A stretch of DNA of 64,000 nucleotides from an uncultured Nitrospirota bacterium. Lineage in GTDB: Bacteria; Nitrospirota; Nitrospiria; Nitrospirales; UBA8639. The DNA lies in NCBI GenBank assembly GCA_937139405.1, contig CAKZPV010000050.1, forward strand, positions 151,799-215,798, written 5' to 3'. Positions 1 through 64,000 of the stretch are shown here, piece by piece; position 1 is the first letter of the stretch, and each line of letters opens with the position of its first letter. A program made the position numbers and the translations under genes. The notes beneath the pieces are model-generated. The model had not been told where the DNA came from. It ran no database searches and worked only from the letters and a program-made list of their open reading frames with translations.

Positions 1-2
1 CC

Positions 3-953
3 ATGAAAACACTCGCCAGCTTCTGTTGCATTGTTCTCATAACCGCGATGCCTTTTGCGGCAGCGCAAGAAGCAAGTTTCAGCACCGGTACCGCGTCGGT
101 CACGGACAGCGGCCTGTTTGACTGCGGACCCCGAGCCCGTGTGAGTGCGGTTGGCATCATTACCGCTGAGGACAAAATGCCGTGGGTCGTTCCTGCAAAG
201 ACCCATTTCAAAACAGCGCCCAAAGCTGCCGACTTGTACAACGAATGTAGCGGCATTGAGATGGATAGCGTTTCGAAACTCGATCTGGCGTCGGTACCGC
301 TCATAGATGCAGGCGGGCACGAGGAGTTTGTGGCGTATATCTTCGCCGACAATTATTTCGAGTTCTACGCGAACGGAAAATTGCTCGCGGTCGATCCAGT
401 GCCGTTCACGCCCTTCAATTCAAACGTGATTCGCTTCAAGGTGGATCGGCCCGTCACTGTCGCGGTGATGATGGTGGATTGGGAAGAACATCTGGGGCTT
501 GGATCCGAGAAGAATCGCGCTAAGGCATTTCATCCAGGTGATGGCGGGTTTGTCGCGCACATTCATGACGCGGCCGGAAAGACGGTTGCACTGACGGATG
601 GGAGTTGGCACGCTCAGACCTTTTACATCGCGCCATTGAAAGACAGAGATTGCCTCAAGATCGACGGACAGGTGCGAGACAGCTCGGGTTGCGACGTCGC
701 CGGTGTCGATGATGGAATGGGCTATTCAGCCGCGCATTGGTCTCTGCCTCAGGATTGGGCTGACCCTACGTTCGACGACACCAATTGGCCTCATGCCTCC
801 ACCTTCTCCAACAATACAGTGGGCGTGGACAATAAGAAAGCGTTCACGAATTTCACCAGCGTCTTCGACACGCCGGGTGCAGATGCCGACTTCATCTGGT
901 CATCAAACCTGATTCTCGACAACCTCGTCCTGCTTCGCAAGACGATAAAGTGA
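3..953 (+). CDS. secreted hypothetical protein
   Basis: 316-aa ORF with N-terminal signal peptide (MKTLASFCCIVLITAMPFAAAQ). Confidence 0.75.
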   Translation: MKTLASFCCIVLITAMPFAAAQEASFSTGTASVTDSGLFDCGPRARVSAVGIITAEDKMPWVVPAKTHFKTAPKAADLYNECSGIEMDSVSKLDLASVPLIDAGGHEEFVAYIFADNYFEFYANGKLLAVDPVPFTPFNSNVIRFKVDRPVTVAVMMVDWEEHLGLGSEKNRAKAFHPGDGGFVAHIHDAAGKTVALTDGSWHAQTFYIAPLKDRDCLKIDGQVRDSSGCDVAGVDDGMGYSAAHWSLPQDWADPTFDDTNWPHASTFSNNTVGVDNKKAFTNFTSVFDTPGADADFIWSSNLILDNLVLLRKTIK

Positions 954-1292
954 ACACAGGTACAACTGTGCTTATCTTGCAAGCTCTGCTGCAGAATAAG
1001 GAAATAACACCAGGAAAGTCATTAGCCTCTCGCTCGGTCTGGCCAGTATGTTTCAAAAATGCCGCGATGATTGCCTGCGTTTTTCCTTCATTGGCACGCT
1101 CAAGGAAGTGACGTAACTCGATATCTTCATCTTTAATTAATATCACATATATCTTTAACACTATATACGTCCGCTTTGGGTTGTGAGTTCAACTGATCGC
1201 TGCACCACATGCCTTAAATTTCCCTGCTGGTGTGTCGTATTATGGAATTTTTTGTTGAGAGTTAAGACCGTCACAAAACCTATTTCTTTTTT

Positions 1293-2069
1293 CTATCCTT
1301 CCGAAGTCGCGTTTTTTCCGAAGTCTCTGACGTTTAATTTTCGATGAAACAGCTCTAGGATCATGCTGTTGCTAATTTGTGTTGTTGCAGGATCGTAACG
1401 ATAGCCTTCATCTCGAAGAAACGCATGCGCGTTATTGAACTCGTGCCATTGAAAGTGGACGTCGTGGTCAGTGAGAGCCTTGTAGATTGCTGCACGGCCT
1501 TCAAGCGGGATATGAGGATCTTGACGTCCCCAACCCATGAGGAGTTCCCCTTTAATTTCTCCCACGCGGTCCAGCGTATCATCTTGTTTGCCTTTCCCTA
1601 AACTATGGGTGTGGATATCAGTGGCGTAAAAACATACTCCAGCTAATACATCCTGGTTCATGGCCGCGCGAAATGCTAAATGCCCTCCCAGGCAAATCCC
1701 CATAACTCCAAGTTTTCCTGTGCAATATGCGTTAGTGTGGAGGTAGTCCAATGCTGTGCGTGCATCGGCATCATAGCTTGAGAGCGTCTTCGTAATTTTG
1801 TGTTGATTGCCACGGTCGGTGTCAGGTTTATCATAGTTGAGCACCGTGCCCAGTGGTTCCAGCTCATGATAGACCTCAGGCGCGAGCACAACAAAACCAT
1901 GTCCGGCTAAGAAGGCGGCAATACGTCGAATGGGCCCAGTGACTTGATAAATCTCCGAATACAACACAATCCCAGGGTACCGACCTTCCGCCACCGGACG
2001 AAAAATATAGCTACGCATGCGGCCGGTCGCAGTGGGGAGGTCAACGGTTTCGGTCTCTGTAATCATCAT
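1293..2069 (-). CDS. dienelactone hydrolase family protein
   Basis: 258 aa; GICLGGH nucleophile motif, alpha/beta hydrolase pattern, C-terminal HAF. Confidence 0.85.
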   Translation of the reverse strand: MMITETETVDLPTATGRMRSYIFRPVAEGRYPGIVLYSEIYQVTGPIRRIAAFLAGHGFVVLAPEVYHELEPLGTVLNYDKPDTDRGNQHKITKTLSSYDADARTALDYLHTNAYCTGKLGVMGICLGGHLAFRAAMNQDVLAGVCFYATDIHTHSLGKGKQDDTLDRVGEIKGELLMGWGRQDPHIPLEGRAAIYKALTDHDVHFQWHEFNNAHAFLRDEGYRYDPATTQISNSMILELFHRKLNVRDFGKNATSEG

Positions 2070-2181
2070 AAGGCGTTCCCATTTTTAGAAAATTTATTGC
2101 CTCTTTAGTAACCATCATTATAGCTGATGATCGTGTTCACCACTGATAGAAGAGGGAGGAGGTAGTCAGAGTGATCTCGGT

Positions 2182-3777
2182 TTATCTTGCGCGATGCCAG
2201 TTCTCATATTTCAGACTATTGGCGCAACGTTCCCCATCCATAGCTGCGCTCATAATTCCACCTGCGTACCCGGCACCCTCTCCACAAGGAAAAAGGTTCA
2301 ATACCTGAGGATGATGCAGATGTTTTTGGTCACGTGGAATACGCACAGGGGTGGAGGTGCGAGATTCTACACCAACAACGACAGCCTCATGGCTCAGGTA
2401 TCCACGCATTTTATCACCAAATGCTTGAAAGCCTGCTTGTAAGGCCTCACTGATCATGGGAGTCAGCATCTGGTGCATATCAACAGATCTGATCCCGGGT
2501 TGATAGCTGCAACTGGGAAGTGACGAGCTGATTTTGCCGGTCATAAAATCAGTTAACCGTTGAGCAGGGGCGACTTGAGATTGACCACCGAGAATCCAGG
2601 ACTGATTTTCGAGTGTCTTCTGAAATTCCAGCCCAGCTAAGGGACCATGTTCTTTGAAGGGTTCAAAGTCTCCGAGTTCAAGCCCAACGACGATGCCGCT
2701 GTTGGCATAGGGATTGTTCCGTTTGCTGGGACTCCAGCCATTAGTGACCACCTCCTGCTGTGCTGTCGCGCAAGGGGCGATGATGCCACCTGGACACATA
2801 CAAAATGAATACACGCCTCTGCCAGGAATCTGTTGAGTCAGGCTGTAACTGGCTGCAGGAAGGTACTGGCGTGCGCTGTGCACGTCTGCCAGAGTGCGGC
2901 AATGATATTGGATATGATCGATGAGTTCTTGAGGATGTTCGACTCGTACGCCAACTGCAAAGGGCTTCGCCTCGACAAGAATGTGTTTGCTGTGCAGCAG
3001 TTCATAAATATCTCGCGCGGAATGACCTGTGGCCAAAATGAGATGCGTGATCGGCATCTCTTTTGTGTTTGTTTCGTTTTCGATCGTAATGCAATCGATC
3101 GTATGACCGCGTGATTGAAAATCGATAAATTTCGTGTTGAACAGAATTTCCCCACCATATTGTAAAATCGTTTTTCGGATATTCTGAATCAGTTGCGGTA
3201 ATTTATTGGTGCCGATATGAGGATGTGTATCAACCAAGATGTCTTCGCTGGCACCGTGAGCGACCAGAGTTTTTAGAATTTTTTTTATATCACCTCGTTT
3301 GTTGGATCGCGTGTACAGTTTGCCGTCGCTGTAGGTGCCTGCGCCGCCTTCGCCAAAACAATAATTACTTTCCGGGTTGACTCGGTGCTCCTTATGGATA
3401 GCCGTGAGATCACGGCGACGCCCTCTCACATCTTTACCTCTTTCGATCACAATCGGTTTGATGCCTAATTCCAAGCAGCGCAGGGCGGCGAATAAACCAC
3501 CTGGACCGGCTCCGATGATGTGGCATGTTCTTTTTGAAGAAGACACGTCCTGGTAATTCAATGAGAAATCTTCACGAGGAAGCTCTTCATCAACGGCGAC
3601 AAGAATTCTGAGATTGATCCGAATGGATCTGCCACGAGCGTCGATACTGCGTTTTAAGATCTTGTACTGAAGGGCGGAATCCTTTTTGAGAGAAAGGTGT
3701 GCTCTGATTTCTTCAGCAAGCAAAGGCGCATGTGAAGCAATGTGTGGAGATGTCTGAAGATGTAATGTTCTTTGCAT
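2182..3777 (-). CDS. FAD-dependent oxidoreductase (COG2509-like dehydrogenase)
   Basis: Rossmann motif IIGAGPGGLFAALRCLELG; GEGGAGTYSDGKLYTR; C-terminal GEGAGYAGGIMSAAMDG. Confidence 0.88.
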   Translation of the reverse strand: MQRTLHLQTSPHIASHAPLLAEEIRAHLSLKKDSALQYKILKRSIDARGRSIRINLRILVAVDEELPREDFSLNYQDVSSSKRTCHIIGAGPGGLFAALRCLELGIKPIVIERGKDVRGRRRDLTAIHKEHRVNPESNYCFGEGGAGTYSDGKLYTRSNKRGDIKKILKTLVAHGASEDILVDTHPHIGTNKLPQLIQNIRKTILQYGGEILFNTKFIDFQSRGHTIDCITIENETNTKEMPITHLILATGHSARDIYELLHSKHILVEAKPFAVGVRVEHPQELIDHIQYHCRTLADVHSARQYLPAASYSLTQQIPGRGVYSFCMCPGGIIAPCATAQQEVVTNGWSPSKRNNPYANSGIVVGLELGDFEPFKEHGPLAGLEFQKTLENQSWILGGQSQVAPAQRLTDFMTGKISSSLPSCSYQPGIRSVDMHQMLTPMISEALQAGFQAFGDKMRGYLSHEAVVVGVESRTSTPVRIPRDQKHLHHPQVLNLFPCGEGAGYAGGIMSAAMDGERCANSLKYENWHRAR

Positions 3778-4040
3778 GTCTAGGTCGAGGTCGATTTTTC
3801 AGTGAGAGGACTCTACTTCTGGGAATGTTGAAAATAGTCGCCAGCAGCGTTCTCGCCTCTTTGCTGTGCTCACGTGCTGAGAGTACGCTCCGCGTGCCAA
3901 AAGGGCTGCAGCTTTGCTGGACGAACTTTTTTGAAGATTCCCTTAAGGTAAGACAAAAGGCTACCCTTTGCAAATGGATCGTCTCAATGCTGCCTGTCAA
4001 TACACAAGATTTTTTTGAGGAGATGAGGGAGCAGTCTGCT

Positions 4041-4080
4041 GATGGTGGCTTCAGCTCATGAGAAAGCTGAAGCCATCACT
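4041..4080. terminator. hairpin, possible terminator of the peroxidase gene
   Basis: GGCTTCAGCT...AGCTGAAGCC 10-bp perfect stem between genes; no strong T-tract. Confidence 0.4.
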
Positions 4081-4118
4081 GGATTTTGTTCCTGATCCGT
4101 CTAGAGGAGTGGATTTCA

Positions 4119-5198
4119 TTACTTAGGAAATATAGTTGGAGGATTCATCTGCCACCCTTCGCCGTTCAAGGAATGTAAAAACTCTACAAGGTCCTCCTTT
4201 TCCTGATTCGATAATTTTAACGGTTGCATAAATGGATCCTTGTGTGGATTGGCAATGCCGCCTTGGTCGTAAAAATCCACCACCTGCCGCAGGGTGCCAA
4301 AGCGGCCATCATGCATGTAGGGAGCTGTGCGTGTGATTTCCCTGAGGGTCGGAGTTTTAAAGGCTCCCATATCCTTAGGTTTTTTGGTCACGCTATAACG
4401 CCCGAGATCCACATGATCAGAATCCCAATCAACACCCAGATTATGAAATTTTTCATCTGTGAAATTTGCTCCGGAATGGCACGTGAAACACAGAGCTTTC
4501 CCACGAAAAATCTCTAACCCTTTCTGAGCGTTGGCAGATAGTCCGTTTGGATCTTTGCCGGAATTAAATTTATCATAGGGGCTGTTTCCAGAAAGAAGTG
4601 TCCGCTGAAAGCTGGCTATGGCTTGCCCTATGCGGTCCTTGGTTATGGGACCTTGAAAGACCTGCTGAAAAAGCGCTTTGTATCCTTCGATGGTCTTGGT
4701 TTTAGCAACGAGTTCATCATGATTGGCAAAGCCATGTTCAATGAGATTGGCAAATGGGCCGGTCGATTGATCTTCCAATGTAGCCGCGCGACCATCCCAG
4801 AATTGAGCAGAGCTAAACAAGCGATTGATGGAGGCTGGTGCACTACGGCCTCCTTGTAAACGATGAATCCCTGTTGAGACCGGTTGCCCATCGGTAAAGG
4901 CTAAGCTTGGTATGTGACAACTTCCGCAGGCGATGGTGTTATTTTTGGAAAGGCGTTTGTCGAAGAAGAGGAGTTGCCCTAATTCGACTTTTTCTTTCGT
5001 CATGGGGTTATCTTTGGGAATCACAATAGCATTACTATCTAACCCCAACGGGGCCTCCCAGCCTTCTTCTCCCGGAAGGGATGCCCAGGACATGAAGGGA
5101 GTGCTGGCTATGAAGAAGAAGGTGATGATCATCAATGTGCCGAATGTCGCCTGCTTCCTACTTATACCTGGTGTCTGTAATGTCGTTAGTGGTGTCAT
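4119..5198 (-). CDS. di-haem cytochrome c peroxidase (MauG/CcpA family)
   Basis: Two CXXCH motifs (CGSCH, CFTCH), signal/TM N-terminus, FTDG and MHDGRFGTL motifs. Confidence 0.92.
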   Translation of the reverse strand: MTPLTTLQTPGISRKQATFGTLMIITFFFIASTPFMSWASLPGEEGWEAPLGLDSNAIVIPKDNPMTKEKVELGQLLFFDKRLSKNNTIACGSCHIPSLAFTDGQPVSTGIHRLQGGRSAPASINRLFSSAQFWDGRAATLEDQSTGPFANLIEHGFANHDELVAKTKTIEGYKALFQQVFQGPITKDRIGQAIASFQRTLLSGNSPYDKFNSGKDPNGLSANAQKGLEIFRGKALCFTCHSGANFTDEKFHNLGVDWDSDHVDLGRYSVTKKPKDMGAFKTPTLREITRTAPYMHDGRFGTLRQVVDFYDQGGIANPHKDPFMQPLKLSNQEKEDLVEFLHSLNGEGWQMNPPTIFPK

Positions 5199-5397
5199 GG
5201 TTACCCTCCTATATGGATGAATGTTGTATGATATTCCTGCTCAAAATAGTGACCTTAAGAGAACGGATGACTGTTTTTCGATCGGTTAATTTCTCATGTT
5301 GTGACAAGTTGGTGTTCCATCCCCCTTTGGTTTCTCTATATGATATAGGTATCGCAGGAATAGTGGGATAAGTACAATTCTTTTTTTCTATACCCTG

Positions 5398-5412
5398 ATA
5401 GTTATTATCTAT
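5398..5412. promoter_or_regulatory. OxyR-type half-site
   Basis: ATAGTTATTATCTAT is an exact match to ATAGnTnnnAnCTAT. Confidence 0.5.
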
Positions 5413-5427
5413 CAAAGAGGCAAGACG

Positions 5428-5535
5428 ATGACCTTAACTCAAAGTGAATATATCTTGACGGTCGCGAAAGAGAAAATTTTTCGTGGTGCTGCGGATGTGC
5501 GTTTTGTGAGTCAACCGACTCTCAGTATGCCCTAA
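5428..5535 (+). pseudogene. LysR/OxyR-type regulator N-terminal remnant
   Basis: ATG...TAA encodes MTLTQSEYILTVAKEKIFRGAADVRFVSQPTLSMP, like the LysR HTH (MTLTELxYIVAVARExHFGRAAExCFVSQPTLS). Confidence 0.75.
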
Positions 5536-5812
5536 CTGGGTCATGTTGGCCTTGTTACATCTCTACTCAAGCTATACTGCGTTGGTAAAATGAGAGGTTT
5601 TTCGAAATTTATAGGCGTAACTTACTGATTCTAGAGGATGGAGTTGTCAGAAATCTGTTTTTTAGGCCATTGTTCACGAGGCCTATTGAAAGTTTCTTGG
5701 CGTTCATTCTTGACTCCGTGAGAAGAGACTTTTTACAGTTTAAGAGTTGGTGATAAACCAACGATATTGAGATGTCCATTTTTTGAAGTGCGTGCGGATA
5801 GGGAGGTGTAAT

Positions 5813-6805
5813 ATGAAGCTACGAGATCGAGGGTGTTGGGGACGAGAAGTCATTCAAATCGCTATTGTGAGTGGCTGCGTCATTGTTTTGTTGACTGGGT
5901 GTAGCTCTAGACTCCGCACGACTATTGTCTCTGGCGATCGCGCACAGAACGCTCGAGTGGCTCAGGTACAATCAGAACCTGTGGTTGTTGAAGAGCTTGT
6001 GCCTCAACCAATTCAGGAAGTGGAAAATCTGGCGAGTTCGACTATGGATATTCCTGTGGAAGAACCGGCGAGGCCAGTAATCAGGCGAGAGCCAGGATCG
6101 GAAATTTTTGCGACATCCAAAACTTCCGGTGTCCCAGCTGAAATTTCTACCCCTTCTGAGCCTGAGTCCGTACCTCTAGATGAACCAGTAGCATCATTTG
6201 TGCCTCAAGATTCCTTTGTCCAAGGGTCTGAAGCAGAGGTTCCTCCTATTTCTTTTGAGCCGGAATTGCCAGCTCTACCAACATTTCGTCACGAATCAGT
6301 TGCTCCAATTGTGCAAGAAGATTCGATCCAACCTGAATCAGAATCGCCAATAGTGGCTCAAGCCGATGTTCCCATAGAGCCCGAGCCTCCTGCCGAAAAA
6401 GAACCAATGTTGGTGGCTAAAGTGGTGCCGCAGGAACCTGAGCAGATTGAAATTACTACCGAAGCGTTAGAGGCCGCTCTCAGCGATATTTATTTTGATT
6501 ATGATCAGTTTGCCATTCGGGAAGATGCAGGTTCATTATTGAAAGCCAATGCTCAGTTATTATCAAAACAATTCGCTGAAAAGCAGATTGTGATTGAGGG
6601 CCATTGTGACGAACGAGGCACGGAAAGTTACAATATGGTTCTTGGAGAACGCCGAGCAAAAGCCGTGAAACATTTCTTGCAGGATCTTGGTGTGCCTGCG
6701 GAAAATCTTCAGGTGGTAAGCTATGGGAAAGAGAAGCCTTTTTGCACCGAACAATCGGAAGATTGTTGGCAAGAAAACCGACGTGGGCATTTTGTCATCA
6801 AATAA
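5813..6805 (+). CDS. OmpA/Pal-family peptidoglycan-associated lipoprotein with Pro/Glu-rich linker
   Basis: Lipobox LLTGC; C-terminal IYFDYDQFAIR...IEGHCDERGTESYNMVLGERRA; RBS GGAGG before internal ATG. Confidence 0.9.
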   Translation: MKLRDRGCWGREVIQIAIVSGCVIVLLTGCSSRLRTTIVSGDRAQNARVAQVQSEPVVVEELVPQPIQEVENLASSTMDIPVEEPARPVIRREPGSEIFATSKTSGVPAEISTPSEPESVPLDEPVASFVPQDSFVQGSEAEVPPISFEPELPALPTFRHESVAPIVQEDSIQPESESPIVAQADVPIEPEPPAEKEPMLVAKVVPQEPEQIEITTEALEAALSDIYFDYDQFAIREDAGSLLKANAQLLSKQFAEKQIVIEGHCDERGTESYNMVLGERRAKAVKHFLQDLGVPAENLQVVSYGKEKPFCTEQSEDCWQENRRGHFVIK

Positions 6806-6928
6806 TAATCCACTTTTCTGCCTCATAATGCCTTGGGTTCTGTCATGACCTTGGCGTGGTTCTCTACCCGCTTCTAGAGGAGACTTCTGGGAAAAATTGT
6901 CGTTCGATGTGCTCTATTCTGCGCCACT

Positions 6929-7867
6929 GTGTGGGTGTTGAATTGGGGCTTCTATCCCAGTTTGAGCGTAGGAGAAGAATCTTCTCTTGCCACTTTTGAA
7001 GAGTTTTCTCTTCCTGATACGTCCCTTCTCTATGTATCAGATTATCTTTCCTTTGTAGGCGAAGATTCCCAGGGACGTGTCGCGTTTGCCTTAGACAATA
7101 ATCGAGGACAAGACGGAGAGACTTGGCAAGCAGAACATTTTGTCGTACTGCATGATGAGCACGAGGGATGGGTTTCATTACAGGGTTCTGGATCGTATGA
7201 GAACCCAACGCATGAATTACAAACTATTCCCCCTTCTTCTTTTTTTCACATTGAAGGCGTTCCTCGAACAGGAATGTCGATCTATAGCAGTCCAAATAAT
7301 CTGACGCTATCGATTAAGCCTATTCCGATTCGACTTTCCCGGGAACATGAGGGTGGCCGGTATTGGTTAGGATCGGCGGCGGCCCAATTACAGTGGAACG
7401 GTCGAACCTTACAAGGGCGGGTGATTTATGAATATTTCATGATGCCTGGGTTTAACCGTCTTTCCCGAACATATTGGGGCTTATGGAAACATTTTCAAGG
7501 ATTGTATGTCGTGGTCGAGGGACTGGGTGATCTCTATGTTCACTCACAAGAAAGTGACATGATGGCCCCGCTCGTTGGAACTGTGAGTGGATTTTTAGCG
7601 GTTCAGGGGAAAACGCAGTCTCTACAAGCGTTGCAAGTCACGCTTTTTGATCATAACCAGGCCTGGGGACTGTATCGATGGCCAAGTGCGTGGGGTTTGA
7701 ATTGGGTCAACAAATCGGGAGCAGGTCGTGCTCAATTAGAGATTCAAGAATTCAAGACAATGGGTAATTGGGGCATTGGAGGTTTTGGGATGGGAATCGT
7801 TCATGGAATTGTGCATTATAATGGGAAGGATTATCCGGCCTATGGGTTTGCTGAACTCATCATGTAG
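6929..7867 (+). CDS. hypothetical exported protein
   Basis: 312-aa ORF; in-frame upstream sequence GKIVVRCALFCATVWVLNWGF looks like a signal peptide, so the real start may be upstream. Confidence 0.7.
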   Translation: MWVLNWGFYPSLSVGEESSLATFEEFSLPDTSLLYVSDYLSFVGEDSQGRVAFALDNNRGQDGETWQAEHFVVLHDEHEGWVSLQGSGSYENPTHELQTIPPSSFFHIEGVPRTGMSIYSSPNNLTLSIKPIPIRLSREHEGGRYWLGSAAAQLQWNGRTLQGRVIYEYFMMPGFNRLSRTYWGLWKHFQGLYVVVEGLGDLYVHSQESDMMAPLVGTVSGFLAVQGKTQSLQALQVTLFDHNQAWGLYRWPSAWGLNWVNKSGAGRAQLEIQEFKTMGNWGIGGFGMGIVHGIVHYNGKDYPAYGFAELIM

Positions 7868-7932
7868 GTCATGTGCAAATGATTGCCTCTGAAACATTCT
7901 CATATCCACTTTTTCATTGAAAAATTATCCAC

Positions 7933-8454
7933 ATGAATATTAATTCTCAGAGGTTCGTGAGTGTTACTGGAATCAGTATTGTTCTGACATGTGGGAGTGC
8001 GTGGGATGTGTTTTCAGAAAATTCTTTGTCATCCAGCAAGCAAGCAGCAGTGATAACATCTGCGGCAAAGCAGTGTCCTAGGGATCTCTCCTCCCTCCAG
8101 CCCAAGATGGAAAAAGCGTTGCAATTTATTAAATCTGCTTCCTTTCGCAACACGATCCTCACTTCATTGCACGCTTCTATTCCAGAGGCTATTGTGCGAG
8201 CGGATGGACTGGCTCAACAGATTGCTTTTCTCAAACAAGAAATTGTCAGTCAAGAACAGGAACGTGCTCATGCAGAAGAAGTGGCACGGGACGTTCTCAA
8301 GGATCCTTCTCAACCGCTCACGCCTTGCCGCCATGGAAAGGAAGGAGCCTATTGTCATGCGATGGACCAATATCTTGCTTCCATTGCCGCAAATCTTGCA
8401 AATCAAAGTTTTTTGAACGCACTGCAATGTTATCAGCAAGAAGGTGTGCGGTAA
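7933..8454 (+). CDS. hypothetical exported protein
   Basis: 173-aa ORF with hydrophobic N-terminus. Confidence 0.6.
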   Translation: MNINSQRFVSVTGISIVLTCGSAWDVFSENSLSSSKQAAVITSAAKQCPRDLSSLQPKMEKALQFIKSASFRNTILTSLHASIPEAIVRADGLAQQIAFLKQEIVSQEQERAHAEEVARDVLKDPSQPLTPCRHGKEGAYCHAMDQYLASIAANLANQSFLNALQCYQQEGVR

Positions 8455-8459
8455 GGAAT

Positions 8460-8798
8460 GTGATAGATGAACTACCCACCAATATTTTTCAAGGCATTCC
8501 TGAAGAACTCAATCAGGAATTGGTGGAGAAATTAATAGAACAGGATTCTATCCGTATAGAAAGGATTGTGTCTCGGGGGCAGGTTTCACCGAATGGATTT
8601 TGGTACGATCAAGATGAGCATGAATGGGTCGTTGTCCTCGCGGGTGGCGCGCAACTTCAAATAGAAGGACGAGAGGAGCCGGTTCTGTTAAATCCGGGAG
8701 ATACCTACAATTTGCCGGCTCACATGAAACACCGCGTTGTTTGGACTTCGCCGAACCAAGAGACGATCTGGCTTGCCGTGTTTTGGAAGTCAACATGA
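8460..8798 (+). CDS. cupin-domain protein
   Basis: GTG start inside the listed 8325 ORF; WVVVLAGGAQLQIEGREEPVLLNPGDTYNLPAHMKHRV cupin motif. Confidence 0.8.
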   Translation: MIDELPTNIFQGIPEELNQELVEKLIEQDSIRIERIVSRGQVSPNGFWYDQDEHEWVVVLAGGAQLQIEGREEPVLLNPGDTYNLPAHMKHRVVWTSPNQETIWLAVFWKST

Positions 8799-8951
8799 CG
8801 AAAAAGTGACCTTTATCTTATAGGAAAGATGCGATGCTGCAATTATTCTTTCACTTTCCTTATTGGTTGATCTTCTCAGAATCCTACCAAGAATTCTCAC
8901 GCCGCCATTCATTCTAAAATTTGAAATGAGTATTTTTATGGAGATACTTAT

Positions 8952-8977
8952 TTGACAATAGTTTAAGTTTAAACTAT
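8952..8977 (+). promoter_or_regulatory. MarR-type operator overlapping a promoter
   Basis: TTGACA followed by perfect inverted repeat ATAGTTTA-AGTT-TAAACTAT, 17 bp before the MarR ATG. Confidence 0.65.
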
Positions 8978-8993
8978 ATATACAGAAATCATT

Positions 8994-9452
8994 ATGGAAG
9001 TGTTTGATCTGAAAGATGATCCCTATTTAAAAATCCTTCGTCCATTGGTCGAGGCCTATCAAGCGATTTTTCAAATGGGGGATCGACACATTCGTGCCAT
9101 GGGCCTTACTCCGCCTCAGTTTGATGTGATTGCTGAACTCGGGGGGATCCAGGGAATGACCTGTGTGGAATTGTCACAAGCGACATTGTTGGCGAAGGCC
9201 AGTCTCACAGGCATTATTGATCGCTTGGAGGCAAAAGGGCTGCTTGTGCGGCAGGCCGTGCTACATGACCGACGTGCCACCACTATCCGTTTGACGAAAA
9301 AAGGAGAGGTTCTCTATCGCAAAGTGTTCCCTGCACAGGCGAACTTGATGCGTCCGTATTTTGAACAGGCCCTCACGAAACAAGAAATAGTCATCATGAA
9401 GGATATGTTAGTTCGGTTAAGAGAGAGTTGTCGAAAGGAAACATCATCATGA
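8994..9452 (+). CDS. MarR family transcriptional regulator
   Basis: Winged-helix pattern LTPPQFDVIAELG...ASLTGIIDRLEAKGLLVRQAVLHDRRATTIRLTKKG. Confidence 0.92.
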   Translation: MEVFDLKDDPYLKILRPLVEAYQAIFQMGDRHIRAMGLTPPQFDVIAELGGIQGMTCVELSQATLLAKASLTGIIDRLEAKGLLVRQAVLHDRRATTIRLTKKGEVLYRKVFPAQANLMRPYFEQALTKQEIVIMKDMLVRLRESCRKETSS

Positions 9453-10048
9453 AAATTATTGTGATAGGCGCCACAGGGACTATTGGGAGTGCAGTATCGA
9501 AAGAATTGGGAGAACGTCATGAGATCGTAAAGGTGGGCAGTACTCGAGGTGATGTGCAGGTAGATATGACTTCCCTTGATTCGATTCGTCAGATGTATCA
9601 AAAGATTGGAAAAATTGACGCTATGGTCTCTACCGCCGGCAATGCGCATTTCGGTCCGTTGGATCAACTGACTCAAAAAGAATTTGAGGTGGGCCTTGGG
9701 AGTAAATTTTTAGGACAAGTCAATTTGGTTCTCTTGGGGCAAGACTTCATGAATGATGGTGGATCATTTACCTTGACGAGTGGAATTTTAAGCCAGGACC
9801 CTATTCCAGGTGGAACAGCAGTGACTCCAATAAATGCAGCCGTTGAAGGATTTGTCTTGGGTGCGTCTATTGAAATGCCTCGAGGAATTAGGATAAATGC
9901 GGTGAGTCCAGGTGTTTTGGAGGAGTCCATGGAACAGATTGGTGCATTTTTCCAAGGGCATGTTCCGGTGCCAGGCTGGAAAGTGGCGAAGGCTTATAGT
10001 AAAAGTGTGGAAGGCCGTTTGAATGGGCAAGTGTTTCGTGTGTGGTAA
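9449..10048 (+). CDS. short-chain dehydrogenase/reductase
   Basis: MKIIVIGATGTIGSAVSKEL Rossmann start; start corrected to internal ATG after RBS. Confidence 0.88.
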   Translation: MKIIVIGATGTIGSAVSKELGERHEIVKVGSTRGDVQVDMTSLDSIRQMYQKIGKIDAMVSTAGNAHFGPLDQLTQKEFEVGLGSKFLGQVNLVLLGQDFMNDGGSFTLTSGILSQDPIPGGTAVTPINAAVEGFVLGASIEMPRGIRINAVSPGVLEESMEQIGAFFQGHVPVPGWKVAKAYSKSVEGRLNGQVFRVW

Positions 10049-10101
10049 GGTGAGGAGCTGGGGAACTCATCGTATGGTTCTGCTCGTTTGGAATATCTAA
10101 G

Positions 10102-10731
10102 ATGACCACTCCCACGCTGATTTATATTGCGGACCCAATGTGTTCCTGGTGTTGGGGTTTTGCGCCTGTGCTTGAAGAGGTTACTCAGCGGTATCAGGGT
10201 CGAGTGATATTTCAATTGATGTTAGGTGGATTGCGTCCAGGTAATACCGAACGATTTGATACATCCAGACGTGCGTATATTTTGCAACATTGGAAGGCGG
10301 TCCATCAGCGAACTGGCCAGCCCTTTAACTTCGACTTTGAGATGGGGGACACGTTTACGTATGATACAGAGCCAGCTTCCCGAGCAGTCGTGGTGACTCG
10401 ACAGCTCGTTCCACAGAAAGAATGGGAATATTTGAAACGTGTGCAGGAGGCATTTTACGTGCAGAATGCTGATGTGACCAAACTCGAGGTTCTCGAAGGT
10501 TTAGCGATTCAGTTGGGAATCGATGCTGCACCGTTTCGTGAAGGGTTTCAGGACACACAGATAAAACACGTGGTTTGGGAAGAATTTGATCAGGCTCGGG
10601 AGTTTGGCGTAGATGGTTTTCCCACTTTGCTTGGTAAGCAGGATCAATCAGTATTTACTCTTATGCATGGGTATCAAGATGTTGAGAGTGTAGTTCTATC
10701 AATAAATAAATTTCTCGAAAAAGTAGCATGA
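10102..10731 (+). CDS. DsbA family (FrnE-like) thioredoxin-fold protein
   Basis: IADPMCSWCWGFAPVLEE; GVDGFPTLL cis-Pro region. Confidence 0.9.
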   Translation: MTTPTLIYIADPMCSWCWGFAPVLEEVTQRYQGRVIFQLMLGGLRPGNTERFDTSRRAYILQHWKAVHQRTGQPFNFDFEMGDTFTYDTEPASRAVVVTRQLVPQKEWEYLKRVQEAFYVQNADVTKLEVLEGLAIQLGIDAAPFREGFQDTQIKHVVWEEFDQAREFGVDGFPTLLGKQDQSVFTLMHGYQDVESVVLSINKFLEKVA

Positions 10732-10768
10732 GGTTGCTGCTTTCTTTTTGTTCATAGGAGGTGACGTG

Positions 10769-11398
10769 ATGAGAGCGATGATGAAATGGGTAACGTGTCT
10801 TGGGTTCGTGAGTTGCGTGAGCGTGGGCATGGCCGCGATGGCATTTGGAGAAATGTCCAAGTGGAATTTAGATAAAGATCATACGACTCTTGGTTTCGAA
10901 GTGGTTCACATGGTGGTGTCCAAAACTAAAGGGAAGTTTACGGAGTATTCTGGAACGGTGGAAATGGATGCCGAGAAACAAGAATTTAAAACGTTTGATG
11001 CGGTCATTCAAACGGCCTCAGTGACAACGGATCACCAAAAACGAGATGACCATCTGCGTAGTGCTGATTTTTTTGATGTGAAAACCTTTCCGACGATGAC
11101 CTATAAGATGAAAAGCTATACGAAGTCAGGCGATCAATACACGGCGGTCGGTGATTTCACGTTGTTAGGCGTGACAAAAGAGCTGATCCTAGTTGGCACG
11201 TTTAATGGTGTGGCACAAGATCCCTGGGGCAATACCCGCGCTGGCTTCACTGCCGAAGGCACCTTAAATCGGAAAGACTTTGGTATGAAATTCAGTAAGT
11301 TGCTGGATAATGGCGGATTGATGGTCGGAGATGAGGTCAAGCTGAAGTTAGAAATTGAAGTCATCAAAGAAAAACAAGTGAAAAAAGTTAAGCATTAA
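10769..11398 (+). CDS. YceI family periplasmic protein
   Basis: Signal peptide; WNLDKDHTTLGFEVVHMVVSKTKGKF, RDDHLRSADFFDVKTFPTMTY. Confidence 0.92.
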   Translation: MRAMMKWVTCLGFVSCVSVGMAAMAFGEMSKWNLDKDHTTLGFEVVHMVVSKTKGKFTEYSGTVEMDAEKQEFKTFDAVIQTASVTTDHQKRDDHLRSADFFDVKTFPTMTYKMKSYTKSGDQYTAVGDFTLLGVTKELILVGTFNGVAQDPWGNTRAGFTAEGTLNRKDFGMKFSKLLDNGGLMVGDEVKLKLEIEVIKEKQVKKVKH

Positions 11399-11486
11399 TC
11401 TTAGTTTTTTCAGAAGTCAGCCAAAGGATACTGGCGGCCCAATCAATGCGAAGAATATAAACCAAGATTCTAAGAAAGGAGATGTA

Positions 11487-11864
11487 ATGGACACCAAAGA
11501 AATCGGAATGGAATTACTCGCGCTATGCTGATAAACGAAAAAATCCGAAGCCATTGCAAAGTGTTATAGCTCAGATATCGTGCGTCTTGAACCTGTAGAG
11601 ATGTCAGGAATGGGACAGGCGCAAACCGGAATTGTAGCAATTAAAGGGAAAAATATATGGCTGATTGAAAATCATGAAATGCATGGCGGAGATACCCAAG
11701 GCCCCTTTCCTCATGAAAATCATTTTCTCGTGTATTTTAAATTCGATGTCACGCCTAAGCATACCGGCAAGCCGATGAGCATGGAAAAGATGAGCGTATT
11801 CACAGTCGAAAACGACAAAATCATCAAAGAAGAATTTTTCTATAGCATGGGAGAATGTCGCTGA
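11487..11864 (+). pseudogene. SnoaL/NTF2-like protein interrupted by tandem in-frame stops
   Basis: Same-frame reading MDTKEIGMELLALC**TKKSEAIAKCYSSDIVRLEPVEMSGMG...; stops TGA TAA at 11529-11534. Confidence 0.75.
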
Positions 11865-11871
11865 GCTTGTC

Positions 11872-13671
11872 CTAATCTTCTGAATGCTTGCCTGACATTT
11901 TCACATTATGGAGCGGACGCGGTGCTAGATTTCCGTGAAGAGGTGAGTTGAGAAGTGGGGATATGGCTTGCAAAGACTTGCATGAGCCCGAGGTCTTCAT
12001 CTCATCCTGCTCGAGGACAGGAGTTAAAGCCAGGTCGGTATAAGATTTTTTGTGTGGGTCAGCCTTGACTCGTTTTGAAATCCTTTGAAATTTCCAGACG
12101 AGTAATCCCCATTGAAGGCCGGTTAGAAGAATCCTGAAGAATCGCTTTGGATAAAACCATAGCGGGCTTTCTCGTGAAAAAGTTGGGCGCCGCAACGTAC
12201 GAATCTTTCGGCGGAAGATCCCACCTTCTAATGGATGAACACCTTCAATCGTGGTGCATCCATAAAACCAAGTGAGTAACGATGTGACTTTGTTGATGTT
12301 TTGCCCTTTGGCTGCTGCCCGTCGAATGACCGTTTCCACATGTTCTAGTGTGTAATATTGTTCCCAAGCTGTTCGGTAGACCTGTTGCCAGGTTTCGTTG
12401 GACATGACGGGATGGTTCACGGTGACATGCTCTAAATCATAAGAATTCAAATCAGGTTCCATCCACACTTCGGTTTGGTTGAGCACTTTGTGATCTTCTG
12501 ATCCTGGAAGCGGAGTTAGACAGAAAAACTCCAGGCAATCCAACGGTATTTCTTTTTTAATAATTTCGATATCGCGAGCAATGGTTTCAGGTGTGTCACC
12601 GGGAAACCCCAGGATGTAGCCAGCCACTGTTGTGCAGCCGTGGTTTTTCCACATTTGCGCCATTTTGCGATATTCCCAAATTTTATTTTGATTCTTCTTG
12701 GCGCCGATCAAGGAGTCCGGATTAATATTTTCCAACCCAATGAACACATTGCGACATCCCGCTCGTGCGCATTTTTCTATAAATCTCGGAATCTTATGAC
12801 ACAATGTGTCGACTTGAATGCTAAATGATATTGGCAAGTGTTCATTTTCACGCATCGCAATAAAGCGATCGACAATAGCTTCCCAGTCTTTATTGCGAGC
12901 AAAATCATCGTCGGTAATAAAAAAACGACGGATCCCTTGGTTCAAATTCTCGCGAATGAGGGTTTCAATATCATCTGCTGACCGCCAACGAGATTTCCGG
13001 CCTTGCACATTGATAATCGTACAAAAGCTACATTGATATGGACAGCCGCGTCCCGCATCAAAACTCGACAGACGGCGCAATGTGTTCTTGATGATGTGCG
13101 CAGGAAGAAATGGGGAAGGAGCTTCTTCTAATCCAGGAAGTTGATCCATCACATTATAGAGCGGTTTGAGCCGATGGTGGTAGGCGTCTTGAAGTAGCGT
13201 GCCCAGGTGTTCTTCGGCTTCTCCAGCAAACAGCGTTATGCCTTTGTCCATAGCTTGTTGCATTTCTGGTGGTAGGGAAGGCAACATGGCCAAGCAACCA
13301 CTGACATGAAACCCCCCAATCACGACGGGAATATTTGCCTGCAAAAAGTGATCGGCCAAATCCATCGCATGAGGAAACTGGTTCGTTTGCACACCCACGA
13401 ATCCAACCAGGCCATTCCCCGTTTCTTGAATGGATTGAATGATTTTCTTGATGGGTAGTACCGTATTCGTTTCATCGTAAGGTTCAACAACTAACTCTAC
13501 ATCTTCCCCTAGGATGCGTCGTTTGGCGCAATCTAGAACTAACCCATATAGAGCCGCTAAAGTATTGGAGGGAATCGATGACCGAAGCCATTGGATGACG
13601 TACCCCTCGTCATCATAGTGAGATGGTTTAATGAGGACGAGCTGAAATGTTTTTGTCGAGGTGCTGAGCAA
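11872..13671 (-). CDS. B12-binding domain radical SAM protein
   Basis: CPYQCSFC radical SAM motif; N-terminal cobalamin-binding-like region. Confidence 0.9.
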   Translation of the reverse strand: MLSTSTKTFQLVLIKPSHYDDEGYVIQWLRSSIPSNTLAALYGLVLDCAKRRILGEDVELVVEPYDETNTVLPIKKIIQSIQETGNGLVGFVGVQTNQFPHAMDLADHFLQANIPVVIGGFHVSGCLAMLPSLPPEMQQAMDKGITLFAGEAEEHLGTLLQDAYHHRLKPLYNVMDQLPGLEEAPSPFLPAHIIKNTLRRLSSFDAGRGCPYQCSFCTIINVQGRKSRWRSADDIETLIRENLNQGIRRFFITDDDFARNKDWEAIVDRFIAMRENEHLPISFSIQVDTLCHKIPRFIEKCARAGCRNVFIGLENINPDSLIGAKKNQNKIWEYRKMAQMWKNHGCTTVAGYILGFPGDTPETIARDIEIIKKEIPLDCLEFFCLTPLPGSEDHKVLNQTEVWMEPDLNSYDLEHVTVNHPVMSNETWQQVYRTAWEQYYTLEHVETVIRRAAAKGQNINKVTSLLTWFYGCTTIEGVHPLEGGIFRRKIRTLRRPTFSRESPLWFYPKRFFRILLTGLQWGLLVWKFQRISKRVKADPHKKSYTDLALTPVLEQDEMKTSGSCKSLQAISPLLNSPLHGNLAPRPLHNVKMSGKHSED

Positions 13672-13830
13672 CGAAGTATCGAGTTGTCTGGAGTTTGCGT
13701 TTCTAGAAAAAAGAAGGAATCATCGGCGTCTTGATATACCATACTAGGCTAGGACCATGAATGGGTCAATATCACCTCATGGTTATGCTAGAACGGTGTC
13801 GTCAAGCTGGAGAACTTGAAGGGGGGTGAG

Positions 13831-15000
13831 TTACGCGGATGGAGAAGAATCAGTAGGCAAGCGAGTTTCTGAAACAGCAAATGGTTCTGGTGTGCCAAAC
13901 GGGAGGGATTCCACATAGAGGGATGTAGAAGGAAACGCAAAGCTTGAGCCATGCCCCTCAACGATCTCCTTGATTGTATACGCCAGCTGTTCTTTGACGG
14001 CTAGCCATTCTCCCCAAATCGTAGTTTTAGTAAAACAGTATAAAAGAATATCCACGCTCGAGGCGCCGAAAGAATCTAAAAAGACAAAGGTCTTTGCCTT
14101 TGCAGGATCGGTTTCAAAGTTTGGGTTGTTGTGAAGATGGTCCCGGATGTCCTGAATGATCCCTCCAAGTTGTTCCTTCGTTGTTCGATATTCTACTCCT
14201 ATACGCCAGTAGATTCGTCGTTGTGTCATACGGGAAAAATTAATCAGTGCCTCATTAGCCAGTTTTGAATTTGGTATGGTCACTAAGGCTTTATCAAATT
14301 GGCGGACTTTGGTAGCCCGAAATCCGATCTCCTCAACATCGCCTTCAACTTCAGATGATTTAATCCAATTGCCTTTCTCAAACATCCGATCGAGAAAAAT
14401 GGTTAACCCTGCAAACATATTCTTGATGAAATCTTGTGCCCCAAGTGCGACGGCCATCCCTACTAATCCCAAACTGCCCAGAACGGCAGCGATATTAAAG
14501 CCCCATTCTTGGAACACCGCGGCAATGCCTAAGCACACCACGATCGCTTTCGTGACTTTAACGAAGAAACCTTTGATCGTTTCATGCATGCTTTCGCTGC
14601 CAAACAATCCGATTGCGCGATCGAACAAACTTGAGAGTGGATCGATCACTCGAAAGATGGCCCAAAAGATGGTAATGGCAATCATGGACCGGACAATTTG
14701 TGCAAGAATGTGCGCGAGAGTTTCAGACAATGGCACAAATTGGCCAGAGACGTAGAGTCCAACGACCACAAAGGCGAATTCTAATGGCTGTTTGATGGCT
14801 GCAAGAATTTGATCATCAAGAGTTGTCTTGGTTCTTCGAACCATTAATTGCAGAGATTTGACAGTGGTTTGGAAAAATATTTTTCGCGCAAATAGAAAAA
14901 CTAAGAAAATTCCCACTGCCAGAAAGATGTCACCTAGGCCGGTCCCCAAGATCCCTTCATCCCACACTTTTTGAACTTCTTTCCAAAATCCTTTAATCAT
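13831..15000 (-). CDS. MscS family mechanosensitive ion channel
   Basis: GLVGMAVALGAQDFIKNMFAGLTIFLDRMFEKGNWI; VTIPNSKLANEALINFSR. Confidence 0.93.
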   Translation of the reverse strand: MIKGFWKEVQKVWDEGILGTGLGDIFLAVGIFLVFLFARKIFFQTTVKSLQLMVRRTKTTLDDQILAAIKQPLEFAFVVVGLYVSGQFVPLSETLAHILAQIVRSMIAITIFWAIFRVIDPLSSLFDRAIGLFGSESMHETIKGFFVKVTKAIVVCLGIAAVFQEWGFNIAAVLGSLGLVGMAVALGAQDFIKNMFAGLTIFLDRMFEKGNWIKSSEVEGDVEEIGFRATKVRQFDKALVTIPNSKLANEALINFSRMTQRRIYWRIGVEYRTTKEQLGGIIQDIRDHLHNNPNFETDPAKAKTFVFLDSFGASSVDILLYCFTKTTIWGEWLAVKEQLAYTIKEIVEGHGSSFAFPSTSLYVESLPFGTPEPFAVSETRLPTDSSPSA

Positions 15001-15097
15001 CTAGGTTATTCTTTCTTAAGGGTTTCGTGCCTGACTACAGTGAGAGAAGGAGTACAATAGATTAATGGCAATTGCCCTTTATTTGGTCGAATGCGGC

Positions 15098-15979
15098 TTA
15101 TTTTTGAAGTTGTTGACGAAATGTCGCAAAAGATTGATGTTGAGCTTTGCTCACAGTGGGATAGTGTAGGTCAAGATTTTCCAAATTTTTCGCTATGATC
15201 TCGGCGACACACATTCGCATGAACGGCTTATCATCAGCGGGAATGGCATACCATGGGGCCCAGGTTCGAGATGTGGCATCGACTGCGTCTTCATAGGCAC
15301 TCATATATTGTTTCCAAAGTTTCCGTTCTTCAAGGTCTTTTTGTGAAAACTTCCAATATTTTTTTGGCTCAGTCAAGCGTGAAAGCAGTCGTCGACGTTG
15401 TTCGTTCTTTGAGACATGGAGCCAAAATTTCAAAATAATGGTTCCATTCTTGGCGAGATGAAGCTCGTGATTACGGATTGATTCGTAGCGTTCTTCCCAA
15501 ATATGAGGACTTATGGGCATGGGGAGTTTCTGGTGTTTGAGGTACTCGGGGTGTACGCGAACGACAAGAACCTCTTCGTAATAACTTCTGTTGAAAATGC
15601 CAATACGCCCTCGCTCTGGGAGATGGCGGGAAGTACGCCATAAAAAATCATGATCGAGCTCCAGGTGAGAAGGTTGTTTAAAAGAGAACACTTGGCAACC
15701 TGCGGGATTTACGCCTTGCATCACCGCGCGTATCGTGCCGTCTTTCCCCGCTGCATCCATAGCTTGGAAAATGAGTAAAACGGAAAAACGGTCATGAGCA
15801 TAAAGTCGGCGTTGTAAATCGTCTAATGCCTTGATGGATTTTTGTAATCGCTTTTCACAAGATTTTTTGCTCGGAGCTGATTTGGGAGGTTGCGTAGGCG
15901 CTTGTTCAGAACGAAATGACTGATCTGGAGGAACTAAATAGGCGTGAGGAATGGCGTCAAACATGGACGATTCATGCAA
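15098..15979 (-). CDS. ppk2: polyphosphate kinase 2 family protein
   Basis: LLIFQAMDAAGKDGTIRAVMQGVNPAGCQVFSFKQPS; GRIGIFNRSYYEEVLVVRVHPE. Confidence 0.93.
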   Translation of the reverse strand: MHESSMFDAIPHAYLVPPDQSFRSEQAPTQPPKSAPSKKSCEKRLQKSIKALDDLQRRLYAHDRFSVLLIFQAMDAAGKDGTIRAVMQGVNPAGCQVFSFKQPSHLELDHDFLWRTSRHLPERGRIGIFNRSYYEEVLVVRVHPEYLKHQKLPMPISPHIWEERYESIRNHELHLAKNGTIILKFWLHVSKNEQRRRLLSRLTEPKKYWKFSQKDLEERKLWKQYMSAYEDAVDATSRTWAPWYAIPADDKPFMRMCVAEIIAKNLENLDLHYPTVSKAQHQSFATFRQQLQK

Positions 15980-15993
15980 AAAAATTGGTTGAT

Positions 15994-16035
15994 GAAGGAG
16001 GACATCGAAGTGCCATGTCCTCCTTCTCTTTTCTC
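15994..16035 (-). terminator. hairpin terminator between the dodecin and PPK2 genes
   Basis: GAAGGAGGACAT-9nt-ATGTCCTCCTTC 12-bp perfect stem with flanking A/T tracts. Confidence 0.6.
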
Positions 16036-16242
16036 TTAATTAGCCAAGATGAATGTAATCTTCATCGTGACGCGATATTGTACAATCTTTCCTTTTTGGA
16101 TTTCGACAGATTGGTCCTTGACCCAAGCGCCAGACACGTTCTTCAATGTTTTATTGGCGCGTTTGACTCCTGCAGCCATAGCATCGTCAAAACTTTTGGG
16201 TGAACTTGCAATGATTTCTGTCACGCGGGCAATGGTCGCCAT
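16036..16242 (-). CDS. dodecin family flavoprotein
   Basis: MATIARVTEIIASSPKSFDDAMAAGVKRANKTLKNVSGAWVKDQSVEI; start trimmed from the listed ORF. Confidence 0.92.
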   Translation of the reverse strand: MATIARVTEIIASSPKSFDDAMAAGVKRANKTLKNVSGAWVKDQSVEIQKGKIVQYRVTMKITFILAN

Positions 16243-16597
16243 CTGAACCTCCTTGGCAAGAAATAAATAAATGGCATTGATGGATAAAAGAAAGGATGAG
16301 ACTTCCTTGTACAATCATGCCTGAGGGGGTTGGGTACAACAGTATGAGGGAAATTCCAGAAGAGTTTCTATTGCCATCTCAAAATGAGATTTTTTAAATA
16401 CAAATGAGGGTAAAAGAAATCATGCCATAGGTCAATCAATTTCAAGAGGTCGAACAATGAAACGCCATGATTTGAAAAAATAGTTGTAAGACGTTCTTCG
16501 GGAAAGAGTATTGTCTCATGTAGTCTTCTGGACACCTCTAAGGATTGTGCTAGGATGAGACTGTCATTAATTCCCTCGAAGCAAAAGGAGTGAAAAT

Positions 16598-16978
16598 ATG
16601 AGATGGTTGAATGTAATCCTTTGTATCATGAGTGTGGTAGGGCTCACTGCGTGTGCAAGCCATATATCTGAGCCAACCTCGCATCAAGCGGCTCTTGGGC
16701 AAGGAATTGTCGAAGGCACAAAAGGCTATCAACAGTTGCAAGAAGACTCAATGATGAGGAATGGGGCCGTGACCAAAGTGCGAGGTCAAGTTCAAGCGAT
16801 TGAAGGGGCGGCTTATGTCGTTCATACGAACGGTCAGAACGAAGTCCGTCTCCCTTTTGATGAAAACACGGGAATTGACCGCCCGGCGCATAAAGGGGAT
16901 TGGATTGACGCCTATGTGAATGAATCTGGTCGAGCAATCGTTATCAGAAATGTAGATGACCAGGTTGAACTAGAATAA
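16598..16978 (+). CDS. small lipoprotein
   Basis: Lipobox-like SVVGLTACAS, 126 aa. Confidence 0.75.
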   Translation: MRWLNVILCIMSVVGLTACASHISEPTSHQAALGQGIVEGTKGYQQLQEDSMMRNGAVTKVRGQVQAIEGAAYVVHTNGQNEVRLPFDENTGIDRPAHKGDWIDAYVNESGRAIVIRNVDDQVELE

Positions 16979-17171
16979 GTATATCTTTCTCTTCCATCCC
17001 CTCTCAATATTCTGATTTTTTCACGTCTTGCGGGAAAACCATGGCTCCTTTTTCATGCCAATTCCAATTTAGCTTTGTTGCTATATAGAAATTCTTAGAT
17101 GAAGCTTTGGCGTCTGTCTAAATTTCCGCTAGGAAATGAAGGGCTTCGCTGAAGTATTTCTGCAAACCATT

Positions 17172-18569
17172 TCACATGTCGTGAGTGGAGTCAGGTTTTG
17201 GGACTTCCACTTCCATCCCAGGGAATTCGTCACGTAGCGTCATCGCAAAGGCGAGAGATTGGCGTTCTTCCCCATGCACCACAAAAACTTTCTGTGGCAA
17301 TGGATGAATCGCGCGAACATATGCCAATAAATCGTTTCGATCCGCATGGGCTGAAAACCCATTGAGCCGAACGACTTGTGCACGCCTTCTGGTTGGCTTA
17401 CCAAAGATGGGCACGGTATCCCATTCTTCTACGAGTTTCCGTCCTAGAGTATGTTCGGCTTGAAACCCCACCAAGACAATCACATTATCCTCATTTTCAA
17501 TGGCATGCTTGAGGTGATGGACCACTCGCCCACCTTCGCACATTCCAGAGGCTGAGATGATGACACAGGGCCCCTTCCGACGATTCAATAGCTTGCTGTC
17601 TTTGGCGGTCGAGACAAACTTAATGTATTTGGCTGCAAAAACATCACCTGTTGCGGTAAAGGTTCGATAGGTGTCTTTGTCATAGCATTCCGGATGTTGT
17701 CGAAAGACCTTTGTGGCTTTTAGCGCAAGAGGGGAATCAATAAAAATGGGAATGGGGTCCACTTCTCCATTTTTGACCAATGCCTTAATGCGCATGATGA
17801 TGTCTTGTGTGCGGCCCACGGAAAAGGCTGGAACGATAATTTTGCTCTTATGTTGAATAGCATGTTGAACGAGTTGTTTGGCGATGTCCTTGCGGCGATC
17901 TTCCTCATCACGATGGAGGCGGTCGCCGTAAGTCGATTCAATAATGAGGACATCACATGGCGGAGGCGGAGAGGGGTCACGGAGAATAGGCATATTGGCG
18001 CGGCCTAAGTCACCGGAAAAGAGCAGTGACGTTGAATTGCCACGATTGCGGTGTTGAAGCCAAATAGCAGAGGATCCAATAATGTGTCCCGCATCATGAA
18101 ATCTGGCTGTCACATTCGTAGCTAATGAAACTGCTTGTGTATAGCCTGCCCCCTGAAATTGCTTGACAATTTTTTGTGCATCATCGCTTGAATAGATCGG
18201 GCTTATACATTTTCGTCCTCGACGACGTTCCAGTTTATTCACGTATCGGCAATCACTCTCTTGAATGCGTGCGGAGTCGGCCAACAGAATCTCAGTTAAA
18301 TCGGCAGTTGCGCTCGTCATGTGGACGTTACCTTTAAATTTTCCTTTAGCCAACATGGGGAGCGCGCCGGAATGGTCAATATGTGCGTGGGAAAGACACA
18401 CCGCATTCACGGATTTTGGGTCGAAACCTAAATGCTGATTACGTTCTCGAGCGAGATCACGCCGGCCTTGGAACATGCCACAATCAAGTAAGATTCGAGT
18501 TTTGCCGGCATCGACCACATGTCGACTCCCTGTGACAGATCGAGCCGCGCCATGAAAGGAAATTTTCAT
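17172..18569 (-). CDS. MBL-fold RNA nuclease (CPSF/beta-CASP family)
   Basis: SHAHIDHSGALP, beta-CASP, GFSAHADRNDLL, VHGEE. Confidence 0.93.
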   Translation of the reverse strand: MKISFHGAARSVTGSRHVVDAGKTRILLDCGMFQGRRDLARERNQHLGFDPKSVNAVCLSHAHIDHSGALPMLAKGKFKGNVHMTSATADLTEILLADSARIQESDCRYVNKLERRRGRKCISPIYSSDDAQKIVKQFQGAGYTQAVSLATNVTARFHDAGHIIGSSAIWLQHRNRGNSTSLLFSGDLGRANMPILRDPSPPPPCDVLIIESTYGDRLHRDEEDRRKDIAKQLVQHAIQHKSKIIVPAFSVGRTQDIIMRIKALVKNGEVDPIPIFIDSPLALKATKVFRQHPECYDKDTYRTFTATGDVFAAKYIKFVSTAKDSKLLNRRKGPCVIISASGMCEGGRVVHHLKHAIENEDNVIVLVGFQAEHTLGRKLVEEWDTVPIFGKPTRRRAQVVRLNGFSAHADRNDLLAYVRAIHPLPQKVFVVHGEERQSLAFAMTLRDEFPGMEVEVPKPDSTHDM

Positions 18570-19396
18570 GAGTCAGTCCCTTCGTGATGTTCTTGAACAA
18601 TAATTTCCCAAGCTTCTCTAGCCGTTTCCGCATAATGAAACAAAGATAAATCTCTTGGACTAATCAGACCAAACTCGACAAATTTTTTCCAATTAATCAG
18701 GTCTTCCCAATAGGCCTTTCCGATTAACACCACAGACACGTCCTGCACTTTCCCTGTTTGGAGAAGAGTCAGAGTTTCAAAGAGCTCATCCATGGTGCCA
18801 AACCCTCCAGGGAAGACCACTAGCGCTTTGGCTCGATACAGAAAATGCATTTTGCGAAGAGCAAAGTATCGGAATTTGAAGCAGAGACTTGGGGTGATAT
18901 ACGAATTAGGCATTTGTTCAAAAGGCAGATCAACATTCAGTCCGATGGATTTGGCCCCTACATCGGCTGCACCGCGATTGCCGGCCTCCATAATGCCTGG
19001 ACCTCCTCCCGTCACGACGACATATTCACAACGTCCGTCAAATTGACAAGCCGAAGATACAAGTCGGCCAAACTCTCGAGCTTCATTATAGTAGGGGGCT
19101 AGAGATAATTGGTTCTTGGCGATCTGAACAGCGCGTGTTTTTTCTGGATCATTGGGAGAATGTGTTAATTCCAATTCCGCTTGCTGTAGTTTGTCTTGGG
19201 CCGCAGCGGGTTCTAGTAAGCGTGCACTACCAAAAACGACGATCGTGGACTCAATGCCCTCCTCTTGATGAATCAGTTCTGACTTTAACCATTCCAGTTG
19301 GAGACGAGCTGCTCGCAACTCGTCTCGTTGAAGAAATGCTGGATCAGAATCTGCCCGCGTATAAGCTGATGAGGATGATTGAGGTGAATCTGACAT
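18566..19396 (-). CDS. LOG family protein (TIGR00730-like)
   Basis: VVTGGGPGIMEAGNRGAADVGAKSIGLN; VVFPGGFGTMDELFETLTLLQTGK. Confidence 0.93.
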   Translation of the reverse strand: MSDSPQSSSSAYTRADSDPAFLQRDELRAARLQLEWLKSELIHQEEGIESTIVVFGSARLLEPAAAQDKLQQAELELTHSPNDPEKTRAVQIAKNQLSLAPYYNEAREFGRLVSSACQFDGRCEYVVVTGGGPGIMEAGNRGAADVGAKSIGLNVDLPFEQMPNSYITPSLCFKFRYFALRKMHFLYRAKALVVFPGGFGTMDELFETLTLLQTGKVQDVSVVLIGKAYWEDLINWKKFVEFGLISPRDLSLFHYAETAREAWEIIVQEHHEGTDS

Positions 19397-19662
19397 TGAT
19401 GCCCGAGAAGCTGAAAGAGGAGAATGAGGGATTATAAAGATCTCATTCCAGAATAGGAACTGCTGAAGGCAACGTTCAGGAAAGTCTAGACATTGGGGCT
19501 GTTGATTATTTCACTTTTACCGGAAATATATGATGAGAGGGGCGTTCTGGCAGTAGGTGGTATGGCAAGAATGTCGTTGGCGGCAGTTTCCATATTATGG
19601 ATTGTTGCTTTGCTAAGTCTGAAGACTAGTGAAGTCCAGTCAATCTCATTACAATCCAGGAG

Positions 19663-20148
19663 ATGACTTTTTTTGATCTCATTCTTATTTGGCTTCATCT
19701 GATAGGAGCGACTTTTTGGCTTGGAGGAATGCTCTTTCTCTCTCTTGTTGCAGTTCCTCTCCTCAAGCAGTCCTCTGATCCCGCTTTTGCCCAACGTGAG
19801 TTTGTGAACCAGGCGTGTCGGTTTCGAATGTTTGTGTGGGTGGCTTTGTCGATCCTTCTTGTGACAGGGGCTATTCGGTTGCCCCATGTGGTGAACCTCT
19901 CCGAGTCAATCGTCAATTGGCCACCGGCAGTACTCAGTAAATTGGTTCTCGTTTTTTTGCTTATTGTCGTATCACTGGCTCATGATCGATTCATCGGCCC
20001 TAAAGTAAGAACCCTCAAAAACAAGCCAATTGCTGAATTGGTTATAACAGAAAAGTTCTTTCTCCGGATCTCTCCGCTCATAGGTCGTCTCACGATGTTG
20101 CTGGGTTTAGGAACTCTCTTAGCCGCTGCCTTCATGGTTCGTGCGTAA
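19663..20148 (+). CDS. CopD-like integral membrane protein
   Basis: Four predicted TM segments, WLHLIGATFWLGGMLF. Confidence 0.75.
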   Translation: MTFFDLILIWLHLIGATFWLGGMLFLSLVAVPLLKQSSDPAFAQREFVNQACRFRMFVWVALSILLVTGAIRLPHVVNLSESIVNWPPAVLSKLVLVFLLIVVSLAHDRFIGPKVRTLKNKPIAELVITEKFFLRISPLIGRLTMLLGLGTLLAAAFMVRA

Positions 20149-20233
20149 TCTTGTAGAAATAAAAAATCGAGAAAGATTAAGTTGACCTCTCCCGCTTTCA
20201 TCGCGGTATTCTATTTGGTTTCAGATTTAAAAT

Positions 20234-20305
20234 CGGCTGCGGCTTCTTCTTGCGAAGACATTCACACAAACTCGAGCTTGCAGGTTAGGCCGTGAAAAAT
20301 TAGGG
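20234..20305 (-). pseudogene. RRM protein gene fragment
   Basis: 20234-20262 matches 22248-22276 of the RRM gene at 28/29 positions, with weaker similarity continuing. Confidence 0.5.
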
Positions 20306-20497
20306 AGTTAAAGTTGTAGTGTTTCTCTTCAGTGGCGGAATAGAGGGAAGAATCAAAGGCTTTATTGTTTCTAAAGCCTATAGTAGACCCGATAGTTTCT
20401 TCTATAATTTATGGGGCTGAGATTTGGTTTAAGTAGCCATAATTTGATAGCTTTGCTGTTTTCAAAAGGTTGAGCTTAACTAGAAGGTGAAACAGCG

Positions 20498-21892
20498 ATG
20501 AATGGGGATCAACAATTTTTGGATCATGTCATTGCTTTTGGCAGGGAAGGAGAAGCCCTAGACGTCAATACGTTAAGGCCCTATACGGACAGAAAATATT
20601 TCGATAGCCATATTCAACACATACTCTCAAAAATTCGAAAATTCCAAGACACGTCGCACTCTCATGGGGAAAAAACTTCCGTGTTATTTTATGTGCATGG
20701 CGCATTAAATACTCGCAAAAGAGCGAGGGCAAAGGCGGCACAAGAATATAAGAAGATCTTAGATGATGGGAAATACCCGATCTTTATTAATTGGGACGCA
20801 GGTATGTTGAGTGCCTATGGTGAACACCTTTTTTGGGTTCGACAAGGTCGAAAGACTGCGAAGTGGGGGATCGTCACTTCTCCCTTTTATTTTTTATACG
20901 ATATCGCCCATGCATTCATTAAATTTCCACTGACGTGGGGCTATCAAATTCGAAACAGAGTCTCTGGAGAATCAGGTTTCGGGGCATTTGAGCGAAATGC
21001 GGCTTGGAACAATGTCCGACTCCGGAAAATTTTCGAAACAGATTCCTCCCAAGAGGGAACGATTCAGATTTCTTCAGGTTCAATAGAGGATAGCCGAACC
21101 TTTTGGAAAAAGATTCAGGCGTTATCTATCAATATGTTAATGGCTCCTTTTCAACTCGCTATTTCTCCATTTTTGGCATCAGCAGGAACAAATGCATGGA
21201 ATATTTACAAAAGAAGAACATATAACTTATTTCGGATGCCGAGGGAGTTTGATGTTCGGCACGAACGAAAACATGATTCCGTCGATTTGCCAGCTTATAG
21301 ACGAACGGGGGATCTCGCGTATTTCCTCGATGCCATGGTGACGCAGTTAGTCGCCAAGTCAGGTCAGGACACTGTTCCGGATAGCACCCAACAAAGAACA
21401 TTTCAAAAGGAATTTTGTATCGAATTGGTGGGTCATAGTACTGGAGCCATTGTGCTGAATAATTTAATCACAGAATATCCTGATCTCGATTTTTCCAGAA
21501 TTGTCTATATGGGAGCCGCTTGCTCCATTCGAGATGTGTATCGGACTGTTATTCCCTATTTAATTGAAAATCAGAAGAGTCGGTTCTATGTGTTGGCGTT
21601 GGATCCTCGTGCTGAAATGAGAGAGATGCTCTCTCCTTGGCTCCCGGTCGTTCCGACGGGCTCTCTGTTAGCCTGGTTAGATATCTATTTTACCAACCCT
21701 CCTCAAAATCTTGATCGTACATTAGGACAATGGATTAACTTGATGGCGGCTCAACACATTTTTCCCAAAGAAGTTCGGAATAGGGTCACGCTAAAAAAAT
21801 TTGAATATGCTAACGACGGTCATCCCCAAAAGCATGGGGAATTTAATCATTTCGGTAATTTCCATAAAGAGGAGTTTTGGTCAGTTTCGTAA
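20498..21892 (+). CDS. alpha/beta-hydrolase-like protein
   Basis: 464 aa; LVGHSTGAIVLNNLI nucleophile elbow, LFYVHGALN oxyanion region. Confidence 0.7.
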   Translation: MNGDQQFLDHVIAFGREGEALDVNTLRPYTDRKYFDSHIQHILSKIRKFQDTSHSHGEKTSVLFYVHGALNTRKRARAKAAQEYKKILDDGKYPIFINWDAGMLSAYGEHLFWVRQGRKTAKWGIVTSPFYFLYDIAHAFIKFPLTWGYQIRNRVSGESGFGAFERNAAWNNVRLRKIFETDSSQEGTIQISSGSIEDSRTFWKKIQALSINMLMAPFQLAISPFLASAGTNAWNIYKRRTYNLFRMPREFDVRHERKHDSVDLPAYRRTGDLAYFLDAMVTQLVAKSGQDTVPDSTQQRTFQKEFCIELVGHSTGAIVLNNLITEYPDLDFSRIVYMGAACSIRDVYRTVIPYLIENQKSRFYVLALDPRAEMREMLSPWLPVVPTGSLLAWLDIYFTNPPQNLDRTLGQWINLMAAQHIFPKEVRNRVTLKKFEYANDGHPQKHGEFNHFGNFHKEEFWSVS

Positions 21893-22043
21893 AAAACGAA
21901 ACACGAGTCGTGTGTTGTCTTAAGCCCGAAGGGCATTCCCCATTCCAGATTGTTCACTTAGTAATTTAGCTCACACCGTTAGACCTCTGTGGCGAACATA
22001 GGTTCTTCACGAAATCGAAGATATCAAAATAGGATAAGCCAAT

Positions 22044-22082
22044 AAAAAAAAGGGAGAGGCTCATTGAGCCTCTCCCTTTTTT
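22044..22082 (-). terminator. Rho-independent terminator downstream of the RRM gene
   Basis: AAAAAAGGGAGAGGCTCA-TTGAGCCTCTCCCTTTTTT. Confidence 0.85.
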
Positions 22083-22104
22083 GTCAGATGTATTGGTTCT
22101 AGTT

Positions 22105-22425
22105 TTAGAAGCGGCTGCGGCGTTTGTCACCATATCCGCCTCCACCAAATCCACCACCGCCGCCGCCTGTTCGTGGGGCTTGGGGTCTGGCTTCATTGAC
22201 GGTTAATGTGCGGCCACCGAACTCCGTGGAGTTCAATGCCTCGATTGCGGCTGTGGCTTCTTCTTGCGAAGACATTTCCACAAATCCGAATCCGCGTGAT
22301 TGGCCGGTAAATTTGTCACTAATAATGTTGGCTGATTGAACGGTGCCGTGCGCCGCAAACAAATCAGTTAATTCGTCCTGGGTTGCTGAATACGGCAATC
22401 CCCCTACATACAGTTTTGAACCCAT
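22105..22425 (-). CDS. RRM-domain RNA-binding protein with Gly-rich tail
   Basis: KLYVGGLPYSATQDELTDLFAAHG (RNP2), SRGFGFVEM (RNP1), GGGGGGFGGGGYG tail. Confidence 0.95.
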   Translation of the reverse strand: MGSKLYVGGLPYSATQDELTDLFAAHGTVQSANIISDKFTGQSRGFGFVEMSSQEEATAAIEALNSTEFGGRTLTVNEARPQAPRTGGGGGGFGGGGYGDKRRSRF

Positions 22426-22838
22426 GGGGTTCCTCCTTTTGAAAAATGATATTGCTTTTAGCTCGAGATGCAACAATCATTGGGAAGGGGTCGGCCGCGG
22501 ACGCGAAATTGAGGCGACTGAGGTCTGGCACTTTCCAGGAAACTCTCGGGCAAAACAACACCGGTTATGGGCTTTCGTGATTGAATAGTGCAGAGCCAAG
22601 CCCCTCGCCCTACATTAGGAAAACCCTAGCATAACCCTTTTTGAAAAGATAGAAGGGGAAGTTTTTTATGATTTCCCAAATGGTTTTTTCTTATTGGGAA
22701 TGACCTGCAAGTAGTGCCGTTTGTTATTAACTAGTTCCCCCAACATTTAGATTTTGTATGAAAAGTCGCTCAGCCTTCCTCATTCTAGCTTAATTCTCAT
22801 CCTCAAAATAGTTATACTGATATGAAGGAATTTTCTGA

Positions 22839-23534
22839 ATGATTAAGAAACGACAAAAATCCTTGGATATTATTCCAAGAGCCTGGTTGTTAGGCCTTGG
22901 ATTAGTGGGAATTCTCTGTTGGGGTACAGGGACTTGGGCTAAGCCATCTCCTAGTCAAATTTTACATCTGCAGGTTCCTATCTTAGGGACCTCGGTCAAC
23001 ACCCATCATTTGCCCATCGGACTTGTTTCGAATATTGTCATCGATCTCTATGAACGTCGGGATCAGGGGGGCTTACGGATTCAATTCCATACCGAGCCTG
23101 GGCAGTTTTCCTTGTTAGCTAGGCAAGCGATCCATGATGCAATCACTCGTGCATTGCATGCCGCGAATCTTCCGGTCGATTCATGGACGGTTCAACTCAA
23201 ATTTCCCTATGTTGGGTTAACTGTTTATGGAGAAAGTCTTTCAGCCATGGTGGCATTAAGTGTCGTTGCCATGGTCAAAGGCGATGGATTATTGGAGGGC
23301 CGGATTTTGACTGGTACGATTACCGATCAAGGACAGATTGGAGCAGTGGGTGGGTTGCAGCTCAAAATTCTTGCGGCTTACCAGCAACATTTTCAACGAG
23401 TCTTCGTTCCTAGCGCGTATGATGAACGGGATGGTGATTGGCAGACACCGTTTCTCATGCATGTGTCTCCCGTCAGTACAGTTCAAGAAGCCTATCAGGG
23501 TCTCACAGGGCGTCAGTTAATTTCTACACATTAG
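22839..23534 (+). CDS. exported Lon-like (S16) protease-domain protein
   Basis: Hydrophobic signal; YGESLSAMVALSVVAMVKG...GRILTGTITDQGQIGAVGGLQLKILAAYQ matches the Lon Ser/Lys dyad layout. Confidence 0.75.
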   Translation: MIKKRQKSLDIIPRAWLLGLGLVGILCWGTGTWAKPSPSQILHLQVPILGTSVNTHHLPIGLVSNIVIDLYERRDQGGLRIQFHTEPGQFSLLARQAIHDAITRALHAANLPVDSWTVQLKFPYVGLTVYGESLSAMVALSVVAMVKGDGLLEGRILTGTITDQGQIGAVGGLQLKILAAYQQHFQRVFVPSAYDERDGDWQTPFLMHVSPVSTVQEAYQGLTGRQLISTH

Positions 23535-23598
23535 TGATCTGTCGGTCGGAAAAATTAAGTGGGACTTTTCAAAGTCCTAGCCTCATCGTGTGTCGATT

Positions 23599-23946
23599 TT
23601 ATGCATCCGTGGAGTGGGATTCGTGGTTCGATAAGTGATGAACTTGTTGTTCCAGTTCTTCAATGCGTTCCAGTAATTCCAAGGCCACGGTGACACCTTG
23701 CCAATTAATTCCGAGATCGTGATGCAATCGAAGCCCCCGCTGTAGGCGGTCGAAGGCTTCCAACGGAAAAAGAATCGTTCCTTGAGAGTCGGGTTCTGGT
23801 AATTGAATGATTTCCCATCGTAAGCAGACTTCTAAGATATCATCTCCAATGCCTAATCGAGCACAGACTTCTTCTCGCCGCATCAGGCTTTTCGTGATGA
23901 TTTCTGCAGTCACCTGCTCCAAGGTCGGTTGTGATTCGTCATGCAT
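23599..23946 (-). CDS. cbpM: chaperone modulator CbpM-like
   Basis: MerR-like short protein immediately downstream of cbpA, LRLHHDLGINWQGVTVALELLERI. Confidence 0.85.
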   Translation of the reverse strand: MHDESQPTLEQVTAEIITKSLMRREEVCARLGIGDDILEVCLRWEIIQLPEPDSQGTILFPLEAFDRLQRGLRLHHDLGINWQGVTVALELLERIEELEQQVHHLSNHESHSTDA

Positions 23947-24901
23947 GGGTTGCCTCCCGAAGCAAGGATGAACGGGGATCAGGATGATCAAATGTGGCTA
24001 ATTGTTCGTAAAGCTGGTGTTCTTCTGGAGAAGAGTCTTTTGGCAGGACAATATTCAATACGACAAACTGATCGCCATGTCCGCCTTTCCGCTTAGGAAG
24101 GCCTTTCCCTTTTAGGCGCATGCGTTGTTGTGGTTGACTACCGGGCGGAATTTTGAGACGAACGGATCCTGATAATGTTGGCACTTCGACATCGGTGCCT
24201 AATGCAGCTTCCCAAGGCCATATGGGAAGGTTCACAATGATATCGGCATTTTTTCGTTGAAAGACTGGATGTGGGGCGATTTGGACATGAAAAAACAAAT
24301 CTCCGGATGGACCTCCACCACGTCCCGGTTCGCCTTTGCCTTTCACGCGAAGGCGTTCCCCGTTTCGTACTCCACCAGGAATGCGGACTTCAATTTGCCG
24401 GGAGGTTCCAGTTGCATCGGGTAATGACAAGGTACGACGAGTTCCGGTAAAGGCCTCTCGAAGGGAAACGGGTAAATCTGTTTCCAGATCTGCCCCGGCC
24501 ATGGCGAAGCCTCTGAAGGATGCGCCTTCCCGCTGACCCCCACGTGCAAACATCTGTTCAAACATGTCGCTAAAATCTCCACTGCCTTGAGAAAATCCAG
24601 GGTGAGGTTGTCCGCCAGGATAGCCTCTGCCTGCCTCTTGCCGTGCGCGCTCATATGCTTCGGCTTCTTTCCAGTTTGAGCCGTATTGATCGTATTTCTT
24701 TCGGTTTACGTCGTCACCGATCACTTCATACGCATCGTTCAGCTCTTGAAACTTCTTTTCCATCGCGGCTTTCTTCTCGCCTGGATGTAAATCAGGATGA
24801 TACTTGCGGGCTAGCCGTCGATAGGCTTTCTTGATTTCTTTCTGCTCAGCGGTCTTAGGCACGCCTAAAATGCTGTAAAAGTCTTGGGTGGTGTTGGCCA
24901 T
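23939..24901 (-). CDS. cbpA: DnaJ-family curved-DNA-binding protein
   Basis: J domain with HPD (KYHPDLHPGEK), C-terminal DnaJ domains. Confidence 0.93.
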   Translation of the reverse strand: MANTTQDFYSILGVPKTAEQKEIKKAYRRLARKYHPDLHPGEKKAAMEKKFQELNDAYEVIGDDVNRKKYDQYGSNWKEAEAYERARQEAGRGYPGGQPHPGFSQGSGDFSDMFEQMFARGGQREGASFRGFAMAGADLETDLPVSLREAFTGTRRTLSLPDATGTSRQIEVRIPGGVRNGERLRVKGKGEPGRGGGPSGDLFFHVQIAPHPVFQRKNADIIVNLPIWPWEAALGTDVEVPTLSGSVRLKIPPGSQPQQRMRLKGKGLPKRKGGHGDQFVVLNIVLPKDSSPEEHQLYEQLATFDHPDPRSSLLREATHA

Positions 24902-25059
24902 AATAGATCCAAGGGTTTTAAATGTGTCTCAAGATCTTATGATACCGAAATGTCATGGGATGATGAAATGGTTTTCTGCAAGGAGATGGGTGCTATCTTC
25001 CCCACTGATGATCAACAGGAAACACAGGCATGGGCCAGTCAAATAGGATAGCTCAATTT

Positions 25060-26070
25060 TTATGAAGAAGAGGAAACATGGAGAACCGCTGCGCCTTGAA
25101 CAGTTCCCGACTTGAGATCTTGGAGTGCGGCGTTAGCCTGTTCAAGGGGATATGGAGTGGTATGTGTACGAATAGGAATGGAGGCCGCCTCCTTGAACAA
25201 ATCCAGTCCGTCCTGTCGGGTGTTGGCCGTGACACTTTGGAGCGTGCGTTCATGAAAAAGATCGAGGGTATAGTCCAACAACGGAATCGGTGTCATGTAA
25301 ATACCAGCTAAGGCCAGTGTCCCGCCTTTTTCTAACGCCCGCAAGGCTAGTGGGACAAGTTCTCCAGCTGGTGCGAAGAGAATGGCGGAATGAAGGGTGC
25401 GGGGCGGCATGTCCGCAGCTTCACCAACCCAAGCGGCCCCTAATTGCTGAGCTAGGTTGCGATGTTCTTCGTGAAGCGAGCAGACATAAACTTCACACCC
25501 CCTATGAAGCGCGATTTGAATCGTAATGTGGGCTGAAGCCCCAAATCCGTATAGTCCCAACCGTTGGCCTGGCCTAACTTGGCTACGCTGCAGCGCACGA
25601 TAGCCGATAATACCAGCACATAAGAGGGGAGCCGCTTCCTCGTTGCTAAAAATATCGGGAATGGGATAGGCAAAGCGTTCGGACACTAATGCATATTCGG
25701 CATAGCCGCCGTTCACATGGTAGCCGGTAAACATGGCGCGTTCGCAAAGATTCTCACGTCCACTTTGGCAGAAATGACAGGTTTGGCAAGTGGCCTGTAT
25801 CCACGCGATGCCCACACGATCACCTTCTTTAAGCTGCGAAACTCCTGATCCCAGTTGATCAATGATCCCCACGGTTTCATGTCCAGGAATGATGGGACGA
25901 GTGACTGGAGGCAATTCCCCTTCGATGACATGCAAATCAGTTCGACAAACACCGCATACATGCACTTTCACGCGCACTTGTCCTGGGCCTGGCTGGGGGA
26001 TCGGGATTTCACGAAACTTCAGCGGGCTTGTGGTGACATCGCCGTCGTGTTCGAGCACCATGGCTTTCAT
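25060..26070 (-). CDS. zinc-dependent alcohol dehydrogenase family protein
   Basis: GHETVGIIDQLG, CQTCHFCQSGRENLC structural zinc motif. Confidence 0.92.
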   Translation of the reverse strand: MKAMVLEHDGDVTTSPLKFREIPIPQPGPGQVRVKVHVCGVCRTDLHVIEGELPPVTRPIIPGHETVGIIDQLGSGVSQLKEGDRVGIAWIQATCQTCHFCQSGRENLCERAMFTGYHVNGGYAEYALVSERFAYPIPDIFSNEEAAPLLCAGIIGYRALQRSQVRPGQRLGLYGFGASAHITIQIALHRGCEVYVCSLHEEHRNLAQQLGAAWVGEAADMPPRTLHSAILFAPAGELVPLALRALEKGGTLALAGIYMTPIPLLDYTLDLFHERTLQSVTANTRQDGLDLFKEAASIPIRTHTTPYPLEQANAALQDLKSGTVQGAAVLHVSSSS

Positions 26071-26112
26071 AATATTCAGTGCAGAAACTGAGAGTTCATT
26101 ATTCCATTTCGG

Positions 26113-27207
26113 TTATTGAACAATAAAATCTTTATTTGTCTCCGGCATGGGCAGAGTCTTATGCTGAACGACATACAGATGGATATCCACAGTCGAATGT
26201 TCATCACAGTAAGGTCGTTGGGATTCAATGAGTCGAATGGCGAGCTTCGCGGCGGATCGGACTTCAGGATTGCCCTCTTTTTCCATTAATTTGGCTAGAG
26301 GAGAGAGGAACGACGAATCGCCAATTTTGCCAAGTTGAGTCAGGGCTGCCACGCGCTCATTGGCTTGCGCCTTACTGGCGATGGCCCAAAGGGCTTCTTG
26401 TGCTTCAGGCGTATGAAACACGCCTTTCCCCAGTTCCTGAATGATATTCAGTCGGGCACGTTGTTGGACGATTGCCTGGTTTGCCCCTCGTGCTCCTGCA
26501 GAATTGACCAAATTCTGTCGGGTTAAGGGGCGCAGTAATACCTCGAGCAGGATGTCTTGTGCATTCTGGCCCTGATGGATCTGTCCCCAGATGAGATCTC
26601 CTACAAAGCAATAATAGGGATCTTCCTCCAGATTCGCGATGGCGTCCCAATACAGACTCTTCAGGGGAATTGGGTTCGGTTGAGCTTCAAAGTCATGTGA
26701 AAAGATCTCTCCTCTACCTTCATGCATCAACTGCATTCGATAACGGATGGCCGTTCCCTGTTCCAATACTTTAAACTGCCCGTTGGGTATTTCTTCATAC
26801 TGAATTCGGAGATTTGCATCATGCGGTTGGCTGGGGTGAAAAACTACTTGAAACCCCGCATCTTCCAGTTTGATTTTCAAGGTCACTCCGACTTTGTAAG
26901 GCGGGGTTGGTGCATCCAACCAGGTTCGAGCGGTACCCGTCACGAGTATGGTGTGAATGTCCTGTAAGGATTTCTGATCTTCCTGGGATATCTGCTGGTT
27001 ATCCAGCGCGAGAAGTGAACTCGGTCGTATCATTGCCAGCACCAACGTGAGGAACAGGACGATCCAGCGATATGAAGCCTTTCGGCGCTGGTTTGCAGTC
27101 CACGGCAGTGGCGGAGCCCCTTCATTTTCCACATTCTGAGGTGGCAAGGGAGAGTAGGTAGCGATCCTGATCGGTGGGCTTAGGAGATGAAGCATAGCCG
27201 GATCCAA
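26113..27207 (-). CDS. hypothetical protein with HEAT-like C-terminal region
   Basis: 364 aa; ALTQLGKIGDSSFLSPLAKLMEKEGNPEVRSAAKLAI. Confidence 0.7.
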   Translation of the reverse strand: MDPAMLHLLSPPIRIATYSPLPPQNVENEGAPPLPWTANQRRKASYRWIVLFLTLVLAMIRPSSLLALDNQQISQEDQKSLQDIHTILVTGTARTWLDAPTPPYKVGVTLKIKLEDAGFQVVFHPSQPHDANLRIQYEEIPNGQFKVLEQGTAIRYRMQLMHEGRGEIFSHDFEAQPNPIPLKSLYWDAIANLEEDPYYCFVGDLIWGQIHQGQNAQDILLEVLLRPLTRQNLVNSAGARGANQAIVQQRARLNIIQELGKGVFHTPEAQEALWAIASKAQANERVAALTQLGKIGDSSFLSPLAKLMEKEGNPEVRSAAKLAIRLIESQRPYCDEHSTVDIHLYVVQHKTLPMPETNKDFIVQ

Positions 27208-27444
27208 AGAGTTCGGGGTGATGAAAGATCAACGTTCTTTCTTAATACCTGTTTAAGGGGTATTTCATCATTCAAACATGGTGTTCGAGCAACATGATTT
27301 TCATTCTCGCGTTGGCTTTCTCTGAACAAAAAAAGGCATGGTTTCATCCTGATGGAACAGCTGAAAAACGAGAGTCGCCATTTTTTTAATGCTTCATCAT
27401 AGCGAATTCCTGAGACCGAGTGAAGTTGATGCCAAGGAGAGCGA

Positions 27445-28236
27445 GTGAGTAATGCCTCAGGAAAGCGGAAGGGAGTTCGTCCTAACCGTCCACTCTGGAA
27501 TTTTGGTCAACGTCCCAAAGGGCGTACTCATCGCAATAGACGGTTGAGTTGGATTCGAAAAACTCCTTTTAAGATGATCTTGGGTATCATCTGTGTGTTT
27601 CTTCTGTTCGAAATCTTCACGCTTCCCATTTTTTCCATTTTCAGTCTTGATACGGATAATCCAAAGAGGACGGCGCTCATGCAACAGCGCATGGAAGAGG
27701 CCAAGGAACAAGGCAAGAGCATGCGCATCAAGCACCGCTGGGTGCCCTTATCAAAAATCCCTAAGCATGTCAGAATGGCAGTCTTAGTAGCAGAAGATGG
27801 CGCATTCTTTTCTCATGCTGGAGTGGATTGGCATGAAGTCGGGGAATCGTTGGAAACTAACTGGGAACAGGGGAGAATTGTCAGGGGGGGCTCAACAATT
27901 ACGCAACAGTTGGCAAAAAATCTTTATCTTTCGACTTCACGCGATCCTATCCGAAAATTGAAGGAACTCCTGATCACCTGGATGTTGGAAGCCCGGTTGA
28001 AAAAGAATCGAATTCTCGAACTGTACCTGAACATTATTGAATGGGGGCCAGGGGTGTTCGGCATCGAAGCCGCCGCGCAACGCCACTTTCACAAACCGGC
28101 TGTCCAACTCACGAGAAAAGAAGGCGCCCGGCTGGCAGCCGTCATTCCCAGCCCGCTCCGGCGTCGTCCCACGGACGACAACGACTACGTGAATAACAAA
28201 GCTCAACTAATCCTCAAACGCATGTCCACCCGCTGA
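27445..28236 (+). CDS. mtgA: monofunctional biosynthetic peptidoglycan transglycosylase
   Basis: GT51 motifs VLVAEDGAFFSHAGVD, GGSTITQQLAKNLYLS, RKLKELLITWMLE. Confidence 0.95.
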   Translation: MSNASGKRKGVRPNRPLWNFGQRPKGRTHRNRRLSWIRKTPFKMILGIICVFLLFEIFTLPIFSIFSLDTDNPKRTALMQQRMEEAKEQGKSMRIKHRWVPLSKIPKHVRMAVLVAEDGAFFSHAGVDWHEVGESLETNWEQGRIVRGGSTITQQLAKNLYLSTSRDPIRKLKELLITWMLEARLKKNRILELYLNIIEWGPGVFGIEAAAQRHFHKPAVQLTRKEGARLAAVIPSPLRRRPTDDNDYVNNKAQLILKRMSTR

Positions 28237-28249
28237 GCCAGGAGTTTTT

Positions 28250-28267
28250 CCCCTTTTGTCAAAGGGG
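28250..28267 (+). terminator. hairpin downstream of mtgA
   Basis: CCCCTTT-TGTC-AAAGGGG stem shortly after the mtgA stop. Confidence 0.45.
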
Positions 28268-28333
28268 GATTTGACCATTTCCGTGAAAAACTCTCGATAA
28301 CCCCGTTCCCTAACCACAGACTCCCTGGTTGAC

Positions 28334-28439
28334 TTATTTCATCAATTTGCCAAGAATCCGCTTGGTCCATTCCTGTCCAAGCAGATTACCCTTGATATGA
28401 GGCAATTGGGTTAATAATCCCTCGGCGATAAACTCTGGG
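28334..28439 (-). pseudogene. orphan 3' gene fragment
   Basis: Open frame PEFIAEGLLTQLPHIKGNLLGQEWTKRILGKLMK* with no start and an in-frame stop just upstream. Confidence 0.4.
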
Positions 28440-28577
28440 GGGTGTTATACGGATAGAAACTCTAGGATCCACAGCTTAGGCGGATCCATCTAATCATTGT
28501 TAGGTGTCTGTAATAGCGGATTCCATATCTAGCGGATTGGCGTTCCTTGAAAGAGGAGTAAAAAACGGGGGAGGCAA

Positions 28578-30533
28578 ATGGCGTTACCGGGTGAGCCATG
28601 TGAGATCGAACCGCAATCAAGCTGGACTGAACCGGAGCGGTGGGTTTGGAAGAAGGTTTGCGAAGGTAGAATTGCCAACTTCAATGACGGTGAGAAATAC
28701 GGTGGAAAATGCGACCCGACGCTACTCAAGGCGTGGCAGCAGGACCGAATGCTTCGAAATGGGTTCCTAGAGACGATTCTGCTCCATGAACCCTTTCGGA
28801 GCTGCTTGCCTCGGCAGGGCGTGCAAATAGTCGGGGCTTGGTTTAAAGAACTTTTAGACTTATCCCATGCGATACTTGCTCATCAATTGTCTTTAGAAGG
28901 TTGCCGCTTTGAGATGGGCGCTGATCTCAGTTTTTTTCGAACATCGAAGGTTTTTCTCCTCAAAGGCTCCGTATTCGAAGCTGAGGTCAATCTAATTGGG
29001 GCCAGAGTCGGTGGCTATTTTGATTTGAGCGGCTCCACCTTTAAAGCCAACCTAAATATGAACGCCTTACTCGTCAATCTTTCACTTTTAATGCGTAAAG
29101 TCACAGCACATGGCGAGGTGGATCTGCATGGCGGCAATATCATGGGTCAAATCAGTATGATCGGTGCCCACTTTAAGCGCAAGCTGAACATGAATGGCTT
29201 GCGGGTCAGTGAGCTCCTCTCAATGCGTGACGGAGCCGAGTTTGCAGCCGTAGATTTGACGAGCGCCAATATCGGAGCTGGTCTTGACATGGTCAATTCA
29301 AATTTTACGGATAGCCTGATTTTGGATGGTGCGACAGTCGGCGGGTCTCTTTTTATGAAGGAAGGATCAAGATTTGAAAAAGAGGTCAGCCTTATTAAGG
29401 CTAAGATTGAGGACGACCTAAATATGATCGGCTCCCACTTTAAAGGCGACCTGAACATGAACGGTGCAAGGATAGGTGGGAGTCTCCTAATGCGTGAGAA
29501 GGCTTCGTTTGCAAAGGTAAGTCTTGGCTCGGCGCAAATTTTGGGCAGTGTTGATATGAGAGGATCATGTTTTAAGCGTGCCCTGGAAATGCGTGGCGTA
29601 AATGTCGGTGGGATGCTCACAATGGGCTATGAGGCCAGTTTTAGGGATGCGAATCTTTCTGGGGCAAAGATAGAAGGGGCACTCGAGTTAAGTGGTTCAT
29701 CGATTAATGGCAGGCTGAATATGTTCGGCCTTCGTGTTGGCCAAACCATGCTTGCGGGAAATACACAGTTTGTAGGTGGAGCTGAGGTACAACTGATCTA
29801 TGCCGACATTTCTGGAAATCTTGACATTGCAGGTAGCACCCTTCCTTCCTTCAATCTTACGGGAACTAAGGTCCGAGGGGAGTTTAGGCTCAGTTCAGAA
29901 GAGCATCCCACAATTAAATGGGAACAGAATGCAACTCTGACCCTTCAAAACACGGAAGTAGGAGCTTTGCAAGACAGAATTGGTGCATGGCCTAGTAAAT
30001 TGGAACTTGATGGTTTTAAATATATATCTTTTAGCAGGTTATCCCGCCGTAAAGTTTGCAGTCTTATCGAATGGTTAAAAAAACAGCCGCTATATTCACC
30101 ACAACCGTACGAACAACTAGCAAGCGTTCTTAGGAAAGCAGGTCAGCAGGACAAGGCAAATGAAATTCTTTACGCTGCCTCGGAGAGGGTACGCGATGGT
30201 GCTCGATGGTCCCGTTGGCTCTGGCTGACAATGCTTAAGATATTCATTGGTTATGGATACCGAGTCCTTACTCGTATTTCCTTCTGGGCGTTTACCTTCA
30301 CTGTTCTTGGAATAATTGTGTTAAGGGCATCAGCTGAAGGACCAGCTCATGGGATGCCTTATGGCATTTTCTACAGCTTGGACACGCTATTGCCGATCAT
30401 AGAAATCCGTAAATATCACTCCGGCGTCGATCTTTCGGGCTGGGCGAGATATTACTTTTACTTTCATAAGCTCATGGGTTGGCTCCTGGCGTCGTTCCTG
30501 GTTGCAGGTTTATCGGGTCTCACAAAGAAGTAG
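28578..30533 (+). CDS. membrane-anchored beta-helix repeat protein
   Basis: 651 aa; recurring FK(G/R)xLNMNGxxVGGSLxM..AxIxGxLDMxGS; C-terminal TM segments. Confidence 0.8.
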   Translation: MALPGEPCEIEPQSSWTEPERWVWKKVCEGRIANFNDGEKYGGKCDPTLLKAWQQDRMLRNGFLETILLHEPFRSCLPRQGVQIVGAWFKELLDLSHAILAHQLSLEGCRFEMGADLSFFRTSKVFLLKGSVFEAEVNLIGARVGGYFDLSGSTFKANLNMNALLVNLSLLMRKVTAHGEVDLHGGNIMGQISMIGAHFKRKLNMNGLRVSELLSMRDGAEFAAVDLTSANIGAGLDMVNSNFTDSLILDGATVGGSLFMKEGSRFEKEVSLIKAKIEDDLNMIGSHFKGDLNMNGARIGGSLLMREKASFAKVSLGSAQILGSVDMRGSCFKRALEMRGVNVGGMLTMGYEASFRDANLSGAKIEGALELSGSSINGRLNMFGLRVGQTMLAGNTQFVGGAEVQLIYADISGNLDIAGSTLPSFNLTGTKVRGEFRLSSEEHPTIKWEQNATLTLQNTEVGALQDRIGAWPSKLELDGFKYISFSRLSRRKVCSLIEWLKKQPLYSPQPYEQLASVLRKAGQQDKANEILYAASERVRDGARWSRWLWLTMLKIFIGYGYRVLTRISFWAFTFTVLGIIVLRASAEGPAHGMPYGIFYSLDTLLPIIEIRKYHSGVDLSGWARYYFYFHKLMGWLLASFLVAGLSGLTKK

Positions 30534-30648
30534 TCTCACTGTAGGAAGAAAAAGGACATCCAGTTCCTGGATAAGAGCGGTTATCAAATTGTTGTACCGG
30601 ACCGCCTGACGGTAGCCGGTGAAATCAACCGTTAGGCATCACTCGATA

Positions 30649-31014
30649 ATGCGCTATTTGGGATGGGCTTTCGCAATTCTCCTTATACTGCTTGCACCAA
30701 ATCTCCTCTGGCTTGGCACATCTACGCTGAGGATTCAGAACGTCTCTAACTTGCCTGTTGATTCAATCGCATACATAGTATGCGAGACCATTCATCCTGT
30801 TGGCGCGCTAGCGCCTCATCAATCAATCTTCCGCTTCTTGCCTTCCTGTGGAGACGATACTCTGGAAATAGTGATAGGAGAATCAAAGTTTTGCCAGATG
30901 TACGTTGAAGGCGAGCTTTACCACGTGGATGCGATGATCGATACTGTTGGTAGTGTGAAGTGCACATACGATGATCTATTGTCTAGCCTCTTAGTTGTAA
31001 CGGTGTTGTGGTAA
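30649..31014 (+). CDS. small membrane-anchored hypothetical protein
   Basis: MRYLGWAFAILLILLAPNLLW...; internal ATG chosen. Confidence 0.6.
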   Translation: MRYLGWAFAILLILLAPNLLWLGTSTLRIQNVSNLPVDSIAYIVCETIHPVGALAPHQSIFRFLPSCGDDTLEIVIGESKFCQMYVEGELYHVDAMIDTVGSVKCTYDDLLSSLLVVTVLW

Positions 31015-31253
31015 TTCCTTACCGACTGATAGTTCGAGCCACAACTCCTCAAGGGAGTATTACACCTCCATTCGAAAATTTAAGGAATAGCAAACAACCC
31101 GTTCTAGAATTACTGAATGGGCCCGTACTCTCTTTTTAATCTTCGTTCCTCAACGTTATCCACATACTTCTCTATGACCTTCAGGCTGTCGCAATTTTGG
31201 CCGATGAATTCCATGGATGATTGGAGATAAGCGGTTTATTAGAGGAATTCACT

Positions 31254-31781
31254 ATGCCTCCTAATGATCAACATCAGGATCTCTATTTCCCCTCCAAGCG
31301 GGACTGGTGGATTGTTGGGTTGATTTGGTTTGGTGTTATCGTGAGTGTGGTGGGCGGAATTGTGCCATTGGTGCTTGGCGGAGCCTTTTGGGTCGAATTG
31401 ATTTTCACGGCAAGTCTGATTGTAGGAATGGATGTGTTGATGTTGTGGGTATTGTACGGCACCGGCTATAGAATCACTTCTGATCGACTTTTGATTCGAT
31501 GCGGACCTTTTACCTTTCCTGTGAACTTAAATAGTATCGATTCTATCACGCCGACGAGGAGCCCTTGGTCTAGCCCCGCCTGTTCCTTAGATCGTTTAAA
31601 AATTGTGTATGGGGTATCTCACCAGAGCATGATGATTTCTCCTGAAGATAAATCCGGCTTTCTAACCGCTATTGTGCAACATTGCCCTTCTTTGATGGTA
31701 TTTCATGGTGGAGTTCGAAAAAAGTTTGATACTACTTCGACTTCGTTCGCTCAGGCGATTCAACCGCAGACGATCATCTAA
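31254..31781 (+). CDS. PH-domain-like membrane protein
   Basis: Two TM segments then GTGYRITSDRLLIRCGPFTFPVNLNSIDSITPTRS. Confidence 0.8.
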   Translation: MPPNDQHQDLYFPSKRDWWIVGLIWFGVIVSVVGGIVPLVLGGAFWVELIFTASLIVGMDVLMLWVLYGTGYRITSDRLLIRCGPFTFPVNLNSIDSITPTRSPWSSPACSLDRLKIVYGVSHQSMMISPEDKSGFLTAIVQHCPSLMVFHGGVRKKFDTTSTSFAQAIQPQTII

Positions 31782-31818
31782 GCCAATTCGTTTCCTTCAC
31801 TTTTCCCTTCTTTACTCG

Positions 31819-32010
31819 TTAATCGTTGGGACATGTGCGGTCTAGAATGTAATAGACCGGACAAAATCCTGTGAATCCGCTTTGCAATAGAGTGATGCCT
31901 AAGATTCCTGGTAGCAACAGCCAGAGTGGATTCACATAATAGCCCAGTGCGACGCCTGCAGTGATAAGGGCTCCGGCAATACCATCATGGATTTGTCGTT
32001 TTCGATTCAT
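31819..32010 (-). CDS. DUF2892-like small membrane protein
   Basis: ALGYYVNPLWLLLPGILGITLLQSGFTGFCPVYYIL. Confidence 0.85.
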   Translation of the reverse strand: MNRKRQIHDGIAGALITAGVALGYYVNPLWLLLPGILGITLLQSGFTGFCPVYYILDRTCPND

Positions 32011-32144
32011 TGAGAAATCTCCTTTGAATGAAGGGATAGGGAAGGGCCAAATCTCTATGGATCTCAACTGGCCTAGTGCATTGAACGTTCAAAGGCACAT
32101 AATGATGCTGGGGGATTTTCTCCTATGTGGCCCCTCAGAGGAGT

Positions 32145-32460
32145 ACACTTTTTGGTGAAGAATTTCTTCAAGGTTTGATGCTCATTCCTGAATCAGGAGT
32201 GGTTTATGAAGGAGACGGCGAATCTCTAGTTGCTTGGTTTTTTCCGGAGTCATTGTGTAATTAAAACCGGTATACATGATGATCGGCAAATTGAGATTTA
32301 GGCGATGTCATTCAGTGGATAGATTTTCTCCGGTGATTTTTTGCATGGTTTGATCTGTGATCACGGCATGAAATTGTTAAGGATTGGATTGTAAGGCTTC
32401 TAACGCCATGATGCCGCTGTTACAGACCGTAACGGTATATCCTAAATGTTCGAGAAAATA
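32145..32460 (-). pseudogene. receiver domain in frame with the upstream kinase ORF, interrupted by stops
   Basis: In-frame YFLEHLGYTVTVCNSGIMALEALQSNP*QFHAVITDQTMQKITGENLSTE*HRLNLNLPIIMYTGFNYTMTPEKTKQLEIRRLLHKPLLIQE*ASNLEEILHQ. Confidence 0.85.
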
Positions 32461-34647
32461 TTATCCCATTGTGGAGAGGGACTCTTCGTCATCTACGAAG
32501 AGAATATGCCCCTCTTGTTTTTTGCACTCAGGACGTTCCTGTTTGTTGGAGAAAACAGCTGGGCTGGAATCGAGATAGGGTAGGAATATGTGAAAGGTCG
32601 TTCCTGCTCCCAATTGACTTTCAACTGTCATGGTTCCGTGGTGGGTGACAAGGATGCCATGAGCGACGGATAGGCCCATGCCAGTTCCCTCACCGACGTC
32701 CTTGGTCGTGGAAAAAGGATCAAAAATTCGTGAGAGAGCATGAGACGGCATACCCATTCCGGTATCGGCGATGCTGAGACGGAAATAGGGACCCGGGGTG
32801 AGGTCTGGAAGTTTGCTGATGCTTTCGGTATCTAACAAAAGATGTTCAAGTTTCACCGAAATACTCCCTGGTTTCCCTCGCATGGCATGTTCCGCATTCG
32901 CAAACACACTGATTAAGACCTGATGCAATTGAGTAGGGTCTGCGAGGATCATACTAGGGTCGTCCGAGATGTCAGTGCGGATTTCAATGGTTGTAGGCAA
33001 CGTTGCCCGCATGAGCTCTAGTACTTCCTCAAGAATGGCACGTAGTCGAACCGGTTGATGTATGAGATTGGTTGGTCGACTGAATGTGAGAATTTGTCGG
33101 ATCAGTTCTTTGGCGCGATCGCCGGCCTTGTGGATCTGATTAAGATAAGCCTGAGTGGGATCATCCGGAGCGATTTTGAGTTGGGCTAATTGGCTAAATC
33201 CCAGCATTGTGGTCAAAATATTGTTGAAGTCATGGGCGATTTCACCGGCTAAGGTCCCCATCGCTTCCATTTTTCTGGCCTGCCGTAGCTTCGTGTCACT
33301 TTCCTGTATTGTGTTTTCGGCTTCTTGGCGCCTGGTAATATCGGAAAAGCTGATGACCGCGCCCACAATTTTCCCATGTTCATGAATAGGCGTACAGATA
33401 TAGTCTATAGGAAAGGAAGTTCCGTCTTTACGCCACACTAATTCATTCTCTCCCTGATGTGATTGACCTCGTAAGAATTTCCCATGGAGGGGGCATTCGG
33501 CTCGGATATAGAGCCTGCCATCTTCCTGGGTATGGTGCATGGTTTCATGCATGGGTTTGCCTAAAAGTTCATCAATGTCATAGCCCAGCATTGTTGCGCC
33601 GGCTGGGTTGATAAAAGTGACTTTTCCATGAAGATCTATGCCATAGATCCCTTCGCCGGCAGCATTTAAAATTACTTGCACCTGCCGCCCAACTTTTTCT
33701 AGTTGCTCCGTCGCTAATTTGCGTACTTGGATTTCTGCTTCAAGAGATTGCTTGGTTTCTCGTAAGGTCATTGTTCGTTCTTCAACTGTTTGCTCAAGGG
33801 TTGATGCCGAATTTTGTAAGGCGTGAGATTGCGTCGTGAGAAGGCCAATGGTTTGCGTCACGGTCTGTTCTAACCGTTCCAAATGTCCGTGAGCTTTTGT
33901 GGTTTCGGGTGCTGAATGAGGAACGGGAAGTGTTGCGTTAGGGACATGTGGGTCCGACGTTTCTCGGCCGGTAAGTGTGCCGGGGAGCTCATTGCTGACG
34001 GATTGTAAAATGGAGGGAATATTATTTTTTGACCAATATAAACTGAGAATGCCGGCTCCAATGAGGAGGATTGTCATCAGCGTCATAGTCAAGAACAATT
34101 CCATGTCCTGCTGCTGGACGTTTGCCATTGAAAAGGTCACGCGAATCCAAGCCTCGGCTTCTGCTTGACCCTGGAGGGGTGCTACTATGATGAGGAGCGG
34201 TTCTCCTCTTCCGTTCTCTATATAGCGAGCGACTTTTTCTTGTTGTTGTTTCATCTCCAACCATTGCAGATTCTCAAGGACGAGACCAATGCGGTCGGGA
34301 TGTTTCGAGGCCATGACCATGTTGTCGTTATCGACGATATCTATGCCAAGAATATCCTGACCTTCCGGATAGCTCATGAGTGCTTCTTGAACTTGGTATA
34401 GATTATTTTGGATGGCCGTCGACCCTCCGATAGCAAAAGCCTGTGTGAAGGCTAATCCTTTCGTTTCTGCCGCGTGGTAGAGCATGCTCCGTTGTTTCGA
34501 GAGCATGATGCCCGCTAACACCATCATGATGATGAGAATGATCCCAGATAACAGGAATGTATAACGAAAGCGAAGGCTTCCCTTCCACTTTTCGCGAAGG
34601 CGCGTCAATACAGACAAAGGGGCTTGAGAATGATCCGAATGAGGCAT
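32461..34647 (-). CDS. PAS-domain sensor histidine kinase, truncated at the start of a receiver domain
   Basis: TM sensor, PAS, GEIAHDFNNILTTMLGFS, GTGMGLSVAHGI; ends GHILFVDDEESLSTMG*. Confidence 0.9.
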   Translation of the reverse strand: MPHSDHSQAPLSVLTRLREKWKGSLRFRYTFLLSGIILIIMMVLAGIMLSKQRSMLYHAAETKGLAFTQAFAIGGSTAIQNNLYQVQEALMSYPEGQDILGIDIVDNDNMVMASKHPDRIGLVLENLQWLEMKQQQEKVARYIENGRGEPLLIIVAPLQGQAEAEAWIRVTFSMANVQQQDMELFLTMTLMTILLIGAGILSLYWSKNNIPSILQSVSNELPGTLTGRETSDPHVPNATLPVPHSAPETTKAHGHLERLEQTVTQTIGLLTTQSHALQNSASTLEQTVEERTMTLRETKQSLEAEIQVRKLATEQLEKVGRQVQVILNAAGEGIYGIDLHGKVTFINPAGATMLGYDIDELLGKPMHETMHHTQEDGRLYIRAECPLHGKFLRGQSHQGENELVWRKDGTSFPIDYICTPIHEHGKIVGAVISFSDITRRQEAENTIQESDTKLRQARKMEAMGTLAGEIAHDFNNILTTMLGFSQLAQLKIAPDDPTQAYLNQIHKAGDRAKELIRQILTFSRPTNLIHQPVRLRAILEEVLELMRATLPTTIEIRTDISDDPSMILADPTQLHQVLISVFANAEHAMRGKPGSISVKLEHLLLDTESISKLPDLTPGPYFRLSIADTGMGMPSHALSRIFDPFSTTKDVGEGTGMGLSVAHGILVTHHGTMTVESQLGAGTTFHIFLPYLDSSPAVFSNKQERPECKKQEGHILFVDDEESLSTMG

Positions 34648-34790
34648 GGAATGAAAAGGATAAAGCAGATGTCATAGGAAGTAAATACGAGCTTGATTAT
34701 AGGTGTATCTTGACCGTCTTACGGTCGGGAGATAGACTCAAATCATTCGTGATTTCATAGACTGTCGCTTGAGGGCGAGAGAATTAAGAC

Positions 34791-35612
34791 ATGTTCCAAG
34801 ATACAGAAGAACGCCTCATTAAAATTCATTTCACAGGGTCGACACAGAAACTGCATTTGCGTTTGTGTCGGTTGGTTGGGCAAGCGGTGGCTGATTTTTC
34901 GATGATCGAAGATGGGGACACGGTCATGGTCTGTCTGTCCGGAGGAAAAGATAGCTATGGGATGCTGGATATTTTATTGTCCATGCAAGCTCGTGCTCCG
35001 ATTTCTTATACATTGATTGCCGTCAATCTTGATCAAAAACAACCGGGATTTCCTGAGCATATTCTTCCAAGCTATTTGACGAAATTAGGCGTGCCTTTTC
35101 ATATTGAAGAGCAGGATACCTATTCGATTGTGAAAGAGTTGATCCCCGAAGGAAAGACGACGTGTTCCCTCTGTTCGCGATTGCGTCGAGGGATTCTCTA
35201 TGGCCTAGCGGAAAAACTTGGTGCGACCAAAATCGCTTTAGGACATCATCGGGACGATATGATGGAAACTGCCCTCTTAAACTTGCTATTCAATGGGGCG
35301 TTAAAGGCGATGCCACCAAAATTGCGTTCTGATGATGGCAAACATGTAGTAATTCGTCCGTTGGCCTATGTTCGCGAAAGCGATTTAGCTCGATATGGCG
35401 AGCTTCGAGACTTTCCCATCATTCCGTGCGATCTCTGTGGTTCGCAAGAAAATTTAAAACGGCAAGAAGTGAAAGCGCTGCTTAAGGATTGGGGAAATCG
35501 CTATCCTGGTTCTGGGGATAGTATGTTTGCGGCGTTAACAAATGTGAGGCCTAGCCATCTTCTCGACCGGCAATTATTTGATTTTTCCTCGATAGATCGA
35601 TCCGTTCAGTAA
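34791..35612 (+). CDS. ttcA: tRNA 2-thiocytidine biosynthesis protein TtcA
   Basis: PP-loop [16 protein letters not shown] and CDLCGSQ. Confidence 0.93.
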
Positions 35613-35725
35613 CTTAGATTTTCGGTATTTTGGTATACCGGACCTCGGTGCTTCCTTCAATTCTTGAGTCAATCCCCTCTATCGTTTCTCACTGTGGGTG
35701 TATTCGATAGGGAGGGTAATCCCCC

Positions 35726-36205
35726 ATGATTTACCTTCAATTACTTTTCTTGATCATTGTAGCAAATGGTTCGCCCATCATTGGACGGCGCCTTTTGAGG
35801 AATCATTGGGCAAATCCCATTGATGGTGGGATTATCTTCATTGACGGTCTTCCACTTTTGGGAACATCCAAAACCTATCGTGGTGTGCTGTGTTCATTTG
35901 TGGCTACGCCTATTGCGGCCATCGTAATTGGGTTGTCATGGGACGTGGGTCTAATTGTGGCTATTGGGGCGATGACCGGGGATTGTCTTTCAAGTTTTGT
36001 GAAACGTCGTTTGAACTTGCCTTCTTCTGCCATGGCATTAGGTATCGATCAGATTCCAGAAAGTCTCTTCCCCTTGCTGGGAGTGTGGAATCAGCTTTCT
36101 TTAGCATTAGAGGGAATAGCATCAATAGTGATTGGGTTTTTCATCCTAGAGCTGGCACTGTCGATGATATTGTACAAACTTCATATTCGCAGGCATCCCT
36201 ATTAA
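35726..36205 (+). CDS. CDP-archaeol synthase (CarS)-like integral membrane protein
   Basis: ANPIDGGIIFIDGLPLLGTSKTYRG...GAMTGDCLSSFVKRRLNLPSSAMALGIDQIPES. Confidence 0.8.
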   Translation: MIYLQLLFLIIVANGSPIIGRRLLRNHWANPIDGGIIFIDGLPLLGTSKTYRGVLCSFVATPIAAIVIGLSWDVGLIVAIGAMTGDCLSSFVKRRLNLPSSAMALGIDQIPESLFPLLGVWNQLSLALEGIASIVIGFFILELALSMILYKLHIRRHPY

Positions 36206-36220
36206 CACTCATATAATGTT

Positions 36221-36649
36221 ATGACAGGCGATCCCTCTTCAGACTCGTCTAATACACCACTTATTTCCATTGGCGTGGCTATTGTGGTGGTGTTACTGGT
36301 GCCCGTCGTGCTCTATTCCGTCGGACCAGAAGGGCCATTGAAAGTGGGGGATGTGGTGTTTGCGACAGACCGGCATCGTGTGAAGTTTAGCGATCCCCAA
36401 ATTCCACAACCCCAAGGGTACCGAGGGTTTTGTATTCTGGAGTCGAGAGTGCAGTTGATGATACAGAAAATTGACGCCGTGTCACGGCATGTGATGGTTG
36501 CCGAGCCTATTGGTGTTGAGAAAATCGATATACCGTTTTGTCCTCCTCGAACATCGGTTCTTCTAAAGCCTTATCAGGTAACATTAAAAGCCGACCTCTG
36601 GGGTGGCTTGCGGGATACGCTTTCAAATTTAGTACCTCTGCGAAGATAG
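36221..36649 (+). CDS. hypothetical protein with N-terminal TM
   Basis: 142-aa ORF, one hydrophobic segment. Confidence 0.6.
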   Translation: MTGDPSSDSSNTPLISIGVAIVVVLLVPVVLYSVGPEGPLKVGDVVFATDRHRVKFSDPQIPQPQGYRGFCILESRVQLMIQKIDAVSRHVMVAEPIGVEKIDIPFCPPRTSVLLKPYQVTLKADLWGGLRDTLSNLVPLRR

Positions 36650-36674
36650 AGGAATGAGGCGGAAAACCGTCAAT

Positions 36675-37250
36675 TTAGGATTTCAGTTTCCCCGAAAATT
36701 GCTGACGGAATTTAGCAACTTTGGGTCCGATAAGGTAGGCACAGTATGGTTGAGAAGGATTCTGAACAAAATATTCTTGGTGATATTGTTCAGCAACATA
36801 GAATGTCGAAGCTGGAACAACTTCCGTTACAATGGGAGAGTCGAAGATTTGGTCTTTCGTTATTTTTTCTATCACTTCTTTGGCTGTGGTTTCTTGTTCA
36901 GGCGAATGATAAAAAATGCCTGAACGATATTGAGTGCCGGAATCGTTTCCCTGTCGGTTTAATGTTGTTGGATCGTGAATGCCGAAAAATATTTCCAGCA
37001 GTTCCCGAAAAGAAATAATTTTTGGATCAAAGCGAATTTGGATGATTTCTGCATACCCCGTCGTTCCTGTGCAGACCGCTTCATAAGTAGGATTAGGACG
37101 ACCTCCTCCCATGTATCCTGACTCTACAGATTCCACACCCTTGACCTGATCAAACACCGCTTCTAAACACCAAAAACAGCCTCCACCTAATGTCGCGATT
37201 TCATTTCCGGATGTTGCTGCTTGAGCTATATCTGTCATGGGTGACTCCAT
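36675..37250 (-). CDS. msrA: peptide-methionine (S)-S-oxide reductase
   Basis: LGGGCFWCLEAVFDQVKGV; GYMGG; YRSGIFYHSPEQ. Confidence 0.96.
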   Translation of the reverse strand: MESPMTDIAQAATSGNEIATLGGGCFWCLEAVFDQVKGVESVESGYMGGGRPNPTYEAVCTGTTGYAEIIQIRFDPKIISFRELLEIFFGIHDPTTLNRQGNDSGTQYRSGIFYHSPEQETTAKEVIEKITKDQIFDSPIVTEVVPASTFYVAEQYHQEYFVQNPSQPYCAYLIGPKVAKFRQQFSGKLKS

Positions 37251-37429
37251 TCGTATGTGGTTGTCGTTGAAAATTCACATTCATTCCTTAAGCTAAATGG
37301 TTATACCATGGCATGTTTCCTTCGGCTACTGAACGTCGTATACGTAGCAGCTGTGTGCTTTGGAAGTGAACATGTTGGTTGTTTAATCACTGAGCAGTTT
37401 CCTGGGTTTTTTGCTAAGGTAGGCATCAA

Positions 37430-38227
37430 ATGAGAATCGTTTGGGCCACAGATATCCATTTGAACTTTCTGCGTCCGCGTAAGCGTGCAGATTTCTTTGA
37501 GAGCATTCGAAGTGAACATTCTGATGCCGTCTTCATCTCTGGTGATATTGCGGAAGCGCCGTGCTTACAGGAACTTCTACGTGAAATGCAGCAAGCGATT
37601 GATGTACCGTTGTATTTTGTGTTGGGGAACCATGATTTTTATCATGGGTCTATTGAAACAGTTCGACGGGAAATTCAAGCTTGGTGCCTGACTCAATCTG
37701 GGCTTCATTATCTATCTGCCTTAGGGCCTATTGAACTTACACCGAAGACCGTTCTTGTTGGACATGATGGATGGGGCGATGGACGATTCGGAAACTACGA
37801 GCAGTCTCCCGTTAGACTCACCGATCAAGAATTGATACGAGATTTTCAGGGTCTGAATCGTGACGCCGTTCTTGCCAAGCTGCATGCTTTGGGAGAGGAA
37901 TCTGCCACTTATCTCCGTGCAGTGTTAAGCGAGGCGTTGGAATCATATGACCAGGTCATCTGTCTGACTCACGTGCCACCTTTTAAAGAAGCTTGCTGGT
38001 ATCAAGGGAAGATGGGTAATGACGATTGGTTGCCATTTTTTTCCTGTAAAGCTGTAGGTGACGTCTTAATGGAAGTGACGCAAGAGAAATCAGCCACTAA
38101 GGTGACGGTGCTCTGTGGGCATACGCATCATTCTGGAACCGTCGATATGTTACCAAGCCTTCGGGTTATTACAGGCTCTGCCGAATACGGAGATCCCTGT
38201 ATTTCTGATGTCCTAGAAATTTCCTGA
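37430..38227 (+). CDS. metallophosphoesterase
   Basis: WATDIHLN, ISGDIAE, VLGNHDFYHG, CGHTHHSG. Confidence 0.92.
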   Translation: MRIVWATDIHLNFLRPRKRADFFESIRSEHSDAVFISGDIAEAPCLQELLREMQQAIDVPLYFVLGNHDFYHGSIETVRREIQAWCLTQSGLHYLSALGPIELTPKTVLVGHDGWGDGRFGNYEQSPVRLTDQELIRDFQGLNRDAVLAKLHALGEESATYLRAVLSEALESYDQVICLTHVPPFKEACWYQGKMGNDDWLPFFSCKAVGDVLMEVTQEKSATKVTVLCGHTHHSGTVDMLPSLRVITGSAEYGDPCISDVLEIS

Positions 38228-38268
38228 AATATCGCACTGAACATTTTCTTCAGCAAGATATATGTTGG

Positions 38269-39603
38269 TTGAATCCTTTCAGCCGCCTTGGAAAAAGAGA
38301 AAATCTTGAGACTCGCATGTACGAGCTGATCCGATGGGTGGTGCCAGTACAGCGCCATGAGCTTCCAGCTCTGCTCTGGTCGTTTCTCTATTTCTTTTGT
38401 GTTCTGGCAGCTTACTATATTCTGCGCCCGGTTCGAGATGAGATGGGGGTGTTATTAGGAGCGCATAAACTTCCCTGGTTGTTTTCTACCGTATTTCTCA
38501 CGATGCTTGCCATCATTCCTCTGTTTGGATGGGTGGCAGGGCATTTTCCTATTCGTCGACTCTTGCCAACAGTCTATGGGTTTTTCATCATAAACTTGTT
38601 GGCATTTTTTGTGGCGTTGCACAGTGGAATTGCGTTGCAGGCGATTGGGCCAGTTTTTTTCGTATGGTTAAGCGTGTTTAATCTTTTTGTGGTTTCGGTT
38701 TTTTGGAGTTTTATGGCCGATGTGTTCTCCACCGATGCGGCTCGTCGTTTGTTCGGGTGTATTTCCGCTGGAGGCAGCCTTGGTGCGATGACCGGTCCTT
38801 TCATCACGGCGATGGCAGTGAAGGGTGTCGGAATTCAAGGACTCATTTTGGTATCGGGGATGTTTTTGTTTTTTGCTATTGGATGTATCGTGGCCTTGCT
38901 GAAGTGGTATCACGCTCATCATGGAATTGATCTGGGCGGGACACATCTGTCTTCTTCGAAGGGCCCTAGTGCGACTTCTCCTAGCCTATGGATAGGGGCC
39001 GTGCGTATTCTTCGTTCTCCATATTTGAGAGGCATTGCCTTGTATCTGATGTGTTATTCCGTTCTTTCGACCTTTTTGTATGCGCAACAAACTATCCTGA
39101 TTCCCGAAGTCATGCCAAGTTCTGAGGATCGAATTCAATTGTTCGCGTCTGTAGATCTTGGGATCAATGTGTTGGCCTTTACGCTGCAGTTTTTCGCAAT
39201 AGGCTGGTTGCTGACACGGTTTGGGGTCATGCTCATGTTAGTAGTGATGCCAATTGTGTCATTCGTTGGCTTTGGTGTGTTTGGATTAGCAACAGTATTG
39301 CCGGTACTGATTGGATTTGGTGTGTTACGACGAGCCGGAGAATTTTCCATTACCAAACCGACGCGTGAAACGCTGTTTACCGTAGTGCCTCGTGAGGAAA
39401 AATACCAAGCCAAAAACGTGATTGATACTGTCGTCCATCGAGGGGCTGATGCGACCGGTACGGGGATAGTCTCGTTGTTACATACCTGGGGAATTGGATT
39501 GTCTCAGATGGCATTCGCGGCTATGCCGATTGCCGCTTTATGGATAGGGACTGGTTTATGGTTGGGGCGACGACATGAATACATCCGCCGAAATCAGTCA
39601 TGA
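38269..39603 (+). CDS. NTT (Npt1/Npt2-type) or MFS-like carrier
   Basis: About 12 TM segments; YYILRPVRDEMGVLLG; KPTRETLFTVVPREEKYQAKNVIDT. Confidence 0.82.
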   Translation: MNPFSRLGKRENLETRMYELIRWVVPVQRHELPALLWSFLYFFCVLAAYYILRPVRDEMGVLLGAHKLPWLFSTVFLTMLAIIPLFGWVAGHFPIRRLLPTVYGFFIINLLAFFVALHSGIALQAIGPVFFVWLSVFNLFVVSVFWSFMADVFSTDAARRLFGCISAGGSLGAMTGPFITAMAVKGVGIQGLILVSGMFLFFAIGCIVALLKWYHAHHGIDLGGTHLSSSKGPSATSPSLWIGAVRILRSPYLRGIALYLMCYSVLSTFLYAQQTILIPEVMPSSEDRIQLFASVDLGINVLAFTLQFFAIGWLLTRFGVMLMLVVMPIVSFVGFGVFGLATVLPVLIGFGVLRRAGEFSITKPTRETLFTVVPREEKYQAKNVIDTVVHRGADATGTGIVSLLHTWGIGLSQMAFAAMPIAALWIGTGLWLGRRHEYIRRNQS

Positions 39604-39682
39604 ACTCCCTAAGTTTTCCTTGGAGCATGATAATCTATGAGGATGTTGCGTCTCTAAGGGTAATCCTAATGTTTGCATAACT

Positions 39683-40105
39683 TTGATTCTCATGAAGACC
39701 TCTAAGACAACATTGATGCTGAGTATGCTTATCATTCTTGCACTTTTCGGAGGCGCGTTGATCTATTTCACAATGGAGTATCTATCAGCCGTGACGCAAG
39801 GTGATGTATCACCAACACCAGCGACCATTGATCAAATTGGGCTAATTTTTTTGATCGTCACAATGATGGCTGGGTTTCCTGCCGTAGGGATGGGAGCGTA
39901 TGTGATGTATATCGGGTCAAGAATTAAGGCTACGAGACAATGGCCGCCCGCAGGGATGGGTTTTCAGTCTCAATCACCCCTCATGTTAGGTGCCAGGAGT
40001 AACCTTGTTGGATTCAGTACAATGGGCTTGGGTGGCATCCTCGCGATTACTGGATTGCTCTTACCTTTGTTGGGATGGCGAATGATGAACATATTTGGCG
40101 TATAA
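39683..40105 (+). CDS. hypothetical membrane protein
   Basis: 140 aa, three predicted TM segments. Confidence 0.65.
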   Translation: MILMKTSKTTLMLSMLIILALFGGALIYFTMEYLSAVTQGDVSPTPATIDQIGLIFLIVTMMAGFPAVGMGAYVMYIGSRIKATRQWPPAGMGFQSQSPLMLGARSNLVGFSTMGLGGILAITGLLLPLLGWRMMNIFGV

Positions 40106-40169
40106 AAGGTTTCCTTTTCTTTTTTCTTCTTAAAAAGTCAGCTCGTTATCAATTCCAGGAGCACACACG

Positions 40170-42080
40170 ATGACTAAGTGGGACTGGGCCATTTTACTAG
40201 CCTTTATTGTGTATGCTCTTTATGCCGGATTTCGTGAACGAGGGCAGGCCTCAAAAAATCTTGACGAGTATTTCTTGGCAGGTCGGAGTCTTTCGGGGTG
40301 GAAAGCGGGGTTGAGCATGGCGGCTACGCAGTTCGCTGCCGATACACCTCTTCTCGTCACGGGTTTGGTGGCAACCGCAGGGATTTTTGCGTTGTGGCGT
40401 TTATGGATATATGCCTTGGCCTTTCTCCTTATGGGGTTTTTGTTGGCACCAAGTTGGCGTCGCGTGGGTGTGTTGACCGATGCAGAATTAACTGAGGTGC
40501 GTTATGGCCATGGTGCCGCTGCGGCACTACGTGGAATCAAAGCCATTTATTTTGGCACGGTTATCAATTGTACCGTCTTGGCTATGGTTCTTTTGGCTGC
40601 GACTCGTCTGGCTGAGCCATTTTTGCTTTGGGATCAATGGCTCCCTTCTGCCATTTTTGAAGCATGTATTCACATGGTGCATTGGGCTGGTGTGCCGTTT
40701 GCTGTTGGAGGGTTGGAAGCAGACACGATTTGGATTCGTTCCACCAACAATTTATTTTCCATTGGTGCCATTATGTTGGTGACGATGTTGTATTCCACAA
40801 CCGGTGGATTGCGAAGTGTTGTCGCAACGGATTTAGTGCAATTGGCTATTGGTCTGGTGGCCAGTGCGGGATTTGCTTGGGTGGTTGTGGATCATGTGGG
40901 TGGCTTGTCCGTACTCACTGAGCGTATTCACGAGCAGTTCAACACGTCTGCAGGTTACCCTTTAACTGGCAATGAGCTCTTGGCATTTACACCGTTTGGT
41001 GCCAAAGATGTGACCATGATGGTCCTCTTGGTTTATGGATTTCAATGGTTGTTGCAGATGAACGCGGATGGCACTGGGTATCTGGCACAGCGCTCTATGG
41101 CTTGCAAAAGCGATCATGATGCACGCTTAGCGGCTGTTGTGTTTACGGTGACACAAGTTCTATTGCGAAGTTTCATTTGGTTGCCCCTAGCCCTGGGCTT
41201 ATTAGTTGTTTTTCCTCCACTCCCAGGCTCTATTGATATGGCAACTCGCGAGTTTACGTTTATCCAAGGCATGGATGAACTCTTACCTGCTGGTTTGAAA
41301 GGGTTGATGTTGGTTGGCATGTTCGCCGCTTTAGCCTCGACAGTGGATACGCATTTAAATTGGGGGGCATCCTATTGGACGAATGATGTGTATCGCCGCT
41401 TCATTTGCCAAAGTTGGTTACGACGCGCGCCGTCAAATCGAGTCCTCGTGTGGGTGGCGCGAGCGAGCAATCTGCTGATTTTAGGTATTGCTCTCTGTAT
41501 TCTCCCATGGTTGTCGTCGATTCAAATGGCGTGGCAAGTGAGTCTGTTATTGGGTGCAGGAATGGGAATGTTGCTTGTGTTGAGATGGATCTGGTGGCGT
41601 ATCACAGCATGGGGCGAATTAGCCTGTATATTGGCATCGATCATCATGGCACCCTTGTTATTGTGGGGTTTGCCTGATCAAGACGCTTTGCGGTTGCTTA
41701 TCATGGGTTTTGGTTCTGGGCTAATTGGAATAGGGGTCTCGTTATTCACTGGCCCTGAAGATTATGATCGCTTAGAAAAATTTTATCAGCGAGCGAACCC
41801 GCCAGGCTTTTGGAAGCCCATTGAGCAACGCGTTTCTCCTCATCATGCAGATGGTTCTCAACGGTTTTGGAAAGCCATGTTGGCAATTGGATTTGCAGCT
41901 TTGTCGATTTTTTGTTTGTTGACAGGCGTTGGTTCCTGGTTAGTTGGTAGTCCAGCACCGCCATGGATACCGTGGCGTGGAGGGTGGATTGTGGGTCTTC
42001 TCTTAGTTGGAATACTGTTATGCCCCGTATGGATCAAGCTTGGTTTTCAACAGTCTGATTCTGTGAAACAACTGAGTTAA
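40170..42080 (+). CDS. sodium:solute symporter family protein
   Basis: Many TM segments; EYFLAGRSLSGWKAGLSMAATQFAADTPL. Confidence 0.9.
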   Translation: MTKWDWAILLAFIVYALYAGFRERGQASKNLDEYFLAGRSLSGWKAGLSMAATQFAADTPLLVTGLVATAGIFALWRLWIYALAFLLMGFLLAPSWRRVGVLTDAELTEVRYGHGAAAALRGIKAIYFGTVINCTVLAMVLLAATRLAEPFLLWDQWLPSAIFEACIHMVHWAGVPFAVGGLEADTIWIRSTNNLFSIGAIMLVTMLYSTTGGLRSVVATDLVQLAIGLVASAGFAWVVVDHVGGLSVLTERIHEQFNTSAGYPLTGNELLAFTPFGAKDVTMMVLLVYGFQWLLQMNADGTGYLAQRSMACKSDHDARLAAVVFTVTQVLLRSFIWLPLALGLLVVFPPLPGSIDMATREFTFIQGMDELLPAGLKGLMLVGMFAALASTVDTHLNWGASYWTNDVYRRFICQSWLRRAPSNRVLVWVARASNLLILGIALCILPWLSSIQMAWQVSLLLGAGMGMLLVLRWIWWRITAWGELACILASIIMAPLLLWGLPDQDALRLLIMGFGSGLIGIGVSLFTGPEDYDRLEKFYQRANPPGFWKPIEQRVSPHHADGSQRFWKAMLAIGFAALSIFCLLTGVGSWLVGSPAPPWIPWRGGWIVGLLLVGILLCPVWIKLGFQQSDSVKQLS

Positions 42081-42172
42081 GGTATGGAAGGAAATCAGCT
42101 ATTATGGTTTCTTTTGGAGAGGAGCTTTTCTCAAAAGGATGGAAAGCAAAAGACAATTTACCCTAGCGATGT

Positions 42173-43351
42173 ATGTTGGGAAAGAATCAAGGCTTTATGC
42201 TAAGTCGCACTCGTGACCAACATTTGTTTGATCCCGGTCCTAAACGTATTCTGGCCTTAGATGGTGGGGGAGTCCGTGGAATTCTAACTTTGCAATATTT
42301 AAAGCGAGTGGAAGAGCTTTTACGTAAACGGGCTGGCAATGATCCCCATTTTCGACTATCTCAATATTTTGATCTGATTGGTGGGACCTCGACGGGGTCG
42401 ATTATTGCCGCAGGACTTGCCTTAGGCTGGTCGGTAGAAAAACTGGAGAGGCTTTATAACGAACTCGCAAAGCTCGTCTTTCAGAAGTCTGTGTGGCGCT
42501 GGGGAATTTTGCAGGCCAAATTTCCACGGACCCCGCTCATGAAAATTTTGACTGAACAGTTTGGAGACCGTACTTTGGGAACCGAAGATTTGCAAACGGG
42601 TTTGATGATTATGACAAAACGATTAGATACGGGAAGCGCGTGGCCATTGATGAATAATCCCAAGGGCCGTTACTTTGAGCCTATATCCAAAAAAGAAACG
42701 GCAATGCCCAATAAAAATTTTCTGCTTCGCGATATCATACGAGCCAGTACGGCGGCTCCTCATTATTTTAATCCCGAGCGATTGCGAATTGGAAAAGGTG
42801 GCGATGGGGCGTTTGTAGATGGTGGAGTGAGCCCACACAATAATCCGGCCCTTCAGTTATTACTTATGGCAACGACTCAGGGTTTTGGATTGCAATGGGC
42901 CACGGGGGCTGATCATCTCTTGTTGGTATCGGTGGGTACGGGTACGCAGGAAATGCGTATGTCAGCGAATGAGGTGATGGCCATGTCCTCGGCGAAAGTC
43001 TCTCTCCAAGCCTTAACTTCTTTGATGAATGATTGCGATGTGATGAATCAAACCATACTACAATGGATGTCTTGTAGTCCGACGGCTTTGACCGTGAACC
43101 CTGAAATTGGAAATTTACAAGGGGATGTCTTTAGCGGGAGGGAAGTGTTTTCCTACTTACGATACAACGTCGTGTTGGAGCGTGATTGGTTGCAGAATAA
43201 CGTAGGCGTAGAACTTAAAGCGAAAGAAGTGAAAGGGCTTCAGGAAATGGATAAACCACAAAACATGAGTAAGTTAGCCTTGCTTGGTGCGACTGCTTCG
43301 CATGTCCAAGTCCAACCCGATCATTTTTCCGCACGATTTGATATTGAGTGA
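42173..43351 (+). CDS. patatin-like phospholipase
   Basis: DGGGVRG, GGTSTGSI, DGGVSPHNNPA. Confidence 0.93.
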   Translation: MLGKNQGFMLSRTRDQHLFDPGPKRILALDGGGVRGILTLQYLKRVEELLRKRAGNDPHFRLSQYFDLIGGTSTGSIIAAGLALGWSVEKLERLYNELAKLVFQKSVWRWGILQAKFPRTPLMKILTEQFGDRTLGTEDLQTGLMIMTKRLDTGSAWPLMNNPKGRYFEPISKKETAMPNKNFLLRDIIRASTAAPHYFNPERLRIGKGGDGAFVDGGVSPHNNPALQLLLMATTQGFGLQWATGADHLLLVSVGTGTQEMRMSANEVMAMSSAKVSLQALTSLMNDCDVMNQTILQWMSCSPTALTVNPEIGNLQGDVFSGREVFSYLRYNVVLERDWLQNNVGVELKAKEVKGLQEMDKPQNMSKLALLGATASHVQVQPDHFSARFDIE

Positions 43352-43412
43352 AAGAGACCCAAAATGAGGCATGTTTGAGAATGGAAACTCAATAAGGTAT
43401 TAGTGAGGCTCG

Positions 43413-43592
43413 TTAAAGCGAATCGCCGAATAGCGATTGCGCATCAGCCCACACCATGCCATCCGGTAATCCTTCAATCCAATCTCCTGCTTCATTGGCT
43501 AGTCGATAGGCATATTCCCTGTCAATTTTCTTGAGGATGACTTCCCCACCATTCACCCAGGTTTGAACGGTTTCTTTGTCTTCTACCCACAT
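43413..43592 (-). CDS. small protein, 59 aa (absent from the ORF track)
   Basis: MWVEDKETVQTWVNGGEVILKKIDREYAYRLANEAGDWIEGLPDGMVWADAQSLFGDSL*, upstream purine-rich GGAGGGGAC. Confidence 0.65.
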   Translation of the reverse strand: MWVEDKETVQTWVNGGEVILKKIDREYAYRLANEAGDWIEGLPDGMVWADAQSLFGDSL

Positions 43593-43902
43593 AGTCCCCT
43601 CCGTATGCTTTTGTTGGAATATCTATAATTTACTGCAACAACATCTTGACTAACCATTCCTCAAAAGGCCTAGTCAGGACCTCAGCTCTCTAAAGAATCT
43701 CATCCGTAGTTGATGCAAAATTTGAAATATTTATTTCGTTTCAGTTCTAGAGGTATATCAATTGGAAGCATGAGGAGACAGGATGATTGACGATGCAACA
43801 ATAGTTCTTACGCTCGATAATAAGAGACTCGTTGTTCAGCAATCATGATTGCTGGGGATGGAAGGCTTTTTCAACTTTCCGACAGTAGGATAGAGAAAAA
43901 GA

Positions 43903-44661
43903 CTAGAGAAAATTGTAGATCGATTTGGGAATGTGGAATTTCTTTTTTGTGTACACAATGCCGAGGATATGACCTTCTCGTGCAAGAATTTGATTTTTCA
44001 CGTTTTGCACGATAGCAGATCGGGTCTGTTGGGCTGCAACTACGAGGATCACCCCATTCACAGATTTGCAAAGCGCAAGGCTGTCTGCTGAGACGTTCAC
44101 CGGTGCTGAATCAATAAGAATAAGGGAAAACTGGCTCCGTGCGGCTTTCCACATATCAGTCGAATGGGAAAAACTGCGTTCAGGAAGAGATCGAAAAAAA
44201 TAAGGAGACAATGTAGCCAGAAACATGTTTGATTGTTCAATCTGAGAAATAACTCCGTTAAGGGGATTTCCTTCCTTTAAGGCATAATCTAAAGGAGGTT
44301 TCGCTTGAAGAGAAAACGCGTGAGCCTGAGACGGCTGCTGGGAATCAGCCTCGACTAAAAGAACGGGCTTACTACTGTGCTGCGCGACGGTCAACGCAAA
44401 TTCTCGAATAAGAGTAGAAGTCCCTTCGCCTGCTTGCGAACTAATAAATTGAATCACATTTTGATCAGGGTTCGGAAGGCGTGCTGCAATGTTTTGAGCT
44501 AATGCTAGCAGTTCTGAATTTTCATGAAACCGTGGAATAGGTAGATGATTGTGGCATGTTTGAGATGAAAGGGATGAAGGTCTGTGATCATCGATCAGTT
44601 CATTGCCCGAGGGTAACCTTCCTCCCTGAACCGATTGTAAGGTTTCGTAGAGGTTACTCAT
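43903..44661 (-). CDS. CpsD/CapB-like P-loop ATPase (exopolysaccharide-type)
   Basis: SSQAGEGTSTLIREFA; PVLLVEADSQQPS; LILIDSAPVNVSADSLALCKSVNGVILVV. Confidence 0.8.
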   Translation of the reverse strand: MSNLYETLQSVQGGRLPSGNELIDDHRPSSLSSQTCHNHLPIPRFHENSELLALAQNIAARLPNPDQNVIQFISSQAGEGTSTLIREFALTVAQHSSKPVLLVEADSQQPSQAHAFSLQAKPPLDYALKEGNPLNGVISQIEQSNMFLATLSPYFFRSLPERSFSHSTDMWKAARSQFSLILIDSAPVNVSADSLALCKSVNGVILVVAAQQTRSAIVQNVKNQILAREGHILGIVYTKKKFHIPKSIYNFL

Positions 44662-45340
44662 TGGAATTCCTTAATACTATGCGACTCGGTTAGTACAATA
44701 GAACGATTTGGCAGAAAAATAACTCTGGCTAATCTCATATTCTAGAGAGACAGTATGACGCCCGAGACAAGGGTTAGCCACCAACAGATGTTCTGAGAAG
44801 ATTCTTCTCCCACACTTTTCCAGTCAACATGGCTATTCATTGATCGTATGCCTCCGTTTGTCTAAAGAAAGTCTACGGAGGCACGTCCATACTCACCATT
44901 CCTCTATTGGGGAATACTCGATGACCTGAGTGCTCTGGGCAAGATATTCCGTTTCCTGAGTACGTTCGGAATATCCCTCACTCCGTTGGAGGTGACCCTG
45001 GAATTCTAGGATATCTGTTAACAACTCAAGCAGTATGACCATACGAAATGCCAGACACGTGTTTGAGTGTTTAGTAAGTGGTGCTGGACAAAAGGAGAAT
45101 TTTTCCCATGAATAGGCTAGTTTGTGGGCCGTGTTTTTTGAGGGTTTGAGGGTTTTGAGACAAGGAGTAGACTTCCAAGCTGTTAACCATTGACTTTTAT
45201 TATGGAGTCTATGATGATTGTGTTCGTGTGTAATTGTTCGTTATGTAGATGGTTTTAACGCCAATAGCCATGTTGATTCGTTTGAAGAATTCTGAAAGTT
45301 GTCAAGGTGACTTAAGAAGACGAAAACGACAGGATGGCAA

Positions 45341-46180
45341 TTGGCAACTAAGGATGAAAACGATATGAAAACTCAAATGTCGGGTACAGCCATTCACCGT
45401 GTTAGTCTCATTCTTTTGCCTTCTTTGCTTTTCTTGCAAGGAGGTGTCTGTCTCGCAGAACTTCAGGGCCTGTCATCTGATTTTTATCAAGAAGAACAAA
45501 GTATAGAAAATCTAGTTATTGATACAAAGGATATGGCCGGAAAGAGCCGTCTTGATCCTTATAGTCAATGGATTCACAAAATTGAGCTTTCCGAAGACAC
45601 TGCGGTATGGAATCAGCGAATGCGGAGGAATTGGAACACGGGTGACACAGCATTATCCGGCCAAGACTGCTCGAAAGGTTCCCCCTGTTCATCGATAGCC
45701 ATAGGGAAGGGAGCCAAGGCCACAACCGGGACCGTCACGGTGGACGGCCCGAAGATCACGGGCACAGTGGGGACCAAATCCCGTGTTACTCAGTCGTCCA
45801 ATATGGCCATTGGCAAAGAGGCCACGGCCAATATGGGAAATGTCACGGTGCACGGCTCAAAAATTAAGGGTATGGTGACCAATCAATCTCACGTTAAGCA
45901 GTCGACCAATAAGGCTATCGGGAAAGGGGCTACAGCTAATATGGGGTCTGTGACCGTGCAAGGCTCGAGAATCAAGGGCATGGTGACCAACCAATCTCGC
46001 GTCAAGCAGTCAATTAACCAAGCCCGCAGCGAAGGCGCCACGGCCAACATGGGGTCTGTGACCGTCGAGGATTCGAAAATCAAAGGGACGGTGACGAACC
46101 AGTCTCGTGTGACGCAGTCGGCTAATAGGGCGATTGGCAAAGGGGCCACGGCCAATATGGGGTCTGTGGGGATCGATTGA
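45341..46180 (+). CDS. secreted protein with 36-aa tandem repeats
   Basis: Signal-like segment then four full repeats of AIGKGATANMGSVTVxxSxIKGxVTNQSxVxQSxNx plus a partial. Confidence 0.8.
   Translation: MATKDENDMKTQMSGTAIHRVSLILLPSLLFLQGGVCLAELQGLSSDFYQEEQSIENLVIDTKDMAGKSRLDPYSQWIHKIELSEDTAVWNQRMRRNWNTGDTALSGQDCSKGSPCSSIAIGKGAKATTGTVTVDGPKITGTVGTKSRVTQSSNMAIGKEATANMGNVTVHGSKIKGMVTNQSHVKQSTNKAIGKGATANMGSVTVQGSRIKGMVTNQSRVKQSINQARSEGATANMGSVTVEDSKIKGTVTNQSRVTQSANRAIGKGATANMGSVGID
45698..46180 (+). repeat. 108-bp tandem repeat, about 4.4 units
   Basis: Unit boundaries at each AIGK/ARSE codon block, 36 codons apart. Confidence 0.85.
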
Positions 46181-46513
46181 TTTTAAATAGCTAAAGAACC
46201 AGTGTATGCAACCTTTCGGAGCACTGATGAAAAGCCTGCTTGGCTTGGATGAGTCCTATAACCGGTTCAATTATTTATGCTCATAAGCACTTATCCAACA
46301 GCCAGTTGATTCTCCCCAAGGAATTCCGCCATCTTGTTAGTAGTACCTGGTTAGGTCAACAGACAAGCTATTGGTTGAGTCAATGTCGTCCTGAACAAGT
46401 GTACATCTGATTATATCTTGTCGATTTAATTCTCACTTCAACTGCCAAATACGCCCGTTTACTTTTTAGAACGATGGGGGTTCTAAATGGGCATCCAAAG
46501 TAATATCCAGAGC

Positions 46514-47098
46514 TTAAAAGTCTTTCTGGTGCTGGGCATCGAGCGCTTCTTTGACGGCTGGTTTGTGGGCCAGGCTTTTATATGTGACACCGTGCGTAAT
46601 TTCGTATTTATCTCCATGCAGAGCATGTTCGATGCTCGTTGATTTGGTATGCCATGTTGCTACCAATTTTAACTGCCCTGTGGCAATCGCCGTTCGGCGA
46701 AGATCAGGTCGACCTTTAAGGGAATCGTTCAGCCAGGTTTCTTGCTCGTCGCTCGGCGTCCCATATTTTTTTTTGAGAATCGTGTGAATTTTTTCATAGT
46801 CTTTGAGGTATAGGGCATTTTCTGAGTGCCTGTCGGTGAAAAGATAGAGGCTATTAACCAATTTATCGTCTAGAAATACGTAGACAACTCTGACGGGAGA
46901 GCTAGCAACCCAGCGTTCATACGTGAGGACCGTCTGTACCAAGGTTTCGTCCACGAGGTCCTGACTATTTTCGCCCTCAATGGCTTTGACCTCCTCTGTG
47001 CTCATTCCCCAGGATGTTTGTCGAAAGTTAGTTTCGGCTGCATACGTGCTTATGGTCGAAATCAAGAGAATCCCTATCGCCAATGAAAGAATCTTCAT
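46514..47098 (-). CDS. exported hypothetical protein
   Basis: MKILSLAIGILLISTISTYAAE signal peptide; start trimmed; upstream GGAGG. Confidence 0.75.
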   Translation of the reverse strand: MKILSLAIGILLISTISTYAAETNFRQTSWGMSTEEVKAIEGENSQDLVDETLVQTVLTYERWVASSPVRVVYVFLDDKLVNSLYLFTDRHSENALYLKDYEKIHTILKKKYGTPSDEQETWLNDSLKGRPDLRRTAIATGQLKLVATWHTKSTSIEHALHGDKYEITHGVTYKSLAHKPAVKEALDAQHQKDF

Positions 47099-47630
47099 AA
47101 ATTGTTCCCTCCTAATTGTACTATGTGTATAGATGTACTTGCTTATCATGGTCCAGAGGCAAATGGTAATTGTCTTCGCATGAACCAGCTCTTATTTTTT
47201 TATTATGCCGTATGTCTTTTGGTGCGTACCCTATAAAATTCTCCGAATTAAGGGAAGCCGATACCTAAGAAAGACGAAGAATGAGAACTTTTGCATAAGG
47301 GTTCTATTGTTATTCACCACTTCTTGGATGCGAAAATGCGAGAACTATGCCATTAGTTGAACTCATTCATATTTTCGGTCAGATAGTCTGATTTATCCTA
47401 AAATCCGAGAAGGATCTTGGTGTGGATGAGTCCAATTTACATAGAGGCTGTTAAGAATTCCTCCCTCCTTCTTTCTCCCCTGGCGCGTTAGCTAGATCTA
47501 TTTCAAAATTTTTCTTTGTGGAAATCTAAATCGTTTGCTCAATTTCCCGATCCTCTTGGATAGCCTGACTCTTGAGAGGTAAAGCAATACGATTTGAAAT
47601 GTCTCAAACTGAATTTGCTCTTTTTGAAAT

Positions 47631-47740
47631 GAGATACGATTGTGTATCTGCTCGGATACTTTGTCTGACATAAATAAGGTATTCCCTCCCTGCCGGTAAC
47701 CTTTCTCGTTCTCTCAATCAATCAAGAAAGCAGTTGGCAG
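47631..47740 (+). repeat. diverged third copy of the GAGATACGA leader element
   Basis: GAGATACGATTGTGTATCTGCTCGGATACTTTG and ATCAATCAAGAAAGCAGTT shared in part with 51623 and 56077. Confidence 0.55.
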
Positions 47741-47848
47741 TATGGGAAAATAGGACTCTCGGGTGCAATACCTTATCTGGCACTAAGATTGCTTTATCAA
47801 GAACTAACGGCAAAACGGAAATGATATCTAGACAAGGAGGTCGCTATT

Positions 47849-47935
47849 ATGGATGGGATATTATTAGGCATTACCATTTTCCTAGTTCTTGTTGGCATCC
47901 TCTCTCTTTCTCTTATATGGGGTGACCATCATTGA
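47849..47935 (+). CDS. 28-aa single-TM small protein
   Basis: AAGGAGG RBS then MDGILLGITIFLVLVGILSLSLIWGDHH*. Confidence 0.55.
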   Translation: MDGILLGITIFLVLVGILSLSLIWGDHH

Positions 47936-47971
47936 AGTGCAGTTCAATTGCTCAAGAAAGGACGGGAATCA

Positions 47972-48190
47972 ATGCATACGAACACCTTTCTCAAATTTCC
48001 CATTGAAACAGTTGATCATGAGGCATTTGCTCCTATCTATCCTTTTCGCTTTAACGGTCCAGGGGATCTCTATTGTGGCTGGTGTTTACATGACCTTCGT
48101 TTGGTGAGTCGAACTAAGACGGGAGTAAGCTGTGCAGATTGTGGACAAAACTTAGACATTGCCCCTCAATCTTTCCTTCATGATGATTAA
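47972..48190 (+). CDS. small protein with CXXC...CXXC zinc-ribbon-like motif
   Basis: CGWC...CADC; MHTNTFLKFPIETVDHEAF... Confidence 0.65.
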   Translation: MHTNTFLKFPIETVDHEAFAPIYPFRFNGPGDLYCGWCLHDLRLVSRTKTGVSCADCGQNLDIAPQSFLHDD

Positions 48191-48229
48191 TAACAAAAAT
48201 TTAAATACGAACTTAATAATTCTCTTGAT

Positions 48230-48796
48230 CTAGTTTTCAAGTAAAGGAGGGAACGGTGAGACAAGTGTATGGTGAAATGGCGAAATATCGATGGTATAAA
48301 AATAATCCTTTTCTCCCCATGCACCAAAGGAGGCTTTGGCAGGAAAATATCCTTTGGGACAAGGCGGCGTCCATTTCTTGATAAATTCACTGGTGCTTAG
48401 GTCATCTTGTGCACTGGTCTCTCGAAATCCTTCAGGATGAACGCATATTTGTGAAAGCTTGGCTTTCACAATAGATTTCTCAGGGCCCTCCGCGTTAAAG
48501 ACGATATTTCCAAACGTCCCTGCCTTATCTTCGTAAAAGAATGCTGTGACCACATCGGACATATCACCAGGGGTGACGTCACGACAGTTGCTAGGCTCAA
48601 TGGAAAACAGTCCTTGAATGATCCCACTGTCCGACCAAAAACTCTCCCGCACGCCGAGGCTTGCAAAAAAGACTTCCACGTTTCCTTGATTGCAGACGTT
48701 TACGGTTTCTCCCCCAAACGCAGGAGCATTCCAATACATCAATGTTCCGAAACCCAAGCTGATAATGCCGAGTAGATTTCTCATTTTCCACAACAA
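48230..48796 (-). CDS. exported DUF1036-like protein
   Basis: Signal peptide; VNVCNQGNVEVFFASLGVRESFW...IEPSNCRDV. Confidence 0.65.
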   Translation of the reverse strand: MLWKMRNLLGIISLGFGTLMYWNAPAFGGETVNVCNQGNVEVFFASLGVRESFWSDSGIIQGLFSIEPSNCRDVTPGDMSDVVTAFFYEDKAGTFGNIVFNAEGPEKSIVKAKLSQICVHPEGFRETSAQDDLSTSEFIKKWTPPCPKGYFPAKASFGAWGEKDYFYTIDISPFHHTLVSPFPPLLEN

Positions 48797-49092
48797 CAGG
48801 AGATCCTCCTTAAAGTATAGAAAGGCTTATTGCAGAAATTCTCCCAAAGTAGGTGATGAAAACAGAAAATTCCTATATCTCTAACTCTCACGAGCTTTCT
48901 TGATGAAGAAAAGTATGAGGATAACTATTAAAAATTGTCAATGGAAAGGAATGTCAGATCTGATGAAAAGGCCTAGGTGCTCGCTTCAGGCATCTTGTTC
49001 GTAGACGACTTATACCCCATCTAAATGGTCTGGACTATAAAGTTCGCTGAGCACTAGAGGGTACTAAATTCGAGTCTAGCAAGCTCGACACA

Positions 49093-49136
49093 AAACGAAA
49101 AACCTCTCATCCGTCAGGACAAGAGGCTTTCGTTTA
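49093..49136 (-). terminator. orphan terminator after a gene fossil
   Basis: Minus strand CCTCT-loop-AGAGG followed by TTTTT. Confidence 0.65.
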
Positions 49137-49157
49137 GAATGTATATGCGGTGTGCCT

Positions 49158-49440
49158 CAAGTTTTTTCTGTGTTCCACCACTGCCAGCCGGTTAACCATC
49201 ATTCCAGTATGGAACAGCAACATGGCTGAAGGTGTCGGAACAGAAGCTACCTGAATATTCGAAGCTAACGGGCGCTCTGGTCTGTGCCATAGTCGTTGTG
49301 CTGATAAAACATTCTGGATCTGAGTGACGGTGGAGACCCCATTGCTATAAAAATCAGTAAGGTCCGGTGGGCAGGTGTCTATAATATAGTCTAAGGGCCG
49401 ATTACTTGGTTTATCATATAGATTCCCGTTTGCTAGGCTT
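49158..49440 (-). pseudogene. remnant of a PEP-CTERM-like exported protein
   Basis: Minus-strand frame ...STVTQIQNVLSAQRLWHRPERPLASNIQVASVPTPSAMLLFHTGMM then frame-shifted LTGWQWWNTEKT*. Confidence 0.45.
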
Positions 49441-50160
49441 GATTGGCGATTGACAGGAAGCTCGGAAGAAGTTGAAGACCCTCTGTGTCAGTTCCCAGAA
49501 TGAGGTGAAGTATTGAACTATGCTTTCGTCGATGATGTGAGAAAAAATACGAATGGGCCAAGAATGGAGGGTGGATCGGACCGTGAAGGATGATCTTCGT
49601 GATCTCAATCAACGTCATGACTGACAGACGTGTAGTTGAGATGGGATTTTCGCTTGAATCTGAGATGTCGCTGCTGGTTCCGTTGATGGAACAAGTCCAG
49701 GTAATTCGGAAGTACTCGATCTTGTAAACAATACTGCCCAAGGGATGGCCAATGGCTTCGCCGTCCACGAAATAGCTTGCTTGCCAGAAGTACGAAGGTC
49801 ACAATTACCATAAACCACAACCACGCCAGGATTAATTCCAGAACTATAGAGAGTGGGAGGGGTTGCCATACATACAGAATCGCCCCCCAGAAAATCACGA
49901 CCAACCAGCCAACACTGGTTGAGAATTTTTTTCCTTTATATTGATAACTATACCGTCTGCCCATGTTGTGACTCCTTTGATGAGAGTCTTCATAGTACCC
50001 ATGTGTGTCCAGTCTCAACCATTCCTCAAAGGAACGAGACGGTATTCACTCAAATTTGTTTAGGCCATGGTGCTGAAGTAACAGATACATGAAGGACTCC
50101 CTGCCTCATTCGAGGGGGTAGTGTCTGAGAGGAGAAAATCGCAGAGTTTCAGTTGTGTTG

Positions 50161-50260
50161 CTGACTCTTGAGTTGGGAAGCTGCCCACCCAAGACAGTGA
50201 GACCCCTGGGTTGTGACCTCCACAAGCGTCGTGGTGTTTCTGGAAAGGGCCCAGGGCTAA
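50161..50260. repeat. dispersed hairpin element copy A
   Basis: GACCCCTGGGTTGTGACCTCCACAAGCGTCGTGGTGTTTCTGG, shared with copies at 53822 and 59701. Confidence 0.6.
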
Positions 50261-50607
50261 CTATGTACAGAATAGACGTATTCTGCGGCTTCGTGTTCAG
50301 AATCATAAATCGGGATGATCTCGGAGATATGTGACCAATCTAACTGATTCCGAATATGATCCTGTGGTTTCACAATACTGATCTGTATTCGGAGAAGTCG
50401 CGTGTGATGATACCAGAGAAACAACTCTCCTAGGCCGGTTGAATCAATATCAGTGACGCCTGAGAAATCGAGAACAATATGACGACAGCCTATTTTGGGA
50501 GCTCCAACAATCTGGGCTTGTATGCCGCGTGTGGTGTGACAATTAAATTGCCCTGTGAGGTTGAAAATTCTGGTGTGAGGGTGCTGTTGTTCACGAACCT
50601 GAAGCAT
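50257..50607 (-). CDS. STAS-domain protein
   Basis: IVLDFSGVTDIDSTGLGELFLWY. Confidence 0.85.
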   Translation of the reverse strand: MLQVREQQHPHTRIFNLTGQFNCHTTRGIQAQIVGAPKIGCRHIVLDFSGVTDIDSTGLGELFLWYHHTRLLRIQISIVKPQDHIRNQLDWSHISEIIPIYDSEHEAAEYVYSVHS

Positions 50608-50716
50608 AGGATCTACCTCCTGGTTATGAAAAGAGTGTAGGTCCTAGTGAATGCCTTTCTGCCTGGAGGCACAATTCATCAAAAGGAGTAGGGAGGAATC
50701 ACGTACAAAATCTTCT

Positions 50717-51280
50717 TCATTGACTAGCTTTTAATTCTTTTATCAAGTCTTCTCTTATCAGCTTGATATCAGAAAGTGCTGTTAACACATTTGGATGGAA
50801 GTCTTTAGGCCATCTCTTCCCTTCTATATGTGCTGTTGATATATTGAGTTCCTTCTCTATTCTCTTCTGAAATAATTCTTGGGTAGAATGTTCTAAGTAT
50901 TCTTTTATGCTTGAAGCAACTTTTTGATCATCAACTAAATAAAACTTAACTTTTATCAGATCTCGAATTTCGTCATGAAGTGGCAAGAAATACTCTTTCC
51001 ATACAAATTCATCAATTTTACCCCTGCACTTGTTATCGACCTTATTGAAAATTATTTCTCGGATACGCCATACATTAAAAATTAACTCCATTCGACTAAG
51101 CAAAGGACCGTAAAATTCTTCTATTTGCCGCTCAATTTTATTGATCGTGGATTCGATTCTAAGAGTACGATCCTCTCTCTTCTTCGCGAGGTAGTGAGAA
51201 ACATTCCAACCAACCACGGTCACAATGACCGCTATTCCTGCTATTCCGGCTGTCACCATGGTGACTGAAGAATCCGCCAT
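50717..51280 (-). CDS. hypothetical protein with N-terminal TM and helical body
   Basis: 187 aa; ITAGIAGIAVIVTVVGWNVSHYLAKK-like TM segment. Confidence 0.6.
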   Translation of the reverse strand: MADSSVTMVTAGIAGIAVIVTVVGWNVSHYLAKKREDRTLRIESTINKIERQIEEFYGPLLSRMELIFNVWRIREIIFNKVDNKCRGKIDEFVWKEYFLPLHDEIRDLIKVKFYLVDDQKVASSIKEYLEHSTQELFQKRIEKELNISTAHIEGKRWPKDFHPNVLTALSDIKLIREDLIKELKASQ

Positions 51281-51606
51281 TAATAATTGATCCTTTCCCT
51301 ATGCCGAACGAGAAATAGGCGATGTCATCTCAGGTTTTCTTATAGGGCACAAAGTCATAAAATCGAAAAGCTTTCGGATGTTGTAACTATTCCTCTCTAT
51401 TTTCCCACCCTATAAAAAACGCGCAATAAAGTAAACGTCACTGCGCTTCCCCTATCGTTGAAATTGATGGGCGATGATGTTCACTTTTATGAGTGCATCT
51501 CCTATAAGGGGAAGACAAATTCCTAAGCATCTAGCGAATTTTTTCGTCACGAAGATCTTTCTGCCGATCATTTGATCAATCTCGATCTTTTGCTCTCACT
51601 CAGTCA

Positions 51607-51800
51607 ACATACTTTATCCAATGAGATACGATTAAATATCGGTTTAGATACGTTGCTGTTCATGGTGTATGAATGCTCAAACTTTTTCTTCCTTCCCATC
51701 TTCCTATTTCTTCCTATCAATCAAGCAGTTTTCTGAATGTTTGTGAGTCAGTCCAATGCCAGAAAAGACCTGGCATTGAGTTTGCTGTTCCATTATGAAG
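51607..51800 (+). repeat. duplicated leader, copy 2
   Basis: 51674-51786 is identical (113/113) to 56129-56241; GAGATACG...TATCGGTTTAGATACGTTG conserved upstream. Confidence 0.92.
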
Positions 51801-51836
51801 AGCAAATAGAGGACAACTCAAAAACAAGGAGGATCT

Positions 51837-52589
51837 ATGAGCATGATCAATTACATCAAGATTGCGGTCATGAGCGTCGTGATGTTCTGTGCCTTGAGTG
51901 ACATGAGTGTTGCGCAGCAATGGACAGGATCGGCCAATGCCAACGGTAAAATCTGGCGACCGGGAAACGTGGTGATCGGCTTGCAACCGAAAACCAATAG
52001 GATAAAAGACACCGATGCCATACTTGAACTGAGTCGCCCCATAGCCGGGTCAGGTATTCCGTTGATCAGTGCGAAAACCACCTACCAAGACAATATCAGC
52101 ACGATTTTTCAGGTTGATACGAAGGGCGTCTATGTTGGGGGGGCTGTGTCAAAAACCTCGCGATTACCATCGGGCGTCTACGACTTCGCGGTGGGCCGGG
52201 GGGCGGTCATTGGGCTAAATAACATTTCGGAGAAGCTTCCAACAGATTATAAGCTGGCGGTAGGAGGAAAAATCATCGCTGAAGAGGTCCGCGTGAAGCC
52301 GATAGCAGATTGGGCTGACTACGTCTTTGACCCAGACTATTCGCTACGAAGTCTGCCTGAACTGGAAAACTATATCCACACACACCATCATCTTCCAGAC
52401 ATGCCCAGTGCGTCCGAAGTGAAACGAGAGGGTATTCATCTTGGGGAAATGCAGGCAACGCTGCTTCTCAAAATTGAAGAGCTGACTCTCCATATGATCG
52501 AACAGCACAAGACCATTGAGACGTTGCAGCATCAACTTGCCAGCTTGGAACAAAACGAGGATCTCCATCCATCTTCGGATCTTCACTGA
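51837..52589 (+). CDS. exported protein with tail-fibre/S74-associated-like C-terminus
   Basis: Signal peptide; DWADYVFDPDYSLRSLPELENYIHTHHHLPDMPSASEVKREGIHLGEMQATLLLKIEELTLHMIEQ. Confidence 0.75.
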   Translation: MSMINYIKIAVMSVVMFCALSDMSVAQQWTGSANANGKIWRPGNVVIGLQPKTNRIKDTDAILELSRPIAGSGIPLISAKTTYQDNISTIFQVDTKGVYVGGAVSKTSRLPSGVYDFAVGRGAVIGLNNISEKLPTDYKLAVGGKIIAEEVRVKPIADWADYVFDPDYSLRSLPELENYIHTHHHLPDMPSASEVKREGIHLGEMQATLLLKIEELTLHMIEQHKTIETLQHQLASLEQNEDLHPSSDLH

Positions 52590-52621
52590 CTGTCGATCCG
52601 TATGGAAGAAAGGACGAACCC

Positions 52622-53560
52622 ATGAAAACTACCCAACCATGGCTACTCACTGTCTTGCTATTGGCCATCAGTGTTCCCTCCGTTTCTGGAGAATCTGGAT
52701 TGGGAATTAACGAAGTGGTGAAAGCCGGCGGCCAAAAAACCTATTCCCACCCTGAAATGGTTGTTCTCACCGACGGGTTTTGGGCAAAAACGGGATCCAA
52801 TGTCACCGTGAGAACCGCTTTGTCTCTTCTTCAGATGTCAAACGAGCCACCTCCGAGTCCACCACGGGACCCCAATATTACACATGATCGTTCTCCAATT
52901 CCTTTTCATGCGGAGTATTCGGGAGTGCCGGGGACCAAATCTGTTGAAGTCGATATTGGGCTGAACGCGAAGCTTACCAATCCAGCCAACTACTATGCGA
53001 TTAACGCGATTGAGGTCAGCGAGATGGGCAACAACAATCCTTGTTTGCTGAGACTGTGGGGCAATATGGTGGATCCGCGTTATTCGAAGGACCAAGAGAG
53101 ATTACTAGTGGCTCGCTATGAGCTCGATAAATGCTCGCCAGTAATCACAACTATTGACCACAAATTGGTTGGGTTCCAACCCTCCCAAAAGCGATTCATT
53201 CGAGCCCTTCAAGTCTGCATTGGTCACACTTTTGCTTTACCTCAAGAGTTGTATGTTGGGGGGAAATGGGAAATTAAGGGGCTCCGGGTTCGACCTGGCA
53301 GCGTACAATCCAATAGAGAGGGGGTCACGTCCGTGAACAAGGTTCATGAATTTAAACGCCCTAACTGTCTAAAACAAGATGCTATTCCCGGGCCAGGGGA
53401 TTTGAGTCAACCTGGCTGGAGCGCTTGGAACTCTTGTGGTCCAGACCAACTGGCTACCGGTGTGACTCTCTATATCTGGAAAGACAAATTCTTTTCTGGA
53501 ATGGCTATTAAATGTAAGTATGTTCGGCAACTTTCAGGGTCTGCTCCGGCAGAGTTTTGA
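52622..53560 (+). CDS. exported hypothetical protein
   Basis: 312 aa with signal peptide, 33 bp after the preceding gene. Confidence 0.7.
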   Translation: MKTTQPWLLTVLLLAISVPSVSGESGLGINEVVKAGGQKTYSHPEMVVLTDGFWAKTGSNVTVRTALSLLQMSNEPPPSPPRDPNITHDRSPIPFHAEYSGVPGTKSVEVDIGLNAKLTNPANYYAINAIEVSEMGNNNPCLLRLWGNMVDPRYSKDQERLLVARYELDKCSPVITTIDHKLVGFQPSQKRFIRALQVCIGHTFALPQELYVGGKWEIKGLRVRPGSVQSNREGVTSVNKVHEFKRPNCLKQDAIPGPGDLSQPGWSAWNSCGPDQLATGVTLYIWKDKFFSGMAIKCKYVRQLSGSAPAEF

Positions 53561-53821
53561 TGATTCAGCGCCAAAGGGGTACTCCATGAAAAGAATGACT
53601 ACTAACTGTCCGGGCTTTCAGCTATCTCGTAAACTCGCCATAGATAGGACCAAAGAATCTCGCGGCTCTGTAAGAACGGGATGGCAGGTGAGGAGGACAA
53701 GAGGTATTTTTTACTGCAGCTGGTTTACCTTTTCCGGAAGGTGGTGGCTGGCGAACATCTGCCTTAGTCTCTTCTTCATAAAAAATTTTCTTCTGTAAGT
53801 GAAGAAATTCATCATGAGGTC

Positions 53822-53870
53822 ATGGCGACCCCTGGGAGTAGATCTCCACAGGGGTCGTCGTGTGTTTGAA
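53822..53870. repeat. dispersed hairpin element copy B
   Basis: GACCCCTG-GGAGTAGATCTCCA-CAGGGGTC, perfect 8-bp arms. Confidence 0.6.
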
Positions 53871-53943
53871 TCAGATATCACCATAGGGCCTGTAAGATTA
53901 AATGTGTAACTGGTTATCATGAGAGTTTTTTCATAACGAGAAA

Positions 53944-54110
53944 ATGAGGACCAAGCCAGACACGAAAACGGATGCGTTATTAGATCATGTATTGAAGGAC
54001 TGTGAGGTGCCCGAAGACATTTCAGGGGAGCATGATCTCTTGAAAATTTAACAAAGCCGCTGGTGGAACGCGCATGGGCAGCGAATTAACTCCCCATCTT
54101 GGCATGCCCC
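53944..54110 (+). mobile_element. decayed IS256-family transposase 5' fragment
   Basis: MRTKPDTKTDALLDHVLKDCEVPEDISGEHDLLKI, then frameshifted LTKPLVERAWAA..ELTPHLG, like the IS256 N-terminus. Confidence 0.7.
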
Positions 54111-54164
54111 TCATATCCGGGCCACTTCTCAGGAAAGAATACTCGTAATGACCCTAGCTCAAAA

Positions 54165-54406
54165 ACTATTCAGATGGACCATACGTGCAGATGACCGTGG
54201 CGTCTGAGTCAACGACATTAGCTTTTGTACGGGGAGATACTCTGGGGCGACCATCTCCTTGAGGTGTACGTCGAGGAAATTATGCCGATCTCAGTTTTCC
54301 GTCCCTTGGGACACCACCCACCATGAGAGAGGCCACAGCGAACAACTGCATCAAGTCCACCACGGTCGGCTCCGGTTTAGCCGTCTGAAATGATTTTGAT
54401 GATCAT
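54165..54406 (-). pseudogene. YpsA-like (putative molybdenum carrier-like) fossil
   Basis: MIIKIISDG*TGADRGGLDAVVRCGLSHGGWCPKGRKTEIG..., paralogous to 58550-58813. Confidence 0.75.
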
Positions 54407-54440
54407 GACAGGAGTCTACTATTCTGAGCCAGAAATTTCT

Positions 54441-55031
54441 TTACAATTTCCCAGCCTGTTGCAGGTCAAACAATAACAACAAGATGACTTGTTCGACGAC
54501 GGCATCAAAAGCATCACTGATGGTCATAGGCTTTAAACCCTCAGGGGCACTCGCGCTACCAATAGTCGAGTGAATGGCGTGTTGGTACTCCTTGGTGATG
54601 GGCTGAGAGTCTGCATGCTCGTAGGCAGCAGAGATGAGATAAGGATCGATCGTTCCCGTTCCAATAGCCCCGAATGTGACACCAGTGGCAACAGGGCTCC
54701 CCTTTGTTTTTCCGCGGGTATTATTGATTACGACTTTCAGCCTTGCCTCTGTCTTGATAGAGAAAACACCTCGCTTAACCGACGAGAAGACATTCGCTTT
54801 GTTCAACACTCGTAAAACTGTTTCTCGTGCCTGTTCCGTCACCGGCGTGAACGGTTGCCCAGATCTTTGAAACTCAACGAATACACCAAGCTCAGGACCC
54901 TTTTGTGTAGTACTCAGATCTTTATAGCTAACAGATTTCAACTGGGGATCTACATAGCCTGTCATGCTGATGCAACCCGAAAGGGTACCGAGAAAGAACA
55001 GCCCAACAATGATGCCCGACGATGATTTCAT
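54441..55031 (-). CDS. lipoprotein
   Basis: MKSSSGIIVGLFFLGTLSGC lipobox; start trimmed. Confidence 0.75.
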   Translation of the reverse strand: MKSSSGIIVGLFFLGTLSGCISMTGYVDPQLKSVSYKDLSTTQKGPELGVFVEFQRSGQPFTPVTEQARETVLRVLNKANVFSSVKRGVFSIKTEARLKVVINNTRGKTKGSPVATGVTFGAIGTGTIDPYLISAAYEHADSQPITKEYQHAIHSTIGSASAPEGLKPMTISDAFDAVVEQVILLLLFDLQQAGKL

Positions 55032-55224
55032 GATGATATTTCCCTTTTTATTCCTTGCTGTGATGGACCAAGTTGACCAGCAAGACCCGGATACGATTCT
55101 TTTTTTAGGAGTCATAGCAAAATCGGAAAAAAAAGAAATCTAGTCTAGGAGATAGATCTAGACATTTGCCTCGGGCAGCTTCGGTAAAGAATTCCAGTGG
55201 TGGGAGACCTGATGCCGCTGTAGG

Positions 55225-55710
55225 CTATACACCTTCTTCAATGATTAGCTGAGTGAGCCTATCATTGAGTTCGGAGTAAAGGACTTCTTTGGCTACGTCA
55301 CCCTGGAACACCTCATAAATTATTTCAATCTCTTCATGAGCAAGCTGTGCCACCTCCTCCAAGTGTTCCATAATGGGATCAATCCACTCTCGCTCAAGGT
55401 CAAATGTGGATACGTCTCTCGACAGTCGAATCGCAAAAAAAGCCTTAAACTGGCTAATCTTAAATTCAAAATTGGTCTGTCGAAATTGCTCGAGTAAGTC
55501 TAAGGATTTTTCGGAAATGTCTCCCGACAGTATTGGTCTTATGCAAGGCAACTGAGGGGCATCATCGAGAGTCGGCCAAGGGTCTCCGAGTTCGTAAATT
55601 CTCGCAACTCGATCCAGAGGCAATAGGGTCTGTTCCGAAATGAATTGAACCGCTCCCTCCATACTTAGTAACTCCGTCATACGGGCATTAATTTTTTCAA
55701 TAGTTTTCAT
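55225..55710 (-). CDS. hypothetical protein
   Basis: MKTIEKINARMTELLSMEGAVQFI...; internal ATG. Confidence 0.55.
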   Translation of the reverse strand: MKTIEKINARMTELLSMEGAVQFISEQTLLPLDRVARIYELGDPWPTLDDAPQLPCIRPILSGDISEKSLDLLEQFRQTNFEFKISQFKAFFAIRLSRDVSTFDLEREWIDPIMEHLEEVAQLAHEEIEIIYEVFQGDVAKEVLYSELNDRLTQLIIEEGV

Positions 55711-55811
55711 GATCAGTACTTGGGGAAATATTTCCCTTTCTAAAAGACAAGGATTCATTCCAATTTTACAAAAACTTTTCAATAAACGGAATAGAGAACC
55801 TAAACGACCTC

Positions 55812-56010
55812 CTAGGCATTCGCCTCAGGTATCTTGTTCACGGTCTGCTTGTCTATTCGAATAGCTGGATAGTCCGCCCTAAAAGCACCTTGGGGTGAGC
55901 CGCTGAAAGCCCATGGTGAAGGGTTACTTCCATGAGTTCTTCAATGACCGCGTTCTCTTGAGCGATGAAACGTTGTGATGATGGGGATTTGGTTGAGGTG
56001 AGGCAGCCTT
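55812..56010 (-). pseudogene. decayed paralogue of the 59262-59594 gene
   Basis: QRFIAQENAVIEELMEVTLHHGLSAAHPKVLLGRTIQLFE*. Confidence 0.75.
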
Positions 56011-56061
56011 CTGTTTCAGCACTGTGCCAGGGTAATTATCTTTTACTCGTTACTCTTCCAG

Positions 56062-56255
56062 TATACTTTATCGATTGAGATACGACCGTATATCGGTTTA
56101 GATACGTTGTCGGTCCTTTGTTCATGGGTGCTCAAACTTTTTCTTCCTTCCCATCTTCCTATTTCTTCCTATCAATCAAGCAGTTTTCTGAATGTTTGTG
56201 AGTCAGTCCAATGCCAGAAAAGACCTGGCATTGAGTTTGCTATTTCTATTTGTTT
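56062..56255 (+). repeat. duplicated leader, copy 3
   Basis: 113-bp identical block with copy 2. Confidence 0.92.
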
Positions 56256-56284
56256 ATGAAGAACATTAAAAATATTTGATCTTT

Positions 56285-56385
56285 GCAACCCTGCATTCAT
56301 CATTAAGGGCTAGCCCCATCCGGCAGGATGGAGACAAAGGGACTCAAGGTTAGTGAAGGACGAGTCCCAGCAGGGATTGACCACG
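56285..56385 (+). ncRNA. three-way-junction structured RNA candidate
   Basis: P1 CCCTGC/GCAGGG (56289-94/56370-75), P2 CCATCC/GGATGG (56316-21/56326-31), P3 GGGACTC/GAGTCCC (56339-45/56362-68). Confidence 0.45.
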
Positions 56386-56454
56386 TGAAGGAATGCTGAC
56401 ACGAGGGAAAAGAAACAGGATTCACCTGACTGGAAAAAGTTATAGGAGAATACC

Positions 56455-56691
56455 ATGATTCAACAATCTATCACCGTTGTCACAAAGTGGATGAAAAAAG
56501 ATAAACTCCTGCTCATAGGATCAGCTGTTAGTGCTTATGGGCAATGGGTTTACACGGAATGTAATTGGGAATGCGAGGATAGTGAATTGAATAAATTGCG
56601 TTCGGGTCGTCCTCTTGAGCAACTTCCTGCATTGATGAAGGAAGTAGAGGCATGGGCAGAAAACAACGGCTTCAAACAAACACCTGTTTAG
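56455..56691 (+). CDS. small hypothetical protein (78 aa)
   Basis: ATG with upstream TAGGAGA RBS. Confidence 0.6.
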   Translation: MIQQSITVVTKWMKKDKLLLIGSAVSAYGQWVYTECNWECEDSELNKLRSGRPLEQLPALMKEVEAWAENNGFKQTPV

Positions 56692-56709
56692 GATGTGTAC
56701 TTTTTTTAA

Positions 56710-57381
56710 TTACTGCCAAGCTTTCACGCAGTCCGAAGTATCATTTCTTGGATTATTTACCATCGGACCTACGAAATGCGCTTCCATTTCCTCCGGCAGA
56801 TAGGGTTGAAGCAGCGACGACAGTATTGTGGGGTCCTGAATACTGGAGTCCAACCACGTATCATAGTCCTTCGGATGAAGAATCACGGGCATTCGGTGAT
56901 GGATGGGTTCAATCACGGCATTGGGACCAATGGTCAACATGGCGCAGGTTTCCAGTGGACTGTTATTACCGTGATCCCAGCGTTCCCACAATCCAGCAAA
57001 ACAAAACATGTGCTGGTCCTTGAATTGTACATAGTAGGGTTGCTTAGCTTTGCCTTCACGTTTCCATTCGTAATACCCATCCGCTAATACCACACAGCGT
57101 TGTTGCTTGAAGGCTTTCCTGAAAGATGGTTTCTCCGCCACCGTCTCACTGCGTGCATTAATCATTTTATTGCCAATGCTGACATCCTTGGTCCATGAGG
57201 GGACCAGACCCCATTTCAATTCAACGTACTCACGATTGGTTGATTCTGCATGAGAACGTACACAGGCAACCATCTGAGATGGGGCAATGTTGTAGTGAGG
57301 TGGACTATCTCGCGGGAAGATAGTGTTCAATGCCTCCGCGAGGTCTCGGTCCTTTCCTTTTCGCGTGAAGCGGCGACACAT
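56710..57381 (-). CDS. SOS response-associated peptidase (SRAP/YedK-HMCES family)
   Basis: MCRRF with catalytic Cys2; PPHYNIAPSQMVACVR; LADGYYEWKREGK; HHRMPVIL. Confidence 0.93.
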   Translation of the reverse strand: MCRRFTRKGKDRDLAEALNTIFPRDSPPHYNIAPSQMVACVRSHAESTNREYVELKWGLVPSWTKDVSIGNKMINARSETVAEKPSFRKAFKQQRCVVLADGYYEWKREGKAKQPYYVQFKDQHMFCFAGLWERWDHGNNSPLETCAMLTIGPNAVIEPIHHRMPVILHPKDYDTWLDSSIQDPTILSSLLQPYLPEEMEAHFVGPMVNNPRNDTSDCVKAWQ

Positions 57382-57400
57382 GGGAGATCACAAAATGAAT

Positions 57401-57844
57401 TTATTCGGATACGGGTGCGACAAAATAGTTGTAGTAGCCCCACATCGGTAGCGGAGGAAACGCAGAAAACTCAGCTTGATGAATCTCTATGCCCCTTTTG
57501 AGAACTGTAGCTTTTGATGAACTCGAAATAAGGGTGCATGCTTCAGAGGTTTTCATGTCCTCAACGTCCGTCTCATCTGTGATTTCATGTAAGAGTTTGG
57601 ACCCCGTCAAATTATCCTTCCCTTTCGCCGCTGTAAGAAAAGCCTTCATGGACTCTTCCGTCACACAAATGGCCAATCCCTCAGGGTATCTTACTTGGTC
57701 TAGTTGGTAGGTTTTGCCAACGACAGGGAAAGGATTCGGAGCTGTCGTTGTAGCCTCTTTGGGCGAACCGAAATAAATCGTGAGAAAAAAGGCTAAGAAA
57801 AAGAAGAAGACTCCAAGGAGAAGAAGGTTGAAAAGTGTCTTCAT
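57401..57844 (-). CDS. TM-anchored hypothetical protein
   Basis: 147 aa, N-terminal hydrophobic LLLLGVFFFFLAFFLTIYF. Confidence 0.6.
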   Translation of the reverse strand: MKTLFNLLLLGVFFFFLAFFLTIYFGSPKEATTTAPNPFPVVGKTYQLDQVRYPEGLAICVTEESMKAFLTAAKGKDNLTGSKLLHEITDETDVEDMKTSEACTLISSSSKATVLKRGIEIHQAEFSAFPPLPMWGYYNYFVAPVSE

Positions 57845-57899
57845 TCCCGTAACCTCTCGATCATAAGGCGTGAATAATCTGGTTTCCGTTCATGATGAA

Positions 57900-58585
57900 G
57901 AGACGCGAGATTACTTCTTCTTGGGCAACAGCCCCTTCTTTTCCATGATCTTCAGGGAAGGGGTTGTGGTCCTGTACCTAGAACGCCGATTGGGCGATTT
58001 CGCTCAATATTCGCTTACCAACAAGGATCCACGTACACCGCACTATAACCACGCTGACTCCTCAACTCCCAGTCGAGCAGTGGAAGATAGGGATTGATCG
58101 GGATGACTCCCATATACGCCCTGCCACGATAGATTAGAGGGGGCCTCGTGGTGTAAGCCGTCTGGATACGGTTGTTGTTGTAGGGACGGCCAGATCGACG
58201 AAATTGGCTTTGGGGGTTCAGACGGCTGGCCCGACGAAATGTGTTACTGCTGGGGGGGTGTACAGATTGTTAACACGGCTAAATTGGTGTTTGGTGATAT
58301 TCATCGGCGCATCGGTCGAACACGTAAGACACCGCAAGTATGTCGGCTCCGCCCAAGCACTGGTCATCAAGAGCGTGGCAGTGATGAGCATTGTGAATAA
58401 GCCTGTCTTCATGGCGTGACCCTCCTTTGGTGTTGGGCATTTCCATCATCATACACTAGTTTTCATCTCCGAATCTTTCTAATCACGATTTGTGGAGCAT
58501 GAGTGAACCAATTCATTCATTTTTCGAAAGACCCACGACGAGACGAGAATTACTTCTCCTGCAGCAATAGGCCCTTCTGTCCTAG
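57900..58585. repeat. segmental duplication copy 1
   Basis: Extended similarity to 62715-63400. Confidence 0.85.
58040..58412 (-). pseudogene. frameshifted paralogue of the 62824-63222 secreted protein
   Basis: MKTGLFTMLITATLLMTSAWAEPTYLRCLTCSTDAPMNITKHQFSRVNNLYTPP then 1-nt shift in a C run. Confidence 0.8.
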
Positions 58586-58813
58586 CGGTCCATACATGAA
58601 GATGACCGTGGAATCAGAGTCAATCACATTGGCTTTGGTGCGGGGGAGATACTCTGGAGAGACCATCTCGTTGAGGCGATATTTGACCGGGATAACCTCA
58701 GCTATGCGCCCATTCGGACACCAACTACCATGAGGCAGACCAGAGTGCATGGTTGCATCAAGTCCCCCACGGTCAGCACCCGTTTGGCCGTCTGAGATAA
58801 GTTTGGTGATCAT
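58550..58813 (-). CDS. short YpsA/putative molybdenum carrier-like protein, probably truncated
   Basis: MITKLISDGQTGADRGGLDATMHSGLPHGSWCPNGR. Confidence 0.6.
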   Translation of the reverse strand: MITKLISDGQTGADRGGLDATMHSGLPHGSWCPNGRIAEVIPVKYRLNEMVSPEYLPRTKANVIDSDSTVIFMYGPLGQKGLLLQEK

Positions 58814-58848
58814 GACAAAGAAGATTGAAATCTCTATCGAATGATCTC

Positions 58849-59139
58849 TTACCTCTTTGGGGCTGTTGAGGTTTTGGGATCTGAGGAACTCCCTGAAGGA
58901 GAGTGAGAATCAATAATCGTTCCTTTCAGAAGTTCTCCTTGCAGATGCTGCTCTCGATGTTCCAATGCCTGGTTGATACAAAACCGCAAACGTTCTAATT
59001 CTTGAAACGCTAAACTCTCGGGATTCTCGCTGAATTTGTTAGCCAAGTTGAGACACTGGTCATCCGGAGGCTCTTGTGCGGAAACCAAGCCACCACTGAA
59101 GATGATTCCAAGGAGCAAGCTGGTCAATAGGTATCTCAT
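58849..59139 (-). CDS. small exported hypothetical protein
   Basis: MRYLLTSLLLGIIFSGGLVSA signal peptide. Confidence 0.65.
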   Translation of the reverse strand: MRYLLTSLLLGIIFSGGLVSAQEPPDDQCLNLANKFSENPESLAFQELERLRFCINQALEHREQHLQGELLKGTIIDSHSPSGSSSDPKTSTAPKR

Positions 59140-59261
59140 AGTTCACCTCCTAGGCGCGAAAGCCAAGACGAGTTATCGTGTGACCATCTACCCTACAAAA
59201 ACTTGTGAAAAAAGGAAATAGATAATCAAGAAGGAAGGGTTAAGCATTCGCCTCAGGCATC

Positions 59262-59594
59262 TTATCGGCTGCCTGCTTGCCCCATTCTAACAACTGGATG
59301 GTGCGGCCTAAATAGTACCTCGGCTTGGTTGGCAGAGAGGCCATGCTTTAGAACCACTTCCATGAGTTCTTCAATGACCGCGTTCTCTTGCGCGGTGAAG
59401 CGTTGTGATGAGGAGTCGGTGGTGTTGGAAGAATCAGCTTTCTGTTTAAGCTGTTTAGCAAGAGTAATGATTTCTTCCTTTGTAATGAGGCCTTTTTGTT
59501 CCAGTAATTTGCCAAGTGCTTCCAGCTCATACATGTTATCAATAGAGAGGTCACAGAGGTTCTTAAAGTCTTCGGGGTCGATGGGGTCAGGCAT
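59262..59594 (-). CDS. hypothetical protein, C-terminus apparently frameshifted
   Basis: Compared with the fossil at 55.9 kb, the frame changes after AEVL; the alternate frame ends GRTIQLLEWGKQAADKMPEANA*. Confidence 0.55.
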   Translation of the reverse strand: MPDPIDPEDFKNLCDLSIDNMYELEALGKLLEQKGLITKEEIITLAKQLKQKADSSNTTDSSSQRFTAQENAVIEELMEVVLKHGLSANQAEVLFRPHHPVVRMGQAGSR

Positions 59595-59700
59595 GGGAAT
59601 AGCCTATAGCGAGGTTAACGGGGATGCAATGATAGGTCGCTCTAAATCTTTGGAGGGGTGGCAGTCTATAGGGTTATGAGGCAGGCTGAGAATTCATAAT

Positions 59701-59795
59701 ACGAACTCTTGAGTGGGGAGTAGTCGCCCGACTCTAGGCAATGCGAGCCCTGGAAATTGTGACCGCCACAGGGATCGTGGTATTTCGTGGCAGAT
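59701..59795. repeat. dispersed hairpin element copy C
   Basis: ACTCTTGAGTGGGGAGTAGTCGCCC...GAGCCCTGGAAATTGTGACCGCCACAGGGATCGTGGTATTT. Confidence 0.6.
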
Positions 59796-59883
59796 TCTTT
59801 CCAATGAATACAGATGGTGGACTCAGTCTAATCTGAAGAAGCCCAGTAACAGGTTTTACGACATCGGCTACCGATTTCGGTGC

Positions 59884-60819
59884 TCAAGGTGTGTCTGCTG
59901 CCTCCACGGCGTTGGCAAACTTCTTGGCTACGAGTTCAAACCCTCTATCTGTTGGATGAAGCTCATTGTCCCACCACTTCTTGTAGGTCGAATCATTTGG
60001 TAATGTCGTGCGAAAATCTACGTGTGACACGTGTTTGAAGTCCGAAATCTTGCTTACGCCCAGTAACATGTTGTTTAAACGGTCAATGAGGTCTTGAACC
60101 ATAGCTATTCTCTGATTCATATTTTGGTATCCTTTTTCTCGGAACCCTGGCTCAAGCCATGGGCCGAACCACAAATACCCACGACCGTCAGGCACCGCAT
60201 AGTCATACCCATGAAGTAGAATCGGAATCCTCTGGCCTAACCGCTTCTTACATACCTGGGTCACAGCACTGATGATGGTCACATAAGCGTCTTTAATTCG
60301 CTCCTCAACGATCTCCTTTACCAAGGGAATATTCAAACCTGGTTTTGGTGCACTCGCGTGGTTGAGTAAGACCGCAAATTCTTTTCCTGCTACGTCATTT
60401 CCACCACCCGAAAGCAAGATGGCCTTGGGCATGTTACCGCCTCGAATGACCTTTTCAATTTTTCGAGTAAATTTCTCAAGTTGCCCTTCGTTGTAAGCCA
60501 TATCCTGAATACGATCTCCAGGGCTCGCGACATCCTCCACTTCGTATCCATAATTACGTTCTAATAAGGAAAGTATGTCTGGTCCTGGGTAGTCGAACCA
60601 TGAATCCCCCTCAGCTACAAGCACCCCATTATGTTCTGGACCTCCTACTGCTGCAAGTAATTTAGGTGAAACGGTGGACGGAAGCTTTTTTGAAACCGCC
60701 GAATGTTTTCTCAAGACGGCTGCTCGTATTTTCAAAGCCTTATCTCGTTCCGCCAAGACCTCCATAGCTTGTCGATTCCCTATGACCATCGCTCGATTCG
60801 TGGACGGATCCTTCTTCAT
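59884..60819 (-). CDS. SGNH/GDSL-type hydrolase-like protein
   Basis: EGDSWFDYPG, SGGGNDVAG, NELHPTDRGF. Confidence 0.8.
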   Translation of the reverse strand: MKKDPSTNRAMVIGNRQAMEVLAERDKALKIRAAVLRKHSAVSKKLPSTVSPKLLAAVGGPEHNGVLVAEGDSWFDYPGPDILSLLERNYGYEVEDVASPGDRIQDMAYNEGQLEKFTRKIEKVIRGGNMPKAILLSGGGNDVAGKEFAVLLNHASAPKPGLNIPLVKEIVEERIKDAYVTIISAVTQVCKKRLGQRIPILLHGYDYAVPDGRGYLWFGPWLEPGFREKGYQNMNQRIAMVQDLIDRLNNMLLGVSKISDFKHVSHVDFRTTLPNDSTYKKWWDNELHPTDRGFELVAKKFANAVEAADTP

Positions 60820-61020
60820 CGCACACTCCTTTCTGTAAAGGTGAATAGCCCGAGGCCATGAATCCCCTTGACGTTCCTTCTTGTAAAGGACTGCTCCACG
60901 TCAAAGACCATCACGCCTCCAGAAAGAGACTGTCAAAGAGATTTTATGTATTCCTTAGAAATAAAGGAATAGACGTCGGAGTATACCCACTCCTTTTTTT
61001 TCTTTTAGATAGTCGTGGAA

Positions 61021-61695
61021 TCAGCGGAATGTCTGAATACAGGCCTCACTATCATTCCTCGGATTATTCACCATCGTACTCACCGGATAGGCTTCCATTT
61101 CTTCCGGTGGATAGGGTTGTAATAAGGATGAGAGTAACTCTGGAGTCTGAATGCTCGGGTTCAACCACGTATCATAGTCACACGTCTGAAGAATCACGGG
61201 CATTCGATGATGGATGCGTTCCATGATAGTGTTTGGTCCAGTAGTTAGCATGGCACACGTTTCCAATGGTGGGCCGTTATTGTCTTTTGTCCATCGTTTC
61301 CATAACCCCGCAAAACAAAACATGCGCTGGTCCTTGAACTGAATGTAATAAGGCTGTTTATTCTTGCCCTCCCGCTTCCATTCATAATAGCCATCGGCTA
61401 ACACCACACAGCGATGGTATTTTAAGGCTTTTCGGTAGGAAGGTTTTTCAGCCACCGTTTCTGCACGGGCGTTTATCATCTTGTGGCCTATACTGACATC
61501 CTTAGCCCAGGACGGGACGAGGCCCCACTTCAATTCAACGTAATCACGTGTGGGTGATTCGGGGTTATTACGGACACAGGCCACCATTTGGGATGGCGCG
61601 ATGTTATAACGTGGTGGATTATCGAGGGGAAAGATGGTGTTTAACGCCTGGGCGAGCTGTCGATTCTTTTCTTTGTGCGTGAAGCGGCCACACAT
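61021..61695 (-). CDS. SOS response-associated peptidase (SRAP/YedK-HMCES family), second copy
   Basis: MCGRFTHKEKNRQLAQALNTIFPLDNPPRYNIAPSQMVACVR. Confidence 0.94.
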   Translation of the reverse strand: MCGRFTHKEKNRQLAQALNTIFPLDNPPRYNIAPSQMVACVRNNPESPTRDYVELKWGLVPSWAKDVSIGHKMINARAETVAEKPSYRKALKYHRCVVLADGYYEWKREGKNKQPYYIQFKDQRMFCFAGLWKRWTKDNNGPPLETCAMLTTGPNTIMERIHHRMPVILQTCDYDTWLNPSIQTPELLSSLLQPYPPEEMEAYPVSTMVNNPRNDSEACIQTFR

Positions 61696-61705
61696 GGGGG
61701 AGGCG

Positions 61706-62191
61706 CTACGCTCCCTCCTCCAGTTCGCGCGTGGTTTGATAAGTGCCAAAGGCTAGTCGAATCCGATGCTCCAACTGCTGTACCCACAGCAGGGCCTCTT
61801 CATGAATGCGCTCTCCATCGAATTTAATGTTTTTCCCCTCGACAATCGTCAACCACCACTCGCTTTCCGTGTACGAAATGTTGACCGCGACATAATGTTT
61901 GGAGCGTCGAAGGGTGGATGCGCGAATTTGGCCTGGCTCAATTTTTTCCGAGTTCCATCCAGTATAGCCGCGGAGTGCCCCAAAGATTTCCCCCGCCACC
62001 ATTTGCCCAGTGGACTGGGGGTTATCCCATTGGGTTTTATGGCTATTTTGAAGAGATTTCAGAATGATTGGTTTTACCTGATCTAGAGGAATATTCGGGG
62101 GGATGAGGTTTTTGGTGGGTGCAGGAATAACGGATGTATTGCAGGCGCTCAACACGAGCGCGGCAAGGATAAGACCTAGGGATCTGTTCAT
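61706..62191 (-). CDS. lipoprotein
   Basis: MNRSLGLILAALVLSACN lipobox. Confidence 0.8.
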   Translation of the reverse strand: MNRSLGLILAALVLSACNTSVIPAPTKNLIPPNIPLDQVKPIILKSLQNSHKTQWDNPQSTGQMVAGEIFGALRGYTGWNSEKIEPGQIRASTLRRSKHYVAVNISYTESEWWLTIVEGKNIKFDGERIHEEALLWVQQLEHRIRLAFGTYQTTRELEEGA

Positions 62192-62333
62192 TTTGGTATC
62201 CTCCCAATCCCAATTTGTGAATTACGGTATTCAGGGCTGACGTTTATTAATAATTTTCGAAAAAAGAATCAGCTGCCCCCATGGAAGCAACTTAGCCTGA
62301 GCAGTGAGGGGTGGAACTGTCAGGCATACAGCC

Positions 62334-62648
62334 TTAAAAGCCAGTATTCGACCGCTGTTTATACTCGTCCAGAAGATCCCTTCGTTCCAGTTCCTTCAGA
62401 ACGTCCTGATTGACCCGAGAATCCTGGAATTGTCGATTGGGCTGTAAATCACTTTGGATGCCTTGTTGGATACGATCCACGGTATTAAGAGGTGGATTCA
62501 CCAGGTCATTGGGGTTAGGAGCCGGTACGTTCAATTGTGGTATCGGTGCAATGGCAGGCACATTATTTAAGGCCTGATCTGGGTAACCCTGCCCAAAGGC
62601 AAAACTGGTTGAAAGAATAACGCATCCTGTCAAAAGAAGTGTTTTCAT
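62334..62648 (-). CDS. small exported hypothetical protein
   Basis: MKTLLLTGCVILSTSFAFGQ signal peptide. Confidence 0.65.
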   Translation of the reverse strand: MKTLLLTGCVILSTSFAFGQGYPDQALNNVPAIAPIPQLNVPAPNPNDLVNPPLNTVDRIQQGIQSDLQPNRQFQDSRVNQDVLKELERRDLLDEYKQRSNTGF

Positions 62649-62714
62649 GGTTGTACCCTTCCTATCACAATACGTGAATTGATCTATTGCAGCAGCATAC
62701 CAGAATAGTTGATA

Positions 62715-63400
62715 GATTATTTCCCCTTCGGCAACAGCCCCTTCCTATCCATGACCTTCACGGAAGGAGGGGGTATGGTCCTATACTTTGATCGTCTATC
62801 GGGGGATTTCGCTCAACACTCCCTTACCAACAAAGATTCCCACACACCGCACTATAGCCACGCAGACTCCTCAACTCCCAATCGAGCAGTGGACGATAGG
62901 GATTGGTCGGGATGACTCCCATATACCCCCAGCCAGGATAGGCGAGAGGAAACCTCATGATGTAAGGCGTCAGGAAGCGGTTGTTGTAGTCAGGACGGCC
63001 GGGCCGACGAAATGGGTTTTGGGGGTTCAGACGGCCGGGCCGACGAAAGGTGTTACTGCTGGGGGTGGTGTACAGATTGTTAACACGGCTAAATTGGTGT
63101 TTGGTGATATCCGTCGGCGCATCGGTCGAACAGGTGAGACACCGTAAGTATGTCGGCTCCGCCCAAGCGCTGGTCATCAAGAGCGTGGCAGTAAGGAGTA
63201 TTGTGAATAAGCCTGTCTTCATGGTGTGACCCTCCTTTGGTGTTGGGCATTTCGATCATCATATATTCGCTTTCATCGCCGAATCTTTCTGATCACGATT
63301 TGTGGAGCTTTAGTCAACCAATTCATTCATTTTGCGAAAGACCTACGACGAGACGAGAATTACTTCGTCTTCAGCAACAGGCCCTTCTTTCCTAGCGGTC
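62715..63400. repeat. segmental duplication copy 2
   Basis: Paired with 57900-58585. Confidence 0.85.
62824..63222 (-). CDS. small exported protein, Arg/Pro/Asn-rich
   Basis: MKTGLFTILLTATLLMTSAWAEPTYLRCLTC...FRRPGRLNPQNPFRRPGRPDYNNRF. Confidence 0.7.
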   Translation of the reverse strand: MKTGLFTILLTATLLMTSAWAEPTYLRCLTCSTDAPTDITKHQFSRVNNLYTTPSSNTFRRPGRLNPQNPFRRPGRPDYNNRFLTPYIMRFPLAYPGWGYMGVIPTNPYRPLLDWELRSLRGYSAVCGNLCW

Positions 63401-63928
63401 TATTGACGATAGACATAGTCGATGAATCTACAGCCAGATACCTTACAAAATTCCCCGAATAAACGGAAGGTCTGGAAGCTCAGTGATCGTTCCTCTGGCC
63501 AGGGAAATCTCCAGCGCTAACGGTCTGGCCTACGTATGATTGTACTTTTCCACAGAAAATTTCCGACAAAAATTTTGGCAGACTCAATGCGTTTCATTTT
63601 CCCAAAAACCCACTAAAATTTTTCGCATGGGTTATGAACGCCCTGGTAGGAGTCCCACGTTTTTTACCCTCCACCCCCTTTGGTGCAGGATGAGCGGCGA
63701 TGGAATATTAATGTCCTCTCCATCTGGGCTCAGATGGCACCCTGACCGAGGCGAATAAATTGGAGTCATTCAATTATGTGGTGATTATTTGCTTGGCGCT
63801 GGGTCGTCTTACAACTGCGAGGGGAGCCGCAATTGAGGAGGGGAAAGTTGCTGGTGGTACGGCGAAAATACGGCCGCAATTAATATAGTAGGTGAATTTC
63901 TTTTCGGAATTCGAGGCTTACGGAAGGA

Positions 63929-64000
63929 TGGTGCCGAAGGCGGGATTTGAACCCGCACACCCCGGAGGGCGCCAGACCCTGAATCTGGTGCGTCTGCCGT
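63929..64000 (-). tRNA. tRNA-Leu(CAG), 5' end beyond the window
   Basis: Reverse complement GCAGACGCACCAGATTCAGGGTCTGG...GTGCGGGTTCAAATCCCGCCTTCGGCACCA; anticodon loop TTCAGGG. Confidence 0.92.

Follow-up and report, generated by a model that had tools for sequence, protein, structure and literature searches.

A duplicated non-coding block carries a predicted sigma-54 promoter whose GATAC array recurs in the genus Nitrospira

The window, the whole 64,000-nucleotide stretch of Nitrospirota DNA analysed here, contains two identical 113-bp blocks that form the promoter-proximal part of a larger regulatory module. Very probably this module is a sigma-54 promoter controlled by an enhancer-binding protein (bEBP) bound to an upstream GATAC array, with an IHF- or HU-type protein putatively looping the DNA, and the two blocks are identical through recent copying. 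The three copies in the window are named W0, W1 and W2, W1 being the block first pointed out, and the genome here is G000. To judge from the sequences compared, the predicted sigma-54 promoter and its activator array recur throughout the genus Nitrospira.

The duplicated block and its copies

The blocks at 51674–51786 (W1) and 56129–56241 (W2), both on the + strand, match at 113 of 113 positions as the first-pass annotation had reported, and the polypyrimidine tract and perfect 9-bp inverted repeat that it described are both found in the block. Its statement that the flanks differ holds downstream, with 19 of 60 matches directly after the block, but not upstream, where 51598–51655 and 56052–56109 are 81% alike, and the homologous unit is thus about 190 bp long. 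It had also proposed a search of the genome and its relatives for further copies, and these were found: a third, diverged copy (W0, 47625–47795), overlooked earlier, lies in the window, and a fourth lies on another contig (G000:C3:268722–268882, − strand). The genome is 4.46 Mb in 51 contigs, and because W1 and W2 share one 215.8-kb contig yet have different flanks, an assembly collapse, raised at the outset as a possible artefact, is unlikely.

A decayed tandem segmental duplication (54176–57381 and 58587–61749, with approximately 75–80% identity in blocks) includes W2 in one copy only. It also holds remnants of other ORFs, as well as two paralogues, 56710–57381 (−) and 61021–61749 (−), which we take to be of the SRAP type (YedK-like).

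Promoter anatomy

Alignment of twelve copies reveals a common order of elements, with GATAC/GTATC half-sites followed by a pyrimidine-rich spacer, an IHF-type site, a −24/−12 element and, mostly, a conserved leader containing a ribosome-binding site. The half-sites alternate in orientation with an 11-bp period, three or four being present in most of the twelve copies. GGCA and TTGCT are invariant within TGGCAY-N5-TTGCT, the −24/−12 signature of sigma-54. The 113-bp block extends from the spacer through the IHF-like site to the final −12 base, and its last 16 bases are TGGCAT-N5-TTGCT. We found no good match to a sigma-70 promoter in the block.

In W1 the predicted upstream activating array occupies 51614–51651 (+), with TTATC at 51614, GATAC at 51625, ATATC at 51636 and GATAC at 51647, all at 11-bp spacing. 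An IHF-like site, AATCAAGCAGTTT (51719–51731, +), is located 52 bp before the −24 box of the predicted sigma-54 promoter, TGGCATTGAGTTTGCT (51771–51786, +), from which transcription would be expected to start near 51797 according to the known geometry of sigma-54 promoters. Because this expected start falls downstream of the block, the block is not the 5′ UTR of the W1 promoter. W2 has the same predicted array (TTATC, GATAC, ATATC, GATAC with 11-bp spacing; 56068–56105, +) and the same predicted promoter, TGGCATTGAGTTTGCT (56226–56241, +), and has lost the conserved leader that follows it. W0 has a predicted activating array (GATACGATTGTGTATCTGCTCGGATAC, 47633–47659, +) and a predicted promoter with a −24/−12 match (TGGCACTAAGATTGCT, 47778–47793, +), and a 4-bp insertion interrupts its IHF-like site. 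The W1 and W2 IHF-like sites agree with the IHF consensus WATCAANNNNTTR at 12 of 13 positions, only the last base being off, and the multi-genome consensus AATCAAGCAGTTG, which in most copies stands 52 bp ahead of the −24 box, matches it fully.

The genome encodes rpoN (PF04552, E 8.8e-59, at G000:C47:18717), and the best match to the himA model scores 105 bits against a cut-off of 120.25. With a hand-weighted promoter score of at least 14.8, only three sites are found in the whole window, both strands included, which is the number of modules there.

Genes behind the modules

The first gene behind W1 (51837–52589, +) encodes a secreted-type protein of 250 aa with a C-terminal domain also present in Bacteroidota proteins, and it has a relative with 57% identity in Nitrospira RBC048 (locus L018). 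Since the nearest named relative of this gene comes from a Nitrospira MAG, the genome here is taken to be Nitrospira-like. Upstream of this relative there is a GTATC-N6-GATAC pair (2829 and 2840), a further GTATC at 2808, and a −24/−12 match, GAGGCAAGGACTTTGCT, at 2916, in a region where the DNA model gives no significant match. Control of the W1 type thus appears to have persisted in RBC048 despite divergence of the DNA, an argument for W1 as the working promoter of its operon. The second gene (52622–53560, +) encodes a 312-aa protein of no family with a signal-peptide-like start, and it is partially matched 74 bp downstream of the RBC048 relative. The first ORF behind W2 (56455–56691, +) has a ribosome-binding site, would follow an untranslated leader of about 200 nt, and encodes 78 aa with no homologue in the fetched loci. 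None of the genes behind W1 or W2 has a family match above cut-off.

W0 precedes a 28-aa peptide with a single membrane helix (MDGILLGITIFLVLVGILSLSLIWGDHH, 47849–47935, +), similar to peptides behind the modules of relatives, and a 72-aa CxxC...CxxC protein (47972–48190, +) whose homologues occupy the equivalent position in many relatives. The relatives' modules usually precede a membrane-helix peptide of 22–28 aa (e.g. MDWTTLWMIETVIAFLGVFSLHWFRG) and then a protein of 66–83 aa, in which two CxxC pairs are common. Pairwise differences among seven versions of the 26-aa peptide are distributed 64:21:102 over codon positions 1:2:3, the pattern that a translated peptide should show. At seven loci (L099, L105, L109, L112, L114, L117 and L118) the CxxC protein is replaced by a 64–84 aa protein (MQQxNRPLTYDEKKAAxAAF...) for which there is no convincing family match. 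We also note that a STAS-domain protein of the anti-sigma-antagonist type is encoded at 50257–50607 (−), with homologues a few kb from the module at about ten of the relatives' loci.

Elsewhere in the genome, arrays with promoters are located before cytochrome c genes (contig C4), before repeat proteins resembling the one encoded at 45341 in the window (C8), before a substrate-binding protein and a histidine kinase (C31), and before an operon for a CxxC peptide, a cupredoxin and a bEBP (also C31). The window protein (45341–46180) is composed of AIGKGATANMGSV units and is of the same kind as the two C8 proteins that lie behind a GATAC/sigma-54 promoter.

Distribution of the module and the array

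Searching 198 related genomes at the DNA level produced weak matches in several members of the same genus; a low-scoring one within a bEBP ORF (L004) appeared to be a chance hit. A sequence-only model recovers four copies in the genome here. Of the 50 family genomes, 24 have a match at E ≤ 0.01 (best E 6e-36), and of the 198 genomes in the order-wide sample, 22 have one at E ≤ 0.001, all falling within two of the 35 genera. The array alone, searched as GATAC-N6-GTATC-N6-GATAC with at most one mismatch, gives 112 matches (overlapping arrays being counted twice) in 21 of the 22 genus genomes, and the reversed-pattern control gives none. Plasmid and phage collections contain no match to the element, and no terminal repeats or transposase were seen on reading through the flanks of the copies. 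The earlier suggestion of a mobile promoter module comes close, as a copied non-coding regulatory module precedes unrelated genes.

Coupling between array and promoter was assessed for arrays with enough flanking sequence, using a hand-weighted score of at least 12.9 within 40–200 bp. A −24/−12 match pointing away from the array is present for 28 of 42 distinct arrays (four from promoter-model loci, the others from searches for the array or its operons), compared with none of the 42 when the same bases are taken on the opposite strand. The coupled arrays lie 80–175 bp from their predicted promoters and in the correct direction. Coupling is incomplete because 14 of the 42 arrays have no convincing −24/−12 match, and the protein that binds the array may therefore act elsewhere too. 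These 14 include a conserved group (L221, L222, L239, L240 and L248; e.g. GATACAGGGTCGTATCTGATTGGATAC) before a gene for a membrane-anchored protein of about 400 aa, with no recognizable sigma-54 promoter.

A candidate activator and a proposed mechanism

About 25 bEBP genes are present in the genome, and the best candidate for the activator, identified by gene neighborhood only, is the bEBP of the C31 operon, a 459-aa protein with PAS, Sigma54_activat and Fis HTH domains. It leads because its gene order and GATAC promoter are conserved in six genomes (G000, G001, G003, G006, G008 and G009). Four of the five relatives have the protein at 88–95% identity across most of the aligned length, and in G003 a contig end interrupts it.

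We propose that the phased GATAC/GTATC array, about 110–150 bp upstream, is the binding site of a dedicated AAA+ bEBP, and that the DNA is looped by a bending protein of the IHF or HU type bound some 50 bp ahead of the −24 box. The bEBP would then hydrolyse ATP and open the RNA polymerase–sigma-54 complex at TGGCAY-N5-TTGCT. Such a switch would turn on the secreted-protein operon behind W1 (51837–53560) and the peptide/CxxC micro-operon behind W0, perhaps together with the short ORF that follows W2.

Alternative explanations

The array parts of W1 and W2 match at 41 of 56 positions (15 differ), compared with 113 of 113 for the blocks (Fisher p 1.5e-8). The first-pass annotation had offered recent copying or strong constraint as the source of the identity. 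The former is retained; constraint alone is not sufficient, because in the ten other copies 85 of the 121 aligned columns of the block are variable. Recent copying accounts best for the perfect match; in it an event of about 113 bp, putatively gene conversion, would overlie an older duplication of about 190 bp. That purifying selection by itself preserved the block is very unlikely; the element does look functional and is conserved across the genus, but it tolerates variation in those 85 columns, and another pair from a single genome, L047 and L052, is more alike in the array part (86%, 44/51) than in the block (73%, 81/111), the opposite of W1 and W2. The inverted repeat raises a different reading, that the 9-bp hairpin and the T-rich DNA after it would function, once transcribed, as riboregulator, sRNA target or terminator. 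The repeat spans 51754–51778 (+; arms 51754–51762 and 51770–51778), its right arm overlapping the −24 box, and it forms a perfect stem with a terminator-like score; the predicted W1 fold of 51674–51836 is also more stable than shuffled sequences (z −2.6), which we take to be a by-product. However, the full stem is private to W1 and W2 and missing from the ten other aligned copies, with individual pairs disrupted in as many as 9 of the 12 sequences. On the alignment the stem forms in 63.6% of cells, as against 63.5% after shuffling, and paired changes are no more frequent than in the shuffles, so the fold is not kept in relatives, and the four invariant pairs of the consensus fold all lie inside the promoter. 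The block has no family match in Rfam, its invariant part is TGGCAY-N5-TTGCT, and it ends at the last −12 base, upstream of the predicted start. We therefore reject a structured cis-regulatory RNA as exceedingly improbable, and with it the earlier proposals of a shared 5′ UTR or sRNA target.

The remaining alternatives concern the role of W2 and the protein that binds the array. It is quite possible, although we lean somewhat against it, that W2 is a dead copy, a promoter duplicated into a decaying segment where it drives nothing useful. This would apply to W2 only and is compatible with recent copying of a sigma-54 promoter module. It accords with the loss of the conserved leader after the −12 box, with a 78-aa ORF that lacks both family and homologue, and with the remnants of segmental duplication around W2, but the W2 array, spacing and −24/−12 element are intact, and the copy appears recently homogenized with W1. 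For the array itself, DNase I footprinting has mapped binding of the Pseudomonas syringae protein RhpR to GTATC-N6-GATAC (PMC4191427), and because half-site and spacing are the same, a response regulator of this kind could be the binder, modulating a sigma-54 promoter whose bEBP binds elsewhere or acts free of any site. The arrays that lack a sigma-54 promoter are in keeping with this. We nevertheless consider it unlikely, as most arrays are tied to −24/−12 elements at 80–175 bp and in the right direction, as bEBP enhancers should be, and a bEBP gene lies within a GATAC-controlled operon in six genomes. A bEBP bound to the array thus remains our preferred reading.

Wider significance

Nitrospira play a central part as nitrite oxidizers (and complete ammonia oxidizers); they are difficult to culture and manipulate, and their gene regulation is poorly understood. 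It is close to an even question, with doubt slightly the heavier, whether the modules represent a genus-wide, undescribed sigma-54 regulon in which helically phased GATAC arrays would be read by a PAS-type one-component bEBP, micro-operons for 22–28 aa membrane peptides and CxxC proteins would be the core output, and the module would be duplicated and homogenized between loci, recruiting genes. An enhancer motif with a control count of zero allows the members of one regulon to be listed in any Nitrospira genome, and it suggests that membrane peptides and CxxC proteins that are conserved and unannotated make up a main output. W1 and W2 offer a clear example of promoter duplication and homogenization, a possible route of rewiring.

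Comparison with known systems

A search of open-access papers, which is weak evidence, found no description of the array or of a Nitrospira sigma-54 regulon. The long conserved upstream region with activator and sigma-54 motifs that is common to many PEP-CTERM genes, described in 2006, provides a precedent for such an element, although its activator motif was found through TTTACA, in Proteobacteria only (PMC1569441), and the motif here is GATAC. PEP-CTERM/PrsR control appears unlikely because the activator motifs are unlike and the three bEBPs that were scored, out of about 25 in the genome, all fall below the TIGR02915 cut-off of 502.6 bits (best 397.5; 334.8 for the C31 candidate). The likeness to RhpR is one of half-site and spacing; the RhpR motif is described as one inverted repeat, located at the promoter of RhpR itself and at others, whereas here a three- to four-unit array is coupled to a −24/−12 element. 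The closest resemblance is to enhancer-dependent sigma-54 promoters, which have the same TGGCAY-N5-TTGCW core, dyad activator sites 80–175 bp upstream, an IHF-like site in between (in most copies here), and rpoN and bEBPs in the genome; the module here differs from these in having three or four alternating GATAC/GTATC half-sites at strict 11-bp spacing. The module is thus of a kind already known, and its GATAC-array form appears, from the comparisons made here, to be new.
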